Below, piece by piece: positions 1 through 64,000 of a stretch of 64,000 nucleotides of DNA. The notes beneath the pieces are model-generated. The model ran no database searches. It saw only the letters and a list, made by a program, of their open reading frames with translations, and was not told the origin of the DNA. Source of the DNA: Chloranthus sessilifolius (Eukaryota > Streptophyta > Magnoliopsida > Chloranthales > Chloranthaceae). Position numbers and translations under genes: made by a program. How positions within the stretch are numbered: position 1 is the stretch's first letter; the number at the start of each line of letters is the position of its first letter. The stretch covers positions 10,382,088-10,446,087 of the forward strand of contig CM037593.1 in the NCBI GenBank assembly GCA_021018995.1, written 5' to 3'.

Positions 1-792
1 TCTATTTGGGAGGTAGGATATGCAGTTTTGAATGTAATCCAAGTTAAGAATTTTGTAAAGGGTTGTTGTTCTCGCTCTAAGCAAAAAATGACCCAATGAG
101 CAAATGGGTTCTAAGGGAAAGAAGGTGGCATATCGTAGGATTTTCTCTAAAGTAGACCACTTGATTCTGCTTCAGTAGTTTATACTTATAGTCCCTCTTA
201 ACATGTTCGAATATATTCTCCAACAAAGCAAGAAGTTGCAGTTATATTTCCTAGTTCCCCCCCCCCCCCCACCCACCCTCCATTCTGCTATTTCTAGCGG
301 CAAAATCTTTTATGTATAACCAACTTGTAAAGAGAAGTGAATCGGGTTCTTGGATGAGAATCTATTTGCAATCTATCTACCTAAAATCTCATTCTATTCT
401 CGTTTCCCACATGAATCAAATTGCGATTACACTTTGAATTGAATTGTAGATCATGAGATTCAATCTGTTTTTTTAGTAAAAACTAAAAAATAAGAGAATA
501 AAAATAATTTCTAAAATTATGAAAATGAAATAATCATTCATTCTCATTCATCTTTGTCAAAACATTATCAAGTCGCACTTAATTCAACATTGTTGTACAC
601 ATAACTTACATAACTAAGCATGTCTGAGTTAAATTGACTCATAAATGTTAGATCATATTTTCCAAAATATCCAAAAGAAAATCATGAAGTCCACAAACAA
701 TATTTAAAGGGTGATTATAATTAATTGAGTGTTATAATGAATTCGTGTGTCATTAATTATGATTAATGAATGATAAGATACATTTTCAAATC

Positions 793-800
<8 letters not shown>
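1..800. other. AT-rich non-coding stretch
   Basis: I see no coding signal here. A run of about 14 C lies near 256-270. It may be an upstream intron of the membrane-protein gene whose exons start at 2108. Confidence 0.5.

Positions 801-890
<90 letters not shown>
801..890. repeat. (TA)n-(TG)n compound microsatellite
   Basis: About 45 bp of TA repeats are followed directly by about 45 bp of TG repeats. The short open frame across it is only Tyr-Ile / Cys-Val repetition and is not a gene. Confidence 0.97.
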
Positions 891-891
<1 letters not shown>

Positions 892-2107
892 AACTCTAAG
901 GTTATCCCTTTTTGCCAAGTTTACAATTCTATGATTATAACAACTTCCCTTTTCCTATTTTTGTTTTGCTTGATGGAAGAAATTTATTTATAATCAACTT
1001 GAAAATTATTGAATTTACAAAAACAAATGGAAGGCAACAAAAAGATCTAATCATAAATATGTAATGACATTTCCATTGAACTCTGGAAATCTTGAAATTC
1101 TGCCCAACAGCCTAAGATGTCCAAATCTTTCATTTTAATTTAGAAGAACATGAAACCGTGCTAGACCATCCTAAAAACATGAACTTTAATGTCAAAAGTT
1201 TAAGTTACTATGCATTTAAGAATTAAGAGTCAATTAGTTCACAAATATGTCTTCAAGCTATCATTACAACTACTCCAGTATGCTTATAGGAGTTTCTTAT
1301 AACAATAGAAACAAAAAATAATTAAATTACACATATTTCCTTCATGGGTGCTATATGAATCATTTTCCACAAAATTTGATTTGAATCAGACGATTCTAAT
1401 TGCCAATGGTATGATTCTGACAACCATGTCCAACACTATACCATATGTTCGTGGCGAATGTAACTGATCTGCTTGTTATAGCCTTGTATGAATCGGATCC
1501 TGAATACTTAACCACTAGCCTAACCTTCAATATCTCTCACATATCCTGTACTTGTAATATTTTGTTATTTTTGAAACTTCAGATAAAAATGTAAAATAGC
1601 TTGTTAAACACTCTTCCAGAACTTTTTGGATCATGGTGTACTATTTTTTTTTAATATAAAAGAAATAGAATTTTTTTTTCTTCTACAGAGAATGAATGTT
1701 TTGTGATGCTCTATTTTTTTGTACTGTTATTTTTCCATTATTTTATCATGTTTCTGAACTTTCTTCTTTGTTCTGTTTAAATATCCTTCTTTCCCTAGTG
1801 TTCACTATAATGCCCTTCATTTTTTCAGAATAGAAGTGCCAAAGGAAATCCAAAGTGATCGAAATTATGGTTTTTTTGCTATTCTTTGTTTCTGATGTTT
1901 CGTACATCATATATATTGAAATTGCATAATCTGTTTCATTTTGCAATCTTCAAAGTATGACTCACTTCTCTATTGAGCAAATCACTTTTTTATATTGCAA
2001 GTACAATGTCTATTTCATTCATCCAAAAAGATAGTAACAGTGTCTCTTTCATTTTGCATTTTCTCAATGTATGATTCCTTACATATTGAGAAAATCACAT
2101 TTTGTAG
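891..2107. other. Non-coding, probable intron ending at 2107
   Basis: AT-rich with no coding signal. The last 210 bp hold a diverged tandem duplication: two blocks of about 110 bp, each with a TTTCATTTTGCA-like start and an ATTGAGNAAATCAC-like end. It finishes in TTTTGTAG, a good splice acceptor, directly before the first exon. Confidence 0.45.
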
Positions 2108-2251
2108 GAAAAAAATTGAAGCAAAGGGAAATTTTTCCACTATTATGGCTGCAAAAATTTTGTTCAGTATGCTGGGTTGCGTGATGTTGACAACTCTAGT
2201 TTACACCCTCCTCACTGATGGTTCTCCTTTCCGCAGAGAGCTTTTGACACC
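2108..2251 (+). CDS. DUF1475-like membrane protein, exon a
   Basis: The exon encodes a hydrophobic segment followed by the polar motif LLTDGSPFRRELLTP. This is the most conserved-looking part and matches my recollection of plant DUF1475 proteins; their function is unknown. The acceptor is TTTTGTAG before 2108 and the donor is GTAAGT at 2252, splitting a Pro codon (CC|G). The first codon is completed by two bases from a preceding exon (AG|G would give Arg), the same phase as the AG|GC junction near the end of the last exon. That is what a protein made of two homologous halves would show. An alternative start is Met at 2145. Predicted location is a membrane, from the hydrophobic segments. Confidence 0.72.
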
Positions 2252-2252
2252 G

Positions 2253-3100
2253 TAAGTTTCTTTTTTCCAAGTGTTTCTGAGTTATTTTTTCCCCTTTTTC
2301 ATATGAACATATATGGGAGATTCTAATTGAAGTAACCTGACGCAGAACCAAACACTCAAACCTAATTTTAATGGCTGAGATTAAAAGTTGCTTGTGTGAT
2401 TGTGAAAAACAAATTTTATAAATAAAGTGCTGAATTTCATGAAAAATTAAAGAATTTCATTATAATAATTATACCCAAATTCGATTAATGTTCCAATCCG
2501 GCAATGTGTTCCCTTAAAGATTTGAAAAAAAAATTCTAGTGATAGATCTTGATTTCCACTAGTCGAAGGTATCAAACGACATCCCATGCCATGAGGGCAT
2601 TTTTTTATTCTATTCTAGATTCAAGAAAGTTTTAAGAAAGTTTATATTAAAAAAGGTCTCAGGAAAGATTCAAGATTTCATGATTTTAGAATAAAGATTT
2701 CAAGAGTACAGCTTTCAAGATTTAGAGAATTCACATATCTCACACGTATATTAAGAAAACCAAAGAAAATGACAAGTAATACCATTGCCTCACACCAAAC
2801 TCACCTCGGTAAAGAAAAAGAACATCATTTCTTTCACTATTCATTTATCATAACATAGTCATAATAATAAAAGTTTCTATTCATAAAAGTATTTAAAGCC
2901 ACCTCTAAGTAACTCAACTTTCAATCTCGTCTTTTATATATATGGCCAATTTTCAAACATCAAAGAACCTTAGATTGATGTGATTGGTCTTATTTGAAAG
3001 CTTATCATAGTAGCTTTCCAATAAGCCAAGAAACATGCAATTCTGATAAGTATTGAAGAACTTATGACCATTTTTGGAGGCTGCGATGAACGTGTCAAAT
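2253..3100. other. Intron 1, left part
   Basis: AT-rich intron sequence with short repeats based on TTCAAGA / TTTAAGAAAG near 2620-2740. No element boundary or coding signal found. Confidence 0.4.
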
Positions 3101-3109
3101 TTAAGGAGT

Positions 3110-3555
3110 TATATGCCACATGTACACGACTCTCAGTTACGACAGGAAAACACTAAAATAATATAAAATGAAAGCATCCTATGTAAACTAATGGACCAAA
3201 ATAAAAGTCTACCACCTGACCATTAATCTAAATGTATCTACCAACAGTTCATCACATGATCAACTCCAATGGTGAGTATGTAGTAAAACGATGATCCAAT
3301 GGTGTGAATGATAAACAGTGAAGATCCAATGGTTGAAATGAAGAATGAAGAAGATTCAATGATGGAAAGTGGTAATCCAGCAGTCTGAATCCTCCCTTGT
3401 GCACATCTTCCCAATGTGGGGTCTTCAATGATGTTGCACATGTACACATGGGGCCTGCATCTACACCTTCAAACTGTCACATGAGACAGAATTCTTTACG
3501 AACTCACCTTGCACCTCCGATTTACTTTACAAGGTCTGATGTATACATCAATCTC
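3110..3555 (-). mobile_element. Probable Ty3/gypsy 3' LTR, minus strand
   Basis: Read on the minus strand, the sequence after the chromodomain remnant has a purine-rich AGGGAGA tract followed by TGATGTATACATCA, which would begin the 3' LTR. The outer boundary near 3110 is a guess. I found no TSD. Confidence 0.4.
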
Positions 3556-3619
3556 CCTGACTGAAAAGGACTCATCTCTGATGAGTAATTAGTATGATAT
3601 CTCTCAAGCATGTACAGGT

Positions 3620-4093
3620 CCAACCTTTAAAGCTCTCCTCAGTGATCCAAGTACAATCTAACTCTTGCAAATCTTTCCATTTCACAAAATAATTCTGACC
3701 CCCTGTTTTGGTAGAGAAGACTTGGTCTTCCAAGATATTTGCCATGATATTTTTCTAGGATGTGCCGGTGAGGGAGGCAGAATTGGCTGAAGAACTGGGG
3801 TAGGCTCAAGTGCAAAAGAAGAATCAAGGATGAGTTAGTGGGAATAATTGTCGGACCTAGAAATGGAACAGGTCTTTTACATTTAATGTTGCATTACTGC
3901 TCCTGTCAGGTGGTAGATCTAGAATATATGCATTAGGAATATTTCGTTTCAGAATCTTGAATGGTCCTGCAGTGCATGCTTGCAACTCCTTGTGTGAATT
4001 AATCAGGCCTAATCTAAACCATGGCAAAATCACCTTCCTTTTCTTGAGTTTTTTATGAGAAAGCAGAAAACTTATATTTTTCTGCTTTCTCAT
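3620..4093 (-). pseudogene. Ty3/gypsy chromovirus pol 3' end (integrase C-terminus and chromodomain)
   Basis: Two adjacent minus-strand pieces survive. The first (4093-3857) contains a C-terminal integrase module with GPFKILKR, NAYILDLP and NVKDLFHF. This is the conserved tail that sits next to the integrase core in Ty3/gypsy elements. The second (about 3715-3620) reads NYFVKWKDL...LDCTWI, the chromodomain signature of chromoviruses, which is thought to guide integration to marked chromatin. The frames are not continuous, and no reverse transcriptase, RNase H or integrase core is present. It is therefore a decayed 3' fragment of an element inserted in minus orientation in intron 1. Confidence 0.78.
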
Positions 4094-4439
4094 AGTTGTT
4101 CTCCTTTAAAGCTCAGCATTTAACTCATGAATGTAGCATGTGAATGTATCTACAGAGTCTGATGGTCTATGGATAGCTGACATAGGGATGAGATCTGATT
4201 AGTGAAGTAAGTCAAGATAGATCTGAACATAGAAGGTGACATCCAAAAAATATGTGAGTTATAAACAAAAATATTTCGAAACTCGTAAACCATGCATCAA
4301 ACTCCTAAGGACCCTTCACAATGGTTGTAGGGGTGGTGAGTCCGAATCATCTAGAGTAGCCTTTTTGTTCAATGGAGGTCAACTACTATGACCTAGATGA
4401 CGTCTTGTCAGTAGAGTAAGGGTGATGTCAGCAAGATGT

Positions 4440-4690
4440 TGGGTCAGGAAACTTTTGGCTCTGATGCCCACTTGACTTTAATATTATGTTAGGATTGAGT
4501 TTCTTGGGTTAGGGTTAGGTTGAAGAAGAAGAAAAAGAACAAAAGAACAAAGAAAAGAGAGAGATTTAGGCAACAAAATGCCGTAAAGAGGAGCCCCTAC
4601 TAGCGTTTATATTAATATCGAAGGACACAAATACCCTTCCAAACGATACCCAATATTATGTCAACCAGATCACTATAACCCTTTAATTCA
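4440..4690 (-). mobile_element. Possible LTR 5' end with primer-site remnant, minus strand
   Basis: CTCTGATGCCCA near 4460 resembles the reverse complement of a Met-tRNA primer site (TGG..TCAGAG). It is followed by a possible LTR start with GTTAGGGTTAGG-rich sequence. The 12024-12330 region has the same layout. Boundaries are unknown. Confidence 0.3.
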
Positions 4691-4799
4691 ACACATAGAA
4701 ATAGATATATCCCCATAATCCTAACCTTAATCTTCACCTCTCAATCTTATTTGTCCCCCTTTTTAACTGTCTCTTGTTGATCCTTACCTATAATATGAG

Positions 4800-5170
4800 C
4801 AGCTGCTGCCCATTTAATTTTGAGTTAGTATCAGGTACCTGTCCTGAGCACCGGCACGCGTGGTTCTCGGAGCACTTTTTGGCATGTTTTCCATATGGAC
4901 CATCATGTGTTCCGTGCAAGATCTATTTGGTAAAAGATTGGAATGAAAACAATCTCCATCTATTTATTCATTGCCGTCAAATGCCATACAAAATTAATGG
5001 TATGTTGGATTTATATGGTGCCCGCTAATTTTAGATGGATGGTGGAGACCCTTTTTCTTCCCAATCTTTTACAACATAGATCTTTAGATCATGGTTCAAC
5101 TATCAGACAATAGATATGCTGTTTCCACATAGCGCAATCCCAAAAAGTGACCCGTGTACCAGGTCACATT
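4800..5170. mobile_element. Foldback MITE
   Basis: The left half (4850-4963) is an imperfect inverted copy of the right half (5038-5160). Shared blocks include AAGATCTATT / CATAGATCTT, CCAATCTTTTAC and AAAAAGTG. The core AGATCTTNAGATCATGG is also seen at 21535-22100, 22722-23104 and 53900-54060, so this is one member of a local family. Confidence 0.6.
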
Positions 5171-5280
5171 GTAATACCAGCTCTAAGTTATGAACATTTT
5201 GTGTAGATAGAACATATAGAATGAGAATTTTCATCTTTGGAAGAAAAATATAGTTCCTGGATTGCAGCTGCTCCAACATA

Positions 5281-5545
5281 TTGGTACATATTTTGAAAAA
5301 GCAAAAGAAATATATCTTAAACTCATGCCTCCTGGCTCCTACGATTTTATATGCAATGTTGCATAACCTATAAATGGAAAAGAAAACATTGACTGCTACC
5401 TGTTTTATCTTTGTTAATAATTTACATATGATAGTAATTAGAACAGATTGGTACATATTTTGAAAAGGCAAAAGAACTCTATCTTAAACTCATGCCTCCT
5501 GGCTCCTACAATTTTATATGTAGTGTTGCACAACCTACATAGTCA
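5281..5545. repeat. 167-bp tandem duplication, second copy interrupted
   Basis: The block starting TTGGTACATATTTTGAAAA at 5281 recurs at 5448 (period 167 bp). The second copy breaks off near 5545 and resumes near 7405 with AACTGCTACCTATTTTGTC. About 1.86 kb was therefore inserted after the duplication. Confidence 0.75.
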
Positions 5546-5606
5546 CAAAGTCGGGAGTCGGCAATAAATCGGCAAGGGTCTAAGTCAGAAAAAATCGGCA
5601 AAAATC

Positions 5607-6668
5607 TATTAGGAATATTGATATTAGAATTATATGTATGGTGTGTGTTGAGTAAGATGGGTGTGCATGTATCTTTTCTATATAGCTTAATATAATTGCT
5701 AGTGAGATGAAATAGATTCACGAAGCCTTCTCCTCACTTCTTTTTCTCTCTCGTCTCTCTCTTTCACACAAACTTAACACTAAACCAACATCTAATAACA
5801 TCTCACAAAACCCTAGTCCTCTTCTTGGTATCAAAGCCAAATGCCTTCGCATCCTCGCCGCTGACTTCGTGTTGATGTCATGATGACGCCAGACTGGCGT
5901 CAGCCAAGTCATCCTTTGACTTGAAATCTGCCGGACACTGGTGCTATGATTGGTTTTTCATTTCCGATCGATCTCTTGGCTGATGGTCTTTGAGACCTCC
6001 ATCGTGATAATTTCTTTTTTGTTTTGAGATCATCTTCTTCAATGGCTTTGATACCATGTAGAATTTCATGAGCCTAACTCAACCTCACAAAACCGGCTTG
6101 GGAGGCAACCTGGTTGCCTGGAAAAGTAAGAAGCAGGTGGTGGTGTCTAAATCCAGAGCAGAAGTTGAGTACCAGGCCCTAGCATATGGTACCTGTGAAG
6201 TCTTGTGGCTGCGCTCCCTTTTATCTAAACTTGGCTATCCTATTTTAGACTTTGTTCCCCTCCATTGTGACAATGAGGTAGCAGAGAAGATTGCTTCTGA
6301 TTTTGTTCTTCATGAGAGGACCAAACACATTGAGATTGATTGAGAAAGTATGGGACAAGACTCTTATTCTGATTGATGTTACATCCTCTCAACAACTTGC
6401 AAATATTTTGACTAAGGCCGTTGGGCCTAGCACACTTAGTGATGTTGTTGTCATGCTGGGCATGGTCAATATGCATGCTCCAACTTGAGGGGGGGTGTTA
6501 GGAATATTGATATTAGAATTATATGTATGGTGTGTGTTGAGTAAAATGGGTGTGCATGTATCTTTTCTATATAGCTTAATATAATTACTAGTGAGATGAA
6601 ATAGATTCAACACAGCCTTAACCCTAAACCAACATCTAATAACATCTCACAAACCCCAATCCTCTTCT
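5607..6668 (+). mobile_element. Ty1/copia deletion derivative with both LTRs
   Basis: A 1,062-bp element flanked by the 5-bp TSD AAATC (5602-5606 and 6669-6673). The 5' LTR is 5607-5825. TGGTATCAAAGCC at 5826 is the Met-tRNA primer site. GAGGGGGG before 6496 is the polypurine tract. The 3' LTR is 6496-6668. The LTRs differ: the 3' copy lacks about 46 bp of pyrimidine-rich sequence, and the 5' copy starts TA instead of TG. Of the internal region only a leader and the end of RNase H remain, so it cannot move by itself. Confidence 0.88.
6068..6484 (+). pseudogene. Copia RNase H C-terminal remnant
   Basis: The frame reads AWKSKKQVVVSKSRAEVEYQ, then CEVLWLRSLL, LHCDNEVA and ERTKHIEID. These are the RNase H and end-of-pol motifs of Ty1/copia polyproteins. 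The final ANILTKAVGPSTL segment lies in another frame after stop codons. The usual SRSSAEAEY is degraded. No protein is expected. Confidence 0.85.
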
Positions 6669-6720
6669 AAATCAGCCAAAGTCGGTTAAAACTTAAAATC
6701 GGAAAAAAAATCAGGGAGAT

Positions 6721-6721
<1 letters not shown>

Positions 6722-6796
<75 letters not shown>
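6722..6796. repeat. (TA)n microsatellite
   Basis: An uninterrupted TA run of about 37 units, directly right of the Copia derivative's flank. Confidence 0.97.
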
Positions 6797-6799
<3 letters not shown>

Positions 6800-6860
6800 G
6801 AACACAATAGTGCAAAATAGGCAAAACCTAAAGATTTTTTATGAACAAAATAGTACAAAA

Positions 6861-7275
6861 CCTAAGGGATCGTCCGAGAGAGTAGAAAGGCTCGAATCTG
6901 AGTTGACTCAGAAACTCATGTTTCTGAGGACTTTTCGGGCCTTTCTTGTGTTTGAGAGTTTTTCTGGAAACCTGTGTTTTCTAAGCTTTTCTGAATGAAA
7001 GCGACAATAATTCCTAGCAAAACACTAAAAAATGCTCAAATTCTGAGCTCGGGAATCTAAAGCCAAAATACCCCTCTAAACCAGGAAAGTCAAAACTCAA
7101 GAACACATAAATCTGAGTTTTCTGGGACAGCTCTGAACAGGAATTTGACTAAACTCAAGGACACATCTCAGAAAGGCTAGGAATCTGAGTAAGCTCAAAA
7201 TTAGAATGATTTTGAGAAGATATGATTCTGAGCGTTTCTAGGAAAAGCTCAGAATCACTCAAACGAGCCCTAGAG
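6861..7275. mobile_element. MITE with CTARGGGNTCG-type inverted ends
   Basis: The left end reads CTAAGGGATCGTCCGAGAG. The right end, reverse complemented, reads CTAGGGCTCGTTTGAGTG. The interior is rich in inverted CTGAGNNTTT / GAATCTGAG motifs. About 410 bp, no coding capacity, TSD not resolved. Confidence 0.5.
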
Positions 7276-7719
7276 GATTTTTTCCCCTTTCAGTATAAGT
7301 GAAAAAAAAAAGTAAGAAAATCCCATCACAAACATCGCCAATTATTCGGCCGAGTCGCGACTTGGCCGATTAATCGGTAATAAGTCGGGTTGACTTCTAG
7401 TCGTCATATTAACTGCTACCTATTTTGTCTTTGTTAATGGCTTACGTATGATAGTTACTAGAACAGATTGGTACATTGTAACAGTCCTCAAGCTGGAAAA
7501 TGGAGTTTAACTAATTCCACTTTGCCATTACAAAATTCAACAACTACTTGTTCTTGTGACTTTTATAGCATCCCCGGTTTAATCTTTTTGGAAAATATGG
7601 AATGTCAATTTATTATTCTAATTAATATATAGCTCAAATTTTGACATGGAGTTCCATTTAACCTGAAAGTGGGAATGCAAAAATTGACTGCCTAATATGT
7701 TTAATTTTCATTGGAGAAA

Positions 7720-7850
7720 TCGGACTCGCATACAAGTGGAGAAGTTGGACTTAGCGCTGATCCAGAAATGCGTGGAGAAATAGGGCTTGCAAAGCCGACC
7801 CCAAATAGATGGGATAAGGCTGTGATGATGAGCAACATAAGACAATCAAA
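7720..7850 (+). mobile_element. RTE-type LINE 3' tail
   Basis: GCCGACCCCAAATAGATGGG followed by ATAAGGCTGTGATGATGA is the conserved 3' end of plant RTE LINEs. A tandem-like repeat of the GGAGAANTNGGACT block precedes it. The 5' part is absent, as usual for LINE insertions. Confidence 0.7.
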
Positions 7851-8249
7851 CATTGGTTCCTTGCAACACACCGCTTAACATTGTAATGCTAAAATATAGT
7901 TTCCATGTTCATACACCTCTAAAAAAGTACTTGAGTTATAAACACACAAGAAAATAGATTTTTGAGGGAGTTTAAGGTCACCCACCAGATCTATCATATT
8001 ATTTGGGAATCTATGACCAATTGATGGGTCCTTTGGGTTGGTTGAGCAGTTTTTCATCCTCAACTCTATTGTAAATCTTGAAATTTTTGCTTGCTGCTGG
8101 CAAAGATTCAAAGTCATCAATTATTGTGTTGATTTTTACCTGTTTTACCCTCAAAGATTAATTGTATGCCACTTGTATGTAATCGTCCTCAAAAAGTACA
8201 GGTGTAAAGTCACAATTATGTTCAATACTGTCACTAGTCTCTGAAAAAA

Positions 8250-8560
8250 AAGAGTGGACATCCAATTTCTTTGAGACTGACTCTTCGAACTGCATGCGCA
8301 CAGATTAGGTGCATGGACAGCCCACATTTACGTTATGTGGTGCACTATTTTGGTTAATCCAATTAATCAAACTGGCAGCCATCATCTGCACGTCTCAGCC
8401 CAATAATCAGGCCTGTAAGGGCTTTGGAACCATCCGATTGGTGCACCTCAATACTTATTGTTGAAAAATATGCACTGCCATTCATATTAGTGTGCATAGA
8501 TTGTATGGTTCAAATCTTCTAATGAGTGCAATCTTTGGGTCTATGGTAGCTTGCTATATG
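8250..8560. mobile_element. MITE-like repeat
   Basis: AACCATCCGATTGGTGCACC (8429-8448) reappears inverted near 32967-32995, and both regions hold further inverted matches around GTGCA and TGGACA. This indicates two diverged copies of one non-coding mobile element. Exact ends are unclear. Confidence 0.4.
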
Positions 8561-8739
8561 AGCTACTACTTTGATGAATTGGATTCTATAAAGATATGCC
8601 ATTTGGGCTAAAATTCAGGCAGGCATTCCCATATCTGTAAAGGTTCCTATTCATCCAATTTCTTTTCATGCAAGTGGTTTTATTGTATGTCTGTATAAGT
8701 ATATTGAATTTTAAATCTCTATTATTGAAACATTTTCAG

Positions 8740-8791
8740 GTGGATGGTTGCAACGCTGGTTGATTTTTATGTTAACGTTGTTGCAATTGCG
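8740..8791 (+). CDS. DUF1475-like membrane protein, exon b
   Basis: A 52-bp exon between acceptor CATTTTCAG and donor GTATGT. The first base completes the Pro codon from 2250-2251, and 17 codons follow (WMVATLVDFYVNVVAIA). It covers the start of a second hydrophobic segment and the family-typical LVDFYVNVVA. It ends in phase 0. Confidence 0.75.
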
Positions 8792-8839
8792 GTATGTTCA
8801 TAATTACTTTATGCCTGTTGGTCAAAAGTTTATAATTAA

Positions 8840-9130
8840 TATTCTTTGCATTGGTGTGTAGATAGCAGTTTATGTGTGTGCCACTTATGGGGTGCATGTA
8901 CTATATACGGGTTTGAGTTGTAATTACACTTATGTGTGTGCCACTTATGGGGTGTGAGTTGTAATTACCCTTATTAGTATAAAAGGCTGGTAGGGTTTCC
9001 CTAACCCTTACTAAGCTATTCTATCCCTATATCTCTGTCTCTTTCTATCTCTCTCTCTTCTTCTTCTTCCTCCTTCCTCCATACCAAATCCTAACCCTAA
9101 ATCACTTTTGGAAAGTCAAGTCTTTGTACA
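8840..9130 (+). mobile_element. Possible LTR fragment
   Basis: A 60-bp near-duplicate with CTTATGTGTGTGCCACTTAT is followed by GTATAAAAGG, a TATA-like box. Then comes a pyrimidine-rich stretch ending in TCCTAACCCTAAATC, the usual look of a Copia LTR promoter and R region. No partner LTR or TSD was found. Confidence 0.4.
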
Positions 9131-9372
9131 TATAAAAAGCTACATACTTTTATATTAGCACAGATTGCACTTGGCAGAGTTATCCTGTTAAAATTATGGA
9201 CATTTTATTTACCATTGAGACAATGTTACTGAAAATTAACTGTACTCTTTATAATATAGCGTCCAATCCACCGGTGGATCCACGTAGGGCGATGCCTTCC
9301 CCCCCACCCCCATCGGAAACTTTGAAAAATCCCTGGTGCTTCAGGGCATGCAACTGGCCAAACCTAGCCACA

Positions 9373-10690
9373 TTAATAAAAAATATATTTATTTATTGAT
9401 GAAGGCACCATGGACATATATACCAACAGTTTGGTCCCTGATTTGAGAGAGAGTGGCTTATTCATCTTCCATGTCCTGGGAGGGAAGACTCTTCCAAACG
9501 TTCCTTTCTCTTGTGCCTGTTTGTTTTGTACGTCTGCTGGAACATCAGCTTCAACATGTTTTTTCATATTTACTTGCACATCATTGGTCCCATTAACTTG
9601 TACACCTTCATCTGTTCTTTTTACACATTGTTCTTCAATCTCAGATGATGTCTCATGCATAGGAGATGACAATGCAGCGTTCTCTCTTGACTTCGACTAT
9701 TTCCCACCTTAAGAGGGCACTGAGGACTCATGGAAGCAAAGAACTGTGTGGACTGAACGAAGGAAGCATCCATAGGCCCAAACTGTCTACCAGGCATAGG
9801 ATCTTAACATTTGTATCCCTTTTGAGATTGGGGATTCCTGATAAAGACATTAAAGCCACATCAAATAGATTTAGGTACCTACTTATCACTACGATTCTTG
9901 GGTACTTGGCCAAAGCACAAGCATTGAAAGACTCCAGGAAAAATGGAATCTTCATCTTTTGTTTTCATTAGTGTAACATTATGAGGCATGTGCAATAATT
10001 AATAAAGGACAATCCTGTATCCAGAAATAGAAGTAGTGGGAGATGCCCTCCCCCAATCAGAGTGGAGAAGGTGAAAAGGAGTAGGACTCCGGCTGACTCA
10101 CAGGATACAAAGTTCTACGGTATTTAGACGACTGACATACCTCACATTTAAAGTTGGTGTCATCAAACAAACAAAATTGATGTGGGAACAATGCACGTAA
10201 TCTAGGCACGGGGAGGTGACCCAATCATAAATGCCAGATATTTACAGTTTCTAAGGATGTGGCAGCTACTGAAGCAGTGTGGGTATTCTTCACCCCCTTT
10301 GGTATCAAATAAGTAGAGCCCCTCTCCTCACAACCATGATAGAAAATCTTCCCCCTCGACAAGTCTTGAAACAAAATGAGAAGTGAAAAAGGTCACACAC
10401 AATTGAGATTTTGGCCAAACATGCTCATAAGGTTAATGAGCATGTTTGGAATATAAAGGTAATTCATTTACCTGAGCTCTCCCTTCCCAGCTACAGGAAA
10501 AAGAGATCCGCTGGCATTACGAACATTACACTGATTTGACAATGAAGACCAGAATAAAAAAGAGAGGATATATCGGACCTGTGATCAGTTGCTCCAGAAT
10601 GAATCATTGATGGAGTCTGAGTGGACATGGAAACATGAGCAGATCCAGCAATACCTGTCTCAGCCAAATAAGTTGGAAGCACGCTCACAA
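9373..10690 (-). pseudogene. Ty1/copia gag-pol remnant, minus strand
   Basis: Reading right to left, three conserved pieces appear in order. The aspartic protease region (10688-10491) has SMIHSGATDH, where the catalytic Asp of DSGATDH is His. The GAG-pre-integrase zinc region (about 10260-10040) has LGHLPVPRLRALFP, FKCEVCQSSKYRR and YPVSQPES. A linker between integrase and reverse transcriptase (9672-9373) has TFGRVFPPRTWKMNKPLSL. Stops and frameshifts separate them, and integrase core and reverse transcriptase are missing. A primer-site remnant at 12024-12037 on the same strand suggests the element began near 12.0-12.3 kb. Confidence 0.72.
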
Positions 10691-10870
10691 AAAACTCCGT
10701 TTTCTTGAAAAAAACGCGTATAAAACGTGTTTTTTTACCAAGAACGTATAAAAAGCTGTTTTAGAAGGAAAAGCATATAAATCACATTTTTTCCGTTTAA
10801 AACGTGTTTTATACATTTTTCGTCTAAAATGCATTTTATGTAGAAAAAAAAGGTTTAATTAAATATTTTT
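10690..10870. repeat. Inverted AAAACGTGTTTT-type repeats
   Basis: Several short inverted motifs of the form AAAACGYGTTTTATAC alternate on both strands, giving a local fold-back structure. No gene. Confidence 0.5.
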
Positions 10871-12023
10871 ATATCTTTTTAAAATTATAATATATATTTA
10901 TTATTAATTTTTATATTTATTCCATTTTTCTGATTTTTCCATTGACATATTCTTCCCATACCCTGCTTTTTTCCCTTTGTTTTCCCGTACTTCCCTTTTT
11001 TTTCCAAAATTTTCCCTTGCTGTTTTATTCGCGAACTCCATTTTTGTGACTATGGTGGGAAGGCAACAACATTAACCTTTGATCTTTGGAAGGGATACCA
11101 GACACGTATGCCTTCAATTCTTCCATTATAAAAGCTACAGTAGGAGGCTACACAGGCTGCACCGTCAACAGGAAAATGTTGATAAGTACTGCTACACCAC
11201 TACAGCTTACAACAAGCAACACTAACCAGCACTACGGAGCTCCCAAACGTCACAGATAACAAGAACTACTTAGCCAACAACTGCAACAATATCCTTACAG
11301 ATCAGCTTCCTTTTATGCCTTGTTATCCAATTCAGCCAACACCTGAAAAACACTAAACATAACCATGAATCAGTGAGAATAAGCTACCATGAATCACTAT
11401 TGATGTTGCAGGCAACACACAAAACTTTGTAAAGATCATGTGTACCGTAGAGAACCCCCACAACAACAACATATGTTGATGTTATACTTGAAACCATGTG
11501 AGAAACAAGGGAACCCCTTCACACTAAATTGAGCAGATCTAAAAGAGACGAGACCAATTTCAAATGATTGGGAACAAAATTCTGATCCAAATACATTCAA
11601 TACATCCCATTGTGCAGGTACCACAAGATCAGAGACACAGGGAATCATGAACTGGTTGAGAAGCTGAAATCAGAAAAAAATATGAAATCAACTTCAAATC
11701 TTAATCAAATGGAATGAGACTATAACCAAAAGGTTGCTGGTATGAATCCGATCCAGCCCCAAGCAAAAACCCCTACTCTATTGAAGGCACATGTGAGGAT
11801 TGCACAGAAATATGTGAATCCAAGATTTTCATACACTAGCTTCGAAACTCCATTAAGAGAGAACTCCAAGAGAACATTGTTCTAGAGGTGACTACGATCG
11901 CAACTATGTAAAAAAGTTGCATTTTTATGGTCAAACATTTTGACCTTATTGACGTCAGCATGATGTCATGCTGACATGAACACATGAATGATGACGTCGG
12001 CAACCTGTATATCCAGCGAACCT
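10871..12023 (-). other. Probable Copia gag/leader remnant, no intact frame
   Basis: This lies between the protease remnant and the primer-site remnant of the minus-strand Copia element, so by position it should be its gag and leader. I recognise no gag motif. An 11941-11995 stretch has several GACGTCAGCATGATGTCATG-like palindromes. Confidence 0.35.
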
Positions 12024-12330
12024 GGCTTTGATACCAAATTAGTTTGTATGAGGGTGATTTAATAATGTTAAGGTTAGGTTAAATTAGGGTTAGGAGAAGA
12101 GGAAGAAGAAAGAGAAAAGAGGCGAAGAAATTAGGGTTGTGAGATAAAGTTCTCTTCACACCCTTTTTTACCATTAGTTTTTACACTACTTGCATGAAGA
12201 GGATACCACATGGAGCACTAATACTTACACACCTACAAATACATGAAAACCCACCTATACACATCAAACAATATGCTATAGACACAAATCACATGTTGTA
12301 GATGATTTTTCAATGCACTGTTTGGATCTT
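12024..12330 (-). mobile_element. Primer-site remnant and possible 5' LTR, minus strand
   Basis: GGCTTTGATACCAA (12024-12037) is the reverse complement of a Met-tRNA primer site. What follows, with TTAGGGTTAGG and a purine-rich tract, would be the 5' LTR of the Copia remnant to the left. The outer end is not fixed. Confidence 0.4.
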
Positions 12331-12950
12331 CCGATCTAGACACTCGACTGATGCACCACATGGCACAATGTGGTGCCAATCATTTTCATGCATACAGGAT
12401 CAATGACCTGGTTAACTCTCCAGCGTGAATGAAGCATAATCTCTGTGTTAAGGCTCAAACAAATAATCCAGATGGATGCCTTATATGTTGACGACCAGGA
12501 TTGATGCCTGTCATTCCATGACTAGTAAAGGTGACTGAAGCATAGTCTCTTTGTGCTAAGGCTCAAACAAATAATATAAACTCAAAGACGATGTCACGCA
12601 TGGAATTGAGCGTTCTATCCATATACCTATCTAGATCGTCCGGAGGGAAAAGACCCCATATGAAGATGGAATCATGGCAGCACACACACAAAAAATCCAT
12701 ATTTAAGGAACAATTCTAATAGTGTGATATCAAGAACATTGAAATACATGTAAAGCGAACAGTTGAGATGAATATCTACTGTGATCTATTTAGACTCAAA
12801 TAGTGAATTAACCAAATAGGGAGTATTTGGTGGATGTGAGTTTTAATCCACATAGTTGGTATTAGATGTCCAACATCAAGATGCATCCGGTTCTATCTGC
12901 CTTTTGGAGATCGTGTACGTCGAGTGGTTGTGATGCATGGAGCATATCGT
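12331..12950. repeat. Intron 2 sequence with a 110-bp-spaced duplication
   Basis: GAATGAAGCATAATCTCT...TTAAGGCTCAAACAAATAAT near 12428 recurs about 110 bp later with small changes. No gene or element boundary seen. Confidence 0.45.
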
Positions 12951-12967
12951 ATGGATTGAGTCTATAT

Positions 12968-13075
12968 ATAGTCCCTAAGGATGGGGTTGAGCCTGTAGTC
13001 TAATGGAAGGTTGTCAATAATTCAACCTGTAGGTCGCAGGTTCAATCCCAGCTTACGTGTAGTCAAAGGTCTTTT
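12968..13075 (+). mobile_element. tRNA-derived SINE fragment
   Basis: TAGTCTAATGG matches a pol III A box and GGTTCAATCCC matches a B box, followed by the family tail CAGCTTACGTG. The same GGTCGCNGGTTCRANCCCAGCTTA block occurs near 33520, 43915, 45425 and, on the minus strand, 53150. It is not a folded tRNA gene. Confidence 0.6.
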
Positions 13076-13540
13076 TTATCAAAGCATAAATTCTGTGTTG
13101 GGAGACAAGGCAGAATCAGCTGTTGGCATGGTGTCTGGGGTGATGGTCTGGCTCATTGTGAGGCTTCTGGTCCCATTTATGGTTTGTCTGAAAGTCCGGA
13201 CAGCACAGTCGCTGACATGGGGAGCCATCTTGGAGGGTTCAGTGCAATTTGAGGGACGAGGAAATGGAGGTCTTTACCAGCATTCTTATGAAAATTACTA
13301 TTAGGATGCCAAACATTGAAGGGATGGATAAAAGAATATGGAAGTAAAGAAATGGATTTTTTCCGCTAATTCTTTTTTTATGGTTTCCTTTGTCGTCATC
13401 TGCTTATCCAGTGAACTTGCCCAAAAAGGTTTTGGAGGATATTTTTCTCCTAGAGTTATATTTTTTGGTGGAAGGTGGCATGGGGTTTAGAGGTGTAAGA
13501 TGTCCTATTGCTATCGTTCGTAATTTTGCTAGAGACTACT

Positions 13541-13747
13541 GGTGTTTGGGATTGCTCTTTGGAGGCAAAGAGCAGCCCACTTAAAAGAGCAGGTTTAAAT
13601 TGCTCTTTTAAAGAGACTCAAATTCAGCTCTTTCACTCTCCGAAAGAGTTAAGAGCACTTACAACCAAACACAATCCTATACTAAAGTGCTCTGCGCCAG
13701 AGCAGAGAGCTGCTATTTGCCTCCAAAGAGCAATCCCAAACACAACC
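13541..13747. mobile_element. 207-bp inverted-repeat MITE
   Basis: The left end TGTTTGGGATTGCTCTTTGG is matched by the inverted right end CCAAAGAGCAATCCCAAACA, with AGGCAAAGAGCAGC / AGCTGCTATTTGCC continuing inward. The terminal inverted repeat is over 30 bp and there is no coding sequence. The TSD is ambiguous. Confidence 0.78.
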
Positions 13748-14164
13748 TACATTATTACTTGGGCAGCGACTGACAGGTCTTTCATTTCTATGTCAAAGGC
13801 TGACAGGTCTTATATTTATTGTTCACAATTCATCATTCATAATTGCAATTCATAGTCATCAATCATTAATTAACCATTCATCGAGGGATTACTAATGAAT
13901 AATTAGTTAATAATTGCTATATGACAATTCTCAAGTCACATTTCATAATGTAGTAATGTACTGAACTGTGATTTCTGGTCCCTTTGTAACTTGGTTAACA
14001 TCAGCAACTGTCACTGTTGCTCAGTTGGGAAGGGAACCAACAACTGTCAGCTGCCCTCCCACAATCAACATGAACCATTACCGTTTATTTGGTCATTGTG
14101 TGTGGGATTTTCTCATTTTACTATGTGGTCATTTGTTTGTATGCATTATGTATAAACCATAAAC

Positions 14165-14245
14165 GAAGCATTAGGTCATGGGTTCGAGTCTTCGAATCAC
14201 TCTCTCCAAAATGGGGGTAAGGCTGCCTACCATTTTATGTATAAA
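14165..14245 (+). mobile_element. SINE-like fragment with B box
   Basis: GTCATGGGTTCGAGTCTTC holds a B-box-like core. GGGGTAAGGCTGCCTACC follows about 45 bp later, an arrangement familiar from plant SINEs. The 5' part and TSD were not found. Confidence 0.45.
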
Positions 14246-14586
14246 CCGTACACAACATGCATTTTTGTGTATGTGTAAAAAATCTTTAATAGTGTCTACT
14301 AAATAGTAATTAGTAGTCTGATTCTTTACCCATTACAATATTCTCTAAGCGTAATTGTACATGTAAACCACGTAATTTATGCATTTTTTTTTTATGTACA
14401 AAGTTTCATTATTGTCCAGTAATTGGTAGTTTGATATTTTGATTCTTTCACCATTATCTTTGTCACAAGAATTTAATCTTTTGTTAAAACTATCTCAGGT
14501 TTTGTTAAGGGTTCGATTATAATTTTTTTATATTTTACTTAGAACATAAATTCTTATATGCTTTGTTTACACATTTACCCTATCAG

Positions 14587-14660
14587 GTTTGGGTTGCCTA
14601 TAAAGAAACAACTTGGATAGCTACGTTCATTTGGATAGTTCTGTTGATATGTTTTGGCAG
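14587..14660 (+). CDS. DUF1475-like membrane protein, exon c
   Basis: A 74-bp exon between acceptor CCCTATCAG and donor GTAATT. It encodes VWVAYKETTWIATFIWIVLL and then ICFG, a membrane segment with the family-typical WVAYKE, and ends with two bases (AG) of a Ser codon. Phase agrees with both neighbours. Confidence 0.76.
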
Positions 14661-14661
14661 G

Positions 14662-15125
14662 TAATTCTTTCTAGCTTTTCCAAATTATCTGCTGCTACAT
14701 AATTGGTAACGTCTATTACCAATATCAGCACGTTACTTGTCTTCTCCAGGGCAGTTTTTATGTTATATTGTGAATGCATCAGCCATCATATACAAAATAC
14801 CAGTTTTAGGGGACCTATATGATGCGATTAGCCACTCCTTAAATCATCATTTGTTTTTGTTCTCCACATTATGTATACATCAATTGATCGGATAGGGAAG
14901 CAATTAAATTTCTTTTTTATGTATGATTGACCTTGTAAACTGCGTCTAATACCTATCCTTTGAGCTTCATTTTGGAAGCAAGGAGAGTTACCTTAGGATG
15001 GTGAAGCCACTCTAGGACCATGAATCTACTAGTCAGGAGCATGTTATGCATGGTAGGTGGATCCTCTCGTCAAGGAATGTGTTTCCTTATGTTTTGTGCC
15101 ACAATGCCACTCCTTAGGAGTGGTA
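14662..15125. other. Intron 3, left end
   Basis: No element or coding signal recognised before the hAT-type insertion at 15134. Confidence 0.4.
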
Positions 15126-15273
15126 ATTCATACCAAGGAATCAAATATCGGCCGATACCGATACATATCGGCTTTCTGGCCAACCAATGCATATCGGCCC
15201 AATACGTATAGGTATCGCGCCAAAAACAATTAATTCTCCTATTAACTCACATGCTTTTTCTTATTTTTTTTTA

Positions 15274-18200
15274 TCAGTAATAGAAGATTATATAAAAACT
15301 AGCAAGGCGCTGAAACCGTATACAATCACAACATAGATCAGAAACATAAGACCAAAGACTAAGGACAACAAACGCTACCCACAACCCACATCTAGCGGCC
15401 AAACAGGCCCCCTTAGCCCGGCTCCCAAGGGAAAATAACGGTTCGGTCCCCCTGAGCACCACGTTCTCCCCATAAGGTAACGAGCTCCAAGACCGCCCTA
15501 ATAACCATTTCGACAGGTTTGGTTTTACCTTCGAAGACTCTGCGATTCCTCTCACACCAAATGCACCAGAAAGCGGCGAACATCGCTGCCATCCAAGCTC
15601 CCCTAATGTCTCCCTTCCCTGTGTCAGCATGAATGCATACGGTGACTGAGGCATGACCCAGGATACCCCGAAGGCTCTAAGAATGGCTCCCCATACCTCG
15701 AAAGCCACACGACAATGAAGGAGGAGATGAGCAGTGGACTCCACCCCGTCAGAACACATAGCACAAGCCGTAGGGACATCGATTCCCCTCCGAATCAACT
15801 GGTCCCTGGTAAGAATTTTGTCCTTACAAACAGTCCAAATGAAAAATCTGATCTTGAGAGGAAAAGGTTCCTTCCATAACCATCTACCCCATCTACCGTG
15901 GCGATGCCCATCGATATAAGGCTTTGACACCAAACTTCTCCCCCCGGCTCAAGTCCCAAATTCTCTGATCAGCCCTTAGAGGGTTCCGTTGAGCCGCGTG
16001 AAGCCTACTCAACAACTCCTCATAGTTCGCCCTCTCACCGTCCCTAAGACGTCTTCTGAGGACCACATCCCAGGTACATCTATCACTGACAAAGCTCACA
16101 AATTCATCAATCATACCACCCTGATTCAACGAAAGGGTGTAGATTGCCGGGAACGTAACTCTGAGCGGACTCACATCCAACCACGAGTCTTCCTAGAAAC
16201 GAATACGGGACCCACAACCCCAGCTGTATCGCACCCCTCTTGCCCACATCTCCCAGGTACGTGAGATATCTCTCCACCACGACGAAGTATTCCTGTGGGT
16301 AGACACTTCTATCCCCCAACTCCCCCCTGAAAGGCCATACTTGTCGCACAAGACCACCCACCAGAGGCAACCTCTCTCCTCCACCCTTTCCGCTCTCCAA
16401 ATCCACTTCCCGAGCATCGCCAAATTTGTTATCCTGAGACTCCGAATCCCCAACCATCCGTTAGCGATTGGCAGCTGGCAAGTGTCCCAATTGACTAGGT
16501 GAACCCGCCTATTCAGACCAGCACCATCCCGCAAAAACGACCTTTGAATGCGTTCCAATCTATCAATAATTCTAGCGGGGCACCTATACATGGAGAAGCA
16601 GAAGATGGGGATCGAAGAGAGCACCGCCTTAACCAAGACCAACCTCCCCCCAGTACTGAGCAGCCTGCCTTTCCAAGCCGACAATCGTAGCTCAAATCTC
16701 TGCACAACCGGTAGCCAATCACGGCATGTGGGCTTTCTGATCCCAAGCGGCATGCCCAAGTATCTGATGGGCAACCCCTCTATGCGGCACCCAACCAAAC
16801 CAGCCAAGGAAGTCAGCACCTGATTCTCCACCCTTATACCCGATATTGTGGATTTGAGGAGATTAACCTGTTGGCCCGACACCGCCTCGTACACTGAGAG
16901 CACATCAGCCATTACACTTAATTCCGTCCCATCAGCCTTCCCAAACAAAATCGTATCGTCCGCATACTGAAGGTGCGTAATAAACCTCCCCTGGTCGCCA
17001 ACTCTGATGCCAGTAAGCATACCCAATCCCCGAGCCCGCCAGATCAATCCAGATAAAGTCTCCCCCACCATATTGAAAAGAAAGGGGGATAACGGATCAC
17101 CCTGCCTGAGGCCCCTTGAACTCTTGAAATACCCCGCCGCAGTCCCATTAATCATTACCGAGAACCATGCGGAAGAAAAGCACCCGCGCATCCATTTCCT
17201 CCAAGTAGCACCAAAACCTAACCTTCTAAGCATATAGTCTAAACACTCTCAACTAACCCGGTCATAAGCCTTCTCCATGTCCACCTTCCAGACCACAACC
17301 GGCCTACGAAGAGCATAGGCCGAATGGATGGTCTCGTTAGCAACTATCACAAGGTCCGTCAGCTGCCTCCCACGGACATAAGCCCCCTGATAGTCGGAGA
17401 TGATAGAGCCCATTACCCACTTAAGTCTATTAGCCAGCACCTTCGCGATAATCTTGTAAGCGCAATTGATCAGACTAATCGGACGGTAATCGGAGATGTT
17501 TTCGGCCCCATGAATCTTGGGGATGAGGGTAATAAATGTAGAATTTAGAGCTCTCCCAATAAAACCCGAAGAGTGAAAGTCGTGAAAAACCTCCATCAGA
17601 TCCGCCTTAATACACTCCCAGAACGCGCGATAAAATTCCATAGTAAACCCATCTGGCCCCGGTGATTTATTGCTCCCACCACTCCTGATTGCGGTCCACA
17701 CTTCCTCTTCCGTAAATGAGCTTTCCAACCCCCTACTAACCTCGTCGGAGATAGACGCAAACTGAAGCTCGTCCAAACTAGGCCTCGGACGCCCCTCATC
17801 CGTGTACAATCGTTCATAAAAATCCACAATACTATCCCGCACCTCCTCGTGTCCCGAGTACGCCACTCCATCCACTATAATGTTCCCCAAGTACTTTGCT
17901 TTGTTGCGGCCATTAGCAACCGCATGGAAATACTTCGTATTGGCGTCCCCCTCTTTGAACCACCTAGCCTTCGCTTTCTGCATCCAACAAAGTTCCTCAG
18001 CCCTACATCTCTCATTGAACTCCGCCTTAGCTTGCATTCTAGCCTCCCTCTCCTCCGTCGTGAGAGTTCTGATTTCCTCCAAGTTATCAAACCCCTTCAA
18101 CTTCAATAGCAACTCCTCTTTTCGAACGTGCACCATCCCATACACCTCCCTATTCCACGTCTTGATTCTATCCTTCGCCCGTCGCAGCTTATTGATAAAA

Positions 18201-18972
18201 CGATAGGCAACCGTCCCATCGGGCACCGGTTCCGCCCACCACCCCCTAACCTTCTCCCGAAAAGCGTCGTCCAACAACCACATATTCTCAAATTGGAAAG
18301 GGGACGGTCCCCTTCCCCGGGTCTCACAAGTAAGAACAATAGGCCGGTGATCCGAAATGGCACGCGCAAAAACTTCCAATCTGGCACCCGGAAAGCACTC
18401 GAACCACTCGGTAGTGCAAAGAAACCTATCCAACCGGCTGAGAGACGGCGAGTCCTGTAAACTAGACCACGTAAATCTGGCCCCCATCAACGGTATGTCA
18501 ATCAGACCCCAGTCCGCAATGAAGGAGTTGAAATCTCGCATGACCCGAAGGTTGGCCGGACCCCCCTGCTTCTCGAAGTCCCACCGAATGGCATTGCAAT
18601 TTCCCGCGAAGCAAATTGGGAAATCCCATCGACCCGCCAAAGCGTTCATTTCAAACCAAAACTCCCCCTCTCGATTAAACCTTTGGTCCATAAATACCAT
18701 AAAAACTCCAAACTTTCCTCGATCCTTTGTCCTGGACCACAGGGCGAAAAACCCCAATTCCTCATCCACCTTATCGAACAAACCTGACGACCAAGCAACC
18801 AGTATCCCACCAGATGCGCCAATAGAGTCAATACCGATCCAGTCCCAAGTCCCCCCCCCCCCCCCAAATCGATGTAACCTTCCTTTCATCACAACTTCCC
18901 CACTTGGTTTCTTAGAGCGACCGCTTCAAATAGATCACTAATGCCTCTAACATTCCAAGATAACATCTTCAT
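15274..18972 (-). pseudogene. LINE ORF2: endonuclease, reverse transcriptase, zf-RVT
   Basis: The protein would nick target DNA and reverse-transcribe the LINE RNA at the site. The start at 18972-18970 gives MKMLSWNVRGIS, the classic endonuclease N-terminus. A C/G homopolymer near 18855 marks a frameshift and a deletion within the endonuclease. The endonuclease C-terminus is clear (SRLDRFLCT, ISDHRPIVL). Reverse transcriptase motifs are SPGPDGFTMEF, ISLINCAYKIIAKVLANRL, GLRQGDPLSPFLF and the catalytic YADD at 16966-16955. A zinc-binding zf-RVT region (CAMCSDGVESTAHLLLHC) lies near 15800-15750. Defects are an in-frame TGA at 17251-17249, a TAG at 16195-16193 and a frameshift near 15900-15930. 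Otherwise it is collinear, so the copy is fairly young but dead. Confidence 0.9.
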
Positions 18973-19006
18973 AAGGAAACTAATTAGCACCCTCCCAAAC
19001 CGAGAC

Positions 19007-21288
19007 CTACCAGTCAAAAACTCCCCTCCCATTCGACATACCCCAGTGAAGACGAGCCAACTCCCGCGATCCGCCCCGTCGCTTGCGCTTACAAGACTGT
19101 CGGCTAGTAATAATCGATCGGAACACCTCCCGAAGCTCTGCCTGAGAACCCTTGAAGGTCATCCCGAGGTTACGCCCAACCTCGATCAGCCGATCTATCT
19201 CCACCACCAATTCTGAATCCAGGCCGTCGCCACACTCAAATTGATGAGGAAGAGGTAGACTTTGCATTCCATCCATCGTTAGACACCTTGGGTCGTCGTT
19301 TCCGTGTTGTACGCCCCCCATATGCAAAGACCACTTTCGGTCCCTGTATACCCCACCTCTTCCTCATCATAGACGACCAACTCGCCCTCCCCAGCTGAGT
19401 CTCTGCGCCTCTGAAGGTGGTCTGAGAAACTCCCGGTAGACCCATCCCGCTTCAGCGACTCGTCAAATCCTACAGATGGTCTATCCCCCTCAGCAACAAT
19501 CTGGGAAAAAACCAGCATTCCCGGGTTTGTCCAAGGGCGAGGACTAGATCTCAGTAACCCGGTCCGGATCGGGTTGCCAGTAGGCCCACTCAGCTGGCCC
19601 GTTCTAAAAGGTCGAAACGCCCCACCCCATGAAACCCCCACCGGGCCTTGAATAGACCGTACGACCCGCCTAGCGAAAACCTTCCTCTGGTAGCCCGCGT
19701 CGGACCCGCTAGCCATCGAAGTCAGTGGAGGCCACGTGTCCTCGCCACGCGTCCCACTCCCCATAACCTGTTTAAATACCCTCCCACGCAAGCCCCCGCA
19801 GTCAAAACCCCTCTCCGTATACGGAGACCTTCCAGGTTCTTCTGGTGTCAGTCCACGTGTCACCTTCTTATACTTTCCCGCTCCTCGATGCCACAGCGTC
19901 GGTCTTCTCCTTCTAATGTACACCTTCGCAGGCTTTAAGCAACCAGTGGAAGCAGACCTCGCAGGAAGGCCGACCATTTCGAGCACCATCGGATCCCAAG
20001 TACGATCTCCTTCCTTGTCCGACACCGCAGTCAGACCCCTTTCCTTACCTACCCTCAGTTGTTGCAAGTGTACGAAAATAGGGTCGTAGTACGATTCGAT
20101 CAAGACCGTAGATCGCCCCGAGGCCGAAAACGTGTCGTTCGGAGCACCGACCGGCGGCAGACCATCAGAAACCTCCTCGAAACCCTCAAGGGAGCACCAA
20201 GCAACGCCAGACCATCAGAAACCTCCTCGGAGCCCCGACCAACTTCGCACCGCCTAACACCTCCTCCAAACCCTTTGCCGAGACCGAAAGAGCGAAACCG
20301 GCTCTGTCCTCCGTCGGCGAGGTCGGAGAGATGAACATGCCCAAGTCGTCGACCGGTAGATCCTCGACAATAGCCCTCCCCAGCCGGGCGAGCTCTACCA
20401 AGAGCTGGCAGCAGCGGCCATCAATCCGTACTTCGACGACGCGAGGAACCGTATCAATCCTCTCGACCGCCACCAGGATACGAACATGGGAGGTGAACCA
20501 GAGGTCCGCCAATCGCCGATCGACCCGGATAAAGCGACCGCATTGGTGTCCGATCCACCGGAACACCTCCGGGGACCACGCGTGGAGCGGGAGACCGAAG
20601 ATGTTTAGCCACACCCTCTCCTCCTCTTCGCAAAATTGAACCTCTCCCACGCGAGGTTCCCACCAACGGCAAACCGTCGGGCAACCGTCAATGAAGAAAC
20701 TCTTTTTGAGACATACCGCAGCGGCCTCCTTCTCCGACCCGAAGCGCAAGAGGAACGAAGCAGGGGAAATAGAAGAGACCATGGGCCTTTTTGAAAAACT
20801 CCAATTGTAGTTAATCCATCTGTGGATGTTGTAAAGAGCTAGTGTATCACTGTTAGTATCCATGACCACCCAATAAAGTCTCAAGTTAACGGCTAGAGAT
20901 CGAATGTGGGGAGAAACTACTTCGAGAACCCCGGAGCCTTCCGACTTATCCATCCTCACAGGCCCCCTGAGAGGCGCTAGACTTGGCTCCCGACCCACCC
21001 CACTGGCAAATAAGTCTGGTGGGTTGAAAATAGGATCCAACGAGGGCAGAGAGAGCGGTCTGTTCTTCCTAGTGGCAATCGACCACCCTCCTTAATATCA
21101 CATATCTGCGACCCGCCGAGCACCGTCTGCCTCTCATTCCTCGAAACTGGAATTCGATCGTCTGCGGATGCAACAAATTTCCCTTGCGAGCGGGAGGCGT
21201 CACAGCCACGTCGATGGCACGTTGACCGACGCCGGAAATTGACATTGCGACACCTACAGCAGATCCAGTCGCCGATCCTAAGCACCAC
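19007..21288 (-). pseudogene. LINE ORF1: RanBP2-type zinc finger, DUF4283, basic C-terminus
   Basis: ORF1 proteins of plant LINEs bind the element RNA. Three blocks are visible. First is an N-terminal finger (21273-21201, see separate entry). Second is a DUF4283 domain in the 21040-20186 frame, with WINYNWSFSKRP, RFGSEKEAA and WLNIFGLPLHAWSPEVF. Third is a long Gly/Arg/Ser-rich segment (20103-19279) leading to a C-terminal piece (19327-19007) with LIEVGRNLGMTFKGS and a basic KRKRRGG. Frameshifts lie near 21060, between 20190 and 20100, and near 19300. I saw no CCHC zinc knuckle, which usually follows DUF4283. Confidence 0.78.
21201..21273 (-). other. RanBP2-type zinc finger in LINE ORF1
   Basis: The residues run GDWICCRC...NVNFRRRSTC...GC. 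They fit the RanBP2 pattern W-x-C-x2-C-x3-N-x6-C-x2-C, except that the fourth Cys position is Arg (TGC to CGC would explain it); another Cys lies two residues later. This finger type binds single-stranded RNA or ubiquitin in host proteins. It is not a standard part of plant LINE ORF1 as I know it. Confidence 0.65.
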
Positions 21289-21534
21289 GCACGGCTAATC
21301 CATCATGACCCTAAGCACCAGTCTTCAGGTATTTATATTTTTGCAGAGTGAAAGATTGATGCGATCACTTCAATCATACTTAGAAGGAATGAATTCCATC
21401 CTTGATTTTTTGTGGATGATTTTCTTCCTTTAAAAGAGCAGCTACAACCCGTATATTAGCAAATAAATAAAAAATGAGATATCATCTGTACGGTACTAGA
21501 TGAAAATGGTGATATTCGCATGCATTTTTTGATT

Positions 21535-22100
21535 TTTTTCTGCTTTTACTGTGCTGTCATAATGACACGACAGTCCCCAGAAGTCTCCAGCCAGCGCATA
21601 CATTAGAGGACAAGGCGCACCCACCTGTTTACACAAAGCGCCCACATCTCTGACCCTTTAACCACCATTGATTGCATCGGATCATATGATGGAGGTTGTA
21701 TTTCACCCAGATTTTTCACAAAATAGATCTTGAGAGCTTGTCGCACCTATTAGATGGTTAGTGTTTGATTTATTTTGTCACAATTCCCCAAAAAATGGCC
21801 CTTGAATCATATGGCACATGTCACACTTAAACGTGATTTTAAGGCCTTTTTTGGGGATTTGTGATACGTGGAATCAATAACTTACCGTCTAATAGGTGAT
21901 CCATGATCTCAAGATCTATTATGTGGAAGATCGGGGTGAAAAGCGACCTCCATCATCTGATCCAACACCATCAACGGTTTTCAAGGTACCTTGGACGTGG
22001 GCGCTTTCAATGAATAGGTGGGCGCGAACAGAGGTACCCGTTAGTAGTAGCAAAATGGGTCAGTCGCCTGCTTTTTCTGCGCTGTCAGCCTGTCATGTCA
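21535..22100. mobile_element. Foldback MITE inside the hAT-type element
   Basis: Two arms of about 260 bp (21535-21790 and 21830-22100) are imperfect inverted copies. Shared blocks include GATCTTGAGA, CACCTATTAGA, GATGGAGG, CGCCCACNTC and GCTGTCA. About 40 bp separate them. It is the longest member of the foldback family in this window. Confidence 0.75.
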
Positions 22101-22499
22101 AAATGAATATTATCTTTTCTTTTTTTCATTTTAAAACTTGGGTACATATCAGATGCAGAGCATCCGTATCGGCTTTCGTGCTACACATTTTAAATAGGGC
22201 AATCGGCAACGTTCTTTTATTTTTATTTTAAAATAAATATACCGTATACATATCGGTACCCACCGATACGTATCAGTCCTCTATGGACCGATATCCGATA
22301 CCGATACCCGCTTTGACTCCTTGATTCATACAATTGAAAAGTTGGTCATTTATGTTATTTATGAAAAGAGTCAACGAATGTGGGCTCTACATAGATAAAT
22401 GTAAATAGTGTGGTTGCCAATTTTTAAAAAATAATGTGCAAAAAAATTAGACGCTTAACTCCCATGCAATAATCAAGATATAGATGTATAGTACTACAA

Positions 22500-22601
22500 T
22501 TATCAGCAACATCATCATAACATTATCCCAGCTATTTGGGGTCGACTTTGCGAGTCCTATTTCTCCCAGGTCTTTAGTGATCTTCCTTTTCTCCTATTTT
22601 C
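22500..22601 (-). mobile_element. RTE LINE 3' end, minus strand, split by a Copia element
   Basis: CATCATCATAACATTATCCC and AGCTATTTGGGGTCGACTTT are the reverse complement of an RTE 3' tail. It continues after the Copia insertion at 29857-29935. The joined sequence is collinear with the RTE copy at 30265-30632 read on the other strand. Confidence 0.68.
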
Positions 22602-22721
22602 TATTGGGATATAGGTGTGTATATATGTAATATTGGTATGTTAGTCACAATGTTGGGTGTGTGCGTACCGTAAGGGCAATCTTGTTATTAGGCATTTGTA
22701 TAAGAGTAGGTGTTATTTACA

Positions 22722-23104
22722 ACCGTGATTCTACATTCGCAACCTGTTTTCACCTGTTAAAAACGTCGACTGTCTTGAATCAGATGATGAAGAATGTTTT
22801 TCGTCCCAATCTTCCATACATTAGATCTTGAGATCACGATCCACCGATCAGACAGGCAAATGTTGATTCGACATGGAACACATCCCTAAAAGTGACCCAA
22901 GAACCCTTCTCATGGTATGCCCATGATCACGGTCACTTTTGGGGTTGTGTGCCACATGGAATCAAATCTAACCATCGTGGGTGGGCCATGATCTCAAAAT
23001 CTATTGCGTGGAAGATTGGGAAAAAAAATGATCTCCATCGTCTGATTAAAGGCAATCAATGGTTTTAACAGGCACAAACACTGGTAGTGAATGTAGGATC
23101 TTCG
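22722..23104. mobile_element. Foldback MITE in LTR1
   Basis: The left end GATTCTACATTCGCAACC pairs with the inverted right end GATCCTACATTCACTACC. The arms also share CCTGTTAAAA, TCAGATGATG / TCAGACGATG, GATCTTGAGATC and a central AAAAGTGACC / GGTCACTTTT. It interrupts LTR sequence that is continuous in LTR2. Confidence 0.75.
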
Positions 23105-23261
23105 ATTGAAAATACTGCTACCCTTTATATAAAGGCCAGTAGGGATTTCAATCCTAACTCATTCTAACTAAATCTCTCTCTAACCTAAGCTAACCTCACC
23201 TTAGTTTACAAACCCTAACTTGTTAACCCTAAATCTTATATCAACAAGACAAGTAAAATCA

Positions 23262-23466
23262 CCCACCAGGGGTTGGCGTAGTTGGTAGGGGACTTTGGTT
23301 TGTTTCCAACAGGTCATGGGATCTAGCTTTGGCGTCTCCCTTCTGCGATGACAGGATGCCCGGTAGGGTGTGTAAATCGTTAAATACTTGTTACACGGTG
23401 GGGGCGAGGGCATCCCTTAAGGATTAGTCCAAGTGTAAGCTTGGGATTACCCTAAGTTATAAAAAA
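23262..23466 (+). mobile_element. tRNA-derived SINE with 19-bp TSD
   Basis: A perfect 19-bp duplication (AACAAGACAAGTAAAATCA at 23243-23261 and 23467-23485) flanks about 205 bp. The body has a TGGCGTAGTTGG A box near its start and an A-rich tail (TTATAAAAAA). A related copy sits at 31605-31790, sharing GGGATTNNNC and GGTTATAAAAA ends. The TSD proves target-primed insertion into the Copia LTR. Confidence 0.88.
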
Positions 23467-23487
23467 AACAAGACAAGTAAAATCAAG

Positions 23488-24413
23488 TTGGTATTAGAGC
23501 ACCACGATCTAGGGTTTACCTATGCTGACAGTATTTTTCCTTGTTGATGCCCGCAAGCGGTCAAGACATTTGATCTCTAGTTTTGGCCACGAGAAGCACC
23601 ATTGTTGGTAGATATTTGTTTTTCTATTTTGGTGATTTTTGTAGATTTTTTGGAGATCATTTGAGGCTTTATGGTCCTTTTTCGATTTTTTAAAAAAAAA
23701 AGTTGCTATGATGTTCATGAAAATTCTGGAACATTGACTTCTTGCCATCATATTCAAGTTTACTAAGAAAGAGTTGATCATCTTTATTTCTAGATAAATT
23801 CAATGGTTTTAATTATCAATTCTACGACCCATGATTGATACGTAGTTTTTAGGATGATGTTTTGCTTGAGTACTGTGCCATTCAATATTGTGTGATGAGA
23901 TCTGTTTTTAAATATTTTGAGTGATTGCTTCAGATTCAATGCCCATGGATGATTTCAATTATTTCTACAACAGTTTTTTTCATCATTGTTATACTTCCTT
24001 TGGATTGTGAGAAGTGAATGCTAAATTTGTGTAGCGTATCGAACAGGGGACCGATCCTACTTTTTTATGGTTATGTGGTTGATTTTGGGTTTTTCAACTG
24101 TACCATTGGAATAGATTGGAGTTCACTTTTTCATGATTCCCACTTACAGTGGTCATTGTGGTAAACAGTTGCAGATTTTTATATGATATTGATGGTTCAT
24201 GATCTTGCTAGCCAGCGAGCTTGGATTGGAGGAACTTTTCTAATTGTTTATGATTGTTGAGGATTGGTTCTTTTTGGCTTGACCTTTGTGGATGTCTTTC
24301 CCACATGGTTAATTGATCTATGGAGGTCTTTCCCACATAGTTGATTTCTTCAATATTTTGGTTACTTGTTTCAACTAACCAAAATATTGTGCTTTGAACT
24401 TGCTAATTTCAGG
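23488..24413 (+). other. Copia primer site and leader, degraded
   Basis: TTGGTATTAGAGC at 23488 is the primer-binding site. After it I see no gag, protease or integrase motifs, only T-rich sequence with many stops. Pol was largely lost before the TRIM insertion. Confidence 0.6.
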
Positions 24414-24418
24414 GGAGA

Positions 24419-27400
24419 TGTAATAGTCGCACATCGGATGGGGAAATGTACCGAGCGTGGGCTATAAGGTGTATGAGGACCTTACATGTCATGAAGCATT
24501 TTGAGAGGGGACTTAAGCCCATGTCTGGAACAAAATTGGGGAGGGGACTTAAGCCCAGAACCGGACAATATCGTGGTGTACGGGTTTGGGTCGTCACAGA
24601 AAAGTATCAGAGTCGAGGACAACTCTTCTGTAAGATGGAGGGATTGTAATAATCCTATTTCGGATAGACAAATGTCCAGAGTCTGGGCTATAAGGTGCTT
24701 GTGGAACTTACATGTCATGATGCATTTTCGGTGGAGACTTAAGCCCATGCTAAGAACAAAACCGGGGAGGGTACTTAATGGCACGCCCCCAGCCCTTGGC
24801 CTCGTACGACGGGTGGCTCTTGCGCCCGCACATTTCGATCCACGAGCCGGGTCGACGTGGCATACTTTATGTTCACGATACAATCTATTTATTGGGAAAA
24901 ATTTTCCATTACCGTTAACTTGAATCAAAACATTCAAAGATTTCAAAATGCTCAACTAGCATAATAGGGCCTTATCGCGGAATTACAAATAAGAAAAGAA
25001 AACTTAGTCAAACGTTTCAAACCTTAAAGCGGAATATTTTCGATAAGTCCAATTAAAGGAACACTGTACAATATTCAAAAACCAAATACTTTTGAAACAA
25101 CTCTTCGATGATAGATTTACATAGTACAAAGTTGTAACAAAATAAAGGGATTCAAATCAAAGGGTCATGTTGTCCGTTCACCTGCATGCTGGTGATTTCT
25201 GCACAAAAGAGATCTTGGTCACTATGTACTCTTTGCAAAAACATGGATCTTGATCCGGCCTTCCTTGTTCAACCTCGTCTAGGCGATTTCATCCCTCTGT
25301 TTGGAATTTTTGGTCATGAAAGGACCGTGAGCGATGAAGCTCAATAGAGTTCTAATACAATCTTGAAAATATTGACTTTTATGAGTAAAAATTCATGATC
25401 AATTGGATATTTCAATGATTGAATATTTCAATGATCAACTATTCAATTACTCCCTCAATTGGTATCGGTTTCGTTAAATCAAGCAGGATACAAAATTCAG
25501 TTAGATGACCACAAATAAATCCAAATTCTCATGTCATTATTCTCATCATAATACTAGTAATTTCGAATTCAATCTATATCAAGATCAAGTACAATTTCTA
25601 CCTATGTCGGCTTCAAATTCAGAGACAAATTTTATCGATATCGGGTACAATTATAAATAAAATTTCTATCTATAACATGTTCAAATTCAAGCATAAATCT
25701 CATCTATATCCGATTCGAATTCAATCTTTAAGTTCAATCAGTTCTATCAATTGTTCATGATCACCGAAATTCACATCTGCAGCATCCGAGTTATGGTCAC
25801 AACGGTATCTGCACCATCCGAGTGATGATCACAATGGCATCATATCAAATATATCAAAGGTACAATACCCTTTTTAGACTTTTACCAGTAGTAAAAGGGT
25901 TCAATATCAATATCAAGAGTCAATCAGTTCAAATTCGATTATCGGGTCAATTAGTTCCATACAGTTTCTAATATCAATCAAGGGGTTCAATTCGATGATC
26001 ACACAAATCAATTTATTTTAATTTTAATTTCAATCGGACTGCTTCTATCAGTTTAGTTTGATAACCATCATTTCCGTTTCATTAAATTTTGAATATCGAT
26101 TTAATCTACTAACTTTTCAAGATATCATTTTAATCACAAAAAGTTCAATTTCCATTTCAAAGGTCAGATCAATTCTATTTCATTTAGCAATTCAATTCTA
26201 CTTCTATTCTTAGCTAAATCAAGTATCAAAGTCGGGTCCAAATATCAGTTTACTCAAACGTCAATTCATATTCAATTATCAATTCATTCTTTTGAGCAGT
26301 CATGTGTCATTTTAATCCCTAGACCAGCTTATGATCTCAAAGTATATCAAATATCAACAATTCAATCAGTCTTCAGATTCAATCTCAATCTATGTCAAAA
26401 ATCAATAATTCAATCAGTTTTCGGGTTCAATTCTAATACGCTATGGTTCAACAATTCAATCAAGTTTCGGGGTCAATCAAGGATTAATGAACCAATCAGT
26501 TCGAATCCTAGAGTTAGTACTTGACTTCTATCAAATTAATCATTATTAATGTTTTGAACCTATATATGCAATAGGATCACTAGGCATACTGATTTCCTGA
26601 ATCAGTTTACACTAAGTGCTGTTAGAGTCCCTTGGGGACTGATATTTCCTAAATAATTCAGCAGGATTATAGGAGAGATCTATCTCTGCAATGATTATGG
26701 GTCTAGTTCGAGTACTTCATGTTCAACCTTGAATCCCATTCCATTCCAAATCCCGTTTCAATTCCCAATTCAATTTCAGGTTCAAGTTCAATTTCAGATT
26801 CCAATTCAATCAAACATCCAACATTGCATCTTAGCCAATTTGACCGTAGCGCAAGCCAAATGTTGACTTCGTCCAAGTGATTATATTTCATGTCTTAGGT
26901 TAATTATTTTATCCCAAATACATCAAACATGTCAATTTTTATCATACTGACCGAAGTTTCGGGTCAAAACTTGACCCTTTTTAGACTAGGATTATGGGTA
27001 GATTTTAAATCTGACCCAGGTCTATTAATTTTGCCGTAAATATTTCTAGGGATGGATTCTTTGAATGATTCTAATCTCAATAAAAGAAGACTCAAAACTT
27101 CACGTTTCAGAGTTGGAATCAGTCCAAAATTCGACCGGAAACGATCATAACCACTAATACAAGATAATCTAAATTTTCAACAGTTTCTATACTGCAGTGT
27201 TTGGCCAGCCTCGGGTTTTGGGCCATAACTTTTAATTCGCTAAGTGAAAATTTTCACATTATCTATCATTGGAAAGATAAGACAGTCCTGTAAGAGTCTT
27301 CTCTATATGTTATTGCCTAAAAGTCAATGTCCAGATCAGAAAATACAGATCTCAGAGTTGGTGTCTGTCCCGAATTTCTAAACTGTGAACCATTATATTT

Positions 27401-29400
27401 GAGAATACATACTCACTCCTGGGTTTGTGTCGAATACTTTACTTCGTATTTTAAGCTGAAATTTGGTATGTTGATTCATGACTTCAATATATATCACCAT
27501 GAATTTTTATAGAATTTTTAGAAATATATTTACATATAAAATACTATGTTCAAATGACCTAAAAATTCAGTATTTCTCAAATTTCAGAATTCAAACTATT
27601 AGCCTACATCTATCATGTGCATGATCTAATACCATTCAAATCTCTGATCATCATATAATATATTATCAATTCTAACATAAGTTCTATGATCACATAACTC
27701 GTTCATATTAGATCTTCTATTTCTACGATCAAGCTAACACAATCATCAAAGACAATTAAATTTCTAGTTTCTTACAAATTTTAAAGCACATAGATCTAAA
27801 CAAAGATCAAAACCATCTATGATGGGTAAAATTATGATGCAATAATGCAATCAAACACATCATATATATCATATCAGAATACTAATTATCTTACATCTAT
27901 TTAAAATAGCATGCATGAGTCATTTCTCTATAATAACAAAAAAAATCCTAGATTTTCTCTGTTTTTCCAAGCTTAGAACACATACATGGAATCTAACATC
28001 CCATGCATGCTACATGATGTGCATGCATGTGATCATAGACCCATGTTACAGATTTTCAAGCCAAAGATCATATTTATTCTCAATTTTCTTCAAAAACTTC
28101 TACAAAAATCATGGATCCCCACTATAAATATAAGAAATCAATTTAGAACTCTACCTTGGCTAGTGATTGCTCTAGGAGCCTAGCTCCTTCAAACTTCAAG
28201 GCAAGAACTAGGAGCTGAGATCAATATGTTTTGATCTAGGCCCCAAAATACATGATGTGCATGCATGTGATCATAGACCCATGTTAGAAAAGGTGTATGA
28301 ACCTTAAAACTCAAACCTCCATTAATGGTGCTTGAACTAAGCTAGAGGAAGAAGAAGGAAAAAGGAAGAAGAGGAAGAAAGGGGCTGAATGTGTTGGGTG
28401 AGGGATCACTTTTGTTTGGGATGGGATGACTTTTGTACCAAAATTTCGCCTAAAATTCGAGTAGCCGCCTATTTATGGATGACCCTCACGAACGTCCGTC
28501 CTCTATTCACGGACGCCCGTCGTCTACGATGTGCACAAAACAGAAAGCCTCAAAATCACAGATGTCCGTCCTAGTTTCACGGACGTCCGTTTTGAAGCCA
28601 TGGATGTCCATCCGAGTTCCACAGACGCCCATCGTCTAACAACGACTCTTTTTGGTCTCTGTTGTTTGGCCCATAACTGTTGATGCTGATATTGGAATCG
28701 GACAAACAATAGCTTGTTGGAAAGCTTAAGGAGTTACCTAAATTCCTTCTTTATATTATAAGGGTAAAAAACCTACAGATCGTGATGGAATTAGGGCCAT
28801 CTGATCAATGGTCAGATCTGGTCACAGGCTTTGTGCCACTTGACACAATTTTGTGTCCCAATTTTCTGAAATTTTTAGCCAGCAAACCAGATGGAGTTTT
28901 TCTGTGAAATTTTGCACAGTGCTGGGGTGTTAAACTTTGCACCAGATTTTTTACGGATTTATTGGGGTTGTTTTGAATATAAGGTCATAGCCCAAATGGG
29001 GCACAAAATTCTGGTGAAATCATGGTAGATCCGCTACTTTCTGCCCCGAACTCCGTGTAGGTCACACGATGGAGAGTTAACTTATGAAAATTGATTGAGT
29101 CATTGGAAACCCATTAATTTATTTAAATTAATTTTTCTAGACTTTTCCCTAAGTTATTTTACACAGATCAACACTCATCTCAGTGAGCTCTTAGTATTTC
29201 ATTACATTCCTGCCACCCATATCCCATAATATTTACTAACACATATTTTGTGTATTAGTGATTTTTAGGCCATAGAGTCAGGTATACGGGGGCCGATTTT
29301 TGGGTCAAAGTTAGACCAATTGAACCATTGGGTTGGGGTGGGTGTTACACTTAAGCCCAAAGCCGGACAATATCGTGTTGTGTGGGTCTGGGTCGTCATA
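24419..29400 (+). mobile_element. TRIM retrotransposon, split by a solo LTR
   Basis: Two short LTRs flank about 47 bp of internal sequence: LTR1 24419-24598, and LTR2 24646-24778 continuing at 29350-29400. The whole is flanked by TSD GGAGA (24414-24418 and 29401-29405). LTRs start TGTAATARTC and end GGTCGTCAYA, with shared CTTAAGCCC and CCGGACAATATCGTG. The internal bit holds GTATCAGAGTC, a primer-site remnant, and a purine-rich GATGGAGGGA. Without the insertion the element is 411 bp and codes for nothing. Confidence 0.87.
24779..29349 (-). mobile_element. 4.57-kb solo LTR, Ty3/gypsy type
   Basis: On the minus strand it begins TGTAACACCCACCCC and ends GGCGTGCCA (TG...CA). It is flanked by the 5-bp TSD CTTAA (24774-24778 and 29350-29354), which interrupts the TRIM's CTTAAGCCC. 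There is no gag-pol, primer site or polypurine tract, so it is a solo LTR left by recombination. Inside are GTCCGTC / GGACGCCCGTC repeats (28487-28640), a 36-bp block repeated 240 bp apart (28011 and 28251), and a long AATTC/CAATC-rich tract (25380-26820). Confidence 0.8.
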
Positions 29401-29424
29401 GGAGATCATTAACACTCTTTAAGT

Positions 29425-29533
29425 ATCCTCTTCAGAACAGTTAGTTGATATCTTCACTAAGGCACTTGGTTCCTCTCAACTTCATTCTTTTGAAGTTGGA
29501 TGAAAATTATTTATGCACCAGCTTGAGGGGGAG
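29425..29533 (+). pseudogene. Copia pol C-terminal remnant and polypurine tract
   Basis: Reads EQLVDIFTKALGSSQLHSF, the end of a Ty1/copia polyprotein, then a stop and LHQLEGE. TTGAGGGGGAG just before 29534 is the polypurine tract. Rest of pol absent. Confidence 0.8.
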
Positions 29534-29856
<323 letters not shown>

Positions 29857-29861
29857 TTTTC

Positions 29862-29935
29862 CTTGTGCTTGTAATGTCTCAACCCTTTATGCAGGGTCTG
29901 CTTCTACCCTCCGGTAGACACGGCCTAACCATTTC
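29862..29935 (-). mobile_element. RTE LINE fragment, continuation
   Basis: TTGTGCTTGTAATGTCTCAA continues the minus-strand RTE piece at 22500-22601 once the Copia element is removed. Confidence 0.55.
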
Positions 29936-30229
29936 AATATCTAGCATAAATGTACATTTATATTGTACCTAAAAATTAATGCACCAAACTAGTTCTTATG
30001 TGAAGTCATATGTGGAAGTCAACCATATTTCATATCTATATGTAATTTGGATAGATTAAGTGATATTTTGTAGTTCATTAAGTGACTTAGTGTCTTTTTT
30101 TGGTCAACAAATCAAATTGGTTGTTGATTGTTTTAGATATTTGATTTTTCCTAGTTCATTAAGTAAATTAGTGTTCTCTTTTTTTTTTTCTTTTTTCGTG
30201 AACAATAAATCAAATTTGGTGCGGAGTGT

Positions 30230-30635
30230 TAGGCTACAAAAAATTGACAAGAAGATAGAGTACATGCGGCCAAGATGTGTATGTTAAGATGGATGTGTGG
30301 AGTAAAAAGAAAGGATAAAATACAAAATGGGTACATAAGAGAAAATTTGAGAGCGACACCTATAAAGGAACAAATTATTGGGTGTCCCTTGAGGTGGTTT
30401 GGACATGTTCATCGGAGGCCAGAAGCATACCCTTTACGATGGGTTGAGACTCTACAAGCATAAGAACGTAGAAGAGGAAGACCAATGAAGACCTGGATGG
30501 AAGCCAAAGAAGGGATATGAAGGATTGCGTGGTTACAAAGAGCCTACCACTAACCAAAAATGAATGGAGAAACAGGACTCACAAAGCCGACCCCAAATAG
30601 ATGGGTAAGGCTATGATGATGATGAAGATGAACAA
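30230..30635 (+). mobile_element. RTE-type LINE 3' fragment
   Basis: The end of an RTE reverse-transcriptase ORF: MCMLRWMCGVKRKDKIQNG, then CPLRWFGHVHRRPEAYPLR and RRRGRPMKTW. It is followed by GCCGACCCCAAATAGATGGG and a (GAT)n tail. Stops break the frame after the WVETLQA segment. Typical 5'-truncated insertion, in the same orientation as the host gene. Confidence 0.85.
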
Positions 30636-30639
30636 ATCA

Positions 30640-31600
30640 AATTAGGTTGTTACTTTGTTGGATATTTTAAATATATATATAGATTACAATGATTCTGAAC
30701 ATTTTAAATATTTGGCTAAGGCTCAAAATTTCTCAAACCTACATGTTAATTTTTATGTTAAAATTTTAACTTCAGAATCTAATATAAAAGTTGATTATGG
30801 ATCCTATAGTTTCAAAACCTTTCATGATGGCCTCCATGATCTATTTAAATTTTTCTTCGAAATATGGTGTTGGATACCATTCTTTAACGTGTCCAAGAAC
30901 TAATGTATTTTAATAATTGTTATTATTCTTAGAACCCTAGTGTATGCTCTCAGGTTGTCTTAGAACTCCTCTTGATGCAAGGCTCCAAGACTTGTCTTCT
31001 CATAACCAAAGAGTGGTTCTTTGGATTCTCACACAGGAGTTACTCAACACCTTTCAAATTGTCATTCGAGTATTTTCTTGCAACCGTTTTTGTCAAACGG
31101 GTCAAGTTTTTGAACAACGTTTGTCTTTACAAAAGTATTTTGGTCTCTTCAAAGGGACATCGTGTCCCTTGAAAGGGATTAGTTGTAATCTATTTAAATA
31201 AAATTTCAAAGTATTTAGAAACTAAATCCGCACAACTTCATTATTGGTTATTTATGAGCATACTTGGAGTTCGTAGTATTCTAGGATTGTATTTGTTGAG
31301 CCCGTCTGCTAACCTTTTCCTGGGGACGATTAGTGATTTAAAGACAATGTTCTTAACGCATCTCACTCAGAATATTTTCTTTTCTATTATTTTGGTATGT
31401 TGTACCAACAAATGATGTGGGTGGAAGATTTAATCTCTGTCTTTATTTATGCCTTAAAAAATGTGCACTTTTTAATTATCCATGTATTATTTTGAAATGT
31501 GGAAATTCATATAGAAAGATGTTTAGGAAATATCTATTGTATGGGCATTCAACAGGAGCTCCTAAATCTCAACCATGAAACAAATAAAAATTGATCAAAC
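30640..31600. other. Intron 3 sequence, nothing recognised
   Basis: AT-rich; short open frames show no known motif. A small inverted repeat around AAAGGGACATCGTGTCCCTT (31154-31173) is the only structure noted. Confidence 0.4.
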
Positions 31601-31604
31601 CTCA

Positions 31605-31790
31605 AGGGATTTGGTGAGTTGGCCAGGTACCTGCCTCAGGAAGTGGGAGACTTGAGCTTGAATGCCCCCCTTGAGACAACCCTAGGGATTGCTATCCCGT
31701 GCTGACCCATCATGTGCTAACTTGAGGCACACACGTGCCCCTGGGATTAGTCGGGTGCTCTAAGAGGCCCGGACTCCCAGGTTATAAAAA
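31605..31790 (+). mobile_element. tRNA-derived SINE, second copy
   Basis: TGGTGAGTTGGCCAGG resembles an A box. The body ends GATTAGTCGGGTGCTC...GGTTATAAAAA, as in the SINE at 23262-23466, which ends GATTAGTCCAAGTG...AGTTATAAAAA. A TSD was not resolved. Confidence 0.6.
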
Positions 31791-32420
31791 GAAATTACAT
31801 CATTATTTTCACAGCTCCTATTCTTGCACCCATTCATGACATTAGAGCCTTGATTTGTAGTATTTCACATGTAAGCTGGAAGATACTTCATCTTCAATAT
31901 TTTGTTTTACGGTAGTCTTGGTATTTATAATATCACATGAGAAGTTTTAACCAGTCATTTAATGTAGTGGTTAGTATTTTATTATCAATCAATATCTTCC
32001 ACATTATGAATTTCTTGGGCATCCATCAATTATTTTTCATTTTCCTTACCCTTTGGATTCTCTAGCATCCTTGTCATGATATTTCCCGCTTTTATATATA
32101 TATATATATATTAGTCTAATTTCATCATTTTATATGATAAATGTGTGTGGACTGCTCATGGAATGCATATAATTTTGTTCTTTAACATGTGATAATTGTG
32201 GCACATTAAGGTGGCTCAAAGAAGCTGAGGGTGATCCCTATTTTCTCTGAGCAATGGATTTTAGGCACATATCTCTTTGTAGATTTTTTTTCCTTTTTGG
32301 ATATCCCTTTTTATATTCAAGTCCATTTTTTCCCAATATCATATAATTTCTTTTTACAAGTAGAATCTCCCTATTCTGTTGTGTAAACTGGGATCTTTAC
32401 TTCTTTTTTTATTTGTCCAG
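31791..32420. other. Intron 3, right end
   Basis: Contains a short TA run near 32093-32112 and a pyrimidine-rich tract leading to the acceptor TTTATTTGTCCAG. No element recognised. Confidence 0.45.
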
Positions 32421-32520
32421 CATTACAACATGTGCCTACATAGTCATAAAGCTTTTCCAGCTCTCAGCTCAAGATCCGTTGTACCTTTTTTTATTGGATA
32501 CTCAAAGCAGGCAAGTATGA
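32421..32520 (+). CDS. DUF1475-like membrane protein, last exon
   Basis: The acceptor is TTTATTTGTCCAG. The first base completes the Ser codon of the previous exon. The exon then encodes ITTCAYIVIKLFQLSAQDP and LYLFLLDTQSRQV, ending at TGA 32518-32520. ITTCAY...LFQLS is what I expect at the end of each half of a DUF1475 protein. AGCAG|GCAAGT at 32506-32516 would also make a GC-type splice donor, in the same AG| phase that the first exon here needs upstream. The in-frame stop six bases later makes a terminal exon the simpler reading. Confidence 0.74.
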
Positions 32521-32764
32521 GCAATTGCACTCTTCATCCAAATAATGTACATATACACCAAGATACTTTTTAAGCCTGTAAACAAATGCATAGTGCCCAT
32601 GTGTGCAATCATTTATGCATCTCTCGCCCATAGTAAATTGGCATTGCTGGCATGGATCATACTTGATAAAACGGATCATAGATTGTACGATGCGACTTAT
32701 GAACTAATTTCTTGTATGCTTACCATAAGCCATTAAGCAATAATTTTCAAATTTATTAATAGCA

Positions 32765-33012
32765 CATGACCGCCCTTTTACAGATAGAGGTATGTCCGAC
32801 TCAATTTTTGAGCCGTGTAGCATGTGTTTTTGGGCAATCCAAGTCATCAAAAATGGTAGCTCATATGTTGAACGGAAGTGTGCCCATAAATCATATTCAT
32901 TGGGGATCTGAACCATATGATTTATGGACTCTAAAATGGACGGTTGTTCATATATTCTCAAAGGTCGATATTGAAGTGCACCAATTGGAAGGTTCTAATC
33001 ATTTGATAAGCA
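32765..33012. mobile_element. MITE-like inverted repeat
   Basis: Contains CATAAATCATATTCATTGGG facing CATATGATTTATGG, and an inverted match to 8429-8448 (AAGTGCACCAATTGGAAGGTT). It lies just downstream of the gene, possibly in its 3' region. Confidence 0.45.
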
Positions 33013-33480
33013 TAATCTTTTGACCGAGACGTAACAATGATGGGCTGCTACTTGGAAAATAGAGAAGCATGCATTCACAATGACATTTTCTTGTACAGTT
33101 AGTAAAAATTATTCAGTAGTAAGTATGAGTATTTCGGATTATCCAAGAGAGAACCAAAAAAGTTAGTTCTTTACCAGCAGTTAATTTTTAATTTATTTGG
33201 GATAAGATGGTTGGCATAATTTGTATGATTGATGAAGGGAATATATCACTTGGAAAATTTTTAGAATAATTGACCTTATCACCCACTTTAAGTTAAATAC
33301 CTCCTACCCTACCAAATTTGTATAAGGTGGTTAAGAACTTCCCTTTGAATTTTTGCAGTGTTGCCAATTATGGACTTTTGCCCATTAGTCCTTCTATGTT
33401 TTGTCTCCTAGGTTGTAAATTGTCCTTATTTATATTGGGAAGTTTCCTCATTGTCTTTTGATAAAAGAAAATTTTGAATA
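33013..33480. other. Intergenic, nothing recognised
   Basis: AT-rich, no motif or repeat boundary seen. Confidence 0.4.
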
Positions 33481-33560
33481 TTAACCTACCAGTCTAAGTT
33501 CTCGATGACACATCTCAAGGTCGCAGGTTCGAGCCCAGCTTACCTATAAAAAAAAGGTGA
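33480..33560 (+). mobile_element. SINE fragment with A tail
   Basis: GGTCGCAGGTTCGAGCCCAG (B box) is followed by CTTACC and an A8 tail; same family as the copy at 12968-13075. Confidence 0.6.
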
Positions 33561-33703
33561 TGACATATTAATAGGGAAAGTCTCCAAAGTGACACATTTG
33601 AAGGAAACTGACCGAAGGGCAAGCAGAACTTAGAATTCTCTCTAGTCTCTCCTATGGCCATTTGCTCCTTCTTTGTTAACTCCTTTGATAATGGACATTG
33701 TGC

Positions 33704-33705
<2 letters not shown>

Positions 33706-33755
<50 letters not shown>

Positions 33756-34127
33756 ATAATGGATAGCTGGCTTAGAGGTGTAGCGTTTGAACACTACACT
33801 AGTGTCGGGATCACATGGCATGTGATCACAAAACAAACCCCCATTTTGCAACCATTACCCACGTGGCATATGATTCTACAAAAAAAAAAATCATTTTTAC
33901 CTTCTTTTGGCCCTTCAAATATGTGGTCAAAGTTTGGCCTCCACCCCATTAACCTAGTGCATTGAATTTTTTCCAACTTTGACCACATTTTGGACGGTGG
34001 GTATGATGTATTTTTTCTTTTTGGAGATGGACCTGAGCGATCATGCTTGGCATCCGATCTTTGGATTAGCTGCCACGTGACCCAAATGACAGCAGAACGC
34101 TACATCGCTAATGTAGCGTTCTGCTGT

Positions 34128-34174
<47 letters not shown>
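33706..34174. mobile_element. MITE inserted in a (TA)n tract, with perfect hairpin
   Basis: TA runs at about 33706-33752 and 34132-34174 flank a non-coding insert. Its right end is an 18-bp perfect stem with a 5-base loop (34088-34128, arm GACAGCAGAACGCTACAT). The left end has GTAGCGTTTGAACACTAC, a weaker match to the same sequence, so this may be a foldback element that targets TA. Confidence 0.6.
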
Positions 34175-34176
<2 letters not shown>

Positions 34177-35700
34177 CCCCTATGTTAATCTAGATTATCT
34201 AAATTTTCTTACAAATGTCCAATGAAATCGGTCACTGATAAAAATAAAAGGACAAATTTTTGTACAGAGTTTTGGAGTGAGGCATAAGTTGAGTGGAAAC
34301 ATTCGAATTCATGTGTTATTTATGCTACAGAAAGAAAAAAAATGCTAGAATCTTCCCAAATGTGGTTGCTGAAATAAGCACAATTACCCAAAGATTCATT
34401 TTCGGAGTAGCTGAAAGCCTGAAACAGCAAGATATAAAGAGCTTGCTTGGAACATATGGGTATGTTGATAAAGAGTTGGGAGGGTAACTTGTGTCGTTCC
34501 TCAACTGGAGGTTCAAACGTGGGAGACGAATAAATTTGATTTTGACAGCTTGACGGCAACAACAAAAGGAACCTAGCTTGGCTTGGATTGATACTCATTT
34601 ACCAAATGAGATAGGAGAAGATTTTCTGCCTGTTGCTGGCCTAGTTAGTCGATTGTGAGCAATGGACTCAGAGATTGAGGTTCTTTGAATGAGCGCCATA
34701 CTACTTAATCATGTTAACCCTGCACATCTTTGGTTGGAAGGTAATTCTCTTAATAGTCATCTAATGGGCCCGAACATGATCATAGTTACCAAGTCGGAAA
34801 TCGGGAAAAAATGGGCAAGGCAAAAATACAAAAAAACAGGAAAAATCAGTAAATTTCGAGAAAAAATCAGAAAACATTTGGAGAAAAGTAATGAATATTT
34901 CTAAAAATATTAAAAGAAAACTATTTTTTGACAAAGATTAGAAAATTTTCGTTAAAAAATGCATTTAAAACACAAAAATCGTGATGTTCTCAAAAAAATA
35001 AGTTTCTGTGAAAAAATCATGTGTTTAATGAGTTCCTGGCGTTTTATGAAAAAAACACATGATTCTCAAAAAACTGTGCTCCACTTCCTTGTGGTTGCAC
35101 CTCAAAGTTTGGAGAGATTGACCATATGCTTCAATTGGTGGAGATCAAATGCTCTATGTACAAAGATAGGGAGGAAACTTGAAGCATTGATAACTCAATG
35201 TAAACAACAAATTTGCGTAGAATATAAATCCAACACAAATCAATCATAACAAATATCCCCTTGCTAGGAGAGTTATTGAAAATGGCAGACTTTACACTTT
35301 CGGGTATCGCAATTGTTTCCCTGTTAATTACATAAAAAATTGAATACCTCTGATTAAAAGCTACTAAAGAAAAGTAAAGTAATTACATCTCTGAAATAAA
35401 CAAAATAAATCCTAATGTCTAAGTCTTCATTAATATCTTCGTCTTCACGGTACGAGATGAACGTACATTATGCTTTCTTCGTCAGAGACTCGGGGGATGT
35501 GAAATAAAGGACGTCGGAGACAAGAGCCCCTCCTCCGGAAGTTAGATCCATTCGATCGATAGACATGGTCAAATATAGGCATGAGGAGTTCATGGACGAG
35601 TCTCATAATGAATTCATGCTCACTTGTCTGGAAGACGAATTCAAACACCGGATCCATTTTTTGATGTCTGGTCATCCAAAGAATTAGCACTTTTGGTTAT
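34175..35700. other. Intergenic, no gene recognised
   Basis: Short frames without known motifs. Around 34780-34910, repeated GAAAAATCNGNAAA units resemble the AATCGGCAAAAATC sequence at 5546-5606, suggesting another decayed element. Confidence 0.4.
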
Positions 35701-35719
35701 GAAGTATCTAATCACGGGT

Positions 35720-36510
35720 CGGATATCTTCAAATTCCTTAGGATTTGATCATCATAGGTTATTTTGCGATGATTTCACCATTAGATCATGTAATGATCTT
35801 ATAATACAATCATTTTAACGTAAAGTTCAAGAATTCACTGTTAGATTTGGCCAAAACAATGAAATTTGATCAATCTATGATAAATCCATCGTTGGATCTG
35901 ATTGCGGTCGCGTATTATGACCGTTTGACTAAAAGTCAACTAGTTCAGCATTAGATTTGACCAGAATAAGAAGATTTGGACATCATGCAACAAATCCACC
36001 ATTGGATCTCGTTATGATCTCATATGATGATCATTTGATCAAAAGTCGTTGAGTCCACCATTGGATTTGACCAAAATTACAAGATCTGGTCAATATGCAA
36101 TAAATGTACTGCTGGATCTTGTCGTGATCTCATATTATGATTGTTTGACCAAAACTCAATGAGTCCACCGTTGAATTTGACCAAAATCACAAGCTCTAGT
36201 CAACATGCAATAAATCCACCGTTGGATCTCATCACAATCTTGTATTATGATAATTTGACCAAAAGCCAATGAGTCCACCGTTAGATTTGACCAAAATCAC
36301 AAAATCTAGTCAACATGCAATAAATCCACCGTTGGATCTTGGTACGATCTTGTATTATGATTGTTTGACCAAAAGTCAGCGAGGCCATCATTAGATTTGA
36401 CCAAAATCAGAAGATTTGATCAATACGTAATAAATCCACCGTTGGATCTCGTTATGATATCGTATTATGATCGTTTGACTAAAAGTCAAACGACCCATCG
36501 TAAAAGAATT
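35720..36510. repeat. 110-bp tandem repeat, about 7 copies
   Basis: The core TAAATCCACCGTTGGATCT recurs with exact 110-bp spacing (anchor near 35776, 35886, 35996, 36106, 36216, 36326, 36436). Each unit carries two half-similar blocks, both with TTGACCAAAA or GTTGGATC. No open frame spans it. Confidence 0.93.
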
Positions 36511-37240
36511 TTCGATCTTAAAATTGAGATCCAAACCCTACATTTGAGGGAGTAATGACCTGAACTGCGAGGGAAACTCTAATTTTGGGACATGATTCAG
36601 ATCCGATAAATCTGATTGTTATGAGTCATTGTAGATGAATATTTCGGGTGTCGAAGTCCGGAATCATTCTTTGGGTTCGTCATTGCAACCCGTACGAGTA
36701 TCGAATTTATGGTTGCAATCCGAGTGTACTAAGAATTATGCGAGGGATTGTATCCACGTAGCTTAATTATCTCTAAGTACACAAGAAATTGGGTACATAT
36801 CGTAACGCGTAATCCCAAATTGCAACCCTAATCATACTTAGGTAAGAACCGTAACTCTTATCCTAAGCGTGTTACCTTTAGGTAAGGGCCGTAACTTTTA
36901 TTCTAAGCGTATCAAGCGGGACTTTTTCCTCCCGTAAACTCTAAATAAAAAAAGAGGGAACAGAAAGAATCTCGGAGATACCTTAAGGTCTCTTGCAAGA
37001 GGATCAAAGTCAGAGAGGTTTTCGGCAGGGCTCTCACATCAGAATTTTCGCATCTCAAATAATGAGCAGATATGCTATTTATAGATTTATGGTAGCAGTT
37101 ATGGGAAGTTATAATCTTATAGTTTCCGCAAAAGTTTCACAAAAATCAAGGGTTGTGAGGGCTGCTTGGGTCTTAGCCTTTATGCGGATTGATAAAAGAT
37201 TTTTCTCTAAATATCTGGCCGACGCAAGTGTTTATTTGCT
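36511..37240. other. Intergenic, short direct repeats
   Basis: ACTTAGGTAAGNNCCGTAACT occurs twice (36836 and 36882), the second copy with TTTA for ACTTA. No gene recognised. Confidence 0.4.
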
Positions 37241-37245
37241 TAAGC

Positions 37246-38082
37246 GGAGAAAATGGAGGACTCATGTTCGAAGAAGATGACCTACGCAAGTACGACCTAC
37301 ACAGGCACAACCTATGTGGGTATGACCTATGTAGGCACAACCTACGCAGGCACGACCTATGCAAGTACGACCTATGCAGGCACGACCTACGCAGGCACGA
37401 CCTATGCAAGTACGACCTACGCAGGAACGACCTACGTGGACCATATTTAGAGAGAAAAAAAGAAGGGAGAGAAAGAAGGAGATACGAAAGAGAAAATAGG
37501 GAGAAAGAGAGAAAAAAAGAAATGATATATCTTCCGTAAAGACACATTTTTGTGTCTTCTATTTTCTCTTATCCTTTATTCATCTCTTCCAGAAGAAAAG
37601 ACACATTTTTTGTGTCTTCTATTTTCTCCAATCATTTATTATATAATATTTGTGTATGACCTACACAAATATTATATAATAAATGATTGGAGAAAATGGA
37701 GGACTCATGTTCGAAAAAGATGACCTACGCAAGTACGACCTACACAGACAACCTATGCAGGTACGACCTACGCAGACACGACCTACGCAAGTACGACATA
37801 TGTAGGCACGACCTACACAGGCACGACCTATGCAAGTACGACCTACGCAGGCACGACCTACGTGGACCATATTTTGAGAGAAAAAAAGAAGGGAGAGAAA
37901 GAAGGAGATACGAGAGAGAAAATAGGGAGAAAGAGAAAAAAAGAAATGATATATCTTCCATAGGAAGAGACATTTTTGTGTCTTCTATTTTCTCTTATCC
38001 TTTATTCATCTCTTCCAGAAGAAAAGACACATTTTTTTGTCTTCTATTTTCTCCAATCATTTATTATATAATATTTGTGTAT
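37246..38082. repeat. Duplicated block with 15-bp minisatellite and 36-bp palindrome
   Basis: Two direct copies (37246-37656 and 37690-38082) share the same order: GGAGAAAATGGAGGACTCAT, a 15-bp minisatellite (CGACCTACGCAGGCA-like, 37279-37440 and 37724-37865), a purine-rich tract, and ATTTTCTCCAATCATTTA at the end. At their junction, 37621-37656 and 37662-37697 form a perfect 36-bp stem with loop TGACC. Open frames across the minisatellite on both strands are only five-residue repeats. Confidence 0.9.
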
Positions 38083-38489
38083 CTAGAGATAAGATATCCA
38101 TAAAACTTGGGGACACAAATACTGAGTGTATACAGATCTATATTTGTATATTTATTCAAGAAAAAGATACAAAACTTTTATGTCTACACTTAGCAAATGA
38201 CGGTGTCACTCTAGGGCTGCTATTATTGATTGGAGGGATTACTTGGTGGCATTTTGAAGTTGTGAGCTGCCAAGCCTTTTCTTTTGTGTTCTCATATATG
38301 TTTGGTTTAATCTTTTCAATATAATAAAATCTACATGTTTCAAACACAGTTCCTTAAATAAAAATAATAGAGGCCTAAAAGTCATAATGCTTTACAACGG
38401 ATATTATTTATGAAGAACAGATTATTGATTTAATAAATCGAACTATTGAACTATCCTTAGAACTTGAATAAACTCGAAGGGACAGTTTG

Positions 38490-39120
38490 ATGGCTCCGGG
38501 AGTTTATGGTATTAGTAAATAATCAGCATATTTTGATTAGTGTGTATAATAATTCGTTAAGTCCTTTATTGAACTTCTCTCGATCAAAAATGGAAATTGG
38601 CTTCAATATGCTTAGCCAGCTCATGAAAAGCTTGATTTGTTGTTTGGCTCTAACTTGGAGATTGAATTGTAGTTTGACTCTAACTTGGATGTTGACTCTA
38701 ACTACATGGTGAAGCTTAGAGCCAGGTGGAGAATGTTGTTTGATTCTAACTTGGAGATTGAATTGTAGTTTGACTCTAACTTGGAGGATGGCTCTAACTT
38801 GTAGGTTGGCTCTAACTTAGAGGTTGAATTATAGTTTCACTCTAACTGGTGATGGCCCAGTTACATTTAGACTCTATATAAGGTTAGTTTCTCTTAGATT
38901 AGAAGTAGGATTTGTGTCTTTTATATAAAGGGAAAGCTCTTGGCACAAAAGAGTTTAGTTGAGATGTAAAACTTTGGAAAACCTATCGAGGGTTTTGTGG
39001 AGAGCTTTGGTGAGGCTCGAGTGTTATTGTATTCTTGTGTGATCATCAATATAATGGATTATCGCTGCCCGTGGACGTAGGCATATTGCCGAACTATGTA
39101 AATATTGTCTCTTGTGTGTT
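38490..39120 (+). mobile_element. Solo Copia-type LTR
   Basis: Contains repeated TTTGACTCTAACTTGGAG units (38640-38850), a TATATAAGG/TATATAAAGG promoter-like area and GATCATCAATATAATGGAT. It ends with GCTGCCCGTGGACGTAGGCA, typical of the 3' half of plant Copia LTRs. No primer site or pol follows, so I read it as solo. Confidence 0.6.
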
Positions 39121-40055
39121 TGTGGTTGATTTTCTTCTGTTTTTGTGTTCTTATTTCATCGTTAATCATGAGATCATTGGTTAGTTTGTGATCTTCCATG
39201 CAACATGATTTGAGTGAATTTACATAGCTATAATCAATGTAAAGAGGCATTGCCCTGTAATTGAACTTGAAGTAGACTTGCAAACCATCTTATTTGTTAT
39301 TACTTTCAAGAAATGAGATATGAGCCAAGAAATATACTAATGTGAGTCAACACACCCCGCCAAATCAGATTGGTGGTTTAGAACTGCATCATCGTCCGTT
39401 TACAGGTGAAATAAGTAAGGAGGGTTATATTTTTGGGTAAGGCGATTGGAAGAGTGAAACCGGGGTAAGAGTGGGCCTTTGGCCCACAGATGACGACCAC
39501 AAGTGTGTAGCATAAGACCATCAAAGTAAGAGAGAGAGAGAGAGAAGGGGGAAGATCAGTAAAGGAGTGTAGTGAGAAGTGACATGTGGGACTGTGGAGT
39601 AATAGTTAATCCCTAAACAGAAACTAGTGGAGAAATAGGAAAACTAGCCCCAAGATGCCCACATTTAAAAAAGAAAAGGTGTGCAGCCACTAATTAGGGG
39701 CTGCACCTCTTTCAAGCATGCAACAGGTGCCACGGGGGGGGGGGGGGGGGCTTAGCATCTGGAATCATGCCTTGAGATCCGTGGGTGTCTATAGATGATG
39801 ATGATGATGAATGGGGACAATGGGGGAGTCATGTTGTTCTTGTGTGTTGCATAGTATGGTAACTGCCATTCGCCCACTTATTATACACTCTTACGCCTTT
39901 CCACGACCACCTATGGGGCCTTAGGAATGAAAAACATTAACAAATCTGTTGATGAGCCTATTTCAATGAGGTTTAAGTTGTTAGCCATTCTAGATAGGAG
40001 GTGATAAAGTTGTAGGTGTTTTACCTTGGTTTTGTGAGGCTTTCTGCTATTAGTT
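39121..40055. other. Intergenic with G homopolymer
   Basis: A GA-rich run (39531-39547), an 18-base G tract near 39735-39751 and a (GAT)n run at 39795-39810. No gene recognised. Confidence 0.45.
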
Positions 40056-40061
40056 AGTCTA

Positions 40062-40408
40062 TGGTAACCGACACCTTAGTGTGAATGGGTCATTCATTTT
40101 GTACACATGGCACCATTTTGGTGCCATGTGGTGCCATATCATTCACAGGGCTGCTATATAGATCATATTCAACCTTATGTTTCTCTACCATGCGATTAAG
40201 AGGCCACACTTGCCGGAAAGTAAACAGCTAAAACAGATTTTGACATACTTGGCAGCTGTTCATTTTGGGGTGCTTTTAGGCTTTTAATCATGTGGCACAG
40301 ACAATTTTTCGATGTAATCTTAAGACGAATCCTTTATATGGCGGCCCTAAATGACATGGTGCCAAAATGGCGCATTCACAATTGAGCGAAGTGTTCGGTT
40401 ACCCTATA
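40062..40408. mobile_element. Inverted-repeat MITE
   Basis: The left end CTATGGTAACCGACACCTTAG pairs with the inverted right end GTATAGGGTAACCGAACACTT. Inner arms share GGCACCATTTTGGTGCCA / TGGTGCCAAAATGGCG. About 345 bp, non-coding. Confidence 0.65.
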
Positions 40409-41792
40409 CCATTTCTTCTGCAAATTTGAAGCAAATTTGTGTTTCCCTAGAAATATAATTTGTTTGTCCTTGCTCCTAATCAGAGTGATTATGCTGAAAT
40501 TTGATGCTTGTAGGGGGGGAATAGATGATTGAGCAAGATATGGAGCAGACTTGGTGAGACTATTCCACTAGATGTGAAACAGGTGCTAGTTGGGTTTGAC
40601 ATGCAAAATCTATAAAATTGGAAAGGTGGTTTGTTGGATTATTAAGTGTGACTTCCATAATCATATTCATTAGAGATAACAAAGGGATTGATATCCATTT
40701 GGACCATGGCATTTGATGTCTTTAAACCCTTGGACAAGAAGTTGAGTTCCCAAAATCTCTGACTAAACTTCTTATATTTATCATAATGCAACAAATTTTT
40801 TGTGTAATGAAAAAGGCATACATCTCTGTAGAAGGCTATCAATAGCGAAGGAGGAGAAATACCTAAATGCTGACTCAATTCCCTACTGATAATGACTTCA
40901 ATGAAATGAGAGAAGAGAGTGGGCAAATGAAGGGAGATATTTTCGCTTCTTTTGTTCATTGACTGAAACCTGAAGTAAAGCAAAGTCTGTCAAAAGTAAA
41001 CCATAAAAATGTGTGCTGTTTTATTTTTTTCTAGTTCAGTGACAACGACGTTTTGGTTTCGATGAAAAGAATTGTGATCCCTTAAATATCCACGATGATC
41101 CCCAGTGACAGTTGTTCGGTGTATCCGATGGATACCGAACGATCATACTCCTCTGATTCTGGTTTCAGTATTTTATTGTGTTCTCTTTTAAGATGCCGTT
41201 TCATTCTGATTTCAGGGACATTTCGAGGATGCTTTTGGCAGATCCCATCAGACTTTAATTATGACAAAGGAGAAGCAAAAAAATTCAACATTGATGACTC
41301 AATGAAGTCTAAGCAAACCTGAAATTTTCGTGTCTTTATTTGTGAAACTTCCTAAGAAATGTGACTGAAGAGGGTTCTTTGGATATTAGGATCCCATGGA
41401 GAACAATTAATTATTATTCAATTGTCAATGGAAATTTCAGAATTTAATATACCACAAAAGAAATTTTAAGGCTTTTTTGCTGTGGGTGATGAATTCTTTG
41501 ACCTACATTTGAGAAGCCTATTTATTTAAGAGTTTATTGATTTACAATTTTTTTCGTAATAATTTTTGCTTTGTATAAATTTCTCACAGTTCTTGGAACC
41601 GTTTAGCTCATATTGGCAGTTCTGTATTTAAGGAGATTTAGGGGAAATGAGCAGCATTCTATTTGTTTCTACTATGGCAGAAAGCAGCTCATGAGTTTAA
41701 GGAGTATTAAGTATAAAGTAAGGAGTCAAAGCTCATCAGTATCTCCAACTTACTGTTCGTAATGGAGGAAATTATGAGGCAGGTCCAATATG

Positions 41793-41796
<4 letters not shown>
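40409..41796. other. Intergenic, no supported gene
   Basis: Open frames of 113 (minus, 40983-40642) and 75 residues (plus, 41095-41322) show no motif I recognise. Confidence 0.4.

Positions 41797-41798
<2 letters not shown>

Positions 41799-41836
<38 letters not shown>
41799..41836. repeat. (CT)n microsatellite
   Basis: About 19 uninterrupted CT units. Confidence 0.97.
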
Positions 41837-41837
<1 letters not shown>

Positions 41838-42119
41838 AGAAGAAAAGAAAAAAGACAATTTCTCCATGGAATAAATTCATCGACTCAACTAGGAGCTAAA
41901 AATTACTAAATTGGATTTTGATTTGAAATCTTTGCTGGTCCTTTTAATGTTGCTGATCATTGGCCTCACAGGGACCACAACTTCTACTTTTTACCTGATA
42001 GGGTTCAACCTTTATTTATTACCTAGTGAGGTCCCAAATGCTCTACCTTTTTTTTTTTTTTTTTAAACTTATGCAAAGAGAATCTAAATATTTGACATGT
42101 GTTGAAATTCAGTTTCAGT

Positions 42120-43140
42120 GAAAAAGTACGGTAGATGAAAAATGCCCATAAGTCTCATATGATATTGATGGGGACATTAGATTCAAGCATCCGTCAGTGA
42201 TGCACCGAAGGAGGAAGAAGAATATCAGAGGCGGAAGGGAAAAAAATAGTTCAAATTCGGAGAATTGAAAAGTGCTCAGTCGATTGATCGAATCCAGGCT
42301 TCGATCAATCGAGAATGGACGGTGGACAAATTTCTGAGGCGAAGTTATATTCCTCAGTTGATTGATCGAGCAAGAAATTCTGATCGATCAATTTAAATCT
42401 ATGGCTTTAGGTGAATTAAGTATTTTCTTAGTCGATTGATCGACCCTAGAATCGATCCATAGACCAATTATGCGAATTTTGATAGAAGTTTATATTTTGG
42501 TCAAAAGTTTTCAGTTTGTGTTTTATTTGCACTAGCATTCTTCTAATTTCGTATTAGGGTTTTGGTTAACCTATTTAAAGACTTGTAAACAACTTTATTA
42601 TTAATTTTTGGTGAATTAAAATTTCTTTTGCAAACTTGAGAGTTCTAAACTTTCGTAAGGGTATGATTCTCTCAGAATAGAGAGCGGTTCTTCGATCCCG
42701 CGTGCGATTTGGTGCGAGGTCAACTTTTCTTCCATCCCTATCTTCTTTTGATCTACGATTGGCGTAAGTGGTATAACCCTAGTTATCTAATTCTCTATTA
42801 AGTCCAGATTTAGCCTATTTATTTCATTAAAATTCAAAATCAAATAACCGTTCTTCACAAAATCATTGTTAGTCTTTTATTTTCGTACGGTATCGAGAGA
42901 ACCCGTTTACGAGTTCGTTCAACGCCTTAAGGCTATCGGAGATCTAGCCATTCGTAAGAACTCTAGTCTTGTAGATCTGATAAGGAGGTACACGAAAAGT
43001 AACGCTATTGAGAACTGGAATTAAATTGCTTAATTGAAATTCATATTATTTGCTTTGATAATTTGGCTAGAAATATTGTCATTTTAATTCTTTTAAATTA
43101 ATTTCAAATTAATCTCAACCCTAACATTGCATTTAATAAG
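42120..43140. mobile_element. Probable LTR remnant
   Basis: Repeated TCGATTGATCGA / TCGATCAATCGA motifs (42270-42470) precede TATTTAAAGACTTGTAAAC and a leader-like stretch up to GATAAGGAGGTACACG. This layout is common in plant LTR retrotransposon LTRs. No partner LTR, so identity and ends are uncertain. Confidence 0.4.
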
Positions 43141-43880
43141 TTCCTGCATCAGTAGACCGATCAATCCCCCATAAGAGTGATTGTTCCCATATGAGAGTGA
43201 CCAATCCACTATAAGGCCAATGGGTCCCTTATGAGATCGACTGATCGGTCTTATAGTGGACTGATGAGGCTTATATGCGACATAAGGTCACTTTCGTATA
43301 ATCTATTTTTTTTCCTTTAAATGAAATTCCATAAAATATCAAATATTTGAACCTTGTTTGGTAAATCTGGAATGGTTGGAGGCCCACTCTCATAAACTAC
43401 TACTTGCAAAAACAAAGCTGGACTTTGCACAATTTATAAGTGAGAATTGATTTTGGGATCTAGTGTCACGTGTAAGCTATATTCAAGTCTGTTTTATTTG
43501 AAGGCCATAATCAAAAAAGATTGACACGGAATACGATCTCTAACATATGATTCAATGTAGTCAAAGGCAATCATTTGATTCAACGCTTGACTATGTTAAA
43601 TCGTATGATAGAGATCGTGTTTCGTGCTAATAATTTTCATCAAAAATCTTTAAATTTGGCCTTAATATCATACATCTTAAATGATGTTTCCACGTGGCAC
43701 AGGTCTCTAAAATATCAACTATTCCTTTTAGATTGTGTGCCATCTTTGATTGCACTGATTAGATCGTTGGTCGACAGTGTTAGACCGTTTTGGTAATTAA
43801 ATAATTATCTGCCATTTTGGTGATTAAGCCGTGCACAAAACTTGTTAAAGAATCTTTTAACTTTTTCTCTTCTCTTGGGA
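43141..43880. other. Intergenic with ATAAGNNNGA-rich repeats
   Basis: 43150-43275 holds short repeats alternating CCATAAGAGTGA and CTTATGAGATCGACTGATC, similar in style to the palindromic array at 44200-44440. Otherwise nothing recognised. Confidence 0.4.
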
Positions 43881-43884
43881 AAAG

Positions 43885-43978
43885 ATCATGAGTCAAATAT
43901 TGCAATCTCTAGGTCGCTGGTTCAATCCCAGCTTATCCAAATAAATAAGTAATAATAATAATAATAATAATAATAATT
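43885..43978 (+). mobile_element. SINE fragment with (TAA)n tail
   Basis: TAGGTCGCTGGTTCAATCCC (B box) and AGCTTATCC are followed by AAATAAATAAG and about eight TAA units. Confidence 0.6.
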
Positions 43979-44027
43979 GTAATTGTAATGTGGGCAAACT
44001 ACCAATAAGGGTCAAAACTTTTACTTT

Positions 44028-44612
44028 TTACGTGACAAGGTCCTATCTATCCCTTATTATTAGAGAGGGTCTGGACTCTTAATTTTTCTTAAAAATAACA
44101 TTCGTGTGCATTTTAATCACTTTTATGAGCGAAAATGTCTTTTAACTAAAAGCATGTACGCATTTTTTTAAGTGGGATCAATTGATCCTATATAAAACTG
44201 CGATGAATCGAACTCATACATAGGCCACGAGGTTTTATATAAGACTGCAAGATCTCATACGAGACTAAGAGGTCACATATGAGACCTCATATTAAATCAC
44301 GAGGTCTCATATGAGACCGCAAAGGTTTCATATAAGATCGCGAGTTCTCATGCGAGACCGGAAGGTCTTATATGAGACCAATTGGTGTAGAAGATCGATT
44401 AGTCAGACGTGGTCTCATACAAGACTGAATGATCACGGTCATACAAATCGAAGCAATCCCTCATATAAAAAAATGCATATATGTTTTTAGTTAAAAGACA
44501 TTTTCGCTCATTAAAAGTGAACAAAATGTATATATGCATGTTTTAGAAAAAGTAGAGTTGGACCCTAATAGCTAATAAGGAGAAGTTCGGACCTTTTCAG
44601 ATAGCCGATTTT
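44028..44612. mobile_element. Inverted-repeat element with an array of 16-bp palindromes
   Basis: Terminal arms of over 100 bp match in inverted orientation, e.g. GAGCGAAAATGTCTTTTAAC (44133-44152) and GTTAAAAGACATTTTCGCTC near 44498. The middle (44200-44440) is a run of about ten variants of GGTCTCATATGAGACC, each itself a palindrome. No coding sequence. Confidence 0.7.
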
Positions 44613-45519
44613 AATTATTGGAAAAAAAGGGTATTTCTAGATGACCAAAACATTGCAACACAGGCTGAATACAAGTTACTTCGCTGAATACAAGTTACTT
44701 CAGGACCAGCTCATCGAAGCATGTTTTAGCATATCAATTCATTCCCTCTGAATTAAAAAAAAATTCAGACTACTTCTTTGGGACTCTGTCGATATTATAG
44801 TAAAAGCTTCGCCCACCAACGCTAGTTTTTATGCTGCTGGGCTAGCCGACCGAAGTTGATTTTCAAGTCATTATAGGGGTTGTGTACACTAGTATCGATG
44901 TGTACACTTGTATCGTGGGACGTTTTATCAATAATAAATCTCATTATTTTAGTGATTAAAATATGGGTATGAGCCGTTTTGGTAAGAAAGCCAGTGTGGA
45001 TCCTACGGGTTGTGTACACTTGCAGGCGCACTTTTGGACGGCGCAGAAGGCCTGAGATTGGGTCTTAAACTTCCTGGTACACGGCTCGTGTACCTAAAGC
45101 AAACTCTATTTTTCATCCTCGAAAGTCGTGTCTGGGGACTCTAATTTGAGAAAGCCCAAGAGCACGTGAACCTCACGTTTTGGAAGGTATTATACAGTAA
45201 TAATCCCATCACTGATCTTGGTACGGTCGTCAACACTTAGAATTTAAATTCAAATATTATACAAATTATAGTCCAAGAGAGGTGCACCGGTGAGCTTATG
45301 GCAGCTCCTTTCTCAATATAAAACTTCCATAAAATACATAATATGAATCAGATGGCTACGATCACTTCATCATTGAAACTTTATAACATAATAGAAGTTA
45401 AATAATGTTGCTACCTGAAGGTCGCAAGCTCAATCCCAAATTATACCTATTAAAAGGATTAAGAAAAATTACAAAAATAAGATTTGACAGGACTATAATG
45501 GAGTGATTGGACGATCAAG
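44613..45519. other. Intergenic; SINE-like B box near 45425
   Basis: A GAATACAAGTTACTTC block is directly duplicated at 44668-44700. GAAGGTCGCAAGCTCAATCC near 45418 is a degenerate member of the SINE family. No gene recognised. Confidence 0.4.
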
Positions 45520-45527
45520 ATTGATGA

Positions 45528-45691
45528 CATGGGCGGCTCTGGGTATGGGCCTAAGAGGCAGTTGCCTAAGGCCCCCAAATTTTATGCAAAAAAATAAGGC
45601 CTCCGCACTCGAAAGTATAATCCAGTTCCGTAGTAACCGGGCGCCATTTTAGGAACTTGCCTAACACCCTAAAATCTCAGGACTTGCCTTG
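45528..45691. mobile_element. 164-bp hAT MITE, deletion relative of the hAT element at 48462
   Basis: Flanked by an exact 8-bp TSD ATTGATGA (45520-45527 and 45692-45699). The left end resembles the right end of the 6.9-kb hAT element (CTAAGAGGCAGTTGCCT versus CCAAGAGGCGGCTGCCT). The right end resembles its left end (CTGAGATTTTAGGG, AAGTTCCTAAAATGG versus GAGTTCCTAAAATGG). It consists of the two ends joined with the interior lost, inserted in reverse orientation. Confidence 0.85.
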
Positions 45692-45699
45692 ATTGATGA

Positions 45700-46010
45700 A
45701 CAAATGCACCAATTGCCTTACAAATTATTCCCATACCCAACCCTAGAGATGGTAAACATTAACATATAATTCTTGTTCTATGACCTAGGTAATTGTAAGT
45801 GATTGCCTTTTTACATGTTCCAAAGTCACCAATCAGTTATTAGGGTTTTTGAGCTACTGCAAGTCGTCAACAAGATGGTATCTTATATGTTGAGCTAAAG
45901 TAAGCAATTCAAGTCATCAAGCTAGATTTTATAGATTAAACCCAATTAAGCCCAAAATCACTCATTGATAGAAGCTATAAGCACCAAAATGTTTGTGGTT
46001 TATTTTATAT
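45700..46010. other. Intergenic, nothing recognised
   Basis: No motif or repeat boundary seen apart from a short TA run at the right edge. Confidence 0.4.
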
Positions 46011-46021
46011 ATATATATATG

Positions 46022-46462
46022 AGAAGCCGGTTAGGTCCTCCAACGGAGGACGGTGACCGTCCTCCAAGATTCACGTGGAGCTTCAAGTAGCACCCCGAAT
46101 ACTTAAATGAATAGCCATCGCTGTTAAGAACAACCGAGATCCAATGACTCATCACCCACCCCAGAGTTGCGTATACTTTTTGGGTGCCACGTGGAGCATA
46201 GGTGGACAATTTAGATCAATATTAAAAAAAAAAAAAATTAACCCACAAGTCAAAGTTTGACGATTTTCATTGGTTCACATTTCACAGTTCAAAAAATACA
46301 CAATGGAGATGAGTTTTAAATTTTTTTTTTTTTCAAAGATAATCTAAGCAATGCACCAAAAGTTCATGTGGCACCCAAAAAGTGTTTTGGGTGCCACGTG
46401 GAGCTCCACGTGGAAGGTTGGAGGACGGGGACCGTCCTCCCGTGAAGGACGGAGGCCTTTTC
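46022..46462. mobile_element. Inverted-repeat MITE between TA runs
   Basis: Each end carries a palindromic GGAGGACGGTGACCGTCCTCC (left) or GGAGGACGGGGACCGTCCTCC (right) and an inverted CCACGTGGAGCT block. Short TA runs flank both sides, consistent with TA-targeted insertion. Confidence 0.7.
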
Positions 46463-47518
46463 CATATATATATATATATGGCAAAGGGGAAAATGCGCCC
46501 GAGCATAAATTTCTCCACACCCCCAATGCGAAGCGGACACGTAAAAAGTGCATTTGCACTAACCCTCAAAAAAATGTTACTTGTCATTTTGTAGGCACTG
46601 TTTATTCCTTGATGGAGTGTCATCACTTTATGAAAGAAGCGCTAGTGCCCATAAAAGAAGTGATTGCGCTTCTATACAAAAGCGAAAGCGCTTTGTAAAC
46701 GAAGAGGACAAAAAAATGATTTAAATTGGGGTAATAATGATATTTCGAATGTAATGATGGTCATATTAATCCCGGATGTCAGGAGCATATCCCCTGACGT
46801 CGCACCGCTTTGTCTGTCTGATTCTGTCAATCATAACTATGGTTAAAGTAAGGTTAAATAAGATAAAAGTTGGAATGTCACATCGGACAAAATCAATCAA
46901 AAAAGCGTTGTGTGTCGAGCTCCTATCAATAGATGCAAAGACTTCTCTACGCCCGGGCGCATATCCTAACCCTTATATCTATATACACACGAGCCATCTA
47001 ATGATGGGTTGCTAGTTGGACAACTTAAACTCTGTGCCATATGGCCAAAGAATAGATGGTTATGAAACAACTTGTTGAAACTTGGTCATCGCATCACCAT
47101 CCCCTTAAGATAAAGGCGTGTGGTATCTCTTCTAAAGTAGGTGGTGTTACATGAAGTACATCAATCTAAATTTTAATAAATTAAGATTAAATAAATTAAT
47201 ACGTTCACCAGCCGATCATAACATTCTAATAGTCTTTATGATATATAAATATTTCTTGTAAATTCAATTCAAATGATGACTTATGCGAATGACTTAGATT
47301 GGTAAATATTTTTGCCATAAGTGGGCTAGAACAATAGCACGGTGACAGACTTGAGGTACGTTTGATTGTAAAATAAAATACGTTTCACGATTATAATTGG
47401 CAGGTTGACCGTGAGTGGTCGTTTGATATACCAAAGAGACGACACGTTTCGACGCTTTTTAGCTTATAATTACGAAAATCACATATGAATATCCACCCTC
47501 ATCGTAACACGGCGTCAC
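46463..47518. other. Intergenic, no supported gene
   Basis: Overlapping short frames around 46350-46700 are shadows of the MITE. Beyond it I see no known motif. Confidence 0.4.
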
Positions 47519-47526
47519 GTTGCCAA

Positions 47527-47930
47527 TGGGGCTGTCAACGGGCCGGGCCAGGTTGAGTTTTCCATCCGACCCATTTTTTTTTGAAGAAAAATTTTGGGCT
47601 CGAGCGAGCCCAACCCAATAGCTAACCGGGCTGGGCCGCGGGGGAGGGGGAGAGGGGGGGGGTTTGAAATGTCCCGATTAGCTTTCCGGGCCGGGTTCAA
47701 ACTGAGTTTCTAATAAGTTTTAAAGAGTTTTTTAAAGATTTTTCTTTTTCAAATGCCTAAGTTTTTCGGGCCGGGCCGGGCTGAGCACTACACTTTGCAG
47801 CTAGGGCCCCACCTGATTTCTTATCCGAGCCAGGCCCAACCCGGCTCATTTATTAAATCTATGAGAAAATGGACTACCTCGGTCCATCTGGGCTGGGCCC
47901 GGTCTAAAGCCCGGCTCGTTGACAGCCCTA
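47527..47930. mobile_element. 404-bp hAT-type MITE in the upstream region of gene 2
   Basis: The terminal repeats are TGGGGCTGTCAACGGGCC and, reverse complemented, TAGGGCTGTCAACGAGCC. They are flanked by GTTGCCAA (47519-47526) and GTTGCCAG (47931-47938), an 8-bp TSD with one mismatch. GC-rich arms repeat GGGCCGGGCC-type motifs on both strands. It lies only 231 bp upstream of the ATG at 48162 and could therefore influence the promoter. Confidence 0.82.
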
Positions 47931-48161
47931 GTTGCCAGTAATAATCATGAAACGCGTGAGCAATCAAACATGCCTCTAATATTTGAGAAGAAGTCGAGCT
48001 TCCCGCTAATCCATCAAATCATACCCATAACTCAATACCCATGTACTCCGTGACTTACTCTTAACCATCGGATGCATGTTCAAGAAATTGTATGCGCTTC
48101 ACAAGTAATCGCTATCACTCGTTTTTTTATATCTCTCTCCCTTCTCAAATCCCCATTTCCA

Positions 48162-48318
48162 ATGGCTTCTTCTACAACCCCTCACTGTGTGTCGCTCTTT
48201 GGTGTTCTTCGAAACACGTACGCTTTACCCAAGTCTCCATCTTCTATTTCGTTTCGATCCTCACCGTCCAATTTCAATCGGTTGAAGACCATCTCGATCC
48301 GATGCAGCTCAGTTGCTC
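48162..48318 (+). CDS. First exon of a probable plastid-targeted protein
   Basis: ATG at 48162 (CCAATGGCTTC) opens 52 codons ending at the consensus donor GTGAGT (48319), phase 1. The peptide starts MASSTTPHC and is rich in Ser/Thr/Arg with almost no acidic residues (SPSSISFRSSPSNFNRL, then ISIRCSSVA). This is the composition of a chloroplast transit peptide, with a possible processing region at IRCSSVA. Reading on past the donor adds only a short tail before a stop. A pyrimidine-rich leader precedes the ATG. The mature protein is not in this exon and I found no second exon in the next 15.7 kb, which is filled with transposons, so its function cannot be stated. Confidence 0.62.
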
Positions 48319-48461
48319 GTGAGTATCTGTTTTCTTCTTTTTTTAGCCATTGAATTTGATCTCAATTTCATAGATTTCTTTCAATTAAATTTTGTTTTTT
48401 AAATATAATTTTATTTTCTCTGTATGTATATGGATGGTTTAGTGTTATATTCATGGATGTA
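48319..48461. other. Start of gene 2 intron, up to the hAT insertion
   Basis: Begins at the donor GTGAGT. The last 35 bp (GTTATATTCATGGATGTA) match the tandem-array unit at 62274-63060 and end with the hAT TSD. Confidence 0.5.
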
Positions 48462-48868
48462 CAGGGCCGGCCCTGAGATTTTAGGGGCCCAAGGCGAGTT
48501 CCTAAAATGGGCCCCTCTTTTATATAACTTTGAAAAAAAAAAAATTGGCAACAATTATTTTTTTGACACATAAAACAATACTCATATTCCTAAATTAGAT
48601 ATATTTGCATATCCCATTCAACTACGTATAATTTGAAAATGCAACTAACAATATAATGAAAGTATATATTAAAAGAAAATGTAATACAAACAGAGTAAAT
48701 CTAAATAGTAGAACGTACCCGATGGATCGAGTAACTTAAGCAATAACTTTTTGGCATCTCCGAACTTGTTCATCTGCATTCAAAAAGCAAAAAACTAAGA
48801 TCTTGAGTTCTAGAAAAACATTAACATAAATGAAAAAATATTTACATTATGTAATTACCTAAAAGAAT

Positions 48869-51370
48869 TCATTTAAATATTTCCCTTCTCGCATTTTTAG
48901 CTGCAAAATCGCTGATTAAAGTTGTATAGTCAATATTATCCACCATATCATTTTCAATGGATAACACAGCTAATCCATTTAATCGTTCTTGTGACATCGT
49001 TGACCGAAGATATGATTTGATCAACTTCAGTTTTGAAAAACTTCTTTCACCAGAGGCAACTGTAACTGGTATAGTCAACAGTATCCTATAAGCAATCCAT
49101 ACATTCGGGTAACAACCATCCATTTGTTTCAAATAGTTCAACACTTCAATCGGTGTTTTTACTTCTTTTGGCAAAGTATCTTTCAAGACTTTCAATTCTG
49201 AAGATAAATCTAGCCCATCAATATCAATATGCTCTTCATGTTTGAGAACATGCTCAAGATTTGCGCAAAAAGTCTTCAAACATTCATCACTAACCGAACA
49301 TAGCCTTTTCAAATCAAACAAAAGCCCAAAATGCTACTCATATGTTTTAAATTGTTCAAATCTATGCTCAAGTGATGAAAGGCCTTGATTAACAATATAT
49401 GTGAAGTAATTAATTCTGAAAGATTCTTCAACTGATTGTGACACGTCTTCACTTGCATTTTCATCAAACTGTTTCTTTCTTCGAACAATGCGCTTTTCAC
49501 GAAATATAGGCTCGATCCCCATTTCAATCGCAACTTCATTAGCTTCAATTAGGGCCTCCGTGAATTCATTTTCCCTATATCTTTTAAAATAGGTAATGAG
49601 TCCTTCTAATTGCTGAATAGCAATACTAATATTTATACTTTCTTGTTGAAGAAACTTGCTAACAGTATTAATAGCAAACAATACATTGTGCCAAACAATC
49701 ATAGCTACTAAGAACTCATAACTCTCAAGTTCATTTGTTGCGAGAGATTGTGCTTCACTAGAACTTTTGCCATCATTTTCACAGGTAGACTCTGCTAGGA
49801 TAAGTAGAGCATCTCTTATTTCTGGAGCTTGATATCTTATTGCTTTAACACTTTGAATACGACTCACCCAACGTGTTTGTGATAGCCCCTTAACTGTGAA
49901 ACCTTTCACATTATCCATTAAAAATTGTCATCGCTTTGGAGAGGATGAAAACAATATGTATATATGTTGTACCACCCCGAAAAATGTTAAAGCTTTAGGA
50001 CAAGAGTTCGCCATATCAAAAAGTGCAAGGTTTAGACTATGACAACCACATGGCGTGTAGAATGCTTTAGGATTTATTTCAAGTAATTTTTTCTGTACAC
50101 CTTTGTGTTTTCCTTTCATATTAGAGCCATTGTCATATCCTTGTCCTCTTATATCATCAATATTGAGTCCAAGAGTCTTCAAAACTCCTACAATAACATC
50201 AAAAAGCCCCTGCCCAGAAGTATCATTGACTTTCAAGAATTCTAGAAAGAACTCTTTAACTTGTATTTGACTTGTAGACTCATCAACACATCGTATAACA
50301 AGAGACATTTGCTCTTTATGGCTAATATCTGGACTGCAATCAAGTATTATTGAATAATATTTCGCTTCCTTAATTTTCTGAATAAATTTTCTTTTGATCG
50401 CATCTCCCATCATTTGTATCAACTCATTCTGAATTTTGTGACTTAGATAATGATAATGGATTTCTTTGTTTTGAACTCGTCGAAGGTGTTCTTGCATTAT
50501 TGGATCAAATTCGGCTATCATTTCAACTATACTAAAAAAGATTTCATTCCTCTCTTGATAAATCTTTTCATTATCCCCTTGAAATGCTATATTCTTAGAT
50601 GCAAGAGTTTTTACGATAGAAACAATCCTTATTAATATTTGTTTCCAATACTCCTCTTTTTTAATTTTTTCTTGGTCCTCTTTATCAATTGTCTCATTCT
50701 TCCCCAATCTCAAACTCAACTCAATCCATTTGCTCATACTGGTAATATGCTCATTAGTCCTTTCGTGACGTTTCAATCTTTCGCTGAGATTCATCCAATC
50801 ATTCAATCCTTCTTTAGCCAATTGAGTAGTTATGCCTTCTATGAAAAATAATTTGCAACTGAAACAATAAACTCTCTGGCTTGTATATGAATATACTAAC
50901 AATTTCCGATCCTTCTTTTCTCCATTTGTTAATTGTCTCATGTAATGGGAAGACGAGAATTTCCTACAATGAATATTTTTCAAAAAATTATCATTATTAT
51001 CTCTCAAAGGACCCTTCTCCACTAAGAAGTCTCTAAGACTCTGTTGGGCATTGTTCCAATTGGCCGGATCATAAATATTTAAAGGCCAATATTATTTATA
51101 GTCATTCTCATTTATATTTTCTTCTTCATTGTCATCTTCCCTTTCATTCATCAAGTCTTTGTCTTCATCTTCTTCATTTTTGTCGTCTTCTTCATTATTG
51201 TTCAAGTCTTTGAGCTCATGTTCTTCTTCTTCATTAGTATTCACAATTTCTGTTTGTTTACTACTTCCAAAAAAAATGTAAATAGCTCCTGCTTGAGACT
51301 GAAGAAGCTTTTCTATCTTTTGCTTCTTCTTTCTTTTCTCAGCTCCAGACGGATAACTTCTATTAGACAT
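48869..51370 (-). pseudogene. hAT transposase (DUF4371 / zinc-finger type), three in-frame stops
   Basis: The enzyme excises and reinserts the element in the nucleus. One uninterrupted frame of 834 codons runs from ATG 51370 to TAA 48869, broken only by TAA (51094-51092), TGA (49930-49928) and TAG (49336-49334), with no frameshift. Order: a Lys-rich N-terminus and an acidic Glu/Asp/Asn stretch (codons 1-92); a zinc-finger region with VYCFSCKLFF and a later His-containing HERTNEH (about 165-215); the DUF4371 RNase H-like core with IILDCSPDISH and IRGQGYDNGSNMKG (about 330-420), which includes two likely catalytic Asp; and PCGCHSLNLAL. The C-terminal dimerisation region has VTVASGERSFSKLKLIKSYL (about 772-791). 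Length and order are normal for this clade. The few single-base lesions suggest recent death. Confidence 0.92.
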
Positions 51371-53700
51371 GATTTGAATGTGGTGTTTCTAACCTACAAA
51401 CACAAGTTTGAGACAAGGGTAAGTTGCTAACACCATATAAAATGATTTCTTCAAAATATATAAAATCTACTTGTCCATCCTAAACTTTCTATAAATAAAG
51501 AAAAAAAATTTACAATGTAGATTTAATAGGAACAAGATCTTGTTGAAGAAACTTGCAATTACTTGGTTTCTAAATGTTCAAACCAAACCAAACCAAACCG
51601 TTCAACTTTGAGGACAAAATGAATAGATTGTCACTACAAATCATGGATCAAAATACCGGAATTATGGTTTATACAAATCATGGATCAAAGCACCAAATCA
51701 CAACTTTCCTTCAACCTCTAACTTAGCTAGAACTAGTGATCACATTCTATCTATCTATATATAGATATATAATTTACATTGCTTAGAAAGACTAATAACT
51801 AAAAGAAGATTAGTAGATGAGGAACATGAAGTACCTGGGACAGTGAAAACGGAGATGATACCAGAATAGTTCCCACCCCATAATAAGAGTAGATGAACCG
51901 ACAATTAATCGGACATGAGCAAATGATGATGGTGGAGAGTACTATGAATACTCATAAGGGTTTCTAGTCATATGGTTAGTAGCCATTGCGTAATTTTCCG
52001 ACATAAATAAGGAGATGAAGTAGAGGCCGCCAAAACAGATGTAACATACTGCCCTGAAAGCATGATTGCAAGTATGGGGCTCGATCACTCGACAAATTTA
52101 AAGTAGAAGCCATTATAGTAACCTTTTGTTCACAAACCAGGATGTCCTGCTAACCGAAAAATCAAGGATCCTGTCTAAATATTAGAAGCCAGAAGCATAA
52201 ACGGAAAGTGTCCTCCATTAGAGTGGTAGAAAAAGAAGCATATTCAGGCTAGACCAATACTCAAGTCATCAACTAATGCTATAATGCCCAAAGCAACACC
52301 CAAATTTTTTTTACTAGAGTTGCAAGTTGCCAAGTAAATTACCATAACACTTATATCCCAAAAGGGGAGAAATCAACCTCCAAACGAAACCGATACGTAT
52401 CAGTTTCAGAGGTCACCGGATGGAAAGTGATGAGAAAGGAAGAGAAGAGACGAGAGAGAGAGAACCTAAAACCTTTTAGGTTGTCTTTTTTAATTATAAA
52501 GACACCTTTGAATACTAATATAAAGGCGTGAAAGCCCTTTAAATATTACAAATAACAAAATAGCCCTCACAAGCATTTTAAAAGCCTAAAACGTCTTTTA
52601 GCAAATAGTCTTTGTAGTGATATCCTCTTATTTTGAAAGACGACATTGCTATTTGATTCTTCGCTAGCCATTTAGATTTTATGGAGAGATCAGTCGCCAT
52701 AAGCAATAGCCTCCCCATGGAGGCAAGGGTATAGCGACACTTTAACTACATTGAGGACAAACACAAATGAGCAATAAAAATTTGATTGAAAAACATCAAG
52801 TAAACACCTCTGTAGAGATCCTCCAGGCAAGCATGATCAACAGGCTCCGATAGCACTAAATAGGTATGCTGTTACAATAGGTGGAATCATCTTTTGTGCG
52901 CAAATTTATTTAGAAGTCTGGACCCAAGGAAGGTAACAAATTTTGACTTCCTCAACCACAGAGAGCAACTTGAAAGTGAGTTGCTATCTAAACTTCCTTT
53001 CTTGTCTGGTTATCAAGGAATTCATTTCTCAAGATAAAAACGCTAGCACAAGACAAATTTTAAATTTAGATAATTGAAAACTCCATGTTTAACTACAAAT
53101 TTACCAAACTCTTTAGTTATTTATTGGCAAGCTGGGATTGAACCTACCACCTAAAGATTGCAATATTCTCAACATAAAAATCATTTGAATTTGAAAAAAA
53201 ACAGCCTTAGAAGTGTTCATGTGCATCATAACAGATTTGAAACTAAGGAAAAAAAGAGAGGAAGATATTCAGATAGAATTGTCTCCAATAACCCATAGGA
53301 GATATTTGTAGAATATTCTTTAACTCTGTTTTTTTAAAAGAAATATCAAATTCCCATAGCTAATTTAGTTTTCTAAGCATCCAATTCCCCTTTTTTAATG
53401 GTTTGGCTGGTGGATAAGATGCCTCTTGGCACCATCAAATTGCAAATGGGGTGGATTCGGTACAAGCTCTTAAACCTTAAGCTTGAACTTGACCGGTTAA
53501 AAATACCCCGAGGACCTGAACTGACCTAACCTTAATCTAACATGCTATTTAGTGTCTCATACTTGGACCTGTACCCAATTGGTGTGTAGGTGGATAAATT
53601 ATAAATTCCGTGTGCTTATGATATTGACCTTCATCGCTTTGTTTTTCTTACCAATTTAAGGGATGGAGCGGCTGTTACACCATTTACTTCTTGCACGCCA
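51371..53700. other. Non-coding interior of the hAT element
   Basis: No coding signal. TATCTATCTATATATAGATATATA (palindromic AT-rich) lies near 51750. A degenerate SINE B box (GGGATTGAACC, minus strand) lies near 53131-53141. By position this should be the transposase 5' region and intron. Confidence 0.45.
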
Positions 53701-53710
53701 GCAAAAAATA

Positions 53711-53890
53711 GAGTTAGTCTACAATGGGTGTTCACTCATCATGAGTGGATATCAGAGTCCACGTTATCTTTGAATAAGTGACTTGCACGGACTGCTAATG
53801 CATGGAAATCTGTGCAAGTTACTCGATCGCAGGGGCATGGATTGAGATGTCCACTCATGATGAGTGGACACCCATTGTAAGACTTAACTC
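53711..53890. mobile_element. 180-bp MITE inside the hAT element
   Basis: GAGTTAGTCTACAATGGGTG and its inverted partner CCCATTGTAAGACTTAACTC begin arms of about 43 bp that include CACTCATCATGAGTGGA. The Tc1/mariner-like TA target is possible but not certain. Confidence 0.72.
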
Positions 53891-54060
53891 TTACATAGTT
53901 AGGAACCTCTATTAGCGCCCACGCAATATTTGAAAGCACCCATGTGTGCAACCCATTCAAAATCATTGATGGTTGCGGATTAGATTGTGGAAATCGTGTT
54001 CCACCTTGATCTAGCACACGATAGATCTTGAGATCATGTCTCACTATTCAGACGGTCAAT
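53891..54060. mobile_element. Foldback-family fragment
   Basis: GATCTTGAGATCATGTCTCA with GACGGTCAAT and the preceding GCGCCCACGCAATATTTGAA match one arm of the foldback element at 21535-22100. Only one arm is evident. Confidence 0.5.
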
Positions 54061-55419
54061 TTTTTATTCCTCGTCACATTATCTCCAAAAAATGTCTCTT
54101 GAATCCTATGGTATTCTTATATGAATGAAAAAGATTGAACCATTAGAGATAAAACTTTCTCCATTGAAAAGGGGATGAATCCCTCTAACATATTTCCCCG
54201 CTTGAGCAGATAACTGCAGGGAACTAACCTTCCAAACTCCCTTAGTTTCATTAACTAACTGTGAGTCTATTTATGGATGATATTTCAAACTTAATTCTAA
54301 TCACACCCAACTTCTAACTATAATCCTAGTATAATTCTAAGGATATAAAACTTCCTAAATTCCCACATTCCTAAATATATCCTAACACCATCATTAATTC
54401 AAAAATAACAACTTTAACTCCAATAATGAATTAAGCTAGAACTGCTGAAACCGAGATTTATCCTCAACAAACATGCAAAAGAAAATAAAAAATGCATATT
54501 GAGAATTCAAATTTACCAGAAATAACAGATTAACAGTCATGTCACAAAATCTGCAAGTTGAACCTTCTATTGTTTTCTCTTTTACCACCTTAAATCAGAA
54601 ACAGCAGTAACACAAATCAATCAATTCAATTCTCAATCTCCAATTTGATTATTTTCAGAAGAATAACAAATTCCAAAAGAAAATCATGCATCGAGAAGTT
54701 GATGTTATAAGAAAAAGCATCGCTAATTTTAATTAGAGAAACGCAATTCTTTATCTTCATATTCCATGAAATAACCAAAAATCTACACATAATAGAAACA
54801 GTTTTCTATCACTATCATCACCAAAACTTGCTTAAAAATAATAATAAATCAAATTAATAATTAAAAACCCTAAGACACTCTCCATGCAACAAGAACAACT
54901 CAGGCCAAAAAAATAAAAAATTGAAAACACCAATACACCAGAGAAGAATGTCGAATCAAATCATAAAAATACCTAATATAACTCCAAAAGATCCAGAGAG
55001 AGAAAGCCAAACCAAACGAACTCAGCTACAGAAAAATCGATTTGGAGAAGAAATAATAAAGTTGAGTAAAGAGAAGCAGAGACTAGCCAAGAGAGAGAGA
55101 GAGAGAAAGGAGAATAGGGGAGCTGGGGAGGAGGCGATTGAGATTTGGGACTTGGGAGATAGCTAGGGTTTTAATTATTTTAACTTTTCTTTTTGTTTAA
55201 GTGGGTGGTGGACCGTGGACCGACCCAACCTAGCAACCTGTTAACTGGGCCCTTGTCAACTGGACTTGGGCCCCTCTAAATTTTTTAGCTCATATAAAAG
55301 CCTATTAAAAAAAAAAAATCAGATTTGGAAGCCCTTAAAATTCAGGGGCTCGAGGCAGCCGCCTCTTGGGCCTTGGTCCAGGGCCGGTTCTGTGGATGTA
55401 AAAAGTATAATGAAAAAAT

Positions 55420-56018
55420 TGTTGGCTCTTAATCAAAATAGCGGATCTAAGGTAAGCATCTAACTAGCTTCCCCAACATGTACACGGCCGAAACATTGTA
55501 AAGCATATTAAACTGGAGTGCATGATCACAAAGATCCATGCAGAGCTCCTAAAAGGAAACACAATAGATGACTCTCAAAATTATATATGCTTTATATATT
55601 ATCAAACATCCATGCAGAGCTCCTAAAAGGAAACACAATAGATGACTCTCAAAATTATATATGCTTTATATATTATCAAATATCCATGCAGAGCTCCTAA
55701 AAGGAAACACAATAGATGACTCTCAAAATTATATATGCTTTATATATTATCAAACACTTATAATAAGCTTCCGGTTCAAAAACTTTTTCTTCACTTTTCA
55801 CTTGTATTTTTTGATTTGATGGTGTGCCTATATAACATAAACAAAAGACCATTTTATAGATTACTAGGACCTAAACTTCATACATCACAATTAATGCAGC
55901 TTTTACACTTTTCAAGACACTCATTAACATCACGCACAATTCAAAGTGACTCTTAGTAATCTACCCAAACCACTTCGGTTAACTCAAAACATTTAATTTT
56001 GATTTACAACTTCCAACA
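55420..56018 (-). repeat. LTR A, with 74-bp triplication
   Basis: Reverse-complemented it starts TGTTGGAAGTTG and ends GAGCCAACA. A 74-bp block beginning TCCATGCAGAGCTCC occurs three times (55535, 55609, 55683) where the other LTRs have one. This accounts for its 599-bp length against about 480 bp. Confidence 0.9.
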
Positions 56019-56027
56019 CTTCTCCTT

Positions 56028-56425
56028 AAATCAAAATTATGCATTGCTTCGTGCTTTACCTTTAATCAGCTACTTCAAGTTCTTCACTTCTTCAAGAGTC
56101 TTGATTTGGTTTTCATGCTCGTGCACTTTCACTTATGCGCCAATCAAATGCTCATAGTTTGCATCAATAAATTTTATATTGTATACTTCAAGAAGATATG
56201 AAGTGCAGCGAACACGACATTCTCGACAGCGTCCTTCTTGGATGATGCTTCATTTTCATCAAACTCATGATAAAGATCATTTCTACCAATAGTGACAAAA
56301 CCCTTGAATATTGGTCTGTGATCTGAACCAATTTTCCACACTTCATAAATTGTGGTTTTGAGCTTCAATTCATTAATCGCATCTTGTAACATTTTTTTGA
56401 ATGGAGCTGTGTTTGCGAACACCAG
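56028..56425 (-). pseudogene. Retrotransposon-borne dsRNA-binding domain ORF, copy 1
   Basis: The minus-strand frame reads INELKLKTTIYEVWKIGSDH, then PIFKGFVTIGRNDLYHEF and ASSKKDAVENVVFAAL. This is the alpha-beta-beta-beta-alpha double-stranded-RNA-binding fold: the G-x-x-H-x-P-x-F loop and the SSKKDA motif that contacts RNA are both there. A frameshift near 56180 separates it from a coiled, Lys/Glu-rich C-terminal tail (about 45 residues). It lies between LTR A and LTR B and fills the internal region. It is unlike any Copia gag I know. Confidence 0.82.
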
Positions 56426-56885
56426 GTGGACTCACTGTGGACTTCACTCGTCCAAAAAATAATGATGGATTTCACTCTTCCAAAACATAGGAGAAACATA
56501 GTTCTCACATAGTTCGGATGCTTCCGGCTCAACTCAACAGAGAGGGACTCTTTTCGTCGCCAAACTCTAATACACCACACTTTGTGCAACATAAACCACT
56601 AAACCCTTAAGAGAATTTCACTCGTTTAAAAATGTCCCTAAACAACATATTTTTTTATTTCTCTCAATGATCAACACGCTCAACCTTGACGGTTTGATAC
56701 TGATGTTGGCTCATAACAAGCCACATCTAAGATCGTCCAAGCTCTGATACCACTGTTCCTAAATTAAGCCATATCCTTTATACCAATTTGCTCTTAATCA
56801 AGCCATGTCTCAGATCGTCAATCTCTGATATCACTGTTGGCTCATAAAACAAGCCATATCCAAGATCATCAAGCTTTGATACAAA
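56426..56885 (-). other. Leader and repeated primer-site units
   Basis: The leader shares GTTGAGTTGAGCCGGAAGCA and GGACGAGTGAAGTCCA with the other copies. Nearest LTR B are three tandem-like units of about 50-60 bp, each with a Met-tRNA primer-site-like GGTATCAGAG and a GAGCCAACA LTR-end-like sequence. Confidence 0.65.
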
Positions 56886-57370
56886 TGTTGGCTTACAAAA
56901 ATAAGCCAGCCGATCTGAGGTAAGCATCTAGCTAGCTTCCCCAACATGTAAACAGCGAAAACATTGTAAAGCATATTAAATCGAAGATGCATGATCACAA
57001 AGATCCATGCAAAGCTTTTAAAAGAAAACACAATAGATGACTCTCAAAACTATATGCTTTATATATTATCAAACATTTACAATAAGCTTCGGTTTACAAA
57101 CTCTTTCTTCACTTTTCACTTGTACTTCTTGATTTGATGGTGTGTCTACATGACATAGACAAAAGACCCTCTTATAGACTATTAGAATCTAAATTTAGTA
57201 CATCACAATTAATGCACATTTTACACTTTTCAAGACACTCATTAACATCACACATAATTCAAAATGAATCTAACTTAATTGACACACTTAACTAGGAACA
57301 ACTCTTAATAATCTACTCATAACACTTCGGTTAACTCAAAACATTTACTTTTGATTTACAACTTCCAACA
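56886..57370 (-). repeat. LTR B
   Basis: A 485-bp LTR, the 5' LTR of the 1,951-bp non-autonomous element 55420-57370 and, by sharing, the 3' LTR of the pol-containing remnant to its right (polypurine tract at 57371-57379). Confidence 0.85.
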
Positions 57371-57906
57371 CTTCTCCTTAAATAAAATATTACGCATTGC
57401 TTTTTCAAGTTGTGCAATCCAAGACCTACTTTACTTGGGCTGCTTGTATTCCAACACTCCCTCTCAAACCCAAGTTTCGAAGTTACTCCAAGTAAAGTCT
57501 TCAATCCTTGAAATGTTGGAAATTTTAAAGGCTTCGTAAAAATGTCCGTAACTTGTTCTTTGGACTTGCAATAAATGAGCTTGACTTTATTCTTCTTCAC
57601 TTGATTTCGGATAAAATGACACTTTGTGTCAATATGTTTGCTTTGACCATGAGACACAAGAATCTTTGCTAAAGAAATGGCTTATCTATTATCAACATAG
57701 ATCGTTACTGGTTTATTTGTAGAGTGATGCAACTCCTTTAATATATTCTTCAACCAGATAGCTTGACAAACACATACTGTAGGAGCTATATATTTAGCTT
57801 CACATGATGAGTAAGCAACAACATTTTGCTTTTTTGATGACCACGAGACTGCAGCTGAACCAACATTGAAAACATATTTTTTGAATGGGGCTGTGTTTGC
57901 AGACAC
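57371..57906 (-). pseudogene. Copia RNase H fused to the dsRNA-binding leader
   Basis: Reading leftward: ANTAPFKK, the usual start of the dsRNA-binding ORF, joins directly to YVFNVGSAAVSWSSKKQNVV of Copia RNase H. Then come CEAKYIAP, AIWLKNILKELHH, HIDTKCHFIRNQV and TDIFTKPLKF. Gag, protease, integrase and reverse transcriptase are deleted. The frame is broken in two (57906-57682 and 57657-57331). Confidence 0.82.
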
Positions 57907-58150
57907 CAGGCGGACTCACTGTAGAATTTATAGTACTGCACATGAAACAAACCATCAAACAAAACATTGACCATATCTGTGTTTGCGAACACCAAGCAAA
58001 CTCATTATGGACTTCACTCATCTAAAAGAAAATGATGGACTTCACTCGTCCAAAACATAGGAGAAACTTAGTTCTCACCATGGGTCAAAATATCATTCGA
58101 TACTGATACGTATCGTCCGATATGTATCGGTTTTGGACCTCACCGAAAAG
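57907..58150. other. Leader (minus) and inversion junction
   Basis: Minus-strand leader sequence with an internal partial duplication (TGTTTGCGAACACCA / TGTTTGCAGACACCA). It ends near 58080, where an unrelated CGATACTGATACGTATCG stretch separates it from plus-strand leader starting near 58145. Confidence 0.6.
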
Positions 58151-59330
58151 AGTCACTCTATGTTGAGTTGAGCCGGAAGTATCCGAGCTATGTGAGAGCT
58201 ATGTTTCTCCTATGTTTTGGACGAGTGAAGTTCACAGAGTTCGCATGGTATTCGCAAACACAAGTAAGGTCAATGTTTTGTTTGATGATTTGTTTCATGT
58301 GCAGTACTATGGCGACTGACCCTGTAGTTGTCAAAGCCACATTCAAAAAAATGTTATAAGATGCGGTTGATGAATTGAAGCTTAAAACCCCAATTTACAA
58401 AGTGTGGAAAATTGATTGAGATCATAGACTAGTATTCAAGGCTTCTCTGACTATTGACAGAAATGACCGACATTGGAAAGATATCATTTTCCTTGGGATA
58501 GCGGTAAAGCAAACAGAGGGAGGAATTTTTATCTCACAAGAAAAGTATGTAAAAGAAACTCTTGGAAAATTCAATATGAACAATTGTAATTCAGCAAGCA
58601 CACCTATGGAAGTGGGTTTGAAGCTACAGAAGGAAGAACAAGGCGATTCAGTGGATTCTACACTCTTCAAAAGTTTGGTTGGAAGTCTTAGATATTTAAC
58701 AGTCATTTGACCCGACATTGCTCACAGTGTTGAAATAATCAGCAGATTCATGGATGCACCAAAACACAGTCACTTCTTGGGTGCTAAAAGGGTTTTCCAA
58801 TACATCAATGGTACAATTGATCATGGTTTGTTTTATAAGCCTACTAATGATTTTTATCTTGTAGGATTCACAGATAGTGACTTTAGTGGAGATCTTGATG
58901 ACAAAAAAAGTACATCAGGATATGTTTTCAATATTGGTTCAACTGCAGTCTCGTGGTCATAAAAAAAGCATAATGTTGCTCTCTCATCATGCAAAGCTGA
59001 ATATATAGCTACTACAACAAGTGTTTGTCAAGCTATCTGGTTGAAGTATATATTAAAGGAGTTGCATCACTCTACAAATCAACCAGTAACGATCTATGTT
59101 GATAATAAATCAGCCATTTCTTTAGCAAAGAATCTTGTTTCTCAAGGTCAAAGCAAACATATTGATACAAAGTGTCATTTTATCCGAGATCAAGTGAAGA
59201 AGAATGAAGTCAAGCGCATCTATTGTAAGTTCGAAAAACAAGTTGCGGACATCTTTATGAAGCCTTTAAAGATTCAAACATTTCAAGGATTGAAGACTTA
59301 GAGTAACTTCGAAACTTGGGTTTGAGAGGG
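58151..59330 (+). pseudogene. Chimera: dsRNA-binding start joined to Copia RT/RNase H
   Basis: Plus-strand leader, then an ATG at 58311 and a broken first half of the dsRNA-binding domain (IYKVWKI, FKASLTIDRND). Near 58475 this passes into the end of Copia reverse transcriptase (IIFLGIAVKQTEGGIFISQ) and RNase H (SLVGSLRYL, GFTDSDFSGD, CKAEYIATT, AIWLKYILKELHH, HIDTKCHFIRDQV, ADIFMKPLKI). Stops include TAA at about 58357, TGA near 58708 and TAA near 58961. The junction point differs from the one at 57860, so it arose independently. Confidence 0.82.
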
Positions 59331-59429
59331 AGTGTTAGAATACAAACCCAAGTAAAGTGTTCGGGTTGCACAACTTGAAAAACTAAAGATGAATCGCGCA
59401 ACAATGCATAATTTTGATTTAAGGAGAAG

Positions 59430-59907
59430 TGTTGGAAGTTGTAAATCAAAATTAAATGTTTTGAGTTAACCGAAGTGTTATGGGTAGATTATTAAGAGTC
59501 ATTCCTAGTCAAGTGTGTCAATTAAGTTAGATTCATTTTAAATTATGTGTGATGTTAATAAGTGTCTTGAAAAGTGTACAAGGTTCATTAATTGTGATGT
59601 ACTAAGTTTAGGTTCTAGTAGTCTATAAAAGAGTATTTTGTCTATATCATATAGACACACCATCAAATCAAAAAGTACAAGTGAAAAGTGAAGAAAGAGT
59701 TTGTGAACTGAAGCTTATTGTAAGTGCTTGATATGAAGCATATAGTTTTGAGAGTCATCTATTGTGTTTCCTTTTAGGAGCTCTGCATGGATCTCCTAGA
59801 TCATGCATCTCCGGTTTAATATGTTTTACAATGTTTCTGCTGTGTATATGTTGGGGAAGCTAGTTAGATGCTTCACTCAGATCGACTCGCTTATTTTTGA
59901 GCCAACA
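59430..59907 (+). repeat. LTR C
   Basis: A 478-bp LTR preceded by AAGGAGAAG (polypurine tract) and followed by primer site TTGGTATCAAGG. It is flanked by pol remnant on the left and a dsRNA-binding unit on the right, so it is shared by two elements in tandem. Confidence 0.87.
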
Positions 59908-60230
59908 TTGGTATCAAGGATTGATGATCTTGGATATGGCTTGTTTTATGAGCCAACAGTGGTATCAGAGATTGATGATCTTGGATATGGCTTGTTTTTT
60001 AAGCCAACATTGTCAAAAAAATGGGTGACATTTGTCTGGGGACATTTTTAAATTGGTGAAATTCTCTTAAGGGTTTAGTGGTTTATATTGCACCAAGTGT
60101 GGTGTATTAGAGTTTGGCGACGAAAAGAGTCTCTCTTTGTTGAGTTGAGCCGAAGCATCCGAGCTATGTGAGAACTATGTTTTGGACGAGTGAAGTCCAC
60201 AGTGAGTCCCCCCTGGTGTTCGCAAACACA
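59908..60230 (+). other. Primer-site units and leader
   Basis: TTGGTATCAAGG then GTGGTATCAGAG about 52 bp later, each followed by GATTGATGATCTTGGATATG and a ...AGCCAACA end, form a tandem repeat of the primer-site region. The leader then matches the other copies. Confidence 0.7.
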
Positions 60231-60625
60231 GCCCTATTCAAAAAAATGTCACAAGATGCGATTGATGAATTGAAGCTCAAAACCCCAATTTACAAAGTGT
60301 GGAAAATTGGTTCAGATCACAAACCAATATTTAAGGCTTCTGTCACTAACCAATATTTAAAGCTTCTGTCACTATTGGCAGAAATGATCTTTATCATGAG
60401 TTTGATGGAAATAAAACATCATCCAAGGATGCTGTTGAGAATGTCGTGTTTGCTGCACTTCATTATCTTCTTGAAGTATGCAATATAAAATTTATTGATG
60501 CAAACTATGAGCATCTGATTGATGCACAAGTCAAAGTGCACGAGCATAAAAGCCAGATCAAGACTCTTGAAGAAGTGAAGAACTTGAAGAAGTTGATTAA
60601 AGATGAAGCACTAAGCAATGCGTAA
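60231..60625 (+). pseudogene. Retrotransposon-borne dsRNA-binding domain ORF, copy 2
   Basis: ATG at 60246 starts the ORF: AIDELKLKTPIYKVWKIGSD, PIFKASVT, and after the break RNDLYHEFDGNK, SSKDAVENVVFAALHYLLE and a charged tail with HEHKSQIKTLEEVKNLKKL, stop at 60623. A 26-bp tandem duplication (60324 and 60350) shifts the frame inside the domain. Allowing for it, length is about 117 codons: one domain of about 65 residues and a coiled tail of about 50. Confidence 0.82.
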
Positions 60626-60643
60626 TTTTGATTTAAGGAGAAG

Positions 60644-61109
60644 TGTTGGAAGTTGTAAATTAAAATTAAATGTTTTGAGTTAACCGAAGTGTTAAGGGTA
60701 GATTACTAATACTCATTCCTAGTTAAGTGTGCCAATTAAGTTAGATTCATTTTGAATTGTGTGTGATGTTAATGAGTGTCTTGAAAAGTGTAAAAGGTGC
60801 ATTAATTGTGATGTACTAAGTTTAGGTCCTAGTAGTCCATAAAAATGTCTTTTGTCTATGTCATATAGACGCACCATCAAATCAAGAAGTACAAGTGAAA
60901 AGTGAAGAAAAAGTTTGTGAACCGGAAGCTTATCATAAGTGTTTGATAATATATAAAACATATATAGTTTTGAGAGTCATCTATTGTGTTTCCTTTTATG
61001 AGCTCTGCATGGATCTTTGCGATCATGCTTCTCCGATTTAATATGCTTTACAATGTTTCCGCTGTGTACATTTTGGGGAAGCTAGTTAAATGCTTACCTT
61101 AGATTTACT
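60644..61109 (+). repeat. LTR D, truncated at its 3' end
   Basis: Preceded by the polypurine tract and starting TGTTGGAAGTTG. It breaks off after GCTTACCTTAGATTTACTC, where minus-strand dsRNA-binding sequence starts. This is one of the inversion or nesting junctions. Confidence 0.8.
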
Positions 61110-61375
61110 CATAGTTTGTATCAAGAAAACTTATATTGGATACTTCAGGAAGATAATGAAGTGCAGCGAACACGACATTCTCGACAACGTTCTTCTTGGA
61201 TGATGCTCAATTTCCATCAAACTTATGATAAAGATCATTTCTGCCAATAGTGACAAAAGCCTTGAATATTGGTCTGTGATTTGAACCAAATTTTCACACT
61301 TTGTAAATTGGGGTTTTGAGCTTCAATTCATCGATCGCATCTTGCAATATTTTTTTGAATGGGGTTGTGTTTGCA
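61110..61375 (-). pseudogene. Retrotransposon-borne dsRNA-binding domain ORF, copy 3
   Basis: Minus-strand copy with the same blocks (DAIDELKLKTPIYK, then FKAFVTIGRNDLYH and the NVVENVVFAALHYL helix). It is broken by an early TGA where the other copies read KVWKIG, by a stop or frameshift near the SSK motif, and by loss of the tail. Confidence 0.75.
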
Positions 61376-61782
61376 AACACTAGGCTGACTCACTGTGGAC
61401 TTCACTCGTCGGAAAAACAATGATGGACTTCACTTGTCCAAAACATAGGAGAAACATAGTTCTCACATTGCTCGGATGCTTCCGGCTCAACTCAACAGAG
61501 AGTGGCTCTTTTTGTCGCCAAACTCTAATACACCACACTTTGTGCAGCATAAATCACTAAACCCTTTAGGGAATTTCACCCGTTTAAAAATGTCCCCAGA
61601 CAACATATTTTTTATTTCTCTCAATGATCAAACACGCTCAACCTTGACGGTTTGATACTGCTATAGGCTCATAACAAGCCACATCTAAGATTGGCCAAGC
61701 TCTGATACCACTGTTGGTTCCAAAATTAAGCCATATCTTTTATACCAATTTGCTATGAGTCAAGCCATATCTCTAACACCAA
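61376..61782 (-). other. Leader and primer-site units of the outer element
   Basis: Same leader blocks as above, then GCTCTGATACCACTGTTGG (reverse complement of primer site plus LTR-end-like CCAACA) and two more degenerate units before LTR E. Confidence 0.65.
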
Positions 61783-62268
61783 TATTGGCTCATAATCAAA
61801 TGAGTCGATCAGAGGTAAGCATATAACTAGCTTCCCCAACATGTACACTGCGGAAACATTGTAAATCATCTTAAACCAGAGATGCATGATCACAAAGATC
61901 CATGCAGAGCTCCTAAAAGGAAACACATTAGATGACTCTAAAAATTATATATGCTTTATGTATTATCAAACACTTACAATAGGCTTCCGGTTCACAAACT
62001 TTTTCTTCACTTTTCACTTGTACTTCTTAATTTGATGGTGTGTCTATATGACATAGACAAAAGACTCTTTTATAGACTACTAGGACCTAAACTTAGTACA
62101 TCACAATTAATGCACCTTTTATACTTTTCAAGACACTCGTTAACGTTACACACAATTCAAAATGAATCTAACTTAATTGACACACTTAACTAGGAATGAC
62201 TCTTAGTAATCTACCCATAACACTTCGGTTAACTCAAAACATTTAATTTTGATTTACAACTTCCAACA
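61783..62268 (-). repeat. LTR E (5' LTR of the outer element)
   Basis: A 486-bp LTR ending at 62268 against TSD AAAAT. The inner end reads TATTGGCTC, i.e. the terminal TG has become TA. Confidence 0.82.
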
Positions 62269-62273
62269 AAAAT

Positions 62274-63060
62274 AGTTTTATGAATTATTTAACAATTAAC
62301 ACTCATACAAACCAATAGAATCTTCGTAATGCCATATCAAAAACCCAATTCATATTTGCGTGATTTATGATAAAATCTTTAAAATAAAAGTAGCAAAATT
62401 ACAATTTTTTAAGTCTAATTCTAGTCACACTGTTGTAATTCCTTCATCGATATAAAAAGTATTGTTATGAGTTATGTAATGATCTCAACACAAACCAATA
62501 GAATCTTTGTATCGCCATATGGAAAGAATCCAATTCATATTTTTTTTATCTATGCTAAAATCTTACAAAAGGAGTAGCAAAATTACAATTATTTAGTCTT
62601 CTAGTCACACTGTTGTGATTGTTTGATGATTTGGTGTTATAATTATGTTCATAGATATAAAAAGTATCGCGGAAAAATATGTTAAAGTTATGTAATGCTT
62701 GACACAAACCAATAGAATGTTTGTATCGTTATATTGAAAAAACCCAATTCATATATTTGTGATCTATGATAATATCTTACAAAAGAATTAGCAAAATTAC
62801 GATTTTTTTTATCTAATTCAAGTCACACTGTTGTGATTCTTTAATGGTCTGGTGTTATAGTTATGTTCATAGATACAAAAAGTATCATGAAAAAATACTG
62901 CTATGAGTTATGTAACGCCTGACACAAACCAATTGAATGTTTGTATTACCATATCTAAAAAACCCAATTCATTTTTTCGTGATCTATTATAAGATCTTAC
63001 TGAAAGTATTAAAATTTCAATTTTTTTAGTCTAATTCTAGCCAGACTGTTGTAATTCTTT
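62274..63060. repeat. Tandem array of about 215-bp units
   Basis: ACAAACCAATAGAAT recurs at about 62307, 62490, 62704 and 62924, each followed by AACCCAATTCATA-like and GTCACACTGTTGTGATT-like blocks. The first unit was split twice: its beginning lies at 48425-48461 and 55401-55419, before and between the hAT and the retrotransposon cluster. Confidence 0.85.
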
Positions 63061-63184
63061 GTTCTGATTAGATATGAGTTGTATTCTTTACAAATGCGTA
63101 TTGGGTGTTTTATTTGTTGTCATTATTATTATTATTATTTTTTATGTTTATTAAATCCTGTGATGCTCATGTTTCGATTCCTTA

Positions 63185-63453
63185 GGGCCAGTTTGGAAAA
63201 AAAAATATCTGATTAGATTAGATTAATGGTGCTCCCTCTAAGTTAAAATAATCACTGAAGGGCTATCCAATATTAATTATCTTGAACAATTTGCCCCACA
63301 TCATGATCACAGTTGTTTCAAGTCCTACTTGAAACAACTATGATTGTTATTTGACAATCATGAATAGTATAGGATAGCCTGCTTTTGATATTTTCACTTA
63401 TGGGGAAGCACCATTAATCTGATCTAATTAGAATTTTCTATCCAAACTGACCC
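63185..63453. mobile_element. Tourist-like (PIF/Harbinger) MITE
   Basis: GGGCCAGTTTGG and inverted CCAAACTGACCC ends are flanked by the 3-bp TSD TTA (63182-63184 and 63454-63456). The arms continue with TTAGATTAATGGTGCTCC. A central perfect 13-bp stem (63311-63323 with 63327-63339, loop CCT) makes the transcript a strong hairpin. Confidence 0.9.
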
Positions 63454-63456
63454 TTA

Positions 63457-64000
63457 GTTAAGGGATTCGTCATTGTGTGCTGATTAAGGTAGTAGCGTTA
63501 TGTGTATCAATCCAATGATTTTTTTTATCACTTTATGTTGTATTTGACAATTCAGGCATACAAGAATGCACTTTATTGTTAAATGTTTCATGTGTGAAAA
63601 TTTGGTGTTAATTGATCGGTGACAAGTATTTATTAAGAGTAAGAAGGTTATATTACAGAAATTATCCAAATTGTAAGAGAAAAATACAATGAGACTTAAA
63701 GGATCTCAATCCCAATTTGTCAACTTCGGTCATATAAACCCTTACTTAACTAGAGGGCTCTGCCTCATCATCATCATCGTTAGCCTATTGGTAGATGTGG
63801 CGAAAAGAACTACATTTTTTTTTCCTGAACTTTTGGAGTTGATTCATATATAATATATTTTTGCGTCTGCGTTTTAATCATGGTTTAAAACCCTAGTGCG
63901 AGTATGTGCATGCCCACCCCTTCTAAACATGCACGTGTGAGCCGCCCCCTCCCCGACCCCAAAATTATGATTTAGTTCATCCATTTGAGTAGTTGAGCCC
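63457..64000. other. Right edge, nothing recognised
   Basis: A short ATCATCATCATCG run near 63768-63780 hints at an RTE tail. Otherwise no gene, repeat boundary or exon could be supported. Confidence 0.4.

Follow-up and report, generated by a model that had tools for sequence, protein, structure and literature searches.

The locus considered here raises the question of whether a short LTR retrotransposon can carry a double-stranded RNA-binding domain (dsRBD) as its only gene and, if so, how such an element is copied. Most non-autonomous LTR elements are regarded either as passengers without genes or as vehicles for host fragments picked up by chance. The unit in question lies at positions 55420-57370 of a 64,000-nucleotide stretch of Chloranthus sessilifolius DNA (the window), where it had been predicted from the letters alone to be a complete element.

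The flagged unit is one end of a composite insertion

Read on the minus strand, the flagged unit has the order LTR, primer site, leader, dsRBD ORF, polypurine tract and LTR. The original prediction is borne out in part. The ~865 bp between the repeats agree with the ~867-bp interior that was described, the primer site is present as a perfect copy of TGGTATCAGAGC, which we take to be the primer-site motif, at 56741-56752 (minus strand, amid tandem primer-site-like repeats), and the polypurine stretch tttaaggagaag (56019-56030, minus strand) adjoins one of the LTRs. The GSDHRPIF and SSKKDA motifs are both found in the ORF at 56174-56422 (minus strand). This ORF encodes an 82-aa dsRBD that is open from a GTG, but the charged tail that had been assigned to it is out of frame owing to a 1-bp deletion. 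It also lacks the start codon of its siblings, which sits in a 72-nt block that is missing from the flagged copy.

The claim that this unit constitutes one complete element did not hold. There are indeed repeats at 55420-56018 (LTR A, minus strand, lengthened by a triplicated ~74-80-bp segment at 55529-55756) and 56886-57370 (LTR B, minus strand), but they are not mutual closest relatives, as LTR A and LTR B rank 5 and 7 for each other in a comparison against 32 LTR copies. The outer side of LTR B adjoins a Copia pol fragment and not host DNA. A single AAAAT target duplication (55415-55419 and 62269-62273) encloses 55420-62268, not 55420-57370, and directly flanks the outer ends of LTR A and of a distal repeat, LTR E; the chance agreement of two random 5-mers of the window is 0.0015. 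The flagged unit alone thus shows neither a target duplication nor LTR pairing, and we rejected it as a separate insertion. It is instead one end of an insertion of 6,849 bp (~6.85 kb).

This composite is built from parts in both orientations. It contains minus-strand LTRs A, B and E and plus-strand LTRs C and D, five in all, along with three dsRBD interiors, two dsRBD 5' fragments and two fragments of Copia pol. None of the inner LTRs has a target duplication of its own, and all five are roughly equidistant (0.87-0.93 pairwise identity), with A and B not clearly paired. Adjacent to LTR B is a minus-strand Copia pol 3' fragment (57373-57882) comprising the RNase H end, the Copia polypurine tract and the U3 start, which is joined to the 3' tail of the dsRBD element, followed by a pol-fused minus-strand piece with leader, part of the 72-nt block and a dsRBD 5' fragment (57890-58078). 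On the plus strand there is a second pol-fused piece (58144-58466) with leader, 72-nt block including the start codon and a dsRBD 5' half interrupted by two in-frame stops, and then a second Copia pol fragment (58469-59385), LTR C (59430-59907), an interior (59908-60641) and LTR D (60644-61104), which is truncated at its 3' end. The dsRBD ORF of this C-D interior (60227-60622) is disrupted by a 26-nt duplication. The remaining dsRBD interior, besides those within A-B and C-D, is a minus-strand copy (61108-61784) with two in-frame stops that is truncated at LTR D and lies beside LTR E (61785-62268, minus strand).

The 72-nt block (58267-58338) is present in most mapped units of the family and cleanly absent from the three window interiors. 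Because it starts with GT and ends with AG, its loss may possibly reflect splicing, or it may be a simple deletion. Elsewhere in the window, three adjoining open stretches contain pieces of hAT-type transposase (48869-51091, minus strand; DUF4371 E 6.4e-18, Dimer_Tnp_hAT E 1.4e-21). There is also a LINE-like element with long open stretches (15274-21091, minus strand; RVT_1 E 4.4e-11 and 1.7e-10), and ORFs of low complexity in which an Arg/Ser/Tyr/Leu/His unit is repeated occur on both strands at 37173-38103.

A genome-wide family of short LTR elements shares the dsRBD ORF

A search of the 2.17-Gb assembly (32 contigs) with the flagged unit returned at least 149 matches on 14 contigs, which is a lower bound since 40 of 143 candidates were scored, and a search with the ORF protein returned 72 matches, with all 91 candidates scored. 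Twenty match clusters were fetched and mapped. A one-off insertion would have refuted the original prediction, but in many additional copies the ORF again lies between LTRs, with target duplications around some of them, and there exists a short LTR retrotransposon family in which the dsRBD is the only recognised ORF. Its layout is LTR-leader-dsRBD ORF-LTR, in all about 1.6-2.2 kb, and each LTR measures roughly 0.4-0.5 kb. Two-LTR elements include L011, L012, L013, L014, L015, L018, L020 and L028, while tandem arrays with common LTRs occur at L010, L017 and L027, and partial copies were also mapped. Two further loci, L019 and L023 (3047-5864), have inverted units side by side, those of L023 within one perfect ATCCG duplication. 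Transcripts of the inverted loci (the window, L019 and L023) would fold back into double-stranded RNA. Two match groups on one contig (C4:167772873-167776052 and C4:167990481-167993660), ~218 kb apart, have the same match order and spacing and look like a segmental duplication.

The family has the features of an LTR retrotransposon, namely TG..CA paired LTRs, a primer site, a polypurine tract and a short target duplication. Perfect 5-bp target duplications were found at 8 of 21 loci surveyed (the window, the diverged copy L060 and 19 others, with L019 left out). Six of these were detected by script (AAAAT in the window, GGTTT at L020, ATCCG at L023, AAACT at the solo LTR L026, GAAAA at L028 and ATTCT at L060) and two, at loci with an altered LTR end, were read by eye (GTGTC at L011, CTTAT at L022). 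By eye, L012 and L014 agree at four of five duplication bases, and no target duplication was seen at 11 of the 21 loci. We dismissed as chance a candidate at L015 (offset 361, not at the LTR end) and a 4-bp candidate at L009. Ten two-LTR insertions, one of which, L023, is itself a composite, were compared for LTR pairing. In seven of them each LTR is the other's nearest neighbour, with K2P distances of 0.034-0.123; the exceptions are L012, L014 and L028. With the plant LTR substitution rate of 1.3e-8, the youngest pair (L011, K2P 0.034) would be ~1.3 million years old, a value to be taken as an estimate only. The primer-site motif is present with at most one mismatch in 11 of 14 5' ends examined (exceptions L022, L028 and L060); in a chance control, 2 of 1000 shuffles had at most one mismatch.

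These elements appear to lack genes for their own copying. When the Copia pol query from the window was compared with the 20 clusters, it matched in all 20 only over its last ~40-60 nt, the tail that it has in common with the dsRBD element. Since no cluster contains this query beyond the shared tail and the interiors are too short for gag-pol, we regard the family as TRIM-like; the absence of pol in the clusters was judged with this one query. No autonomous element with the family LTR was identified among the loci examined. One same-strand pair of full LTR matches 7.9 kb apart (C3:8018848-8027208), with a leader piece near the second, could hide an autonomous element.

The ORF encodes a plant DRB-like domain

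Sibling ORFs start within the 72-nt block and encode ~132 aa, with a plant DRB-like dsRBD followed by a tail that, by eye, looks like a coiled coil. Four of 30 units (L011, L016, one unit of L027, and L028) are open in register from the ATG, this count excluding three short ORF units. Open frames are also found in L012 and L021, which begin with ATA, and in L025, which is shifted over a short stretch close to its start; the three units of the L010 array all have an identical 185-nt deletion in the ORF. In the diverged copy L060 the frame is open, and this copy has its ATTCT duplication and paired LTRs.

The Pfam dsrm model gave the flagged ORF itself a weak match (E 0.035, 15.1 bits, cut-off 23), but its sibling at L028 scored above the cut-off (27.6 bits, E 4.3e-6). 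Six of seven genomic ORFs match at E<=0.0054, L028 being the best. Of the eight ORFs scored, L028 is the one above the cut-off; L027 reaches 22.9 bits, four others 17.7-19.3 and the window ORF is lowest of these, while no dsrm match was returned in this search for the open ORF of L016. In PDB, all four sequence matches of the flagged ORF at E<=10 are plant DRB proteins, headed by HYL1 dsRBD1 (E 0.0026), and plant DRB proteins also rank first in PDB searches with family sequences. In the PDB profile search, three of six matches align to the tail region and are non-DRB, one being a fragment of a spike protein and the other two designed PPR chains. We considered and rejected the possibility that the dsRBD is part of a gag, as there is no gag-like match and the Pfam and PDB matches point to dsRBDs. 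Viral contig scans with the window ORF and with alignment A2 produced 23 and 168 pattern stretches, respectively, with no relatives among them.

The origin of the domain was addressed by comparison with the host genome, which has 32 dsrm matches, 30 of which were fetched as host loci. Against ORF pieces of these 30 loci the element ORF scores 13.8-24.5 bits (best L033), and neither the ORF nor the leader has a meaningful DNA-level match to them. Four diverged protein matches, out of the 72, were also fetched, and all four carry family LTR, leader or block sequence. With weak host scores, no DNA match and family sequence in the diverged copies, no recent donor was found among the loci compared, which rejects or at least weakens a recent capture of a host gene.

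The signal of selection on the ORF is mixed

Variants shared among the 30 units comprise 40 synonymous, 128 non-synonymous, 9 stop and 7 unclassified changes, with a synonymous share close to the neutral expectation of 0.21-0.29 and nearly even codon positions. Comparison among nine young copies gives a pooled dN/dS of 0.77, and comparison with L060 one of 0.61. When six young copies are set against L060, in-frame omega is 0.60 (interval 0.40-0.93), only a little lower than the out-of-frame controls of 0.72 and 0.78, and among these six copies in-frame omega is 0.72, which is not below the out-of-frame values of 0.40 and 0.69. Between L013 and L060 the dsRBD is 74% identical without an indel. 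Identity is lower in the tail (65%), the block (62%), the LTRs (58-61%) and the leader (54%). Within the young subfamily, the dsRBD, leader and LTR are about equally diverged, and neither shared variants, omega nor segment identities give a sign of purifying selection there. Constraint in the past with decay now is a possible reading of these values, although they do not amount to proof.

A Copia-dsRBD chimera points to a candidate helper

The plus-strand pol fragment in the window is truncated and of Copia type (RVT_2 E 2.9e-7, 30.8 bits, just below the 31.6 cut-off), and its genome matches belong to an abundant Copia family at ~87-91% identity. With 40 of 478 candidates scored, 40 of 41 Copia match rows stop at or before query position 917, and the window's own row is the only scored one that runs into the LTR of the dsRBD element. 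The Copia matches stop where the 3' end of the dsRBD element itself begins. Two Copia copies have a common 3' end that is unlike the dsRBD LTR, yet, after a purine-rich stretch, it opens with the same TGTTGGAA. In both arms of the window the switch from Copia to the dsRBD tail falls, by eye, at CTTGAARAA, a stretch present in both parents. That the Copia matches end at the dsRBD 3' end suggests template switching with a co-packaged Copia RNA, and mobilisation in trans. A reverse transcription that jumped between co-packaged RNAs would be the simplest account of the chimera, as inferred from this one locus.

Discussion

We consider it likely that these observations share one explanation, in which a TRIM-like dsRBD family is mobilised in trans by Copia and the window is a template-switched composite. 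This account starts from what is directly observed, that is, the architecture, copy number, target duplications, LTR pairing and chimeric junctions. A non-autonomous TRIM-like LTR family carrying a ~132-aa DRB-type dsRBD protein as its only recognised gene would be mobilised in trans, most likely by the abundant Ty1/Copia family, with which its RNA would be co-packaged. Family cDNAs in both orientations would then have been joined to each other and to a Copia pol piece, most likely by template switching before integration. We infer that the switching occurred during reverse transcription and not through later rearrangement, and the joined product would have integrated at one site.

Two other histories of the locus need to be weighed against template switching. 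The composite might have formed after insertion, by nested insertions, inversions or unequal recombination, or it might be an assembly error. Tandem units with common LTRs do exist at L010, L017 and L027, and recombination between neighbours can build arrays, but one AAAAT duplication encloses the whole block while its inner LTRs lack their own, the five LTRs are about equidistant, and the pol arms meet the dsRBD tail at a short shared stretch. The presence at L023 of a second composite, with inverted parts inside one perfect duplication, argues in the same direction, and we regard a post-insertion origin as rather unlikely. It is also conceivable that the short elements arose by deletion from a full-length Copia element in which the dsRBD was an extra ORF upstream of gag-pol. 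In the window, pol does follow each of the two dsRBD 5' fragments in the same orientation, plant LTR elements with additional 5' ORFs have been described (PMC11728184), and there is one LTR pair 7.9 kb apart. Against this, among the scored rows (40 of 478 candidates) the window's is the only one in which the Copia family that donated pol enters the dsRBD tail or LTR. The 3' end of that family differs in sequence, and this pol was seen in 0 of 20 fetched clusters, which makes a deletion origin distinctly improbable.

What the protein does for a trans-mobilised family is a separate matter, and here a pure passenger has a chance that we put only slightly below even. A DRB-like fragment would have been captured once by a TRIM-like element and copied without a role, such that its conservation reflects shared ancestry. 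The near-neutral synonymous fraction of shared variants in the 30 units, the 26 of 30 units that are not fully open in register, the about equal divergence of dsRBD, leader and LTR in the young subfamily and the common 185-nt deletion in three L010 units all fit such a history. It accounts less well for the 74% identity of the L013 and L060 dsRBDs without an indel, which is above that of leader, block, tail and LTRs, and for a frame that is still open in the diverged L060. At the other extreme, the protein could be active now, by binding element double-stranded RNA, suppressing DCL/DRB silencing or tethering the RNA to helper particles. The plant DRB-like domain, the several open frames (among them L011 with its young LTR pair) and the fold-back RNA that the inverted composites would yield are consistent with present activity, but given the weak selection signal and the many broken units we think it unlikely. 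The original prediction named protection of the element's RNA, interference with DRB/DICER-like silencing and replacement of gag as candidate roles, on which the selection results are mixed. Our best guess is that the protein helped the lineage earlier, either by binding element double-stranded RNA or by countering silencing, and that most current copies are decaying baggage. The more specific proposal, that the lineage long kept the dsRBD and its coiled-coil-like tail because the protein shields the RNA from DCL/DRB silencing or tethers it to helper particles, may apply but is doubtful.

The family is a TRIM-like element with a resident gene, tandem arrays included. It resembles the TRIM and TA-TRIM elements of a published survey (PMC4717578) in being short, in lacking gag and pol, and in having 5-bp duplications and tandem arrays that share LTRs. 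The survey searched for LTRs of 30-500 bp separated by 30-2,000 bp, and the family falls within the upper limits (LTR <=500 bp, <=2,000 bp between LTRs), with LTRs above 500 bp, due to duplications, at window LTR A, L017 and L028. It also reports gene fragments in 30 elements of 7 TRIM subfamilies. The gene-carrying TRIMs that it describes are >70% identical to host genes, whereas here there is no close donor among the loci compared, and the dsRBD is common to the family, a diverged subfamily copy included.

A second parallel is provided by Tekay elements, in which an extra LTR-retrotransposon ORF has been linked to dsRNA-binding (DRBM) proteins with a possible modulation of silencing (PMC11728184). 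As reported there, that resemblance is structural, with the maize and sorghum proteins resembling one soybean protein and the sunflower protein being without a match. Tekay elements are Gypsy elements with gag-pol, in contrast to the present family where the dsRBD is the only recognised ORF and is detectable from sequence. Complex LTR insertions described in Triticeae are likewise composites with common LTRs that are attributed to abnormal template switching (PMC1950507), but the composite described here additionally has parts in inverted orientation and a piece of pol from another family. Among cellular proteins, the plant DRB proteins (HYL1/DRB1, DRB2, DRB3 and DRB4) are the top-ranked PDB sequence relatives, and host exons score up to 24.5 bits. 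The relationship is nevertheless distant (13.8-24.5 bits, no meaningful DNA match), and the element protein has one dsRBD plus the coiled-coil-like tail seen by eye. Searches of open-licence PMC full text listed no paper on an LTR element whose sole ORF is a dsRBD.

Through the Copia-dsRBD chimera a candidate helper can be proposed, which is seldom possible for TRIMs, as a related larger element is known for only 11 of 289 TRIM subfamilies in the survey (PMC4717578). Should the doubtful proposal of a long-kept shielding or tethering protein be correct, this would be a minimal element that takes every copying enzyme from others and contributes only an RNA-binding factor of its own. A multi-copy family with a common dsRNA-binding ORF that is open in a diverged subfamily provides a test case for a silencing or packaging factor supplied by the parasite itself.
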